Source of the DNA: a bacterium
Lineage (GTDB): Bacteria > Cyanobacteriota > Vampirovibrionia > Gastranaerophilales > Gastranaerophilaceae
Assembly (NCBI GenBank): GCA_017403285.1
Contig: JAFQOI010000162.1
Span: 1 to 37,977, forward strand
Reading direction: 5' to 3'
Length of the DNA: 37,977 bases
In this document: positions 1 to 37,977 of the stretch, piece by piece
How the letters are laid out: each line of letters starts with the position of its first letter
Numbering within the stretch: position 1 is the first letter of the stretch
Notes under the pieces: generated by a model
Told to the model about the DNA's origin: nothing
Seen by the model: only the letters and a program-made list of their open reading frames with translations
Databases searched by the model: none
Program-made: the position numbers and the translations under genes

Positions 1-327
1 TATATAACACAAGATAGCTTTAAAAAGTCTTCTGAATTATTAGATACTTATAATCGAAATATCAAAGATCTTACTAATATAGACCCATCAAACAAACCTG
101 CCAACCATCATGTGTATGAATTTATTCATTCTTTAGGAAAACAAATAAATAAAAATATTTCTCCACACACAATAAGGCATTCTTTTGCTACACATTTATT
201 GGAAAATGGTGCTGATTTGAGGATTGTTCAAGAATTATTAGGGCATAGTGATGTATCAACAACACAGTTATATACTCATATAAGTAAAAAAAGATTAAAA
301 GATATTTACTTTTCTATTAATAAATAG
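1..327 (+). CDS. Tyrosine recombinase, Xer-type, C-terminal part (5' truncated by window edge)
   Basis: The frame is open from base 1 to the TAA at 325-327, so only the last 108 codons of a longer gene are visible. Seen: the [12 protein letters not shown] box with the HxxR catalytic residues, [10 protein letters not shown] with the second catalytic His, and LYTH with the nucleophilic Tyr. These are the C-terminal catalytic motifs of the phage integrase/Xer family. Known: XerC and XerD resolve chromosome dimers at dif by strand exchange through a 3'-phosphotyrosine link. The text [18 protein letters not shown] is very Xer-like, which favours a housekeeping XerC/D over a phage integrase. Which paralogue it is cannot be told from this piece. 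An internal GTG at 112 is not the real start. Confidence 0.85.
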
Positions 328-391
328 TACAAATTTCTTAACTTAATAGCAAAAAAAATATTTAGGGTTTTTGTTATTACTGGTAGTGAAA

Positions 392-871
392 ATGGGATTT
401 AAAATGAATATATCATCTATAGGGTCTAACTATACTAACATTAATACAAGCCAGTCTTTTAAGGGTTTATGGGGAAGGACATCTAAAAATATTGATGTTG
501 ATCCTGTCCTTTGTATCCCTTCTCATTATGAAACGTATTATTACTACCCATATGCTGATGAGACTAACGCAGAGATAAGACAAGCAACCGAAAAATATGA
601 CAAAGCAGAAATATCAACTTCTCCTGAAGGGCGTAAGTATATTGTTCATTCTTGCAGAGTTGCAACAATTCTTCCTTTCTCTAAGAGAGAGTTTGAAGAA
701 TATAAAGCAGCAGAAAAATTTGTTGATACTCCTTCTAACAAAAAAATACATATGTATCTTTCTACTGTAAAAGATAGATTTATAAATAAAGATATTAATG
801 CACAAGTATATGCAATAAATCCTGTTTTTAAAGAATATTTAAATAAACCAAAAATAGATTTAGAAGGTTAG
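392..871 (+). CDS. Hypothetical protein with N-terminal SFKG-type tag
   Basis: About 160 residues, not recognised by family. Two starts are possible: ATG 392 (weak GGTAGTG upstream) and ATG 404, which has GGGA six bases upstream and would give a protein beginning MNISSIGSN. Near the N-terminus is an Asn/Ser/Thr-rich stretch ending in SQSFKG. This resembles a short 'F-x-G' N-terminal tag I associate with Gastranaerophilales proteins (recollection, not tested). There is no signal peptide or membrane helix. The middle is Tyr-rich (ETYYYYPYADE), and the C-terminal half looks like mixed helix and strand. The 3' end stops 7 bases before the convergent nupC gene ends. Function unknown. Confidence 0.6.
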   Translation: MGFKMNISSIGSNYTNINTSQSFKGLWGRTSKNIDVDPVLCIPSHYETYYYYPYADETNAEIRQATEKYDKAEISTSPEGRKYIVHSCRVATILPFSKREFEEYKAAEKFVDTPSNKKIHMYLSTVKDRFINKDINAQVYAINPVFKEYLNKPKIDLEG

Positions 872-878
872 TTCATTT

Positions 879-2156
879 TTATATTAAGATTGATGCCATA
901 CACGCTGAAATGTATGAGGTTAGAGTTCCTGCAATAAGGGCTCTTATTCCCATTCTCGCAAGATTTTTTCTTTGATTTGGTGCAATCTCTCCTATACCAG
1001 AAATTTGAATTGCAACAGATGAAAGATTTGCAAATCCAGATAGTGCAAAAGTTGCAATTATAAAACTTCTTTCAGAAATTACATTTTCTATTGATGCAAG
1101 ATTTGTAAATGCAATTGCTTCATTCAATATGAATTTTGTTCCTAATAAAGAACCAACAGTTGTTACTTCGTTAAAAGGGATGCCGATTAAAAATGCGAAT
1201 ACAGAAAATAGTTTTCCAAAAATCATTTTTACTGATAAGTGTTCTATGTCAAGTCCAATAAAAGATAAGTTTAGATGTAAATAGTTATGGAGTAAAAATC
1301 CAACTTTGCCTAAGAAATAGTCAACTAGGGCAATAAGAGCAATTAAAGCAATTAACATTGCAATGACGTTTAAACCTACTTTCATACCGTCAGATGCCCC
1401 TTTTGAAATGGCATCAAGTACATTTACATCTGTTCTATGTTGTTTTATTTTAAAATCGTTTTTAGTTTGTGGCTCTAATGTTTCCGGATATATTATTTTT
1501 GAAACAACAAGTGCACCAGGAGCAGCCATAATACAAGCGGCTAGCATATATTGTGGAGGTATCCCTAAACCTGCATATACCGCAATTAAACCACCAGATA
1601 GACAAGCCATACTACCTGTCATAGATGCTAAAATTTCTGATCTTGTTAAATTGGGAAGATAAGGTTTTATCATAATCTGAGCAACAACTTGTCCAACGAA
1701 AGAACTTGCTACATTTGATAATGCCTCGGCACCAGATACATCCATTAATTTGTTTACTATTTTACCTAAGAATGCAACAACTCTCTGCATTATGCCGTAA
1801 TAGTATAAAATGTTTACAAGTATCATCATAAATATAAGTGCTGGAATTAAATTTAATGCAAAGATGAATGCTTTATCTCCAAAAAGTTCTCTTAAAACAT
1901 CTGGGCTATTTGATAATGGTCCAAAAACAAAATTTGAACCTTCTGTAGCGAAATCAAGTATTTTTTCTACGAATTTTCCGATATATTCAAAAATCACTTT
2001 TCCTGGTTTGAATTTTAGGATAAATACCGCAAGAAAGAATTGCAAAAATAAACCAACAATAACAGTTTTATAGTTAATTGCTTTTCTATTGTTAGACATA
2101 AAAAATGCTATGGCTAACATTGCTATAATCCCGAGAATACCAAATAATATATGCAT
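879..2156 (-). CDS. nupC: Concentrative nucleoside transporter, NupC/CNT family
   Basis: 425 residues, about the usual length for bacterial CNT carriers, with many hydrophobic segments. Seen: an N-terminal membrane helix, a gate region resembling CNT proteins (GAEALSNVASSFVGQ, then TGSMACLSGG), and a C-terminal block ALSGFANLSSVAIQISGIG that matches the family's second conserved repeat. Known: CNT proteins import nucleosides across the inner membrane with H+ or Na+. Here it probably feeds nucleoside salvage. The ATG at 2156 has AGGAA six bases upstream. It stands alone; the terminator at 2194-2220 separates it from the upstream gene. Substrate range cannot be read from the sequence. Confidence 0.93.
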   Translation of the reverse strand: MHILFGILGIIAMLAIAFFMSNNRKAINYKTVIVGLFLQFFLAVFILKFKPGKVIFEYIGKFVEKILDFATEGSNFVFGPLSNSPDVLRELFGDKAFIFALNLIPALIFMMILVNILYYYGIMQRVVAFLGKIVNKLMDVSGAEALSNVASSFVGQVVAQIMIKPYLPNLTRSEILASMTGSMACLSGGLIAVYAGLGIPPQYMLAACIMAAPGALVVSKIIYPETLEPQTKNDFKIKQHRTDVNVLDAISKGASDGMKVGLNVIAMLIALIALIALVDYFLGKVGFLLHNYLHLNLSFIGLDIEHLSVKMIFGKLFSVFAFLIGIPFNEVTTVGSLLGTKFILNEAIAFTNLASIENVISERSFIIATFALSGFANLSSVAIQISGIGEIAPNQRKNLARMGIRALIAGTLTSYISACMASILI

Positions 2157-2193
2157 AAAAGATTCCTAATTTCCTACAAGATAATTTTACTAT

Positions 2194-2220
2194 AAAAAAA
2201 GAGCATTTAAGCTCTTTTTT
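2194..2220 (-). terminator. Intrinsic terminator of the 2220-2876 gene
   Basis: AAAAAAAGAGC (2194-2204), a six-base loop ATTTAA, then GCTCTTTTTT (2211-2220). On the minus strand it forms a GAGC/GCTC stem extended by A-T pairs and followed by a T run. It touches the stop codon of the gene it ends and lies upstream of nupC. Confidence 0.8.
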
Positions 2221-2876
2221 TATTTTTTCTTGATTTCTTTAATTTTTTCGTTATATTCTTTTACAATCGTATCTCTTTGTTTTATCAAGGATTCTTTTTC
2301 TTTGTTTAAAGTATATATTTTATTTTGTCTTTCAACATCAGTTAATGTTGTAGAATATTCTGCTGCTTTGATTTGTGCATTAATATCTTTTATTTTTGAT
2401 TTGTAAGCAGCTTTTTTGGTATCTCTTTCTATTTTTAATGTTTTAATTGTTGCTGTTGTTTCTAAACTTTCAAGAGTTACTGGTTTATTTGGATTTAAAT
2501 TATCAAAAAACTCTTTAGTGTTATCTACAGTTTTGTTTGTAAAATCAACAGTTTTTTCGTAGCCTTTAATTGTTGCATCTTTTGTCTTTTCGTATCCTTT
2601 TTTTGTGGCATCAACAGTTTTTTCATATCCTTTTATAGTCGCATCTTTTGTTTTTTCATAACCTTTTTTTGTTGCTTCTACAGTTTTGTCTGTTGCTTCT
2701 TTTAATTTTGAAGAATTTGTATCTGGTTGATTTTTGTATTTAACATCAATATTTTCAATTTGATTTGCAGGTATTTCAATTGTTATCATTTCTTGCCCAG
2801 TTGTTTCATTTGCATATGTTAGATTGTATCCAGATGCAATTAATACCGCAGTTAATGTTATTAATATCTTTTTCAT
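2220..2876 (-). CDS. Exported 11-residue-repeat coiled protein
   Basis: About 218 residues from the ATG at 2876. This start is chosen because CTCCTT on the plus strand (an AAGGAG SD) lies exactly seven bases upstream; the in-frame ATG at 2900 has no SD. The N-terminus is a Sec signal peptide (MKKILITLTAVLIASG, then cleavage near TYA-N). The middle has at least four copies of an 11-residue unit, K-G-Y-E-K-T-x-D-A-T-x, encoded at about 2538-2699. That period is typical of amphipathic right-handed coils and LEA- or apolipoprotein-like helices. The C-terminal 70 residues are charged and helical (KEKESLIKQRD). It is probably a periplasmic or surface structural protein; role unknown. Confidence 0.75.
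   Translation of the reverse strand: MKKILITLTAVLIASGYNLTYANETTGQEMITIEIPANQIENIDVKYKNQPDTNSSKLKEATDKTVEATKKGYEKTKDATIKGYEKTVDATKKGYEKTKDATIKGYEKTVDFTNKTVDNTKEFFDNLNPNKPVTLESLETTATIKTLKIERDTKKAAYKSKIKDINAQIKAAEYSTTLTDVERQNKIYTLNKEKESLIKQRDTIVKEYNEKIKEIKKK
2538..2699 (-). repeat. Tandem 33-bp coding repeat (11-residue units)
   Basis: Units alternate between KGYEKTKDATI and KGYEKTVDATK, giving a 66-base higher-order period, and decay at both ends (KLKEATDKTVEAT, KTVDNTKEFF). The two unit types are nearly identical in DNA, consistent with recent expansion. Confidence 0.75.
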
Positions 2877-2935
2877 ATTATATCTCCTTTTATCCCCCAT
2901 TTATAATTTACATTGTAATTGTTATTCGTGTCAAT

Positions 2936-2968
2936 AAAAAAGACCTCCTTTGAGGTCTTTTTTTTATT
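2936..2968 (-). terminator. Intrinsic terminator of the 2969-3304 gene
   Basis: AAAAAAGACCTC (2936-2947), loop CTTT, GAGGTCTTTTTT (2952-2963) plus more T. A 12-pair stem ending in a T run on the minus strand, directly after the stop codon at 2969. Confidence 0.85.
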
Positions 2969-3304
2969 TTATTTGAAAAGGTTTTTGAAGCTATCTGCTG
3001 TGTCTTTTGCATTTTGTTTTACATTATTATATGCTTTTTCTTTTTCTGCTTTTTTTGCTTCTGCTGCTTTTTTGTTTTGTTCTTGTTTTGCCTTAATTTC
3101 TTTTTCGCGTTTTTCTTGTTGTGCTTTTGCATCTGCTTTTGCTTTTTCAATATCAGATTTTGCTTTTTGAATTTGAGCTTCTTCTTTTGTTGTGTTAAAT
3201 TTTATTGTCGGTTTCGTAAATGTAATATCTGCGGCTTGAGCAGTAGCACAATAAGACACAGTGATAATACCTGTTAATAATAATGTTAATAATGTTTTTT
3301 TCAT
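2969..3304 (-). CDS. Small exported Lys/Ala/Glu/Gln-rich coiled protein
   Basis: 111 residues. Signal peptide MKKTLLTLLLTGIITVSYCATAQAA, with likely cleavage after AQA. The mature part has almost no hydrophobic core and is dominated by K, A, E and Q in helical heptad-like order (for example KAKSDIEKAKADAKAQQEK). The end is slightly amphipathic, NAKDTADSFKNLFK. It lies directly upstream of another exported coiled protein on the same strand, and each gene has its own terminator, so they are probably separate transcripts of similar proteins. Family not recognised. The opposite-strand frames here are low-complexity shadows. Confidence 0.7.
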   Translation of the reverse strand: MKKTLLTLLLTGIITVSYCATAQAADITFTKPTIKFNTTKEEAQIQKAKSDIEKAKADAKAQQEKREKEIKAKQEQNKKAAEAKKAEKEKAYNNVKQNAKDTADSFKNLFK

Positions 3305-3321
3305 ATTTTTCCTTTCTCTTT

Positions 3322-3915
3322 TTATTTTACTTTTATATTACTCAATTGAAGTGAACTTAAGAAACTTCTAACTTGATCTTTTGTATAAGTTAATTGTCTA
3401 TAGGATTCTTTTTTATAAGAATATGGTTCTGATTTAGTGCGAGAAATTTCAATGTTTTTTGCAAAAACTGGACCTGCAACAATTGTAATTGTTCTTGTCC
3501 CAAAAGGTTTTGGTGTTATTCTTGATGGTAAGAATCCAATTTTATTTTGTCCATCAGGCAATATTAAGTCATCATATCTAACAAATCTTAAATCTAAGTT
3601 TTTAACTACATATTTTTTTGTAAATAAACTTGAATAGTTAGTAGTTAATTCTGCTGATTTAGCTTTAAAAACTGGTTGTGCATCTGGAAATTCAACTTTT
3701 AACTCTGTTATTGTGACTATAGTTTCAAAATTTGGTTTTACTCTGACTGTATATGTGCCAATTGTTGTATTTAATCCAATGGCTTCAGTTAATTTCTTCT
3801 CAAAGGCTTCTCTTTTGAAAGACTTATTCATTATTGAAGGAATAACACCAACGAGTAGAGCATATACAAAAAGTAAAACAGATATAACTATTAGAATAAC
3901 ACTTTTATTTTTCAT
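3322..3915 (-). CDS. Membrane-anchored AsmA-like N-terminal domain protein
   Basis: 197 residues from ATG 3915. This start is chosen over the in-frame TTG at 3924 because GGGGAAGG lies nine bases upstream. One N-terminal membrane helix (residues ~5-25) is followed by about 80 residues whose pattern recalls the AsmA N-terminus: FEKKLTEAIGLNTTIGTYTV, then a strand-rich part FKAKSAELTTNYSSLFTKKY and VVKNLDLRF. Known: AsmA-like proteins sit in the inner membrane, and many act in lipid transfer to the outer membrane. Here the protein is far shorter than full AsmA (usually over 500 residues), so it is a stub or a reduced relative. The AsmA link is by eye and moderate. Confidence 0.6.
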   Translation of the reverse strand: MKNKSVILIVISVLLFVYALLVGVIPSIMNKSFKREAFEKKLTEAIGLNTTIGTYTVRVKPNFETIVTITELKVEFPDAQPVFKAKSAELTTNYSSLFTKKYVVKNLDLRFVRYDDLILPDGQNKIGFLPSRITPKPFGTRTITIVAGPVFAKNIEISRTKSEPYSYKKESYRQLTYTKDQVRSFLSSLQLSNIKVK

Positions 3916-3997
3916 TATGAACAACCTTCCCCTTACTTTACTGTATCAATATAACATATTTTTATAAAAAATAACACAAAATATATCAAACAAAAAC

Positions 3998-4025
3998 TTT
4001 ACATAGCATAAAAAAACAGTATTAT
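3998..4025 (+). promoter_or_regulatory. Candidate promoter of the 4032 gene
   Basis: TTTACA at 3998-4003, 16 bases, then TATTAT at 4020-4025. The -10 box ends six bases before the ATG at 4032 and no SD is present, so the predicted RNA would begin at or next to the start codon. Confidence 0.5.
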
Positions 4026-4031
4026 ATAGAT

Positions 4032-4625
4032 ATGAGATATTGGTTCTTTATACTTGTTATAGTTGTAAATTTTGTTTTTTGTACATTGTCTTGTGCTGCT
4101 GAAGATGATAAAAATGCGTCTTGGGGTGCAAATTCGTCAGTCTTTAATGAAGGATTTAGTGATCAAAAACCTGTTACTGATGCGAGTTTTCAAAAGACTG
4201 TAAAAATGTTAAAGGAACGTTCTCTTTCTAAAAAGCAAAAAAAATTAAGAAACGAAGTACAACCATTTTCTCCAATGTCTGATGAGACTTATCTTAAAAA
4301 TTTTGTAGATGAACAAACCGCAGAAGATGGTACTGCTAAAGAACATACAGTAATGATACCAATGAAGGCATATTCTTCTACAGGAGAAGTAATTTTCCCA
4401 GGGTATTATAGATTGTCTTGTCGAAAAATAGCAAAAGATATGTATATGCTTGATTTATCGCAAGGTACAAACAAGGTTCTATCTGTAACTGCCCAACAAA
4501 CCAAACAAGACTTAGGTGCTGACACGCTCTCTTTTGGTGATGCAAAAGTAATTGATGATAGTAGAATACGCCTCATATATGGAACTATAGAACTAAATTT
4601 GGTTGGTTATTTGTATTTTAAATAA
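4032..4625 (+). CDS. Exported protein of unknown function
   Basis: 197 residues with a Sec signal peptide (MRYWFFILVIVVNFVFCTLSC, then AAEDD; a lipobox-like LSC is possible but not canonical). The mature N-terminal half is polar and probably disordered (SLSKKQKKLRNEVQPFSP). The C-terminal ~90 residues look like a small beta domain (TVMIPMKAYSSTGEVIFPG, then IRLIYGTIELNLVGYLYFK). The stop overlaps the convergent nifS 3' end by eight bases. No SD precedes the ATG, and a -10 box sits six bases upstream. Not recognised; periplasmic or surface location inferred. Confidence 0.65.
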   Translation: MRYWFFILVIVVNFVFCTLSCAAEDDKNASWGANSSVFNEGFSDQKPVTDASFQKTVKMLKERSLSKKQKKLRNEVQPFSPMSDETYLKNFVDEQTAEDGTAKEHTVMIPMKAYSSTGEVIFPGYYRLSCRKIAKDMYMLDLSQGTNKVLSVTAQQTKQDLGADTLSFGDAKVIDDSRIRLIYGTIELNLVGYLYFK

Positions 4626-5826
4626 GACCTTTGCGTCTTTTTAATTCTGCAAGTTCTTTTTGGAATGGTGAAATTTTGGTTAGTTTTTCCATTATTTTAG
4701 GCATTTTTTCTATAGTGAAATCAATTTCTTCTTCTGTATTATATCTGCTAAGACTAAACCTAATACTTCCGTGGAGCGCAGTAAATGGAATTCCCATTGC
4801 TTTTAATACATGGCTTGGGTCGAGACTTCCTGATGTACAAGCGCTTCCTGAACTTGCGCATATTCCATAGTCGTTCATGTTTAGAAGTATTAATTCACCC
4901 TCTACATATTCAAAACCTATATTTGTTGTATTTGGAACTCTATTTTGAGATGAAGAATTCAGTCTTGCATTATATATTTTTGAAAGAATAGCGGTTTCTA
5001 GTTTGTCTCTTAATCTTTTAACTGTGGTAAGTTCGTATTCTAAACTATCTTGCGCCATTTGTGCTGCTTTTGCCATACCAACAATATAAGGAACATTTTC
5101 TGTCCCTGCACGTTTACCACTTTCTTGATGTCCTCCAATTACAAGAGGTGTTATAAGATTTGGTGATTTTATGTAAAGTGCCCCAATTCCTTTTGGCGCG
5201 TGGAATTTATGACCAGAAATGCCCATAAAATCAATTTCTGTATTTTGTACGTCAAGTTTTATTTTGCCAGCAGTTTGAACGGCATCAACAAATATTTTTG
5301 TATTTCTATTTTTTGATTTTACTTTTTCTGCAATTTCTTCAACAGGGAAAATGGTTCCTGTCTCATTGTTTGCGTACATACAAGATACTAAAGCAGTTTT
5401 TTCATTAACAGCATCGTATAGTTCATCTTCGTTAATTTCCCCTATCGAATTAACTCCAATATAAGTTATTTTATAACCCTCTTTTTCAAGTTGTTTGTGA
5501 AGATTAAGAACACAAGGATGTTCTACTTTTGTTGTAATGAGGTGGTTCTTTGAACGATCAGCAGACAAAATGCCTCTTATTGCCGTGTTTGCGCTTTCTG
5601 AGCCAGAAGCAGTAAAAAGTATTTCTTTTGCATTTTTTGCGCCAAAAAACTCTTTTATTGTTTCTCGTGATTCTTGAATAACTTTAGAATTTTTCCCACC
5701 AAGTTCATACATGCTTGATGGATTTCCGTAGTTTTCTGAAAAATATGGAAGCATTGCTTCTACTACTTTTTTATCAACTTTTGTTGTTGCGTTATTATCT
5801 AAATATATTATTCTAGAGTTTGTCAT
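4618..5826 (-). CDS. nifS: Cysteine desulfurase, NifS/IscS class I
   Basis: 402 residues, the normal length. Seen: YLDNNATTK at the N-terminus, the PLP-binding Lys in SGHKFHAPKG (K207), and the catalytic Cys in SSGSACTSGSLDPSHV (C330). The extended loop around C330 places it with the NifS/IscS class I enzymes, not SufS. Known reaction: L-cysteine to L-alanine plus a persulfide on the catalytic Cys, which is passed to the scaffold. One base separates the end of nifU from this ATG, so the two are co-transcribed and co-translated. With no nif structural genes in view, it is probably the general Fe-S supply for the many Fe-S proteins in this window. Confidence 0.95.
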   Translation of the reverse strand: MTNSRIIYLDNNATTKVDKKVVEAMLPYFSENYGNPSSMYELGGKNSKVIQESRETIKEFFGAKNAKEILFTASGSESANTAIRGILSADRSKNHLITTKVEHPCVLNLHKQLEKEGYKITYIGVNSIGEINEDELYDAVNEKTALVSCMYANNETGTIFPVEEIAEKVKSKNRNTKIFVDAVQTAGKIKLDVQNTEIDFMGISGHKFHAPKGIGALYIKSPNLITPLVIGGHQESGKRAGTENVPYIVGMAKAAQMAQDSLEYELTTVKRLRDKLETAILSKIYNARLNSSSQNRVPNTTNIGFEYVEGELILLNMNDYGICASSGSACTSGSLDPSHVLKAMGIPFTALHGSIRFSLSRYNTEEEIDFTIEKMPKIMEKLTKISPFQKELAELKRRKGLI

Positions 5827-5827
5827 T

Positions 5828-6646
5828 TTACACCTGAATGATTTCTATATTGTCATTAATATGTTCTTTTAATGTTGCTTCAACGAAGTGCGTTAGTGTT
5901 AGTTTTGAACGATTACAAGATTGGCATCGTCCAGAAAGTTTTACTTTTATCTGATAATCTTCAACATCAATAAGTTCAATATCGCCACCATCTTTTCTTA
6001 GTTCTGGAGATATATATTTTTCAATAATGTTATTGATTTTTATAATCATTTGAGTTTTTGTAAGTTGTTCTTCTTTTTGTTGTTGTACTCCATTTATTTC
6101 ATCAAGAATATCTTTTATTTTACCTTGACATCTGCCACAAGCACCACCTGCTTTTGTATAGTTAATAACATCTTCAAGTGTTTTAAGACTATTGGCTTTT
6201 ATTTCATTAATTAAGAATGATTTAGAAATATCAAAACAATTACAAACAAGTTCTTCATCATTATGTATTGTTATTTCTTCGTTATAATAATTTGCAATTG
6301 CTGCTTCTAATGCTTCATGCCCCATAACAGAACAGTGCATCTTTTCAGGAGGCAGTCCTCCAAGTTCATCTACAATTTGTTTATTTGTTATTTTTCTTGC
6401 TTCATCAATGTGTTTGCCGATAACCATTTCAGTTAAGATGCTAGAACTTGCAACAGCACTTCCGCAACCAAACGTTTGAAATTTTGCATCAGTAATAATT
6501 CCGTTTTTATCCACCTTTAAATATAGTTTTAGCATGTCTCCACAAGAAAGTGAGCCCGCTTCTCCTATTGCGTCAGCATCTTCTATAGAGCCAACATTTC
6601 TTGGGTTTTTGTAGTGATCAACAACTTTATCTGTATAATTCCACAT
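5828..6646 (-). CDS. nifU: Fe-S cluster scaffold NifU, three-domain
   Basis: 272 residues from ATG 6646 (MWNYTDKV), chosen because GAGGCGG lies about seven bases upstream; the in-frame ATG at 6661 would put the SD inside the gene. Domains in order: an IscU-like scaffold (residues 1-125) with C35, C61 and C105; a BFD-like permanent [2Fe-2S] domain with CNC (C135, C137) and CGRC (C170, C173); and a C-terminal Nfu domain with CQSC (C241, C244). In the Nfu motif the usual CxxCPSS reads CQSCNRS, so the proline is missing. Known: NifU receives sulfur from NifS and builds clusters for delivery. It is first in a nifU-nifS operon. Confidence 0.95.
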   Translation of the reverse strand: MWNYTDKVVDHYKNPRNVGSIEDADAIGEAGSLSCGDMLKLYLKVDKNGIITDAKFQTFGCGSAVASSSILTEMVIGKHIDEARKITNKQIVDELGGLPPEKMHCSVMGHEALEAAIANYYNEEITIHNDEELVCNCFDISKSFLINEIKANSLKTLEDVINYTKAGGACGRCQGKIKDILDEINGVQQQKEEQLTKTQMIIKINNIIEKYISPELRKDGGDIELIDVEDYQIKVKLSGRCQSCNRSKLTLTHFVEATLKEHINDNIEIIQV

Positions 6647-6755
6647 AATAATCCGCCTCATTCTTTTCTTATTTCATTATAACGCAAAGAAAAAAAACAA
6701 CCTTATATGAAAGTGTAATTTGTAGTATTATGATTTAAGAAAATTTGGTGCGAAT

Positions 6756-7337
6756 ATGTATGAAGTTTTGAATGAAATTAAACATAAATGCTCAGAGTGC
6801 AAAAAGTGTTCATTACATTTAAGTAGAACAAATATAGTTTTTTCTTCTGGGACGCCAAATGGTAAATTAATGTTGGTTGGAGAAGCTCCTGGATATTGGG
6901 AAGACCAAAAAGGTGAACCTTTTGTTGGTAAGGCAGGACAATTATTGGATAAGATTTTTGACTGTGTCGGTCTCTCTAGAAAAGAACATGTTTATATATG
7001 TAATACCATAAAGTGTAGACCACCTGAAAATAGAAATCCTTTGCCTGAAGAAAAAGAAGCGTGTAAAGAATACCTTGAAGCCCAAATAGACGTATTAAAG
7101 CCCAAAATAATCCTTATTTGTGGCAGTGTTGCATTAAATTCATTGTTGCCAGATAAAGGTGGAATAACAAAAGTTAGAGGTAAATGGTTTGATGGTCCTT
7201 ATCAGGCTAAAATGATGCCAATTTTTCATCCTTCATATTTATTGAGAAACGATTCACGAGAAAAAGGCAGTCCAAAATGGCTGACTTGGCAAGATATAAA
7301 AGAAGTTAAGCGTGTGTATGATGAATTAACTAATTAG
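6756..7337 (+). CDS. Uracil-DNA glycosylase, family 4 (Fe-S)
   Basis: 193 residues. Seen: Fe-S ligands C15 and C18 in the N-terminal CSECKKC, with C87 (IKCRPPENRNP) and C103 (EACKEYL) at the spacing expected for family 4; the uracil-site motif GEAPG (42-46); and the late motif HPSYLLR with H158. Known: family 4 enzymes excise uracil from DNA to start base excision repair and carry a structural [4Fe-4S] cluster. The weak SD GGTG lies just upstream of ATG 6756. The 3' end overlaps glgA by 12 bases in convergent orientation. It may also act on other deaminated bases; that is not readable here. Confidence 0.93.
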   Translation: MYEVLNEIKHKCSECKKCSLHLSRTNIVFSSGTPNGKLMLVGEAPGYWEDQKGEPFVGKAGQLLDKIFDCVGLSRKEHVYICNTIKCRPPENRNPLPEEKEACKEYLEAQIDVLKPKIILICGSVALNSLLPDKGGITKVRGKWFDGPYQAKMMPIFHPSYLLRNDSREKGSPKWLTWQDIKEVKRVYDELTN

Positions 7338-8771
7338 TTCATTATACGTTTTTATGTATTCTTTTGCACTGTGTGTCCAAGAAAAATCTGCGTCCATTGC
7401 GTTTTTAACAAGATTTTTCCAGACTTTTTTGTTTTTGTATGTATCTACTGCATATTTTATAGCAGATATCATATCGCTAGCATTGTAATTAAAGAATTTA
7501 AATCCATTAGCACCTTCTAGTGGATAACCTTTTATTGAATCTTCAAGCCCTCCAGTTGCTCTTACTATTGGGATTGTTCCATATTTTAATGCAATCATTT
7601 GTGATAACCCACAAGGTTCAAATCTTGATGGCATAAGGAACATATCTGCTCCAGCATAGATTTTATTTCCTAAATCTGCTCTATATTCGATACGTGCTCT
7701 AACATTTTTTGAGTTATAACTGAGCCATACAAAGAAATCTTCGTATCGTTTTTCTCCCGTTCCGAGAATTATAAAATCTGCATCAATATCTCTTATCTCA
7801 TTTTCTGCAAATTTTATTAAGTCAATGCCTTTTTGTTCTACAAGTCTTGAAATAATAGCAATTAACGGTCTATCTTTTTTATATTCAAGCCAAAAATCTT
7901 TTAATATTTCTTTTTTACATCTTTCTTTGTTTTTGAAATCAGTTTCATCATAGTTATATTTGATATATTTATCTGTTTTTGGATTGAATTCTTTATAATC
8001 AATTCCATTTAAAATGCCTTTAAGTTTATTCTCATTATTTCTTAATGTCCAATCCATACCTTCTCCATAGTCATAGGTAAGAATTTCTTGAGCATATTTA
8101 GGGGAAACGGCAATAATCTTATCTGCATAATTTAATGCACCTTTCATCCAGACAAGGTGTCCATAGTGTTCAAGTCCATAAGAATGATAAACTTCATCTT
8201 TGTTTATGCCTGCAAAATCAAGAATTTCAGGGAAGTATCTTCCTTGATATGCTAAGTTGTGAATTGAAAATACAGTTTTTGCATTTTTGAAGAAATCATC
8301 ATTTTTATAGCAGGTTTTTATCCATACAGGAATCATAGCGGTATGCCAATCATTACAGTGAATAATGTCTGGCTTAAAGTTCAATAATCTCGCATATTCA
8401 AGTGCTGTTTTTGAAAAAACTATAAATCTTTCTTGCTCATACCAACTGTCAATGCCAGAGGGATAGACACAATTAAAACAAGAATAAAATTTCGGATTTT
8501 CAATAAAAAATACATTTATGTTTGTATCAGGAAGTTTACACATACTTAGAGTAAAAGAATAATGCGCATATCCAAAATCCATATTTAATTTCGAATTTGG
8601 TAACTCTTTTATTTCGTATTTTTTTTTATCAATACTTCCCACAAGTGGAGTAAAAATAGCAATTTCTCTATCATCACTTTCAATAAATTTGGGCAAACTT
8701 CCCATAACGTCGGCAAGTCCTCCAACTTTTGTAAATGGTGCTAATTCAAATGTTGTGTATAATATTTTCAT
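7326..8771 (-). CDS. glgA: Glycogen synthase, ADP-glucose type (GT5)
   Basis: 481 residues, normal for bacterial GlgA. Seen: the N-terminal KVGGLADV nucleotide-sugar loop (K15-L19), HCNDWHTAMIP, AISRLVEQKGIDL in the C-terminal domain, and the donor-site block PSRFEPCGLSQMIALKYG followed by TGGLEDS. Known: transfers glucose from ADP-glucose to the end of an alpha-1,4-glucan. It is last in a minus-strand run (TPR protein, ruvA, glgA) with a 12-base gap to ruvA. No glgC or glgB is in the window, so the pathway is split across the genome. The ATG at 8771 follows an AAAGGGG-like SD. Confidence 0.95.
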   Translation of the reverse strand: MKILYTTFELAPFTKVGGLADVMGSLPKFIESDDREIAIFTPLVGSIDKKKYEIKELPNSKLNMDFGYAHYSFTLSMCKLPDTNINVFFIENPKFYSCFNCVYPSGIDSWYEQERFIVFSKTALEYARLLNFKPDIIHCNDWHTAMIPVWIKTCYKNDDFFKNAKTVFSIHNLAYQGRYFPEILDFAGINKDEVYHSYGLEHYGHLVWMKGALNYADKIIAVSPKYAQEILTYDYGEGMDWTLRNNENKLKGILNGIDYKEFNPKTDKYIKYNYDETDFKNKERCKKEILKDFWLEYKKDRPLIAIISRLVEQKGIDLIKFAENEIRDIDADFIILGTGEKRYEDFFVWLSYNSKNVRARIEYRADLGNKIYAGADMFLMPSRFEPCGLSQMIALKYGTIPIVRATGGLEDSIKGYPLEGANGFKFFNYNASDMISAIKYAVDTYKNKKVWKNLVKNAMDADFSWTHSAKEYIKTYNELIS

Positions 8772-8783
8772 ATTTAAGCCCCT

Positions 8784-9416
8784 TTATGATAGTTTTGAAA
8801 GATAACTAAGTGTTGCTTTTAATATTTCTTCGGTTGTTGAACATTCTTTTCTTGAATGTAATATTTCTTTTATTGCATCTTTTGCTTCGTTTGCAGAATA
8901 ACCAAGAGAAATAAGTACGCTTTGAACTTCTATAATAGTGCTTTGGTCTGTTTCTTTTACTTCAATATCTGAAATATCTGGTGGTGTCGCATTCGACCAG
9001 TTAATTAACTTGTCTTTTAATTCAAGAATTATTTTTTGTGCAACTTTAATCCCGACACCTTTTGCTCTTGAAAGTTCTTTAAAATCTTCTCTAATCATTA
9101 TGTCGATAAGTTCAGATATAGAAAATTCGTCACAAATTAGTAATGCTGATTTTACTCCAATCCCTGAAACACTTTGTAAAATATTGAAAATATCTCGTTC
9201 CTCTCTTGTTATAAAACCAGTAAGAGACATAGAGTCTTCTTTATGACTAAGTGATATATATATTTTTACTTGGTCGCCTTCTGCCCCTATTCTTTCAATA
9301 GTGCTTTTTCCTGTGTTGACAAAATATCCGACATTGTTGACGTCAACTATAATATGAGAACCTCTGTATGAGGTTTGTTGTTTAGAAATCAATGTTCCTT
9401 TTAAATATTCGTACAT
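8784..9416 (-). CDS. ruvA: Holliday junction branch migration protein RuvA
   Basis: 210 residues, typical length. Domains: an OB-like N-terminal part (MYEYLKGTLISKQ, IIVDVNNVGYFVNTG); two helix-hairpin-helix motifs (SVSGIGVKSALLICDEF and AKGVGIKVAQKIILELKDKL); an acidic linker; and the C-terminal RuvB-contact domain (VLISLGYSANEAKDAIKEI). Known: tetramers clamp Holliday junctions and recruit the RuvB motor. Two bases separate it from the upstream TPR gene and 12 from glgA. ruvB and ruvC are not in the window. Confidence 0.95.
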   Translation of the reverse strand: MYEYLKGTLISKQQTSYRGSHIIVDVNNVGYFVNTGKSTIERIGAEGDQVKIYISLSHKEDSMSLTGFITREERDIFNILQSVSGIGVKSALLICDEFSISELIDIMIREDFKELSRAKGVGIKVAQKIILELKDKLINWSNATPPDISDIEVKETDQSTIIEVQSVLISLGYSANEAKDAIKEILHSRKECSTTEEILKATLSYLSKLS

Positions 9417-9418
9417 AG

Positions 9419-10009
9419 TTATTCTTCTTTATTTAATTCGTTATATTTGTCTAATGCTTTTTGTGCTTCTTTTTTGTTATCAAGTTGCTTGTATGTTAAG
9501 GCAAGATTGTAGTAAAAAGACGGCTCATCTTTTTTTAGAGAAATTGCTTTTTTAAATGCAACTTTTGCTCCATCGTATTCTTTTTGCCCTAAATAAGCAC
9601 AACCTAAATTGTAATAATAATATGGGTAATCTTTTTTATATTTTATTGCTGTTTTATATTCGTTAATGGCACTGTTATATTTGTATTGTTTTAGATAAAT
9701 GTTTCCTAGATTGTAGTGTGCCTTGTCGTATTCTGGATTAAGCAAAATGGATTTTTTTAAGAAAAATACAGCATTTTCATCGGATCCTAAATCTTGTGAT
9801 AGATTTGCAAGTATATACCATACTTCATAATCTCTATCTTTTTCCATAATTCTTGAAACCATTTTATATGCTTCTTCTACGTTATTTGAATTGTATAAAG
9901 CAATGATTTCTTTCTTTTGTTCTTCAATAGATGTTGCTGCATCTGCAGTTTGATAACTGAAGAATGCAAATAATGTATAAATTAATAAAACTGATAATAT
10001 TTTTTTCAT
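9419..10009 (-). CDS. Exported TPR-repeat protein
   Basis: 196 residues. Signal peptide MKKILSVLLIYTLFAFFSYQ with cleavage near ADA. Then about four TPR units, most clearly NPEYDKAHYNLGNIYLKQYK, KKDYPYYYYNLGCAYLGQKEY and KKDEPSFYYNLALTYKQLDN, each with the W/L-G-A pattern. The SD GGTGGG precedes the ATG. Known: TPR arrays are protein-docking scaffolds. It is the first gene of the ruvA-glgA run, which does not explain its role; no partner can be named. Probably periplasmic. Confidence 0.85.
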   Translation of the reverse strand: MKKILSVLLIYTLFAFFSYQTADAATSIEEQKKEIIALYNSNNVEEAYKMVSRIMEKDRDYEVWYILANLSQDLGSDENAVFFLKKSILLNPEYDKAHYNLGNIYLKQYKYNSAINEYKTAIKYKKDYPYYYYNLGCAYLGQKEYDGAKVAFKKAISLKKDEPSFYYNLALTYKQLDNKKEAQKALDKYNELNKEE

Positions 10010-10125
10010 AATCTACCCACCTAATATTATAGTTTAAATTATTAAATCTTACTATTCTAAATTATTGTAAATTTTTTTAACATTGATGTTATTTTTAAAA
10101 ATTTTATTAATAAAAAATACTTTAA

Positions 10126-10131
10126 TATAAT
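10126..10131 (+). promoter_or_regulatory. Candidate -10 box of the 10157 gene
   Basis: TATAAT in a 147-base divergent spacer, 25 bases before the ATG. The matching -35 is weak (TTTATT near 10103). The rest of the spacer is AT-rich with no other feature that I see. Confidence 0.4.
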
Positions 10132-10156
10132 ATAGGGTTAAACACGCTGGAAAAAA

Positions 10157-11056
10157 ATGATTACATTAGACTTAGATTTATCATATTTAAACAGTTATTA
10201 CCATATTGGTACTACTGCTCTCGAACAATATAAAAATAAGAGCATAGTTGAAATTATGGAAATTGAGGCTGCTAGCGGAAACAAAAAAGCCGCTGAGTTC
10301 CTCATTAGTGCACTTTCTGACCCTAAAGAACTTTCAAGATTATTTAAGCTGATTAACCCTAATAATCGCTATTTAATATTAAAGCACATGAACAAAGCAG
10401 ACCTTTGTAAGGTTATGGAACAACTTGAAACAGATCAAATTGTTTTAGGTTTAAGTATTTTTACTCAAGAAGCATTGTGTCAAATAATGACGTTTTTAGA
10501 GCCCGAAGCACTAGCAACGTTGGTTTTAAAAAATATGGATTCTGAAAAATTTGTAAAAATGCTTCCAGAAGATTATTTGAATGAATTTCTTTCATCAGAT
10601 AAAATTGACAGAACAATTATGATGAGGGCAATGGAAGGTGTTGATGCTTCGCATCTTCAAAAAATGATGGAACGTTCGACCGGTCAACCTTGTTATGATG
10701 ATAAAGAAACAATTTTGCAAAATGTTAGTTCGATGGATGATGATAAACTTTTAAAAACAGTTGGTTCTATGCAAATTGAAGGTAAACGTCAATTGACTAA
10801 CAATATACTTTCTTTAAAACCAGAATTGTTTGAGGAGTTTTCTCCAGAGGCAATGGTTTATCCATTTGAACATATGGAAAAAAATGAAGTTTTAAAATCA
10901 CTAATGGTTTTAGAACCAGAAGATTTTATGCCTGTAATAGAACAGTTGCCAGAAGATGTATTGGCATTAATTGCAACACAAGTTGACCATGAGGTATTTG
11001 CTAAAATACTTTGTAGTGATTTTGCTGATGTTATTGCTCAATGTGGAGCAGCGTAA
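10157..11056 (+). CDS. Cytoplasmic helical-repeat protein, MgtE_N/FliG-like
   Basis: 299 residues, no signal peptide and no membrane helix. From about residue 55 on, the protein is a run of short amphipathic helices of the type 'L..m....l..l....l..l' (for example ILKHMNKADLCKVMEQLE, EALCQIMTFLEPEALATLVL, LKSLMVLEPEDFMPVIEQLP). This is the superhelix pattern shared by the MgtE cytosolic N domain and FliG. The MgtE channel domain is absent, and so are the FliG torque helix residues as far as I can see. The SD is weak (GCTGGA). A stand-alone scaffold or sensor is the safest reading; the family match is by pattern only. Confidence 0.7.
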   Translation: MITLDLDLSYLNSYYHIGTTALEQYKNKSIVEIMEIEAASGNKKAAEFLISALSDPKELSRLFKLINPNNRYLILKHMNKADLCKVMEQLETDQIVLGLSIFTQEALCQIMTFLEPEALATLVLKNMDSEKFVKMLPEDYLNEFLSSDKIDRTIMMRAMEGVDASHLQKMMERSTGQPCYDDKETILQNVSSMDDDKLLKTVGSMQIEGKRQLTNNILSLKPELFEEFSPEAMVYPFEHMEKNEVLKSLMVLEPEDFMPVIEQLPEDVLALIATQVDHEVFAKILCSDFADVIAQCGAA

Positions 11057-11165
11057 TAAATAATAATTAATTGTTAAGAAATGCAAACAAATTTGATTTT
11101 TGCGCAATTGTCTTGTGTGTATATACTTTATATATACGAGAGTTGTTAATGCGTGGATTATAGAT

Positions 11166-11342
11166 ATGAGCGAAAACTTAATTAATACAAAAATGAAAGA
11201 GATTTATTACTATAATCCCTGTCTTGAAACTAGAGATGCTGAAGAACTAGATTCAATCAATGAAACTTGGAAAATAATGAATATGTACGCATTGCAAAAC
11301 TTCGCAAATGTGAATACTCTTATAAAGTTAAATTCTAATTAA
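11166..11342 (+). CDS. Small hypothetical protein
   Basis: 58 residues if started at ATG 11166 (MSENLINTKMKEI). The frame is open upstream to a TTG at 11100, but that part (Cys, Ile and Tyr-rich) does not look coding. It is acidic, mostly helical (TRDAEELDSINETWKIMNMY) and has no recognised family. The stop overlaps the convergent solute-binding protein gene by eight bases. No good SD is seen. It could be spurious. Confidence 0.4.
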   Translation: MSENLINTKMKEIYYYNPCLETRDAEELDSINETWKIMNMYALQNFANVNTLIKLNSN

Positions 11343-12120
11343 CTTTCCATTTTTTTCTTAGTTTTATAAGTGTTCCGTCTCTTTGTATTCTATTTATGGT
11401 CATATTGACGGATTTTTTTAGTGACTCATCATTCTCATTCCTTTTCATTCCAACGGCATAAGGTTCTTGAGATATTTTGTTCTTTAACATTCTATAGTTT
11501 TTGTTGTCAATCAAGAAGCCTGAAAGAATAGTATTATCTGTGCTAATTGCATCTGCTTGACCTTCTTTAAATGCTGCAAATGCTTCTTCGTAATTTTTAT
11601 AGCCGCTTAATCTTGCCATTGGAAGAATTCTTCTCAAGTTTTGTTCTGATGTTGAGCCTAAAACAACAACAGTTGTTTTGTTTTTTAAATCTGTAAAGTG
11701 GTGAATATTGCTATTCTTTTTAACTACTGCACTCTGTCCAGCAATGTAGTATGGATTTGAAAAATCTATTAAATATTGTCTTTGTGGTGTAATTGTAAAT
11801 GTTGCAACGGCAATATCAACTTTGCCAGAGGTAATTGCTTCAATTTTTTCGCCTGTTGTTACAGGTACAAATTTGATTTTTCTTTCATTGCCAAAAATAT
11901 CAATGGCAATTTCTTTTGCTATATCTATATCAAATCCTTCATTTGCTCCTGTTTTTTTATTTATAAATCCAAATGGCTTTGAGTCTGCTTTTACTGCAAC
12001 AACTATATAATCACGTTCTATAATTTGTTCGAGTTGATTCTTTATTTCTTTCTCTTTTCCACAACCTGTTGCTAAAAAAATCAAAGACAAAGCCAATATC
12101 GATAGCAAAAATCTTTTCAT
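11335..12120 (-). CDS. Amino acid ABC transporter substrate-binding lipoprotein (SBP family 3)
   Basis: 261 residues. Lipoprotein signal peptide with lipobox LATGC (C20). Then the family 3 periplasmic binding fold: DYIVVAVKADSKPFGFIN, GFDIDIAKEIAIDIFG (the classic GFDiDl motif), TITPQRQYLIDFSNPYY, and GQADAISTDNTILSGFL. Known: these proteins bind polar amino acids and pass them to a membrane permease/ATPase. No permease or ATPase gene is adjacent, so it is an orphan binding protein here. AAGAGG lies five bases before the ATG. The exact ligand cannot be assigned. Confidence 0.9.
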   Translation of the reverse strand: MKRFLLSILALSLIFLATGCGKEKEIKNQLEQIIERDYIVVAVKADSKPFGFINKKTGANEGFDIDIAKEIAIDIFGNERKIKFVPVTTGEKIEAITSGKVDIAVATFTITPQRQYLIDFSNPYYIAGQSAVVKKNSNIHHFTDLKNKTTVVVLGSTSEQNLRRILPMARLSGYKNYEEAFAAFKEGQADAISTDNTILSGFLIDNKNYRMLKNKISQEPYAVGMKRNENDESLKKSVNMTINRIQRDGTLIKLRKKWKVN

Positions 12121-12181
12121 GAATACCTCTTTTTCAAACTCAATATAATTATTATACCATTCCCTTTCCTAAAAATATAAG

Positions 12182-12187
12182 TATAAT
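12182..12187 (+). promoter_or_regulatory. -10 box six bases before the 12194 start
   Basis: A perfect TATAAT followed by AGAATT and then ATG. There is no room for an SD, so transcription would begin at or next to the start codon. No convincing -35 is seen. Confidence 0.45.
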
Positions 12188-12193
12188 AGAATT

Positions 12194-12805
12194 ATGAAGA
12201 AGATTTTGTTAATAAGTTTTTTATTATTTATAACAATAATTACTGCAGGTGCAGGATATATGGGGACATTGCCTGATATTGAGGCTGAATTTAATTATCT
12301 TAGAAAAGAAAAATCAGAAAAAGCAATGCCAACATATTCTGTTGAAGAACTTGATAAACAAAATGAACAAGAGTTAAGAACGATTCCAAGAGATAATGAG
12401 AACTATGTTGATATTATTATAAAAAAAGATAAGACAACTCAATATCTTCATGATGTGAATTCTGTTATTTTAATTTTAGAAAAATTAAGAAAATGTATAA
12501 ACACTGATGGTGATATACAAAGATTTAATGCGATTGTTAGCAATTTAATTGATAACGTTTCATATATTCAGGAAGAATACAAAGATAAACCTGAAAGTAA
12601 TTATCTTTCTTATACACGGATTGTTGTTGTCGCTCAAGAAGCACGAGCAGTAGCAAACTTCAGAATGCAAGGACAAGTTTCTGCTAGTTATATGCCATAT
12701 ACTTCACAAAGTAATATTTATACAAAAGAAAATCTTGAAAATAGACTCAAATCATTATTGAATAACGTTAATGAAACATTATTTATATTAAAAAATCTAG
12801 AATAA
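12194..12805 (+). CDS. Exported or membrane-anchored helical protein, unknown
   Basis: 203 residues. A strongly hydrophobic N-terminus (MKKILLISFLLFITIITAG) acts as signal peptide or anchor. The rest is largely helical: a charged stretch to residue ~70, then LHDVNSVILILEKLRKCIN and NLIDNVSYIQEEYK, and at the end LENRLKSLLNNVNETLFILK. The pattern could form a helical bundle. Family not recognised. The next gene downstream on this strand is also exported, 75 bases on. Confidence 0.65.
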   Translation: MKKILLISFLLFITIITAGAGYMGTLPDIEAEFNYLRKEKSEKAMPTYSVEELDKQNEQELRTIPRDNENYVDIIIKKDKTTQYLHDVNSVILILEKLRKCINTDGDIQRFNAIVSNLIDNVSYIQEEYKDKPESNYLSYTRIVVVAQEARAVANFRMQGQVSASYMPYTSQSNIYTKENLENRLKSLLNNVNETLFILKNLE

Positions 12806-12880
12806 TCATCCGGAAAAATACCTTGTTGGACGTTACTTTTGTTTTGTTATTTCCCATATATTTATCAGGGGAGATAATTA

Positions 12881-13498
12881 ATGATAAAAAAAATATTTAT
12901 TTTGTTTGTAATTATATGTCAATTAAGTTTTCAAACTATGGCCTTTTCAGAAAAGGATATTGCTGATTTAGAATTGCAAAAATATGGAAAAATATATAAA
13001 GAAGATGATTTGGGTTCACGATTAAGAAGGCTTGAAACAGATGTTTTTGGTATGAGTCAATCTGGAAATATTGATGTCAGAATGAACAATCTTTTTAATA
13101 TGATTTCTCCAACGCATAATTATCAAGGACTTTATCCAACAGAAACTTTTTTAAAACCAGAGAAAAAAGGTTTTATAAGAAAATTCTTTGATAATGTTAC
13201 ATCTTCTTTCTCTTATCCTTATGTTACTGGGTATAGCCCATCTTTATTTGAAATGAATGGTTATCCAAATAATATTTACAAAGATAATCATATTAATTTG
13301 TCAGGAAATAATGGGAATTATTGTTCTTTTTCTAATCCTTATCCGCACAGATACTTTAATGGTGCACATAGATTTCACCATCCTTATGGTAATACTCCTT
13401 ATTACAATAACGGATATAGTCCTTATATTTATACTCCACCAACAGACATAACAAGGAATGTCGCAACCAGGTCAACAGTACATATATTGCGTGACTGA
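12881..13498 (+). CDS. Exported protein with RLrrLEtdVFG motif and Tyr/Pro/Asn-rich tail
   Basis: 205 residues. An excellent SD (AGGGGAG, seven bases before ATG). Signal peptide MIKKIFILFVIICQLSFQTMA. Then ELQKYGKIYKEDDLGSRLRR followed by LETDVFG, a unit that I associate with surface proteins of Melainabacteria and Cyanobacteria, where it is often repeated (recollection). The C-terminal ~100 residues are rich in Tyr, Pro, Asn and His (for example HHPYGNTPYYNNGYSPYIY) and probably disordered, as in adhesive or envelope-associated proteins. A terminator follows at 13510-13536. Function unknown. Confidence 0.7.
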   Translation: MIKKIFILFVIICQLSFQTMAFSEKDIADLELQKYGKIYKEDDLGSRLRRLETDVFGMSQSGNIDVRMNNLFNMISPTHNYQGLYPTETFLKPEKKGFIRKFFDNVTSSFSYPYVTGYSPSLFEMNGYPNNIYKDNHINLSGNNGNYCSFSNPYPHRYFNGAHRFHHPYGNTPYYNNGYSPYIYTPPTDITRNVATRSTVHILRD

Positions 13499-13509
13499 TT
13501 TCATATAAT

Positions 13510-13536
13510 AAAAGAGAACCAATATGGTTCTCTTTT
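13510..13536. terminator. Bidirectional intrinsic terminator
   Basis: AAAAGAGAACC (13510-13520), loop AATAT, GGTTCTCTTTT (13526-13536): 11 pairs with A and T runs on both sides. It can serve the plus-strand gene ending at 13498 and the minus-strand rpsR ending at 13562. Confidence 0.85.
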
Positions 13537-13561
13537 CGGTTTCTCTTTATTTTGAAAATAA

Positions 13562-13795
13562 TTATGATTCAAATACATAACAAAGAAGAGATGCTTCTCT
13601 CGCTTTTTTTACAGCTTTTGCAAGCATTCTTTGATGTTCAGCGCAAGTGCCTGTGATTCTTCTAGGAAGAATTTTACCTGCTTCAGTTAAGTATTTTCTT
13701 AATTTTTGAGCATCTTTGTAATCAATAGTTTCGATTTTGTCTGCACAAAAACTGCAATTTTTACGTTTTTTCTTGTCTAATTGTTCTTTTGCCAT
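13562..13795 (-). CDS. rpsR: 30S ribosomal protein S18 (bS18)
   Basis: 77 residues. Seen: [20 protein letters not shown], then [20 protein letters not shown] and [13 protein letters not shown], the standard bS18 core that binds 16S rRNA and contacts bS6. The CxxC plus later Cys suggest a zinc-type variant of S18, though only three or four Cys are present. It is third in rpsF-ssb-rpsR on the minus strand, with a 31-base gap from ssb. Confidence 0.97.
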
Positions 13796-13826
13796 TATAT
13801 TTTCCTTTACTTTCTATTTTTATTTA

Positions 13827-14231
13827 TTAAAACGGAATTTCTTCTTCGCCAATAAGGATATCTTCGGTTTCAACTTCTGCAAATTTAACAACTTCTTCTG
13901 CTTTAACAGTATTTGCTTTTGCTGGTGCCGAAGAAGATGTAGAAATCACTTCAAAACTTGATAAATCAATTTCCATGACTTTCTTCTCTGTACCATCTTC
14001 CGATTGAAAACTTGACATTTGAAGTCTTCCCTCTGCAACGATTTTATCGTTTTTTGAAATTGAATTTTCAACTGTTTCTGCCAAGTTGCCTCTAGCGACT
14101 ACTCTAACAAGAGATTGCTCTTTTTCGTCAATATTAAGCGTAAAAGACGTAACAGGGATATTATTGCCTGTAAATCTTTTTTCTGGGTTTCTGTACACTG
14201 TGCCTGAAATTACTGCTTTTGCTATTGACAT
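13827..14231 (-). CDS. ssb: Single-stranded DNA-binding protein
   Basis: 134 residues, shorter than E. coli SSB. An OB fold over about 1-100 (AKAVISGTVYRNPEKRFTGN, VRVVARGNLAETVENSISKND, VAEGRLQMSSF). A short linker of Ser/Ala/Lys leads to the acidic tail EDILIGEEEIPF, which ends in IPF as needed for partner docking. The first strand reads AVISGTVYRNPE where most SSBs have vxLvGrL, so it is a diverged member. It sits between rpsF and rpsR, its common place in bacteria. Confidence 0.95.
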   Translation of the reverse strand: MSIAKAVISGTVYRNPEKRFTGNNIPVTSFTLNIDEKEQSLVRVVARGNLAETVENSISKNDKIVAEGRLQMSSFQSEDGTEKKVMEIDLSSFEVISTSSSAPAKANTVKAEEVVKFAEVETEDILIGEEEIPF

Positions 14232-14246
14232 TCTTTTCTCCGATTC

Positions 14247-14543
14247 TTACGCTTTAACTGCTGATGCTTCTAAAAGCATAGTTCTTAATACGTTTTCGTT
14301 CAATCTCAATTGTCTAACAAACTTTTCTACTTGATTTGGTTCCATTTCAAATGTTTGAACAGCAAAGTAACCATCTCTGAAATTTTGAATGTCATAAGAT
14401 AATTTTTTTCTGCCCATTTTATCTGTTGAAAGAACTTTTCCTTCAAGAGAAGTAATAGTTTCTTCAATTTTTGCAACAAGTTTATCATATTCTTCTGAAT
14501 CAATATTTGGTTTAATTATTGATAATAATTCGTACGTTCTCAA
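14247..14543 (-). CDS. rpsF: 30S ribosomal protein S6 (bS6), TTG start
   Basis: 98 residues. Start chosen at TTG 14543 (reads LRTYELLSIIKPN): CTCCTT on the plus strand at 14552-14557 gives an AAGGAG SD seven bases upstream, and this length fits bS6. The open frame extends 22 codons further to 14609, but the SD falls inside that extension. Motifs: RTYELLSIIKP, KVLSTDKMGRKKLSYDIQ and GYFAVQTFEMEPNQVEKF. Known: S6 pairs with S18 on the platform of the small subunit. First gene of rpsF-ssb-rpsR. Confidence 0.96.
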   Translation of the reverse strand: MRTYELLSIIKPNIDSEEYDKLVAKIEETITSLEGKVLSTDKMGRKKLSYDIQNFRDGYFAVQTFEMEPNQVEKFVRQLRLNENVLRTMLLEASAVKA

Positions 14544-14551
14544 TTTAATTT

Positions 14552-14557
14552 CTCCTT
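14552..14557 (-). promoter_or_regulatory. SD deciding the TTG start of rpsF
   Basis: AAGGAG on the minus strand, seven bases before TTG 14543. No other initiator in frame has a comparable SD. Confidence 0.75.
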
Positions 14558-14625
14558 GACTTATATATCTATTCAAAAAATAATATATCACGAACATTTT
14601 TAAATACAATAATTCAATGTTTTTA

Positions 14626-14634
14626 TGTTAAAAT
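14626..14634 (+). promoter_or_regulatory. Extended -10 of rlmN
   Basis: TGT-TAAAAT (TGn plus a -10-like box), nine bases before ATG 14644. The predicted leader is only a few bases and there is no SD. Confidence 0.45.
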
Positions 14635-14643
14635 TTGTGTGCT

Positions 14644-15675
14644 ATGGATAAATTTTTACTAATTGGAAAAAGTCTTCAAGAAATTGAAAAATTTATGGTT
14701 GATAATAATCAATCTAAATTTAGGGCTAAACAAGTTTATAATTGGCTATATTTAAAATCAGTGAATGACTTTGACAAAATGACTGATCTTTCAATTCAAA
14801 CGAGAGAGTTGTTGAAAGAGAAGGCACAAATATGCTCGATTTCTTTAAAGGAAAAACAAGTAAGCAAAGATTCAACAATGAAATTTCTTTTTGAATTAGG
14901 GGATGGAAATTGTGTTGAAGCAGTATTGATGCGATTTGATAACAGAGCAAATTTAACAGCTTGTATTAGTACTCAAGTTGGTTGTGCCATGGGGTGTACA
15001 TTTTGTGCTACTGCAAAACTTGGTTTTAATAGAAATTTAACTGCATCAGAAATAATTCAACAGATTTTTTTAATACAAGCACATACTGGACTAAAAGTTA
15101 CCAATATTGTCTATATGGGACAAGGTGAACCTTTATTAAACTTTGATAACTTTATTGATTCTGTGAAAATGTTTAGAGAACAATTTCAAGTAGGAGCAAG
15201 AAGAATTACAGTGTCTACTTGTGGAATTATTCCTGCAATTAACAAACTCGCTGATATGGATTTTCAATCAACTTTGGCAATTTCGCTTCATGCCCCAGAT
15301 AACGATATAAGAAAAGAGATAATGCCAATTTCTAAAAAATATCAGTTTGATGGACTTCTTGATACTCTTAAGTCTTATACTCAAAAAACAGGACGTAGAG
15401 TTACTGTTGAATATGTTTTAATTGGTGGCGTAAATGATTCTCAGGAAGATGCAAAAAAATTAGCTTATGCAATTTCTAAATTAAAGAGTAACGTTAATTT
15501 GATTGTTTATAATCCACATGAAAAAAGCGAATATAAAAAACCTTCAAAAGAAAATGTAATGAAATTTAAATATATACTTGAAGCGTCTGGGAAAAAAGTT
15601 ACCATAAGGCTTGAAAGAGGCGCAGATATTGATGCGGCTTGTGGTCAATTGAGTCTAAAAACAAAAAATAAATGA
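14644..15675 (+). CDS. rlmN: Dual-specificity rRNA/tRNA adenine C2-methyltransferase RlmN
   Basis: 343 residues from ATG 14644 (the frame opens with TTG at 14635, which lies against the -10 box). Seen: the radical SAM motif C114-x3-C118-x2-C121 in VGCAMGCTFCATAKLGF; MGQGEPLLN; SLHAPDNDIRKEIMPISKKY; and the C-terminal methyl-carrier Cys in RGADIDAACGQL (C333). Known: RlmN methylates A2503 of 23S rRNA and A37 of some tRNAs through a methylated Cys intermediate. It is a housekeeping enzyme and unrelated in architecture to the radical SAM cluster at 28-37 kb. Confidence 0.96.
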   Translation: MDKFLLIGKSLQEIEKFMVDNNQSKFRAKQVYNWLYLKSVNDFDKMTDLSIQTRELLKEKAQICSISLKEKQVSKDSTMKFLFELGDGNCVEAVLMRFDNRANLTACISTQVGCAMGCTFCATAKLGFNRNLTASEIIQQIFLIQAHTGLKVTNIVYMGQGEPLLNFDNFIDSVKMFREQFQVGARRITVSTCGIIPAINKLADMDFQSTLAISLHAPDNDIRKEIMPISKKYQFDGLLDTLKSYTQKTGRRVTVEYVLIGGVNDSQEDAKKLAYAISKLKSNVNLIVYNPHEKSEYKKPSKENVMKFKYILEASGKKVTIRLERGADIDAACGQLSLKTKNK

Positions 15676-15703
15676 TTTGTTAAAAAAAATATTTTCAAAA
15701 AAC

Positions 15704-15732
15704 TTGTAATATTTAAAGTTTTGAAGTAAAAT
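15704..15732 (+). promoter_or_regulatory. Candidate promoter of the 15853-rimM-trmD operon
   Basis: TTGTAA (15704-15709), 17 bases, TAAAAT (15727-15732), in the 177-base spacer after rlmN. The predicted leader is about 110 bases. I saw no clear terminator hairpin or riboswitch in it. Confidence 0.45.
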
Positions 15733-15852
15733 TATAGAGTCAAGATAGAATTGACTAATCTAATCAACATTGTAATTTTTATTGTAACAAGAGCAAAAAC
15801 CCTAAAAGAGAGAGATATATTGTTTTTTGTTTAGAAAAAGGGGCACATCGAA

Positions 15853-16749
15853 ATGTATGTAAATAAGTGTATTAAATGCGGAGCTGAATTCGAGACTAAG
15901 AATCCGAAAAGGGTAATTTGTCCAAATTGTTTATACTCAGACAAAAAATATACTGAAGAATTATCACAAGAAGCGCAAAATCAAACTTCTGCATCATCAC
16001 AAGAACAAACACAAATGAGAAATTCATATTCATACGATAATGGTGAAGATGCTCCACGTGGTTATAACAGAAACGATCGTCAAGGATACAATCAAGGCTA
16101 CAATAGAGGCGATAGGAATGACCGCGGTGATCGTCCACAATATAATCGTAGTCAAGGTCAAAGATATAATAATCAAAGACCTCGTGATAACAGAGGTGGT
16201 TATCAAAGACCATACAACAACAATAATAGATTTAATAGAAATGATGGCGGACAAGGTCAACGCTTTAATAAAAACAGAGGTGGGTTTTCTAGACCTGGAA
16301 TGCATGGTGGTAATAGACCAAAACCTCAAAGACAAAAACAATTACTAGTTAGTAAAGAGCAAATAGAACAAATTGAAATTCTTTATAAAAAGGCTCTTCC
16401 ATTGCCAAATCCTGATGTACATGAATTGATCGGACAGGCAATTGGTTTAGAACCAAGAAAGGTTTTCTTTGGTATTAATCTTATTAGACAAAAATTGATG
16501 TTGCCTAAATTACCATTCCCAAAAAGAAAATTGGCGGTTTCTCCTGATCAATTATTTGCTATTAAAAACTTATATGAGCCATTACTTCCGCTTCCTCCAA
16601 TAGGTTGTCACAAAATTATTGCGGCACAATTGAGAATGGATGAGTGGCGTGTTCATGTTGGCATTGGACTCATCAGAAAACAAATGGGACTTGACCGTTG
16701 GAACCAAGAACGTGAAGATGCTCCTGCTGAATATAAAAAGACAAATTAA
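15853..16749 (+). CDS. Zinc-ribbon, RGG/Tyr-rich protein with a duplicated C-terminal domain
   Basis: 298 residues. Residues 1-30 form a Cys4 zinc ribbon (C6, C9, C23, C26). Residues ~55-160 are low complexity, rich in G, R, N, Y and Q (for example GYNRGDRNDRGDR, RDNRGGYQRPYNN), as in RNA-binding condensate-type proteins. Residues 164-217 and 227-280 are two copies of a helical domain: LLVSKEQIEQIEILYKKALP...GLEPRKVFFGINLIRQKL and LAVSPDQLFAIKNLYEPLLP...RMDEWRVHVGIGLIRKQM. It is two bases upstream of rimM, suggesting an RNA or ribosome-related job. Family not named. The opposite-strand frames here are shadows of the biased sequence. Confidence 0.85.
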   Translation: MYVNKCIKCGAEFETKNPKRVICPNCLYSDKKYTEELSQEAQNQTSASSQEQTQMRNSYSYDNGEDAPRGYNRNDRQGYNQGYNRGDRNDRGDRPQYNRSQGQRYNNQRPRDNRGGYQRPYNNNNRFNRNDGGQGQRFNKNRGGFSRPGMHGGNRPKPQRQKQLLVSKEQIEQIEILYKKALPLPNPDVHELIGQAIGLEPRKVFFGINLIRQKLMLPKLPFPKRKLAVSPDQLFAIKNLYEPLLPLPPIGCHKIIAAQLRMDEWRVHVGIGLIRKQMGLDRWNQEREDAPAEYKKTN

Positions 16750-16751
16750 TT

Positions 16752-17267
16752 ATGAACAAGAATTTATTGTCCATTGCTAAAATTTTAAATTTTCATGGGA
16801 TTAAAGGTGAGGCAAAACTTGGCTTTACGAAGGGCAAAGAGAAACAAGTTGAGTCTTTAAAAAAAGTTTTTGTTTTGAAAGACGGTTCTTACACTGAGTT
16901 AAATGTTTCATCTGTTAGATTTCATAAACATTTTGCAATCGTAAAATTTAGAGAGTTTTCAACAGTTAATGATGTTGAAGAATATAAAGGTTGTGATATA
17001 TATCTTTCTAAAGAAGAAATTGAAGAAAATTTAGAGAAAGATGAATATTTAATCAGTGATTTAATTGGATTAGATGTTTACGACGAAGATGGATGTTGCG
17101 TAGGCAGTGTAGAGGCAATTGGTGAAAATCTTGCAAATGATTTATTATCCGTAAAAGATAACAATGGACGTGAACATTTAGTTCCTTTTGTTAAACAACT
17201 TGTTCCAGTTGTAGATATGAAAAATAGAAAAATAGTTATAAATAATATTGAAGGACTAATCAGTTGA
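16752..17267 (+). CDS. rimM: 16S rRNA processing/ribosome maturation factor RimM
   Basis: 171 residues. N-terminal RimM domain (LLSIAKILNFHGIKGEAKLG, with the family's G-x-hGikGe signature) and a C-terminal PRC-barrel domain (YLISDLIGLDVYDEDG, then NDLLSVKDNNGREHLVPFV). Known: binds bS19 and assists maturation of the 30S head. It follows the zinc-ribbon gene by two bases and overlaps trmD by four, the conserved rimM-trmD order. rpsP and rplS, usual neighbours elsewhere, are absent. Confidence 0.95.
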   Translation: MNKNLLSIAKILNFHGIKGEAKLGFTKGKEKQVESLKKVFVLKDGSYTELNVSSVRFHKHFAIVKFREFSTVNDVEEYKGCDIYLSKEEIEENLEKDEYLISDLIGLDVYDEDGCCVGSVEAIGENLANDLLSVKDNNGREHLVPFVKQLVPVVDMKNRKIVINNIEGLIS

Positions 17268-17995
17268 GATTTGATGTTTTAACTCTTTTTCCACAAACGA
17301 TAGTCGATGCTTGCAGTTATAGTATTATGAAAAGAGCATCCGACGATAAGTATATAACCGTTAATACAATTAATCCAAGGGATTATACTATTGATAAGCA
17401 TAAAAAAGTTGATGATACTCCTTATGGTGGCGGAGCAGGAATGCTTTTATCATGTCAGCCTTATCTTGATGCTTTAAAGTCTGTTGAAAAATTTTCTAAT
17501 TCAAAAACAATATTAATGTCACCAAGAGGAAAGGTTTTTAACCAAAAAATGGCTAAAGAATTTGCTTCTTTAAACCAACTTATTATTGTTTGTGGGCATT
17601 ATGAAGGGTTTGATGAAAGAATAATTGAATTGTCTGGAGCAGAAGAAGTTTCAATTGGTGATTTTGTTATGACAGGTGGGGAATTTCCTGCATTATGTGT
17701 TATTGATAGTGTAACAAGGTTATTAAAAGGCGTTTTAGGTGCGGAAGAGTCTTTTGAATATGACTCTCATTATGATGGTTTGTTAGAACACCCACATTAT
17801 ACTAAGCCTAGAGAGTATGATGGTTTATCTGTTCCAGATGTTTTACTTTCTGGAAACCACGAAAAAATTGCTCAGTGGCGTAGGTTGGAACAATATAAAA
17901 TTACATTAGATAAGCGTCCTGATTTATTTGAAAAATTTTTAAAATCTGAATTGAGTGATTTTGATAAAAAACTATTAAAGGATTTTAAATATTAA
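17264..17995 (+). CDS. trmD: tRNA (guanine-N1)-methyltransferase TrmD, TTG start
   Basis: 243 residues. It starts at TTG 17264 inside the rimM stop region (TTGA), a translational coupling arrangement. Seen: RFDVLTLFPQ, DDTPYGGGAGMLL, VCGHYEGFDERI and SIGDFVMTGGEFPAL, the knotted SAM-binding site of TrmD. Known: methylates G37 next to the anticodon in tRNAs and prevents frameshifting. Third gene of the operon; no gene follows closely, and the next one has its own -10 box. Confidence 0.96.
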   Translation: MRFDVLTLFPQTIVDACSYSIMKRASDDKYITVNTINPRDYTIDKHKKVDDTPYGGGAGMLLSCQPYLDALKSVEKFSNSKTILMSPRGKVFNQKMAKEFASLNQLIIVCGHYEGFDERIIELSGAEEVSIGDFVMTGGEFPALCVIDSVTRLLKGVLGAEESFEYDSHYDGLLEHPHYTKPREYDGLSVPDVLLSGNHEKIAQWRRLEQYKITLDKRPDLFEKFLKSELSDFDKKLLKDFKY

Positions 17996-18032
17996 TTTTT
18001 ATGAGTTTATTTATTAATATTTATCTTTAATT

Positions 18033-18038
18033 TATAAT
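18033..18038 (+). promoter_or_regulatory. -10 box of the dehydrogenase pair
   Basis: TATAAT nine bases before ATG 18048, with no SD between. The predicted leader is about three bases. The -35 is not convincing. Confidence 0.45.
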
Positions 18039-18047
18039 TTAATCATT

Positions 18048-19055
18048 ATGAAAGCAGCAGTTTTAGAAAATAAAAAATTTGTTATTAAAGATATAGAAAA
18101 ACCAAGTCTTGAAAACAGACGAGGTGCTATTGTTAAAGTTATAGGTTGTGGACTATGTGGAAGTGACCTTGTTAAAATCAGAGATGGACAAGCACAAAAC
18201 GGTGATGTCTTAGGTCATGAAGTTGTTGGAGAAATTATTGAAATAAACGCAGATTCTAATTTTTCTATTGGTTCAAAAATAGCACTGGGTCATCACGTAC
18301 CTTGTTTTAGTTGTACATATTGTTGGAATGAAAATTATTCAATGTGTCGTCATTTTAAATCAACAAATATACGTCCTGGTGGATTTGCTGAATATATATA
18401 TGTTTCCGAAGAACATTTGCAAAATACAGTATTTAACGTTAATTTGAATATAACAGATATGGAAGCATCATTTATGGAGCCTCTTTCTTGTTGTATTAGA
18501 GCGATAAAAAGAGCGAATATTAAAGATGGTTCAAAATGCCTTGTAATCGGTTTAGGCTCTGTTGGTATGTTGATGGGTGGTGCATTGAGAGCCTATGGGC
18601 ATAAAACTTATGGTTGCGATTTAAAAGCCGATAGAACAATTCTTGCAAAGGAATATGGATTTGAAAAAACATACATAACTGAAAATTCCGAACAAGTAAT
18701 AATGCAGATGAAAAAAGAAATTAGAGATGGTTTTGATGTTGTATTCCTTACAGCAGGTGCTGCTGCGACATTGGATTTTGCAGTGAAAGTGGCAAGAGAT
18801 GGGGCTAAAATCGTTGTATTCTCTAGTGTTAAAGATGCATCTGGTTTTGCAAATAACGAAATATATTATAGAGAACTTACTGTTATGGGTAGTTATTCTC
18901 CATCTCCAATGGATTTAGAAGATGCGATGTATCTTCTTGAACAAAAAAAAGTTAATGTTTTGGGACTATCAACTGTTTATAGTCTTGATAAAATAAATGA
19001 GGCAGTAGAAGATACTGTTTCTAATAAAATTATGAAGGCGTTTATAAAATTATGA
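18048..19055 (+). CDS. Zinc-dependent medium-chain dehydrogenase
   Basis: 335 residues. Seen: catalytic-zinc ligands C37 (GLCGSD) and H57-E58 (GHEVVGE); the structural-zinc lobe C86-x2-C89-x2-C92-x7-C100; and the Rossmann loop VIGLGSVGMLMGGALRAYG. Known: the family oxidises alcohols or polyols with NAD(P). The order and motifs are closest to the sorbitol/threonine dehydrogenase branch, but the substrate cannot be read from the sequence. The stop overlaps the start of a second family member by four bases (ATGA), so the two are made together. Confidence 0.85.
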   Translation: MKAAVLENKKFVIKDIEKPSLENRRGAIVKVIGCGLCGSDLVKIRDGQAQNGDVLGHEVVGEIIEINADSNFSIGSKIALGHHVPCFSCTYCWNENYSMCRHFKSTNIRPGGFAEYIYVSEEHLQNTVFNVNLNITDMEASFMEPLSCCIRAIKRANIKDGSKCLVIGLGSVGMLMGGALRAYGHKTYGCDLKADRTILAKEYGFEKTYITENSEQVIMQMKKEIRDGFDVVFLTAGAAATLDFAVKVARDGAKIVVFSSVKDASGFANNEIYYRELTVMGSYSPSPMDLEDAMYLLEQKKVNVLGLSTVYSLDKINEAVEDTVSNKIMKAFIKL

Positions 19056-20089
19056 GAATGAAAGCACTCAGATATTATGCTCCTTTGACAGTTAAGTTTG
19101 AGGATGTTGATATAAAAGACCCAAAAGATGGTGAAGTTCAAGTTAAGATAATGGCTGCACTTACTTGCGGTACTGATGTCAAAACATATAGGCGTGGGCA
19201 TCCTGTTTTAATTAAGAAAATTCCTTCAGGGTTTGGACATGAGTTTGCAGGAATAATTACCAAGGTGGGTAACAACGTTTTTGGCTTTAAAGAAGGTGAT
19301 AGAGTTGTTGCTGCTAATTCTGCTCCTTGTGGCGAGTGTTTTTTTTGCCGTAGAGGCGAATATAATTTGTGCGAAAAATTAGAATTTTTGAATGGTGCAT
19401 ATGCTGAATATATTAATATTCCTGCCGCAATTGTAAAGAGGAATCTTTTACACTTGCCAGATAACCTTTCTTTTGAAAGGGCCGCTTTTGCTGAGCCTCT
19501 TGCAAATGTTGTTCATGGTGTTGAAAAAACTGGTATTAAAGCTGGTCAAACTGTTGGTGTGGTTGGAATTGGTCCTATTGGCTTAATGTTTGTCAAACTT
19601 GCTAAGTTGAAAGGAGCAAGAGTTATTGCTGCTGGTAGAAATCCATTGAAATTAAAACTGGCAAAAGAATTTGGTGGCGCTGATGAAATCATTGATTTAA
19701 ATAAATATAAAAATCCAGAAAAAATATTCATAGAATTTTCAGAAGAGAAGAAAGGACTTGATGTCGCAGTTGAGTGTGTTGGATTGCCTGAAATTTGGGA
19801 GCGTATGTTCACTTTTGTTCGTAAAGGTGGCATTGTTCATCTCTTTGGCGGTTGTAAACAGGGTACTGAAATTTCTATTGATACAAGAAGACTTCATTAT
19901 GATGAAATAAAGGTTTTGAGTGTTTTTCATCATACTCCATTGTATTTTAGGGAAGCATTAAGACTTATTGCTGATGGTGAAGTTCCTGTTGAAAAATTAA
20001 TAACTGAAACATTGCCTTTAGAACTGGCAGAAGAAGGCTTGATTAAGCATATGAATGGTCGTTGTGTTAAAGTTTTAATCAAACCATAA
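19052..20089 (+). CDS. Zinc-dependent medium-chain dehydrogenase, second of a tandem pair
   Basis: 345 residues. Catalytic zinc: C39 (TCGTD) and H63-E64 (GHEFAGI). Structural zinc: C93, C96, C99 and C107 in APCGECFFCRRGEYNLC. Rossmann loop VVGIGPIGLMFVKLAKLKGA. A four-base overlap with the upstream paralogue argues for coupled translation. The two proteins are clearly diverged (different spacing and different C-termini), so this is an old pair and not a fresh duplication. They may act on successive or related polyol-type substrates; that is inference. Confidence 0.85.
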   Translation: MRMKALRYYAPLTVKFEDVDIKDPKDGEVQVKIMAALTCGTDVKTYRRGHPVLIKKIPSGFGHEFAGIITKVGNNVFGFKEGDRVVAANSAPCGECFFCRRGEYNLCEKLEFLNGAYAEYINIPAAIVKRNLLHLPDNLSFERAAFAEPLANVVHGVEKTGIKAGQTVGVVGIGPIGLMFVKLAKLKGARVIAAGRNPLKLKLAKEFGGADEIIDLNKYKNPEKIFIEFSEEKKGLDVAVECVGLPEIWERMFTFVRKGGIVHLFGGCKQGTEISIDTRRLHYDEIKVLSVFHHTPLYFREALRLIADGEVPVEKLITETLPLELAEEGLIKHMNGRCVKVLIKP

Positions 20090-20129
20090 TATTTATAGTA
20101 TAATTTTCTATATCTTACGGAATTTTGTT

Positions 20130-21101
20130 ATGGAAAATCTTTATTTAGAGTTAAAAAATAGAATAGTTGAAGCAGATAGTATTGTTATTTTTTCTCATGT
20201 AAATCCAGATGGAGATACATTAGGTTCTAGTCTTGCTTTAAATTTGATGATTGAAAATTATTTTGGCAAAAAAGCAGATAGTGTTTTTGTTGGAACAATG
20301 CCTAATTTGTATTCTTACTTGCCAGAATTTTATAGATTTAAAAACATAGAAGGAATTGACAAAGATAAAAAATATGATTTGGCAATTGCTGTTGATGTTG
20401 CGTCTAAGGATAGATTAGTAACCGCAACGCAAGTTTTTAATGATGCAAAATATAGAATTAATATAGACCATCATGTTACAAATATTGGCTATGCTGATTT
20501 GAATATAATAGATGGTGATGCGGCTTGTGTTGGAATGATTTTGCATCGAATTTTTAAAGAATGGGATGCCCCTATATCTCTTGATATAGCAAGGTGTCTT
20601 TATACTTCTTTAATGACTGATACCGGATGTTTTAAGTATGATAATACTTCTCCAGATGCATTTATTCTTGCTGCTGATTTGGTTGGCTATGGTGTTATGC
20701 CATATAAAGAATATAGGGAATGTTATGAAACAAAACCTCAATCGATGATTCAGTTTCAGGCAAATATAGTTGCTAATACAATTTTTTATAATCAAGGAAA
20801 AATTGCATTTTCTAAAATTACTAGAAATGATATGAGTAAATATAATGCTGAAGATGACTATACAGAGGGAATTGTTGAGGTTCTAAGAAGTTCAAAAAAT
20901 GTAGAAGTTGCTGCAATATTGAAAGAAACAAAAGATGGATATACAAAAGTTAGTTTAAGAAGCAAAACTCTTGATTTAACCCCTATTGTAATGGATTTTG
21001 GTGGTGGTGGACATAAGTTCTCTGCTGGTTGTACAATAAAAAAACCTATTGCAATTGCTTTTGATAAATTGTTAAAACGTGTCCAAAGTGAAATAGAATG
21101 A
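20130..21101 (+). CDS. nrnA: DHH-family phosphoesterase (NrnA-like oligoribonuclease/pAp phosphatase)
   Basis: 323 residues. DHH domain: SHVNPDGDTLGSSLAL (H23, D27, D29 metal ligands), AIAVDVASKDRL, and NIDHHVTNIGYAD. C-terminal DHHA1 domain with FGGGGHKFSAGC. Known: NrnA removes nucleotides from short RNA oligomers and dephosphorylates pAp; the exact activity varies in the family. A TATAAT at 20099-20104 lies 25 bases before the ATG. It overlaps the next gene by four bases. Confidence 0.9.
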   Translation: MENLYLELKNRIVEADSIVIFSHVNPDGDTLGSSLALNLMIENYFGKKADSVFVGTMPNLYSYLPEFYRFKNIEGIDKDKKYDLAIAVDVASKDRLVTATQVFNDAKYRINIDHHVTNIGYADLNIIDGDAACVGMILHRIFKEWDAPISLDIARCLYTSLMTDTGCFKYDNTSPDAFILAADLVGYGVMPYKEYRECYETKPQSMIQFQANIVANTIFYNQGKIAFSKITRNDMSKYNAEDDYTEGIVEVLRSSKNVEVAAILKETKDGYTKVSLRSKTLDLTPIVMDFGGGGHKFSAGCTIKKPIAIAFDKLLKRVQSEIE

Positions 21102-21943
21102 AAAAAGGTATAGAAACTTTAATAAAGAAAATAATAGACCAAGATTTCTACGGAGTTGCCGCAGAAATGGCTTTTTGGTTTATTTTAGGGCTTTTTCCTT
21201 TTCTTTTGTTTTTAGCATCTTTATTTGCTTGGCTTGGTAAAAAAACTCTATTTACGCCTATTATATCTTTTATAACAAATATTGCACCAAAGGATGTTTC
21301 AAGCCTTATTTTAAATACACTTGAAGAGGCAATGATTTTTAAGCAAGGTACATTAATTGCTGTATTTGGTATTTGTATTACTATTTTTCTTGCTTCAAAT
21401 GCAATTGCTGCAATAATAAAGGGTTTAAATAGAGCTTATGCTATCGAAGAAACAAGAAGTTTTATTTATACAAGGTCTTTAGCGATTGTTATGGTATTTA
21501 TAAATTCTTTTGTGTTGTTCCTTACTGTTAATTTTATAGTTCTTGGTAAAGTCTTTATGGATTTTATGCTTGAATATACAATACTTTCAAAACTTTCAAT
21601 TGATATTATTTCAATATCAAGATGGCCAGTTTCTTATATAGCGCTTGCTTGTTTAACTATTTGTAATTACTATACATTGCCAGCGGTAGAAGGTAACGAT
21701 AAAATTAAGTTTAAGAGCGTTCTTCCTGGCACATTCTTCTTTAGTATGTTTTGGATAGTAGGTTCTTGGGGCTTTTCTTTATACTTAAGTAATTTGAACG
21801 CTTACAATAAAGTGTATGGTACTATTGGTGCTTTTGCTATTATGATGGTGTGGTTATATTACACCTCTTTAATTATGCTTATTGGTGGAGAAATTAATTC
21901 CAGACGTTATCAAAAATTAATCTCTGAAAGTAAACAGGATTGA
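21098..21943 (+). CDS. YihY/BrkB-family membrane protein
   Basis: 281 residues with about six membrane helices. Seen: the N-terminal family motif DFYGVAAEMAFWFILGLFPF, then FLASNAIAAIIKGLNRAYAI, and the late helix GTIGAFAIMMVWLYYTSLIMLIGGEIN, which carries the conserved acidic residue in GGEIN. Once annotated as ribonuclease BN, the family is now treated as a membrane protein of unsettled function. It overlaps nrnA by four bases, so the two are co-translated. Confidence 0.9.
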   Translation: MKKGIETLIKKIIDQDFYGVAAEMAFWFILGLFPFLLFLASLFAWLGKKTLFTPIISFITNIAPKDVSSLILNTLEEAMIFKQGTLIAVFGICITIFLASNAIAAIIKGLNRAYAIEETRSFIYTRSLAIVMVFINSFVLFLTVNFIVLGKVFMDFMLEYTILSKLSIDIISISRWPVSYIALACLTICNYYTLPAVEGNDKIKFKSVLPGTFFFSMFWIVGSWGFSLYLSNLNAYNKVYGTIGAFAIMMVWLYYTSLIMLIGGEINSRRYQKLISESKQD

Positions 21944-21979
21944 TTTTTTTATTCAAAGATAAGATAATTTATATATATT

Positions 21980-21985
21980 GGAGGG
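21980..21985 (+). promoter_or_regulatory. SD pointing to an ATT start for the TPR gene
   Basis: GGAGGG, a strong SD, exactly seven bases before ATT 21993. The only standard in-frame initiator nearby, TTG 21978, overlaps the SD itself; the GTG at 21988 is out of frame. Confidence 0.6.
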
Positions 21986-21992
21986 CTGTGCC

Positions 21993-24029
21993 ATTAATAT
22001 TAAATATTTTATATCTGTTTTAGCTGTTTCGCTTTTTTTAGTATCTTCAGTTTGTGCAATGACACCTGAAGCAAATAATTACTATAGAAATGCTTGTGAT
22101 TTAATAGATAACGGTAAATATATAGAAGCAGTAGAACAATTAAATAAAGCAATAGAATTGTCTGGAGATGAAGCACTTTTATATACAAAACTGGCAGGGA
22201 TGTATTCGGAACTTGGTCAATGGGGAAATGCTGTTGATGCTTATAAGAAAGCTTCAAAATTAAATCCTAATGATGCTTTTATTTTTATAAGTTTAGGAAA
22301 TATTTATGAACAAATGCAAGATTATAAAAATGCTTATTCAGCATATAATCAGGCCTATAAAATGTTTCCTGAATATAAATATAATTATTTGAATTTAGCT
22401 AGTGTTAAAGCATATCTTGGTGAAGATGAAGAAGCTATAAAATATTATCAAATGTTCTTAAATTACTATCCAGAAGCATTAGATGCTCGTGAAAATATGG
22501 CTTCTTTGTATTTAAGAATGAATAAACCTAAAGATGCAGTTGAAATATATAATGAAATATATCTGAAAGATCCAGTTTCTTTTAAAAATTATTCAAATTA
22601 TGGGCTAGCACTTTATAGAATATCTGATTTTGAGAATGCAGAAAGGATTCTATTAACTGCAATAAAAAAAGATGCTGAAGATTATGTTGCAATGGCAAAT
22701 CTTGCATATGTTTATATGGCTCAACATAAAGAAAAAGAAGCAGTTGATATGTTTTCTAGGGTTGTTGGATTACAACCTGAGATGAATTCTGTTAGATTTG
22801 ATTATGCTAATTTATTGGCTGATAAAGGTGATGTTGACGAAGCACTTATTCAATATGAAGAATATATCAAAACAAATAAAGATAATGATGCGGCTTATTT
22901 AAATGCAGGTATTTTATATTCTAAAAAAGGGGATTATATAAGTGCTCAAAAAATATTAGAACTAGGAAAAATACAATCTCCTAAAAATAAAGAAATTATG
23001 ACTGAACTTGCAAAGGCATATCATTTGGATAAAAAATATGAAAATGCTATTGCAATTTATGATACCTTGCTTGTTTCAGAACCTGATAATAATGATTTGT
23101 TATTAAATAAAGCAGTTGCTTATCACGCAATGAAAACATATCAAGATGCAATTGATATTTATAAAGTGCTTTTAGAAAAGAAGCCTGAAGATTCTAAAAT
23201 TTCAGAGTATCTTTTAAAAGCATATATTGCTCAAGCAGATGCATATATTCTTGAGTCAAACTATAGAAAAGCGGTATCAAGTTATGAATCTGCCTTAAAA
23301 ATTAATAGTGATAATCCCCAATTATATATTGCTATTGCTAGTGCCTATGAAAATTTGGGTTCAAAATCAAAAGTAATTGAATATTATGAAAAAGCGATGG
23401 AAATTGCTCCTGAAAATACAGAAGTGCTTTCTGCTTATGCAAAGACACTTACTAAGTATGATAAAAATGAAGATGCTAGACTTGTGTATGAACGAGCAAT
23501 GACTATGCCATCTGCGACTAGTGAAGATAAATATTTGTATTATACAGATATAGGTGATACTTATTATAAGAGTAAAGATTATCAAAATGCTGTTGATAAC
23601 TATAATAAGGCTGAAATAATAAATTGTAATGATGAGTATCTCTATATAAAAATAGGTAATAGTTATAAAGGTTTATCTCAACTTGAAGATGCGATTAAAG
23701 CCTATAGAAGAACATTGGAAATTAATTCATCTAATCCTGATGCATATTTTAATATTGGTCTTTGTGAGGCAGAACTTGATAATTTAGTTGCTGCTAAAGA
23801 AAATTTCCAAAAAGTTATCGATTTAAAACCTGATTATGCATATGCATATTATGCTCTAGGTCTTGCTTTTGAAAAAGAAAGTGATTTGGTAAAGAGTATA
23901 GAAAATTATGAGAAGTTTATTGAATATGCTCAGGATAAAAATTTAAAAAATAATGTTCAAAACAAGGTTAATAACTTGAAAAAGAAATTGACAGTTGAAA
24001 CACCTATTGAGGAAAAAACTGAAAATTGA
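21993..24029 (+). CDS. Large exported TPR-repeat protein, probable ATT start
   Basis: About 678 residues. From ATT 21993 the protein begins (M)NIKYFISVLAVSLFLVSSVC, a good signal peptide that is cleaved near CA-M. The rest is roughly 17 TPR units in series, for example KLNPNDAFIFISLGNIYEQM, INSSNPDAYFNIGLCEAELD and KPDYAYAYYALGLAFEKESD, ending in a charged tail. Known: such arrays form a superhelical scaffold. It overlaps a lipoprotein gene by one base, so an envelope complex with it is plausible (inference). If the TTG at 21978 were used, the signal peptide would gain five residues (MEGCA). Confidence 0.9.
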   Translation: MNIKYFISVLAVSLFLVSSVCAMTPEANNYYRNACDLIDNGKYIEAVEQLNKAIELSGDEALLYTKLAGMYSELGQWGNAVDAYKKASKLNPNDAFIFISLGNIYEQMQDYKNAYSAYNQAYKMFPEYKYNYLNLASVKAYLGEDEEAIKYYQMFLNYYPEALDARENMASLYLRMNKPKDAVEIYNEIYLKDPVSFKNYSNYGLALYRISDFENAERILLTAIKKDAEDYVAMANLAYVYMAQHKEKEAVDMFSRVVGLQPEMNSVRFDYANLLADKGDVDEALIQYEEYIKTNKDNDAAYLNAGILYSKKGDYISAQKILELGKIQSPKNKEIMTELAKAYHLDKKYENAIAIYDTLLVSEPDNNDLLLNKAVAYHAMKTYQDAIDIYKVLLEKKPEDSKISEYLLKAYIAQADAYILESNYRKAVSSYESALKINSDNPQLYIAIASAYENLGSKSKVIEYYEKAMEIAPENTEVLSAYAKTLTKYDKNEDARLVYERAMTMPSATSEDKYLYYTDIGDTYYKSKDYQNAVDNYNKAEIINCNDEYLYIKIGNSYKGLSQLEDAIKAYRRTLEINSSNPDAYFNIGLCEAELDNLVAAKENFQKVIDLKPDYAYAYYALGLAFEKESDLVKSIENYEKFIEYAQDKNLKNNVQNKVNNLKKKLTVETPIEEKTEN

Positions 24030-24433
24030 TGAAAAAAATTCTTATTGTATTTTTAATATTGCCCTTAATCTTGCTTTGTGGCTTTAAAAAACAAGAAAAA
24101 CCTTCTCTTTTATTATCTAATGCTCCAATATCAAAAAATACGACAACTCGTATTGAGAGGAATTTTATGGCAAGACAAAGAATATATTATTCCTTGTTTT
24201 CTCCAAGTGGATTTAAGTATGCAGGAATAAGGATGCAAATTTCCAAACAGGATACGAAAGTATCAAGATGGGGCTTCTCCATTGTTTCAACAGAAGATAT
24301 TTATATTGTAAAAGGGGATAGTGAATATAAAAATTATATTGTTATAAATTCTCCAGGTCATTATATAATACAGTTTTTTTATTTAAATAATAAAAGATAT
24401 CCGTTTATACATAGAGAATTTATGGTGCACTAA
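24029..24433 (+). CDS. Small lipoprotein, unknown
   Basis: 134 residues from ATG 24029, which shares one base with the TPR stop (TGATG). Lipoprotein signal MKKILIVFLILPLILLCGF with lipobox ILLC. The mature part reads as a small beta sandwich (YYSLFSPSGFKYAGIRMQIS, GHYIIQFFYLNNKRYPFIHR), similar in feel to adaptor-like Ig folds. Coupled to the large TPR protein upstream and to the YkgJ-type gene downstream (ATG overlapping TAA). Family not recognised. Confidence 0.7.
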   Translation: MKKILIVFLILPLILLCGFKKQEKPSLLLSNAPISKNTTTRIERNFMARQRIYYSLFSPSGFKYAGIRMQISKQDTKVSRWGFSIVSTEDIYIVKGDSEYKNYIVINSPGHYIIQFFYLNNKRYPFIHREFMVH

Positions 24434-24831
24434 TGTTTTCTCAAATTAAATTTTTTATACAAAAACTTCAGTCATCAAAATATATAAAAAAAGGGCGTTG
24501 CAAAATGTGTGGTGCTTGTTGCAGGAATATTCTTTTATTTTCTGATAAGAATTTACCAGTTATGACAGAAGAGCAATTTGAAAAAATTAAAGAATGGGAT
24601 AAACATTTTCGTAGCTTTTATATTTCAGGTAAGAGCGAAACAGGGGCTTTGTTATTTACGTGTTATGCACTTGGTGATAACAACAAATGCAAATTGTATT
24701 TGTTTAGGGGGTTAGGTTGTCGACAATATCCTCATAAAAATACTAAATTTTTGATAAATGGTGGCAAAATGCTTGAAGGTTGTGGATTCTATTTTGAACC
24801 AGATAAGAAATTTGAAGAATATCTAAAATAG
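24433..24831 (+). CDS. YkgJ-family cysteine cluster protein
   Basis: 132 residues. Seen: RCKMCGACCRNI near the N-terminus, then CYALGDNNKCKLYLFRGLGCRQYP and a last GCGFYF. This is the CxxCxxCC plus C(x8)C pattern of the YkgJ/FliB-like cysteine-cluster family, proposed to bind zinc or an Fe-S cluster. It starts inside the stop of the lipoprotein gene. Its stop abuts the thioredoxin stop on the opposite strand with no gap. Function unsettled in the family. Confidence 0.85.
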   Translation: MFSQIKFFIQKLQSSKYIKKGRCKMCGACCRNILLFSDKNLPVMTEEQFEKIKEWDKHFRSFYISGKSETGALLFTCYALGDNNKCKLYLFRGLGCRQYPHKNTKFLINGGKMLEGCGFYFEPDKKFEEYLK

Positions 24832-25137
24832 TTATTTTAATAAAGATAGCAATGTATTCATAAGTTCAAATTTTGGTTTGTAGCCAGAAAATTGACCTAA
24901 AATTTTGCCATTTTTGAACAAAATAAAACTGGGAAAAGCGTGAATATCGTAACGTTGAGTTATATTTGGATTGTCATCAGGATTTATTTCTCCTACCCAA
25001 ATATTGTTTTCTGCTATCTCTTTTAGTATTGGTTTTTGTTTTTGACAATAACCACACCATGGGGCTGTGAATGCTACAAATTTTACCCCATCTTTTATAT
25101 TTTCATCAAAATTACTTTCATTGAGTTCTTGTATCAT
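24832..25137 (-). CDS. Thioredoxin with CGYC active site
   Basis: 101 residues, thioredoxin length. Active site APWCGYCQKQKP (C28, C31) and the cis-Pro loop HAFPSFILFKNGKILGQFSGY. Known: a dithiol/disulfide reductase. The dipeptide Gly-Tyr between the Cys replaces the usual Gly-Pro, which should shift the redox potential toward an oxidising or isomerase-type role (inference). There is no signal peptide, so it is cytosolic. AAGGAGA lies just upstream of the ATG. Confidence 0.93.
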   Translation of the reverse strand: MIQELNESNFDENIKDGVKFVAFTAPWCGYCQKQKPILKEIAENNIWVGEINPDDNPNITQRYDIHAFPSFILFKNGKILGQFSGYKPKFELMNTLLSLLK

Positions 25138-25209
25138 ATATTCTCCTTTTTCTAGAGAATAATATTATAGAACATTTTTTGCATTCCCCTTTTGATGAAA
25201 TATACAGTA

Positions 25210-25689
25210 TTATTTTCTAATTGTAAGTCTTTCTAGTTTTCGAACAAATCTTGTTAGTTTATTTTCTGTATCTTTTGTGATTGAATCAACAAGAATTGTT
25301 TTTGCTCCGAGTAATTTGCCTGCTAGAATATCTGTAAGTGGTCTATCTCCAATTACAACTGTTTGTTGTGGCGTTAATTCTACTAGTTCAAGAAATTCTC
25401 TCATAACTTTTGGAGATGGTTTATTTGCATGTCCTATTACTGGAAAATCTGACATTGATTGTACTTTTGCTATATATTCTTTGTTTTTGTTATTGCTTAT
25501 TATAGCAATGGTAAAACTTTTGCTTAATGATTCTAATAAAGATAATACATGTTCGGGATATTTACCTGATTTTGATGGCATTACAGTACTATCTAAATCA
25601 AATAAAATTGCTTTAATTTCGCTTTGTCCAATTTCGTTATAGTCAATGTCAAATAGTGATACTACATTATAATCTGGTTTTAAAATCAT
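25210..25689 (-). CDS. YqeG-type HAD phosphatase
   Basis: 159 residues. HAD motif I LFDLDSTVMP (D31, D33), motif II AIISNNKNKEY, motif III/IV GDRPLTDILAGKLLGAKTILV, with K in VIGHANKPSPK. The text is typical of YqeG/GEP4-like HAD-IIIA enzymes, some of which dephosphorylate phosphatidylglycerol phosphate. That role is plausible here but not proved. The ATG overlaps the stop of the upstream U32-family gene by four bases. Confidence 0.88.
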   Translation of the reverse strand: MILKPDYNVVSLFDIDYNEIGQSEIKAILFDLDSTVMPSKSGKYPEHVLSLLESLSKSFTIAIISNNKNKEYIAKVQSMSDFPVIGHANKPSPKVMREFLELVELTPQQTVVIGDRPLTDILAGKLLGAKTILVDSITKDTENKLTRFVRKLERLTIRK

Positions 25690-26936
25690 CTTAAATTCTT
25701 TACTCCAATTGTTCTTGCTAATGCATATTTATAATCTTTTGGTCCTTGTGATAATTCAATAAGAGAAACATCATTTGTATTTGAAAGAGGTTTTTCTTCT
25801 TTTTCTTTTTCATCGGTAATTTTTGTAACTTTCGCTCTAAAGCATTCATCAGGCGTGATTATTTCAATTTCATCGTTTAAAAGGAATTTATTTTTAGTTA
25901 GTACTTTATATTTATCACCAACTTTATCTAAGAACACGCAAAGACAATCAGCCCCTGCAAGTCCTTTTGATATGTCGTAACTATACCCTTCACTGTCTGG
26001 TTTATGTAAATAAAAACCAGTAGTGTATCCACGATTCCCTATTTTAATAATTTCGTTATAATTTTTTTCTTTATTGATTGTTCCTGTTGTTAAATAGTCA
26101 TCAATTGCTTTGCGATAAACCTTGGCAACCGCTGATACATAATAAAGACTTTTTGTTCTACCTTCAATTTTAAATGAATCAATACCAATATCTATAAGTT
26201 CTGGTAGATAGTTGATTAGGGCAAGGTCTTTAGGGCTTAGTATGTGCGTGCCCTGTCCATTTTCTTCAATATCAAAATATTCGCCTTCTCTTGTTTCTTC
26301 AACAAGTTTGTAACTCCAACGGCAAGATTGTGAACAATTTCCGTGATTTGCTTTTCTTTCTCCTTTTGTCATATAGTCGCTTATCAAACATCTTCCTGAA
26401 AAAGAAACGCACTGTGCTCCGTGAATAAATACCTCATATTCCATATCTGGAACTTTATTTTTAATTTCTGATATTTGGTCAAGTGATAAATCCCTTGATA
26501 AAACAACTCTTTCTGCGCCTAAATCTTGCCAAAATTTAACTGCCTCATAGTTTAATATATTTGTTTGTGTGCTGACGTGCAATGGAATTTCGGGCATGTA
26601 TTTTTTTATCAGATTATAAACTCCAAAATCTGAAAATAAAATAGCATCAGGCTTCGCATCATTTATTCTTTCTGCCGATTCAATCATTTTTTTAATATCG
26701 TTGTTATATGCAAAAATATTTAAAGTTAAATAAACTTTTTTGTTCATTGAATGTGCTAATTCAATGCATTCTTTTAAGTTGTCGATTGTTATTAATTCGC
26801 CTTTACGCATTGCTCTAAGACTAAAGTCAACCATTCCAAGATAAACAGCATCAGCGCCATAGTGTATTGCATAGTCTAATTTTTCTTTGCTACCTGCTGG
26901 TAATAATAATTCTGGTTTCTTAATCGTTTTCATCAT
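25686..26936 (-). CDS. U32-family protein (TrhP-like tRNA hydroxylation)
   Basis: 416 residues. Seen: PELLLPAGSKEKLDYAIHYGADAVYLG at the start; HVSTQTNILNYEAVKFWQDLGAERVVLSRDL; and the four-Cys block IHGAQCVSFSGRCLIS...GNCSQSCRWSY, the likely Fe-S site. Then KDLALINYLPELIDIGIDSFKIEGR. Known: proteins called peptidase U32 include TrhP/YegQ and RlhA, which hydroxylate tRNA or rRNA uridine/cytidine. The C-terminal domain present here fits the TrhP branch. It overlaps the FlhA-like gene by 17 bases. I do not support a protease role. Confidence 0.85.
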   Translation of the reverse strand: MMKTIKKPELLLPAGSKEKLDYAIHYGADAVYLGMVDFSLRAMRKGELITIDNLKECIELAHSMNKKVYLTLNIFAYNNDIKKMIESAERINDAKPDAILFSDFGVYNLIKKYMPEIPLHVSTQTNILNYEAVKFWQDLGAERVVLSRDLSLDQISEIKNKVPDMEYEVFIHGAQCVSFSGRCLISDYMTKGERKANHGNCSQSCRWSYKLVEETREGEYFDIEENGQGTHILSPKDLALINYLPELIDIGIDSFKIEGRTKSLYYVSAVAKVYRKAIDDYLTTGTINKEKNYNEIIKIGNRGYTTGFYLHKPDSEGYSYDISKGLAGADCLCVFLDKVGDKYKVLTKNKFLLNDEIEIITPDECFRAKVTKITDEKEKEEKPLSNTNDVSLIELSQGPKDYKYALARTIGVKNLR

Positions 26937-28413
26937 AAGGACATTCTACTATAAAATTATCTTTTTCCATATCATATATTATTTGAAAAGCGATATAATC
27001 GGTATCTGTTGAATGTTTTGAATATTTAATATACTTTTCCATAACGTAATTGATATCTTTTAATGAATAATTCTTTTCAAGTATTTTAATTAAAACTTCT
27101 TTCAACTCTATAAGATCCACGTTGTTTCTAATGTTACTTTTATTATGGTTTTGGCTATATGAAAAGAACAAGTTTAAATATCCTGCAACAAATTCTTCTG
27201 TAACAATAAGACGAACATTTTTCATTAATATCTGAGAAAATATTTTCCTAAAATATTTTGCTCCTGTATAATATTGTTTTTTATCTAAGTTTTTGCAATA
27301 GTTTTCGTCTACAATATAGTATGTTCCAAATATTGTTTCTTCTTTTTTGAAATTATCATTAATTTCAATATTATATTTGTTTTTTTGTTCTTCCGTAATA
27401 ACATAGTCAACAGCACTTATATCAATGTGAAATACTTCTTTGCTTCTTATAAAAATTTTGTATCCTGATTTGACAAGACTATTATCTATATACCTAATAT
27501 CGGGAAGAATTAGTCCATATTTGTGAATAAAATCGAGTCTTATTTCAGAAGCAATTGGCAACATTATATCTTTTTCTTCAGGGTCAACATAGGGTACTTC
27601 TTCTTTTGAAACATCAACTCTTACTATATCTATACCTAAATGTAAATAATCAGGTGGATTAATGTATTTTTTTAAATCATTAATTTTTTTATTTGACTTA
27701 TTCATGTAATAAGGAAAAGAAAAAGCCAAAAGAATTATTACGATTAATACTATTTTGTATATATTCAATATAGTTTCTGTGCTTTTTACTGGTGATACTA
27801 TTGCAAATAGTAGAGATATTGATAAAAATATGATTATTGTGCCAAGTTGTTCTTTGTAATTAATTTTAGAAAAAATAAATTCTGTTGTTTTATTTTTTAA
27901 GTATAATTTTTTCTGATTTAAGTATTCTGATAGTCGTTTAAATGGCGTAAGCGCGTATTCTCCAACAGGAAGTTTGTGTTGCTCTTTCATTTTTGTAAAT
28001 TCTTCATTAATCGCCTTGGATACTTTTTCAAGTATTTCTTCGTTTGTTAGATTCTGTGCGCTATAGTTAACAAGTTCTTTACTAATTGTTTTTATTTGTG
28101 ATTCGAAAAATGCATATTTTTGCATAGTGCTTATAGGTGCTTCTTGCCAAAAGAACAATCTTACAGATTCATTTATTAGTGTTATCAAAATCTCATTAAA
28201 ATCTTTTGCAAGTTCAGGGTTATGAATTATATTTTGAACTTCAAAGGTTTTCTTTTTTTGAATATATACTTTCCAGAAAATAGAAGAATAGTATCTTTCC
28301 ACAATTTCATCAATAATTGCATAATCTTCTTCTGTTGGTAATTCGCTATAGTAACTATTGTTAATTCCTTTATGTAAATCTTCTATAAAAATCTTTGTAT
28401 ATTTGTTTTGCAT
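26920..28413 (-). CDS. Membrane protein with FlhA/SctV-like cytosolic C-terminal domain
   Basis: 497 residues. Residues 1-190 are helical and polar with no family I know. Two membrane helices lie at 191-207 and 216-236. Residues ~256-485 follow the order of the FlhA/SctV export-gate cytoplasmic domain: LHLGIDIVRV...VDPEEKDIMLPIASEIR, then HKYGLILPDIRYIDN and YKIFIRSKEV; ETIFGTYYIVDE (like PaFG..a.WI); and at the end LIELKEVLIKILEKNYSLKDINYVMEKY (like vL..LL.E.vsIrdl..ILE). FlhA has eight membrane helices; this has two, so it cannot form the same channel part. It overlaps the U32 gene by 17 bases and follows a radical SAM gene by 17. Role unknown. Confidence 0.7.
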   Translation of the reverse strand: MQNKYTKIFIEDLHKGINNSYYSELPTEEDYAIIDEIVERYYSSIFWKVYIQKKKTFEVQNIIHNPELAKDFNEILITLINESVRLFFWQEAPISTMQKYAFFESQIKTISKELVNYSAQNLTNEEILEKVSKAINEEFTKMKEQHKLPVGEYALTPFKRLSEYLNQKKLYLKNKTTEFIFSKINYKEQLGTIIIFLSISLLFAIVSPVKSTETILNIYKIVLIVIILLAFSFPYYMNKSNKKINDLKKYINPPDYLHLGIDIVRVDVSKEEVPYVDPEEKDIMLPIASEIRLDFIHKYGLILPDIRYIDNSLVKSGYKIFIRSKEVFHIDISAVDYVITEEQKNKYNIEINDNFKKEETIFGTYYIVDENYCKNLDKKQYYTGAKYFRKIFSQILMKNVRLIVTEEFVAGYLNLFFSYSQNHNKSNIRNNVDLIELKEVLIKILEKNYSLKDINYVMEKYIKYSKHSTDTDYIAFQIIYDMEKDNFIVECPYDEND

Positions 28414-28430
28414 CTATATTGCTTCTTTCT

Positions 28431-29459
28431 TCATTTATTTTTTTTTCCAAAAAAGAAATGTAAATTTGCTTTTATTTTTGTTAATGTTGATATTTTGCGG
28501 CAGTTGTATACTTTATTTTCAATAATAGCATCTGCCCAATTTTGCTCGCAAAGAGTCATATTGTATTTTTTTGCTTGTTGCGCAAAATATTCATATGCTT
28601 TAATAACAGAAGTTTCTATTGCTTTGTTTTTTGTATTCATTTTGCTTTCAAGATGATCAACAGACCGTACTACGGATGTGATTCCTATCGATTTTGCAAC
28701 TTCAAAAAATTTGTCTATTTCCTTTTTGTTGTCATTTACATTTGGAAGTACAATATATTTTAGTCTTACTTTGTATGAGTTTTCTTTTGTATCTTCAATG
28801 TATTGTTTTAAAGTGTTTATAACTTCATCAAATTTATCAACTCTTTTGATTCTTTTAAATGTTTCTTTTGTTCCACAATCTAGTGAAATGCAAATTTTAT
28901 TGTCATTATGTGCGTTTAGCATATCAGAAATCAATTTTTCATATTTGATTCCATTTGTAAGGACTTCTAGTTTGCATCCTTTTTTTATTAATAGGCTGAG
29001 AATTTCTGGAAATTCCTGAAGCATAGTTGGTTCACCACCCATAAATGCAATAAAGCTTTTTTCTGTTATTCTTCCTTCTGCTATCAGTTTTTTGATAAAT
29101 GGTAGTGAGTCATAATCATCACTTTTTTTAATGCTTTCGTTAAAATCAGAATGAACTGAACAGTAAAAACAAGCAGCATTGCAGTGTTTCCAGTTGAATA
29201 CAGTTATTTTGTATATTTTGGCATCAAATTCTTTCCAGTCTTTTAATTCTAACAGTGGACATTCTTTGCAACGTTCAGGTATGATGCCATTTTTCATTTC
29301 TTCAATGATTTTCAACCTGCGTTCTTCGTTTTTGTTAAATGCATCATTTCCTTTATAAGAAATATATTCAGGGCCTTCCCATACCTCATTACAGTACTTA
29401 AATCCTGAAAAACTTAAATCTATACTACCTAATATATGGTCACAACATTTGTATTCCAA
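28431..29459 (-). CDS. Radical SAM protein, type 2, with N-terminal Cys block
   Basis: 342 residues from TTG 29459, chosen because AAGGAG (29467-29472) lies seven bases upstream. The in-frame ATG 29486 falls inside the -10 box. Seen: N-terminal C5, C6, C23, C64 and C67; radical SAM core C93-x3-C97-x2-C100 (HCNAACFYC); MGGEPTML; ISLDCGTKETFKRIKRVDKF; LKYIVLPNVNDNKKE. The C-terminus is a basic amphipathic tail (LTKIKANLHFFFGKKNK). It heads the minus-strand run with the FlhA-like and U32 genes, and is divergent from the next cluster member. Substrate unknown. Confidence 0.9.
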   Translation of the reverse strand: MEYKCCDHILGSIDLSFSGFKYCNEVWEGPEYISYKGNDAFNKNEERRLKIIEEMKNGIIPERCKECPLLELKDWKEFDAKIYKITVFNWKHCNAACFYCSVHSDFNESIKKSDDYDSLPFIKKLIAEGRITEKSFIAFMGGEPTMLQEFPEILSLLIKKGCKLEVLTNGIKYEKLISDMLNAHNDNKICISLDCGTKETFKRIKRVDKFDEVINTLKQYIEDTKENSYKVRLKYIVLPNVNDNKKEIDKFFEVAKSIGITSVVRSVDHLESKMNTKNKAIETSVIKAYEYFAQQAKKYNMTLCEQNWADAIIENKVYNCRKISTLTKIKANLHFFFGKKNK

Positions 29460-29466
29460 AAATATG

Positions 29467-29472
29467 CTCCTT
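29467..29472 (-). promoter_or_regulatory. SD deciding the TTG start at 29459
   Basis: AAGGAG on the minus strand with seven-base spacing to TTG. With this start the CxxxCxxC falls at residue 93, as in the sibling proteins. Confidence 0.7.
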
Positions 29473-29484
29473 TTTCCTAAAATC

Positions 29485-29493
29485 ATTATAGCA
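29485..29493 (-). promoter_or_regulatory. Extended -10 of the minus-strand radical SAM operon
   Basis: TGC-TATAAT on the minus strand. It abuts the plus-strand box at 29494-29502, giving back-to-back promoters in the 61-base divergent spacer. The predicted leader is about 20 bases and contains the SD. Confidence 0.5.
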
Positions 29494-29502
29494 TGTTATA
29501 CT
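29494..29502 (+). promoter_or_regulatory. Extended -10 of the plus-strand radical SAM operon
   Basis: TGT-TATACT, 18 bases before ATG 29521. It would drive the five genes 29521-34590. The -35 is weak, as expected for an extended -10 promoter. Confidence 0.5.
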
Positions 29503-29520
29503 ATTCGTGCGGGTTAAATT

Positions 29521-30525
29521 ATGACTATAAAAAAAGCGATATGTACATTCCCATTTAATGCAGCACAAATAAGTATGCAAGGTGAAGTCTTTGTGTGTTG
29601 TCCACCTTGGTGTAAATCTTATTCTTTTGGTAATATATTTGAACAATCTTTTGATGAAATTTGGAATGGCGATAAAGCAAAAGAATTTAGACGTCAGTTT
29701 ATTGATGATGATTATAAATATTGTGATTTAAATTTGTGTGTAAAAGATTGTTCTCAGGATATTATTCCAACTGAAATGGTAAAAAAACCAGAAACATTCA
29801 TATTTTGTTATGATTCAATGTGTAATGTAAAATGTATTTTTTGCAGAAGTTGCCACGAAAAACAAGATTTGACATATTTTGATAATAATATGGACGAAAT
29901 AATTTTAAATATGTTAGAAAATGCAAAAAATGTTGTATTGTCTGGAGTTGGAGAAGCGCTATTTAGCCCACATTCTAGAAAACTTATAAAGAGAATATCG
30001 CAGTTATACCCACATATAAAATTTTCGTTAATTACAAATGGTATTTTATGTGACGAACAAAATTTAAAAGACTTGGAAATCATAGATAAGCTTTTGTCTA
30101 TAACGGTTTCATTACACGCTGTTAAAAAGGTTACTTATGATAGGCTTGTTGTTAATGGTGATTTTGATAAAGTAATGAATAATCTTGCTTTTCTTTCTCA
30201 ATTGAAAAAAGAAAATAAAATGGACAGATTTATTCTAAATTTTGTAGTTAATGCATATAACTATAAAGAAATGCCTGAATATATAAAAATGGCTGATGAA
30301 ATAGGTGCAACCGTTGGATTTTTAGAACTTTTAAAATTGGAAACCAATGAAAGTGTGTATGAAAAATTAAATATAGCAAATGAAAAACATCCTCAATACA
30401 ATGACTTTGTTAAATTGATGAAAAATCCTATCTTTAAGAGTGGTAAATGTACAATAAATGATGAAATGCTCAACTTAAAACCAATATCATTTTACAAAGT
30501 TTTAAAATATAGATTTTTCAAGTAA
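29521..30525 (+). CDS. Radical SAM protein, type 1, N-terminal SPASM-like domain
   Basis: 334 residues. Residues 1-80 read as a SPASM-type auxiliary cluster domain: C8, the QGEVFVCC turn (C26, C27), C31, SFGNIFEQSFDEIWNG, then C68, C73 and C77. The radical SAM core follows: C101-x3-C105-x2-C108 (MCNVKCIFC). The usual GGEP is GVGEAL, and TVSLHA is present downstream. The protein ends in a basic aromatic tail (FYKVLKYRFFK). In most SPASM proteins this domain is C-terminal; here it comes first. First gene of a five-gene plus-strand run; the next starts 31 bases on. Substrate unknown. Confidence 0.9.
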   Translation: MTIKKAICTFPFNAAQISMQGEVFVCCPPWCKSYSFGNIFEQSFDEIWNGDKAKEFRRQFIDDDYKYCDLNLCVKDCSQDIIPTEMVKKPETFIFCYDSMCNVKCIFCRSCHEKQDLTYFDNNMDEIILNMLENAKNVVLSGVGEALFSPHSRKLIKRISQLYPHIKFSLITNGILCDEQNLKDLEIIDKLLSITVSLHAVKKVTYDRLVVNGDFDKVMNNLAFLSQLKKENKMDRFILNFVVNAYNYKEMPEYIKMADEIGATVGFLELLKLETNESVYEKLNIANEKHPQYNDFVKLMKNPIFKSGKCTINDEMLNLKPISFYKVLKYRFFK

Positions 30526-30556
30526 AATAAAACATATAGTATTTACGAGGTTTGAG

Positions 30557-31540
30557 ATGGCTTATTTATCATGCGAATTTGTTGAAAACGGAATGTGTTT
30601 TATCTACGATGCAGCGGTGCTTTGTAGTTATTCAATGTGTATGAAATTTGAAGCAATAAAAATCATTGAAGATTATAAAGGTGAACTTTTTGATTGGGAT
30701 AAAGTAAGACAAATTAAGCAAGAATATCGTGATAGATTCGCAAAAAATGATATTCCTCCAATCTGTCAAGGATGCCCTAGTTTGAAGTGTAAAGACTGGA
30801 ATGGAGATATGCAATTAAAATATATCCTTATAAATCATTGGGAAAATTGTCAACTTGATTGCATTTATTGCCATACTCACGAAAGAAAAAAAGAATTAAA
30901 TAAAATGAAACCTTGGAAAATTCTTCCAGTATTGAAGGATGCTCTTAAAAATAATATGTTGAGTAATGAAGGTAATGTTAATATTACTGGTGGAGAACCT
31001 ACAATATTAAAGGAATTCCCTGATTTGATGAAATTTTTTCTTACTAAAACAAATATTTTCATAATGATTAATACAGCAGCAGTTGATTATTCTAAATGGA
31101 TACGAAAGGCAATAGAACTTCGTAGAGCAGCACCTACAATTTCTTTAGATGCTGGAACAAGAGAAACTTATAAAAAAATAAAAAATGTAGATTGTTTCAA
31201 GAAAGTAGTTAATAATATTAAAAAATATAAAAAAGGCTTAGACCCAATACAGACAAGTTTAATAGGGATGAAGTACATTTTTATTCCTGGGTATAACGAT
31301 ACTTTAGAGGAAGTCCAAAGTTGGCTTAAACTTGTTGAAGAATTGGGTATGACAAATATTCAACTTGAACTAGAACATCACTGGTATGAGAAAAATAAAT
31401 ATTTGCCAGATAATGTTAAGGAATATATTGAATTAGTTGTGAAATATGTTCATGAACATAAATGTAATTTGTCTTATCGTGAAATACTAACAACCTGCGG
31501 TTATACAGAAGTTATTAGATATATAAATAATGGCAGATAA
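30557..31540 (+). CDS. Radical SAM protein, type 2
   Basis: 327 residues. The SD GAGG precedes ATG 30557. Seven N-terminal Cys: C6, C14, C23, C28, C70, C73 and C78, the last group in IPPICQGCPSLKC. Core C98-x3-C102-x2-C105 (NCQLDCIYC), TGGEPTIL (GGEP 145-148), TISLDAGTRETYKKIKNVDC and MKYIFIPGYNDTLEE. It shares well over a third of its residues with the next gene, starting with the same MAYLSCEFVENG. It has none of the GNIFEQSFDEIWNG block of type 1. Its role relative to its type 1 neighbours is open. Confidence 0.9.
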   Translation: MAYLSCEFVENGMCFIYDAAVLCSYSMCMKFEAIKIIEDYKGELFDWDKVRQIKQEYRDRFAKNDIPPICQGCPSLKCKDWNGDMQLKYILINHWENCQLDCIYCHTHERKKELNKMKPWKILPVLKDALKNNMLSNEGNVNITGGEPTILKEFPDLMKFFLTKTNIFIMINTAAVDYSKWIRKAIELRRAAPTISLDAGTRETYKKIKNVDCFKKVVNNIKKYKKGLDPIQTSLIGMKYIFIPGYNDTLEEVQSWLKLVEELGMTNIQLELEHHWYEKNKYLPDNVKEYIELVVKYVHEHKCNLSYREILTTCGYTEVIRYINNGR

Positions 31541-31554
31541 AACAAGGATTAAGT

Positions 31555-32556
31555 ATGGCTTATTTATCTTGCGAATTTGTTGAAAATGGAATATGTTTTT
31601 TAGTCGATTCTGTAATGATATGCTGTTATGCAATGAGCATTGGACATCAAGGACTTTGTATTTCTCCTAAATTTGTAGGTCAGGAACTAGATTGGGAAGA
31701 AGTTATTAATATAAAACAAGAAATCCGTGAGCGGTTTGCGAAAAATGATATTCCATCTGCTTGTTTAGAGTGTCCTCGCCTTAAAAATAAAGAATGGAAA
31801 GATAAAAATAAATTTAATTATATTCTTATAAATCACTGGAATAACTGTAATATGAAATGTATTTACTGCTATACCAGAGATAGAAAAAAAGAATTTAACA
31901 AAATGATTCCATATAAAATCTTACCTGTGTTAAAAGATGCTGTGAAAAATAAAATGTTAACAGAGGATTGTTGGATTGATATTACAGGTGGAGAACCTTT
32001 AGTATTGAAAGAATTTCCTGATTTGATGAAATTTATAATAGAGGAAACGACCGCAACTGTACTTGTTAATACTGCGGGGACGGATTATTCAAAATGGATA
32101 AAAAAAGGGTTAGTGCAAGGTAGGGTTTCTCCAACTATTTCACTAGATGCAGGAACAAGAGAAACATATAAAAAGATAAAAGGGTTTGATTATTTTAAAA
32201 AAGTTATAAATAATGTGAAAAAATATCAAAAAGGATTAGATGAAGTTAAAAATAGTTTAATATCATTGAAATACATTTTTATACCTGAAATAAATGACAA
32301 TATTGATGAACTTCAATGTTGGTTAAATTTAGTTGAAGAATTGGGAATAAAAAATATAAAACTTGAAATTGAACATGAATGGTATTTGAAAAACAAGTTT
32401 GTCCCAGAGAATATAAGGGAATATATTGAGTACGTTAAAGATTTTACACATCGTTATAAATGCAATTTGTCTTATCGTGAATTGTTAGTTCATATTGGGT
32501 ATAATAAAGACGAAATTCATTATATAGAGAACGGATTGTGGTATAATCATAACTAA
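31555..32556 (+). CDS. Radical SAM protein, type 2, tandem duplicate of 30557
   Basis: 333 residues. It begins MAYLSCEFVENGICF, and long blocks repeat the previous protein: RFAKNDIP, YILINHW, KILPVLKDA, KEFPDLMKF, TISLDAGTRETYKKIK, HKCNLSYRE-like KCNLSYREL. N-terminal Cys: C6, C14, C23, C24, C70 and C73. Core C98-x3-C102-x2-C105 (NCNMKCIYC). GGEP at 145-148. The two genes arose by duplication, but the C-terminal thirds and the loops after the core differ, so substrates may too. The SD AAGGA lies seven bases before the ATG; its stop overlaps the next start by one base. Confidence 0.9.
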   Translation: MAYLSCEFVENGICFLVDSVMICCYAMSIGHQGLCISPKFVGQELDWEEVINIKQEIRERFAKNDIPSACLECPRLKNKEWKDKNKFNYILINHWNNCNMKCIYCYTRDRKKEFNKMIPYKILPVLKDAVKNKMLTEDCWIDITGGEPLVLKEFPDLMKFIIEETTATVLVNTAGTDYSKWIKKGLVQGRVSPTISLDAGTRETYKKIKGFDYFKKVINNVKKYQKGLDEVKNSLISLKYIFIPEINDNIDELQCWLNLVEELGIKNIKLEIEHEWYLKNKFVPENIREYIEYVKDFTHRYKCNLSYRELLVHIGYNKDEIHYIENGLWYNHN

Positions 32557-33584
32557 TGAGAAAACATACATACTGTCCTAATCCATATATACTTGCTGAA
32601 ATTATGCCCTATGGGTATGTTTATCCTTGCAGTTGTGGATGGATAAGAGGATATTCTTTCGGGAATATTTTTGAACAATCTTTTGATGAAATATGGAATG
32701 GGGAAAAAGCTCAAGAATTTAGACAGAAATTGTTTGATAATGATTTTTCTTTATGTCCAGGGTGTCAAAATCTTGAAATATTACAAGAAGCGGATACTAA
32801 AAATGCGAAACTTGTTTCACCATCACCTGAGAGAATTCTTTTAGGTCTTGATGAATTTTGTGATGTTAAGTGTATTTTCTGTAGAGGTGAAAATTATAAA
32901 ATAAACACAAATCTTATTCCAGAAGATAAGAAAGATAAGTTGATAGACATTTTATCGCCTTGGTTGACAGGAGCGAAATATGTTAAAACAAATGCTGTGG
33001 GGGAGGTTTTTGCAAGTAAAATTTCAAGGGATTTGATAAAACAAATTGCAAAAAATTTTCCACATATTAAATTTGAAATTATAACAAATGGTATACAGTG
33101 CACGAAAGAAAATATAGAAGAACTAAATATTTCTAACAAAATTTCTATGATGACGGTTTCTTTGCACGCTATTAAAGAAAAAACTTATAATAAACTCGTT
33201 AAGGGTGGGAATTTTAAAAAAGTTCTTGTAAATTTAGAATATCTTTCTGAATTAAAGAAGAATGGTAGAATTGAAAGATTTGAGTTGCATTTTACTGTAA
33301 CTTCGATTAATTATAAAGAAATTCCTGATATGATTAAATATGCTAGAAAAATTGGTGCGAAGATTAGATTTTTAGGACTTGATTGTTCAAGAGATTTAGA
33401 AAAATTATATAATAAAATCAATATTCAAGATAAAAGGCATCCTAAGTATAATTCTCTTGTAAAAATTGCGCATACAAAAGAATTCTTGAACGCAAAAGAT
33501 ATAATTGAGCAAGGCTATGATTATTTTGTAGGGCTTGAAAGAATATCGTTTAATGAAAAAATAAAGAGATTTTTCAATGGATAA
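32556..33584 (+). CDS. Radical SAM protein, type 1, N-terminal SPASM-like domain
   Basis: 342 residues. N-terminal Cys: C7, C25, C27, C67 and C70 (CPGC), with YGYVYPCSCGW and SFGNIFEQSFDEIWNGEKAQ between. Core C102-x3-C106-x2-C109 (FCDVKCIFC). The glycine motif reads NAVGEVFAS and the later motif TVSLHAIKEKTYNKLVKGGN. It has fewer auxiliary Cys than the type 1 gene at 29521, so its extra cluster may be different or incomplete. Basic C-terminal tail (FNEKIKRFFNG). ATG shares a base with the previous stop; its own end overlaps the next gene by eight bases. Confidence 0.9.
   Translation: MRKHTYCPNPYILAEIMPYGYVYPCSCGWIRGYSFGNIFEQSFDEIWNGEKAQEFRQKLFDNDFSLCPGCQNLEILQEADTKNAKLVSPSPERILLGLDEFCDVKCIFCRGENYKINTNLIPEDKKDKLIDILSPWLTGAKYVKTNAVGEVFASKISRDLIKQIAKNFPHIKFEIITNGIQCTKENIEELNISNKISMMTVSLHAIKEKTYNKLVKGGNFKKVLVNLEYLSELKKNGRIERFELHFTVTSINYKEIPDMIKYARKIGAKIRFLGLDCSRDLEKLYNKINIQDKRHPKYNSLVKIAHTKEFLNAKDIIEQGYDYFVGLERISFNEKIKRFFNG
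32661..32701 (+). repeat. 41-base exact match with 33676-33716
   Basis: The segment coding GNIFEQSFDEIWNG in the 32556 gene is identical over 41 bases to 33676-33716 in the next gene, including third codon positions. The same segment in the 29521 gene differs at several bases. Confidence 0.85.
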
Positions 33585-34590
33585 AATTTGCAAACATCCT
33601 TTTAATAGTATACAGGTTCAAAATACAGGTGAAATATACTGTTGTTGTTGTTATTGGACTGGTTTTTATTCATTTGGGAATATTTTTGAACAATCTTTTG
33701 ATGAAATATGGAATGGTGAAAAAGCGCAAGCGTTTAGAAAACAATTTATTGAAAAGCAATTTAAATATTGTAAGTTGGATGTTTGCGATCCTTTTGTTGC
33801 AGAGTCTGCTTATAAAGTAGATTTAAAAGTTGATTATCCAAAATTGATTGAATTTAGTTATGACAGAAGATGTAATGTAAGGTGTATTTTTTGCAGAAAT
33901 GAAATTAATCCAGAAGAAGAACTCTATAATAGGCAAAAAGAAAAGCGTATTGAAGAAAATTTTGATAGAATATTTACACCTATTTTACAAAAGGCAGAAA
34001 TTGTTGAATTGAATTCTGCGGGTGAATTATTTGCAAGTCCACATTCTGTTGAAATTGTAAAAAAAATAATAAAGATAAATCCAAATATAAAATTCAGAAT
34101 TATTTCTAATGGTATATTGTTTAATAAAAAAATTATTGATGAACTTTGCTTGAAAGATAAACTTACTTCTGTAACGATTTCAATACACGCGGCAAGTATA
34201 AAAACATACAATAAACTTGTTGAAAGAGGGGACTTTAATGCAATTATTGAAAATGTTAAATATTTATCAGAATTAAAAAAACAGGGCTATTTATCGGTGT
34301 TACAGTTAAATTTTGTAGTGACAGCAATTAACTATAAAGAAATGAAAGATTTTGCTAAATTTGCAAAAAAAATGGATGCTAAGGCGTTTTTTATAAACTA
34401 TCATAGACAAATTGATTCTGATGAACTGGAAAAACAGTTAGATATAACAAATAAAGAGCATCCTAAATATAATCAACTTGTAAGAATATTGAAGGATGAT
34501 ATTTTTAAAGAAGATTATTGTGTTGTAAATGATTATTTGATGGGGTTAAAACCTATTAGCAAAAGTCTTTTTTCTTTATTTAAAAAATGA
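33577..34590 (+). CDS. Radical SAM protein, type 1, N-terminal SPASM-like domain
   Basis: 337 residues. N-terminal Cys: C5, a run C22-C25 (EIYCCCCYW), C65 and C70. GNIFEQSFDEIWNGEKAQAF lies between. Core C99-x3-C103-x2-C106 (RCNVRCIFC). Glycine motif NSAGELFAS; TISIHAASIKTYNKLVERGD downstream; end SKSLFSLFKK, basic and aromatic. It starts eight bases inside the previous gene and ends 15 bases inside the convergent 34576 gene. The four consecutive Cys are unusual and may hold an auxiliary cluster or metal. Substrate unknown. Confidence 0.9.
   Translation: MDKICKHPFNSIQVQNTGEIYCCCCYWTGFYSFGNIFEQSFDEIWNGEKAQAFRKQFIEKQFKYCKLDVCDPFVAESAYKVDLKVDYPKLIEFSYDRRCNVRCIFCRNEINPEEELYNRQKEKRIEENFDRIFTPILQKAEIVELNSAGELFASPHSVEIVKKIIKINPNIKFRIISNGILFNKKIIDELCLKDKLTSVTISIHAASIKTYNKLVERGDFNAIIENVKYLSELKKQGYLSVLQLNFVVTAINYKEMKDFAKFAKKMDAKAFFINYHRQIDSDELEKQLDITNKEHPKYNQLVRILKDDIFKEDYCVVNDYLMGLKPISKSLFSLFKK
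33676..33716 (+). repeat. 41-base exact match with 32661-32701
   Basis: Second copy of the identical segment, at the same place in the paralogous gene. The two copies lie 1015 bases apart. Confidence 0.85.
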
Positions 34591-35568
34591 ACCTTTTGTT
34601 AAAATTTCTTCAATGTATTCCCATATTGTAGGTGTTATACCTTCTTGTGTGCATTTATTCTTGTAGAATGTAAATAGTTCATAATAGTGTGTAGGGATTT
34701 TAAATTCTCCGTTTTCCATAAATTCGCTATCGCATTGGTCTATCATTAATTCAGAATTTTTTATTCCAAGTTCTTTCATTAAGTTAATGTATTTTTCGAT
34801 TTCCTCAACACTGTCATTATATCCTCTAACAATAATATATTTGAGCCTTAATAATATTGGTAATTTCGCATATTTTTTTAAGTTATCCACAACATTTTCA
34901 AATTTATCAACAGTTTTGATTTTTTTAAATGTTTCTTTTGTTCCAGCGTCTATTGAAATATTTACATCAACAAAAGTTTTTTCTGCAATTTGCTCTATTA
35001 TAGGTAAGTATTCAATACCATTTGTTGCAATTTCAATACGCTTAACTCCATTTTTTATAAAGATACTCACTAAATCTTCAAATTCGTCAAGGACAGATAC
35101 ATTCCCTCCTTGGAAATGAACATCTAATCCCTTTTTATCAATCATATTTTGTTTGTAGAGTTCTTTGATAATAGGGAGCAAATCGTAGTAATCACTTTTT
35201 TTAGATTTTAATACAATTTTTCTTCCAGAAAGATATTGTTCGCAACAATATACACAACTGCAATCACACTGTTTAAAGTGTTTGACTATTATCATATTTG
35301 CTTTTGGCGGTGTGAAAAACAAATTTGAAAAAAAAGATTTTTGAGTTGTTTTTTCTTTTAAATCAAAACAGCCTACGCATTCGATTGGAATTATTCCTTT
35401 GTCAAGTTGTTTGATTAATGTGTTTCTCTTTTTTATTATATTTTTAATATTTTTCGGATTTGGAATGTCGCAAGAAGGACCAGTCCTTGTCCCACAACAA
35501 TAAAAGACTTTTAGGGCATCAAAATCAAGTGTTTCATATAATCTTTTACAAAAATATCTCTTTTTCAT
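34576..35568 (-). CDS. Radical SAM protein, type 2 with GGN motif
   Basis: 330 residues. N-terminal Cys: C7, C24, C25, C33, C64 and C67 (IECVGC). Core C101-x3-C105-x2-C108 (QCDCSCVYC), with an extra Cys at 103 and 109. The glycine motif reads FQGGNVSVL: GGN in place of GGE. Later: ISIDAGTKETFKKIKTVDKF and LKYIIVRGYNDSVEE. It is divergent from the 35605 gene, which shares the GGN change, and convergent with 33577 (15-base overlap). A TATAAT six bases before the ATG and no SD suggest a leaderless transcript. Substrate unknown. Confidence 0.9.
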   Translation of the reverse strand: MKKRYFCKRLYETLDFDALKVFYCCGTRTGPSCDIPNPKNIKNIIKKRNTLIKQLDKGIIPIECVGCFDLKEKTTQKSFFSNLFFTPPKANMIIVKHFKQCDCSCVYCCEQYLSGRKIVLKSKKSDYYDLLPIIKELYKQNMIDKKGLDVHFQGGNVSVLDEFEDLVSIFIKNGVKRIEIATNGIEYLPIIEQIAEKTFVDVNISIDAGTKETFKKIKTVDKFENVVDNLKKYAKLPILLRLKYIIVRGYNDSVEEIEKYINLMKELGIKNSELMIDQCDSEFMENGEFKIPTHYYELFTFYKNKCTQEGITPTIWEYIEEILTKGSFFK

Positions 35569-35574
35569 AATTTT

Positions 35575-35603
35575 ATTATACTCAATTTCTGATATTATAT
35601 TAA
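35575..35603 (-). promoter_or_regulatory. Candidate promoter of the 34576 gene
   Basis: TTAATA (35598-35603), 17 bases, TATAAT (35575-35580) on the minus strand, six bases before the start codon at 35568. It lies in a 36-base divergent spacer. Confidence 0.45.
35593..35598 (+). promoter_or_regulatory. Candidate -10 of the 35605 gene
   Basis: TATTAT six bases before ATG 35605. An alternative TATACT lies at 35577-35582. No SD. The two directions share the same spacer, so they may compete. Confidence 0.35.
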
Positions 35604-35604
35604 T

Positions 35605-36600
35605 ATGAAATTTTTAAACATATTCAAAAATAAAAAATCATATATGTGCCCATTGTTGAATACAAACTTGCATTTTACAAGTAGGAATACACTTGAGCCT
35701 TGTTGTAGTGCTAATATTGGACCAGTCCTTGTTTCTTCTCTTTCTGATAAAAAAACGATAAAATCATTTATCAAAGAAAAACAAAAATTTATAAAAATGT
35801 TAAAAAAAGGCAAAATTCCTGATGGATGCCGAAATTGTGTTCATTTGACAGAGTATAAAAAAATTGAAAATCTAAAAATAGATAAAATAACTCTAAATCA
35901 TTATACTCAATGTAATTGTGCTTGTATATATTGTACTCAAGGCAATAGGACAATAGAAAAAATTAAAGAAGATGCCAATAAACCGGTGTTGTTTGATGTT
36001 CTTAATTTTATAAATGAATTGTATGACAATGATTTAATTGATACTAAGAAGTTATATATTGATTTTCAAGGTGGAAACATTTCTTGCTTGAAAAATTATG
36101 ATGAAATAATTAATACATTTTTAAATAGAGGTGTAGGGACGATATATATTCCAACGAATAATATTGTTTATATGCCTGTTATTGAAAATCTTCTAAAAAT
36201 AAAAAAAGGTGAAATTTGTACTGCTATTGATAGTGGATCACGTGAAACTTATTTAAAAATTAAACAAGTAGATAAATTTGATAAGTCCGTTGAAAATATC
36301 AAAAAATACATTGAAAGTGCTGGGAATGACTCTATAATTATAAAATATATAATTGTAAATGGTTACAATGATAATATTGATGAATTTAGGAAATTCATTG
36401 ATTTAATGATTGATTTAAAAATAAAAGTTATCGTGGTTGACATTGATTATAGGGATATTATAGATAGATCTTTTACAATACCAAAACACTATTATGATAT
36501 TGTCGAGTATGCAAAAGATGCGTGCAAAAAGAATAATATCGATTTGGGAATTCCACCTTATACAAAAAGTGTTTTGGAAAAAGGTTATTCGGTTAAGTAG
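35605..36600 (+). CDS. Radical SAM protein, type 2 with GGN motif
   Basis: 331 residues; an internal ATG at 35644 (MCPLLNTNLHF) is an alternative start. N-terminal Cys: C15, C33, C34, C75 and C78 (DGCRNC). Core C103-x3-C107-x2-C110 (QCNCACIYC). DFQGGNISCL carries GGN instead of GGE, as in the 34576 gene, and AIDSGSRETYLKIKQVDKF follows. Both GGN genes also have a Gly-Pro after the second Cys pair (TGPSC; IGPVL). It ends eight bases inside the convergent 36593 gene. It forms a head-to-head pair with its closest sibling. Substrate unknown. Confidence 0.9.
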   Translation: MKFLNIFKNKKSYMCPLLNTNLHFTSRNTLEPCCSANIGPVLVSSLSDKKTIKSFIKEKQKFIKMLKKGKIPDGCRNCVHLTEYKKIENLKIDKITLNHYTQCNCACIYCTQGNRTIEKIKEDANKPVLFDVLNFINELYDNDLIDTKKLYIDFQGGNISCLKNYDEIINTFLNRGVGTIYIPTNNIVYMPVIENLLKIKKGEICTAIDSGSRETYLKIKQVDKFDKSVENIKKYIESAGNDSIIIKYIIVNGYNDNIDEFRKFIDLMIDLKIKVIVVDIDYRDIIDRSFTIPKHYYDIVEYAKDACKKNNIDLGIPPYTKSVLEKGYSVK

Positions 36601-37561
36601 TTTTTTGAAAGCATAAATTATAAAACTGGAATGTTTCTACATCAAACTCTTTTTTATTTGCATATTCAACACACCATTTTAAGAATTTTGAAACTTTTTT
36701 ATCTGGATTAAATGAGTTTTGTCTGCAATATCTACCGTCTATATCTATTTTTATTCCTTTTATTTTATATTTTTTTGCAAGTCCTAAAAATTTTTTGAAT
36801 TCCCATTTGCTATCATTTATTTTAGGCAAAACAATGTATTTTAAAAAAGTATTGTTTCTTGCAGTTTCTGTTTTTGTATATTCTTTAAGTGATTTTTTTA
36901 ATTTATCAAAAGCATCTACCCTTTTTATCTTTTTATACTGCTTTTTTGAACCAGAATCTATAGAAATGATTATGCAAGCTTTCCCTAAGTCCATTGCTTT
37001 AAAGATGCTTTCAGAAAAAACTATGCCATTTGTTGCTATTGCTAAAAATTTGGAAAATCCCGATAGAACATACTTCTCTATTATTTCTGTACATTCTGGA
37101 TAAATGGAAAATTCTCCACCGCCAATATGTAGTTCGCAATTTTGTTTTAAAATACCCTTTTCTCTCATATCGTCAAGAATAGGTATAATTTTGTATGTGT
37201 CTTTTTTTCTTTCTCCATTATCTAAGTTGTTTATGCAATAAATGCAATTAGAATTACATTCTTCAAAATGAGTTATATAAACTTGGTTAATGTAATTCTT
37301 TTCTGAAAAATCCCCCATTTTTAATTGATAACATTCTTGGCAACTTTTTATATATTTGCCATTTTTTGCATCATTTCTCCAGTTGTTTATCTTCTCAAAT
37401 AGGTACTCTTTATCTATTTTTTGTCCGTTATATTCTGAAACTGAATATATTAAAGGAACAAATTCATCTTCTTCATAAGGAGCATAACAACAAGAACATA
37501 CATTTTTAGGATAAAAACAAATTCCATGTTCTAGTAAATGACAACTTTTATATTCGCTCAT
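36593..37561 (-). CDS. Radical SAM protein, type 2
   Basis: 322 residues. N-terminal Cys: C7, C15, C22, C24, C25, C74 and C77 (KSCQEC). Core C102-x3-C106-x2-C109 (ECNSNCIYC). Glycine motif IGGGEFSIY, then ISIDSGSKKQYKKIKRVDAF and LKYIVLPKINDSKWE. The first 30 residues (HLLEHGICFYPKN, then CCYAP) align well with the 30557 and 31555 proteins. A TAGGGA SD lies about ten bases before ATG. The CheW-like fragment lies 24 bases upstream on the same strand, so they may share a transcript. Last of the nine radical SAM genes seen. Confidence 0.9.
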   Translation of the reverse strand: MSEYKSCHLLEHGICFYPKNVCSCCYAPYEEDEFVPLIYSVSEYNGQKIDKEYLFEKINNWRNDAKNGKYIKSCQECYQLKMGDFSEKNYINQVYITHFEECNSNCIYCINNLDNGERKKDTYKIIPILDDMREKGILKQNCELHIGGGEFSIYPECTEIIEKYVLSGFSKFLAIATNGIVFSESIFKAMDLGKACIIISIDSGSKKQYKKIKRVDAFDKLKKSLKEYTKTETARNNTFLKYIVLPKINDSKWEFKKFLGLAKKYKIKGIKIDIDGRYCRQNSFNPDKKVSKFLKWCVEYANKKEFDVETFQFYNLCFQKTT

Positions 37562-37585
37562 TTTGGTATTTCCCTACGGTATAAA

Positions 37586-37972
37586 CTAATTTATGTCTAT
37601 ATAAAGACGTTCATCATTTATTATTTTTTCTGCATTTAAAACAGTATGCAATTTTTCGTTTTCTATAAATTCAGAATAAACATATTTGGAAATATTGTTG
37701 TTAATTGATGATGGGGTTATATTGTTGAGATTTTGAATGTATTTTATATCGTCAACCAATAATGCAATGTTAAAATCAGGTCTTTCAAGAATTATTAGTT
37801 TTTTATTTTTAGAATTAACGGTATTGCTAAGACCCAAGAATAATTTTAAGTCAATTACAATTAAAAACTCTCCTTTTAAGTTTATTAACCCTTTTATGTA
37901 CTCTGCGGTGTATGGGAGTTTTGTAATTTTATATCTTCTCGTTGTTGAAAATTCTTTTATATATTTTAAAAA
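37586..37972 (-). CDS. CheW-like domain, 5' end missing or interrupted
   Basis: 128 codons are open, from the TAA at 37973-37975 to the TAG at 37586. The text follows CheW from its second strand on: ITKLPYTAEYIKGLINLKGE, FLIVIDLKLFLGL, IALLVDDIKYIQNL and LHTVLNAEKIIN. Known: CheW couples chemoreceptors to CheA; stand-alone CheW is about 140 residues. About 15-20 N-terminal residues are lacking, and no ATG, GTG or TTG occurs before TTG 37837, which lies in mid-domain. So either a frameshift or stop broke the gene, or the start lies past the window edge in another frame. I do not accept the short 83-residue reading. Confidence 0.6.
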   Translation of the reverse strand, partial: FLKYIKEFSTTRRYKITKLPYTAEYIKGLINLKGEFLIVIDLKLFLGLSNTVNSKNKKLIILERPDFNIALLVDDIKYIQNLNNITPSSINNNISKYVYSEFIENEKLHTVLNAEKIINDERLYIDIN

Positions 37973-37977
37973 TTAAA

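Follow-up and report, generated by a model that had tools for sequence, protein, structure and literature searches.

In the characterised radical SAM enzymes with a SPASM or twitch auxiliary domain, this domain is located C-terminally to the radical SAM core. In the case of BtrN, a radical SAM dehydrogenase of 2-deoxy-scyllo-inosamine, the four cysteines of the twitch site are placed before and after a beta-hairpin and, as a pair, after a helix (PMC6231123; PMC9012708). The auxiliary domain is also C-terminal in the SPASM peptide maturases SuiB, anSME, and SkfB and in MoaA (GTP 3',8-cyclase), which ends in a twitch. Small genomes rich in radical SAM genes have a precedent in a T4-like marine virus with 12 of them (PMC5332604); it is viral, and can be likened to the case described below by gene count alone. 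The reverse order, a twitch/SPASM-like domain followed by the radical SAM core, is represented in NCBIfam by the family NF033640 (N_Twi_rSAM).

The window analyzed here is a stretch of 37,977 nucleotides from a genome of Candidatus Gastranaerophilales, a group of gut-dwelling, non-photosynthetic relatives of cyanobacteria. At positions 28431-37561 it contains nine intact radical SAM ORFs of 322-351 aa (Table 1), members of a family whose expansion is genuine, exceptionally large, and confined to one genus; the enzyme type is rearranged, yet not entirely new. The preliminary description of this DNA had noted nine tightly packed radical SAM genes on both strands, and this was confirmed by the ORFs, their spacing (-15 to +36 nt between genes; strands in order -,+,+,+,+,+,-,+,-), and PF04055 matches above the gathering score in all nine proteins. 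The range of 322-342 codons given there holds broadly, except that the longest ORF of gene 1 is 351 aa; the start of this gene is uncertain, because the orthologue in L021 begins 11 residues further in, which yields 340 aa. The family matches exclude a chance grouping, as does the occurrence of orthologues of the nine genes in another species with their order retained (72-96% identity). The possibility of a foreign island was rejected as well, since the cluster (GC 0.27-0.29) differs little from the window in GC content. The cluster adjoins a 497-aa gene (window 26920-28413, minus strand) that partially matches FHIPEP (flagellar/type III export); the closest relative has a counterpart with just 44% identity.

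Table 1. Radical SAM genes of the cluster and two of their auxiliary domains, in window coordinates.
Feature	Coordinates	Strand	Evidence
Gene 1, N-terminal-twitch radical SAM	28431..29486	-	PF04055 E 1.6e-17; orthologue 79% in L021/L049
Gene 2, radical SAM, N-terminal SPASM (residues 8-69)	29521..30525	+	PF13186 E 8.9e-14, PF04055 E 8.5e-11
Gene 3, radical SAM, N-terminal twitch type	30557..31540	+	PF04055 E 1.3e-16; AlphaFold mean pLDDT 91.7
Gene 3 twitch-like domain, residues 1-85	30557..30811	+	C6, hairpin 12-21, C23, helix 47-62, C70xxC73
Gene 4, radical SAM, recent tandem duplicate of gene 3 (59% identity)	31555..32556	+	PF04055
Gene 5, radical SAM, N-terminal SPASM (residues 7-71)	32556..33584	+	PF13186 E 1.6e-15, PF04055 E 3.6e-8
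Gene 6, radical SAM, N-terminal SPASM (residues 5-66)	33577..34590	+	PF13186 E 2.2e-13, PF04055 E 1.8e-13; model mean pLDDT 89.3
Gene 6 SPASM/twitch domain	33577..33789	+	C5-x12-G18-x4-C23, helix 48-58, C65, C70
Gene 7, radical SAM, N-terminal twitch type	34576..35568	-	PF04055 E 5.7e-14; orthologue 82%
Gene 8, radical SAM, N-terminal twitch type	35605..36600	+	PF04055 E 2.8e-10; orthologue 78%
Gene 9, radical SAM, N-terminal twitch type	36593..37561	-	PF04055 E 3.5e-14; orthologue 72%

Additional cysteines N-terminal to the core, noticed initially in all nine proteins, are indeed found in each of them: 5-8 cysteines precede the CxxxCxxC motif, which starts at residues 98-103. The blocks had been taken as one shared feature, but they are not alike. 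The profile search proposed in the preliminary description recovered the core domain throughout, whereas the SPASM domain PF13186 was detected at residues 5-71 of only three proteins (29521, 32556, and 33577; E 2e-13 to 2e-15), and nothing in Pfam matched ahead of the core in the remaining six. In these six twitch-type proteins, an invariant C-x16-C...CxxC set precedes the core. In the numbering of 30557, the residues C6, C23, C70, and C73, together with the three core cysteines, are invariant in 57 twitch-type homologues.

In the AlphaFold model of 30557 (pTM 0.89), C6 and C23 are separated by strands 12-16 and 19-21, and C70xxC73 is preceded by helix 47-62. The model of the SPASM-type protein 33577 has the same order of elements, and its C5-x12-G18-x4-C23 fits the beginning of the SPASM motif, CX9-15GX4C. 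Moreover, the twitch-type and SPASM-type profiles align across both domains (hhalign 98.6%). BtrN (PDB 4M7T) has a similar four-cysteine auxiliary site, with cysteines on either side of a beta-hairpin and two after a helix, and is a weak match to the core (E 7e-4); however, its twitch follows the core, whereas in the proteins considered here the auxiliary domain occupies residues 1-85 and the (beta/alpha)6 core approximately residues 90-270. Based on the invariant cysteines, the topology of the models, and the alignment of the two types over both domains, the prediction that the auxiliary domain is a twitch shifted in front of the core is well supported. Almost none of the N-terminal domain could be aligned with solved structures, since the comparison was sequential and covered mainly the core; the missing match is therefore uninformative.

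Such an arrangement is not unheard of, since NF033640 already describes it. The SPASM-type members match this family over both parts: gene 5 aligns to profile positions 2 to 316, and the N-terminal stretch of gene 2 to positions 2-61. Yet the best score among the nine proteins is 59.8 bits against a cut-off of 170, the proteins are about 330 aa long compared to the 398 positions of the model, and most of the twitch-type members among the nine match in the core only. No match to NF033640 above the cut-off was observed in 19 genomes of the order. MoaA is the top or near-top NCBIfam core match for most members, but with at most 64.6 bits versus equivalog cut-offs of 231-325, and the C-terminal twitch of MoaA is absent from these proteins.

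The cluster is a small part of the family. The preliminary description had suggested a family built by duplication, and this proved to be true on a far larger scale, with more than 40 paralogues among the 74-76 radical SAM genes of the 2.2-Mb host genome, all within one genus. The twitch-type profile has 43 matches in this genome at E 1e-15, to which a minority of SPASM-type members, no fewer than five, must be added. PF04055 was matched at E 0.01 by each of the 47 family members scanned. Most of the copies seen in the host genome are isolated or form small groups, surrounded by housekeeping genes. Family copies are present in 36 of the 39 genomes of the genus, and copy numbers vary from 0 to 50 in relatives from the same genus and from 0 to 2 in sister genera. 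A survey of 386 genomes of the phylum, limited to the five top candidates of each genome, revealed strong matches in the genus and one or two weaker ones elsewhere; the copy numbers were taken from separate genome scans.

The expansion strongly affects the total number of radical SAM genes. There are 74-82 such genes in five expanded genomes and 42 in a moderately expanded one, compared to 18-22 in six non-expanded genomes, three from the same genus and three from other genera. The three zero-copy genomes of the genus (G008, G247, and G408) have 18-19 radical SAM genes in all. By means of one family with a rearranged domain order, most of the expanded genomes have reached about four times the radical SAM count of relatives with a similar genome size. 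No published description of this expansion was found in searches of an open-access library. Mobile spread by phages or plasmids was considered and rejected: a scan of viral contigs confirmed no relative, and phage and plasmid records yielded only partial core matches below 32% identity.

The order of genes in the cluster largely recurs across the genus, at differing chromosomal sites, as revealed by the survey of related genomes that had been proposed at the outset. The relatives' clusters usually lack 31555 (gene 4), and often have extra genes inserted or the last gene missing. Gene 3 is the best conserved, with 84-96% identity across the genus. The orthologues are 66-96% identical, mostly 72-96% in the comparison with the nearest species (G259, loci L049-L055), where gene 3 reaches 96% versus 91% for AccD. 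The median dN/dS of orthologues is about 0.04, a rough value because dS is saturated; judged from these sequences, the orthologues are under strong purifying selection. In addition, two dispersed copies that were checked retain the same neighbors in more distant species. Since one-to-one orthologues are kept under purifying selection, a distinct role for each enzyme, as initially suggested, is plausible.

A single simple tandem array is ruled out by the paralogue tree: placing the nine genes on it takes six label changes, and well-supported branches force four of these. According to this tree, the nine genes descend from several old lineages, and the sole obvious recent tandem pair is 30557/31555. 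We also considered the zero-copy genomes as a basal lineage of the genus. The AccD tree unites the genus (99/99) but leaves its backbone open, making loss and late gain of the family indistinguishable.

The genomic context in other genera points to cell-surface polysaccharides. Low-copy homologues with the same N-terminal cysteine pattern are located there in polysaccharide loci, next to genes for GT2 glycosyltransferases, NeuB, polysaccharide pyruvyl transferase, and DHQ-synthase-like proteins, and one of them is a GT2-radical SAM fusion of 705 aa. Neighbors at the level of the genus include GT2, GT9, GDP-mannose dehydratase, and a DegT-like aminotransferase (named from its sequence). The glycan link comes mainly from relatives, because most copies in the host genome are found among housekeeping genes, outside polysaccharide loci. 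The number of GT2 genes is not clearly higher in expanded genomes (16-26, versus 5-20 in non-expanded ones). Sister genera also have longer radical SAM proteins with other N-terminal parts (L042:3886-5361, L043:5815-7275, L041:5568-7454, and L047:6065-7552); one of these longer proteins ends in a hexapeptide acyltransferase repeat and adjoins a PGA_cap capsule gene.

The most common recurring neighbor of the family is an SGNH-like membrane protein of about 300 residues with FGCSxAYG and HPNExxWD blocks (for example, L019:6785-7663 and L026:6841-7758). The assignment as SGNH-like was made by eye; one of 15 members matches PF13472, weakly (E 0.008), and a PDB search with the family profile found nothing. 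Cys76 in the first block is invariant in all 15 members, and the next Ser is variable. All ten expanded genomes contain 5-20 copies, whereas five of the six non-expanded genomes have none, and G008 has three, on one short contig. Of the copies in G259 and G006, two of six and four of 14, respectively, are directly adjacent to a radical SAM family member. The copy numbers of the two families do not increase in parallel. These proteins may be enzymes of acyl transfer to envelope glycans.

We propose that the genus-specific, expanded N-terminal-twitch radical SAM family modifies sugars of surface glycans, a tentative reading to which we assign a probability of roughly 45%. Surface sugars appear as the likeliest substrate because the low-copy relatives live in polysaccharide loci. 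With both cluster occupancy and chemistry read from the motifs, CxxxCxxC would bind the SAM-cleaving [4Fe-4S] cluster, and the N-terminal C...C...CxxC set would bind one auxiliary cluster. The 5'-deoxyadenosyl radical would then abstract hydrogen from the substrate, and the auxiliary cluster might serve as an electron acceptor or donor, by analogy with what was proposed for BtrN. As substrates, we favor sugars or glycan intermediates from polysaccharides of the cell envelope, which could undergo dehydrogenation, epimerisation, or deoxygenation, with the co-expanded SGNH-like membrane proteins as possible working partners. A bolder version, possible but doubtful, is that the genus has built up a combinatorial toolkit for C-H functionalisation, with 16 to 50 N-terminal-twitch enzymes per genome of about 2 Mb in most of its members, which together with the SGNH-like family would produce an undescribed, heavily radical-modified surface polymer.

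Another scenario, which we consider unlikely, is that the family consists of peptide or protein maturases (RiPP-like or anSME-like) with substrates encoded elsewhere, perhaps including the SGNH-like proteins. Enzymes that modify peptides or proteins, namely SuiB, SkfB, anSME (Z 13-16.5), and PFL-AE, are among the closest core structures; peptide maturases often contain SPASM domains; and the SGNH-like genes, with their invariant cysteine, co-occur with the family. On the other hand, the polysaccharide loci of the low-copy relatives do not fit this scenario, and genomes rich in radical SAM copies have few SGNH-like ones (6-7 alongside about 42 radical SAM copies, against 17-20 alongside 16-18). 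Unlike a RiPP cluster, the locus encodes no precursor, and gaps of at most 36 nt leave no room for such a gene; a RiPP cluster was therefore rejected for this locus, although precursors might be encoded at remote sites.

Modification of a lipid or other small envelope metabolite rather than glycans, as by Tes or HpnH, seems rather improbable. Of 47 members, 29 show a match to the profile of the tetraether lipid synthase Tes (best E 1.6e-12), but the scores are far under the 450-bit cut-off and mostly cover the core. Similarly, the best sequence match in PDB is GDGT-MAS (E 4.5e-8), yet no lipid genes recur among the neighbors. Export of a product is suggested by a conserved fusion of an N-terminal-twitch radical SAM part with a MatE transporter, common to two species: L008:8990-11275 (plus strand) in this genome and G259:C4:87551 (L055:7540-9819), 761 and 759 aa, respectively.

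An antiviral role, with viperin-like enzymes making modified nucleotides, is very improbable. PADLOC pVip models match the cores in seven of the eight proteins scanned (E 1e-8 to 2e-18), and viperin structures match both modelled cores; however, the NCBIfam viperin family NF038283, whose cut-off is 180 bits, gives scores no higher than about 50, and the similarity is confined to the core, where MoaA profiles score equally or higher in most of the nine proteins. Viperins are not known to have an N-terminal auxiliary cluster domain. Finally, a selfish or drifting gene family without coherent function, as the dispersal among housekeeping genes and the variation from 0 to 50 copies might suggest, is hardly credible given the low dN/dS, the intact core motifs, and the one-to-one orthologues, two of them checked at conserved positions in more distant species.

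Genomes of the same genus with and without the expansion provide a natural contrast for finding the product. If the enzymes do act on surface sugars, the family would give access to many unassigned radical chemistries of uncultured gut bacteria, and would test whether an auxiliary cluster performs just as well when placed N-terminally.

Elsewhere in the window (4618-6661, minus strand), a class-V aminotransferase resembling cysteine desulfurase adjoins a three-domain NifU protein. This pair likely provides Fe-S supply for the many Fe-S enzymes.
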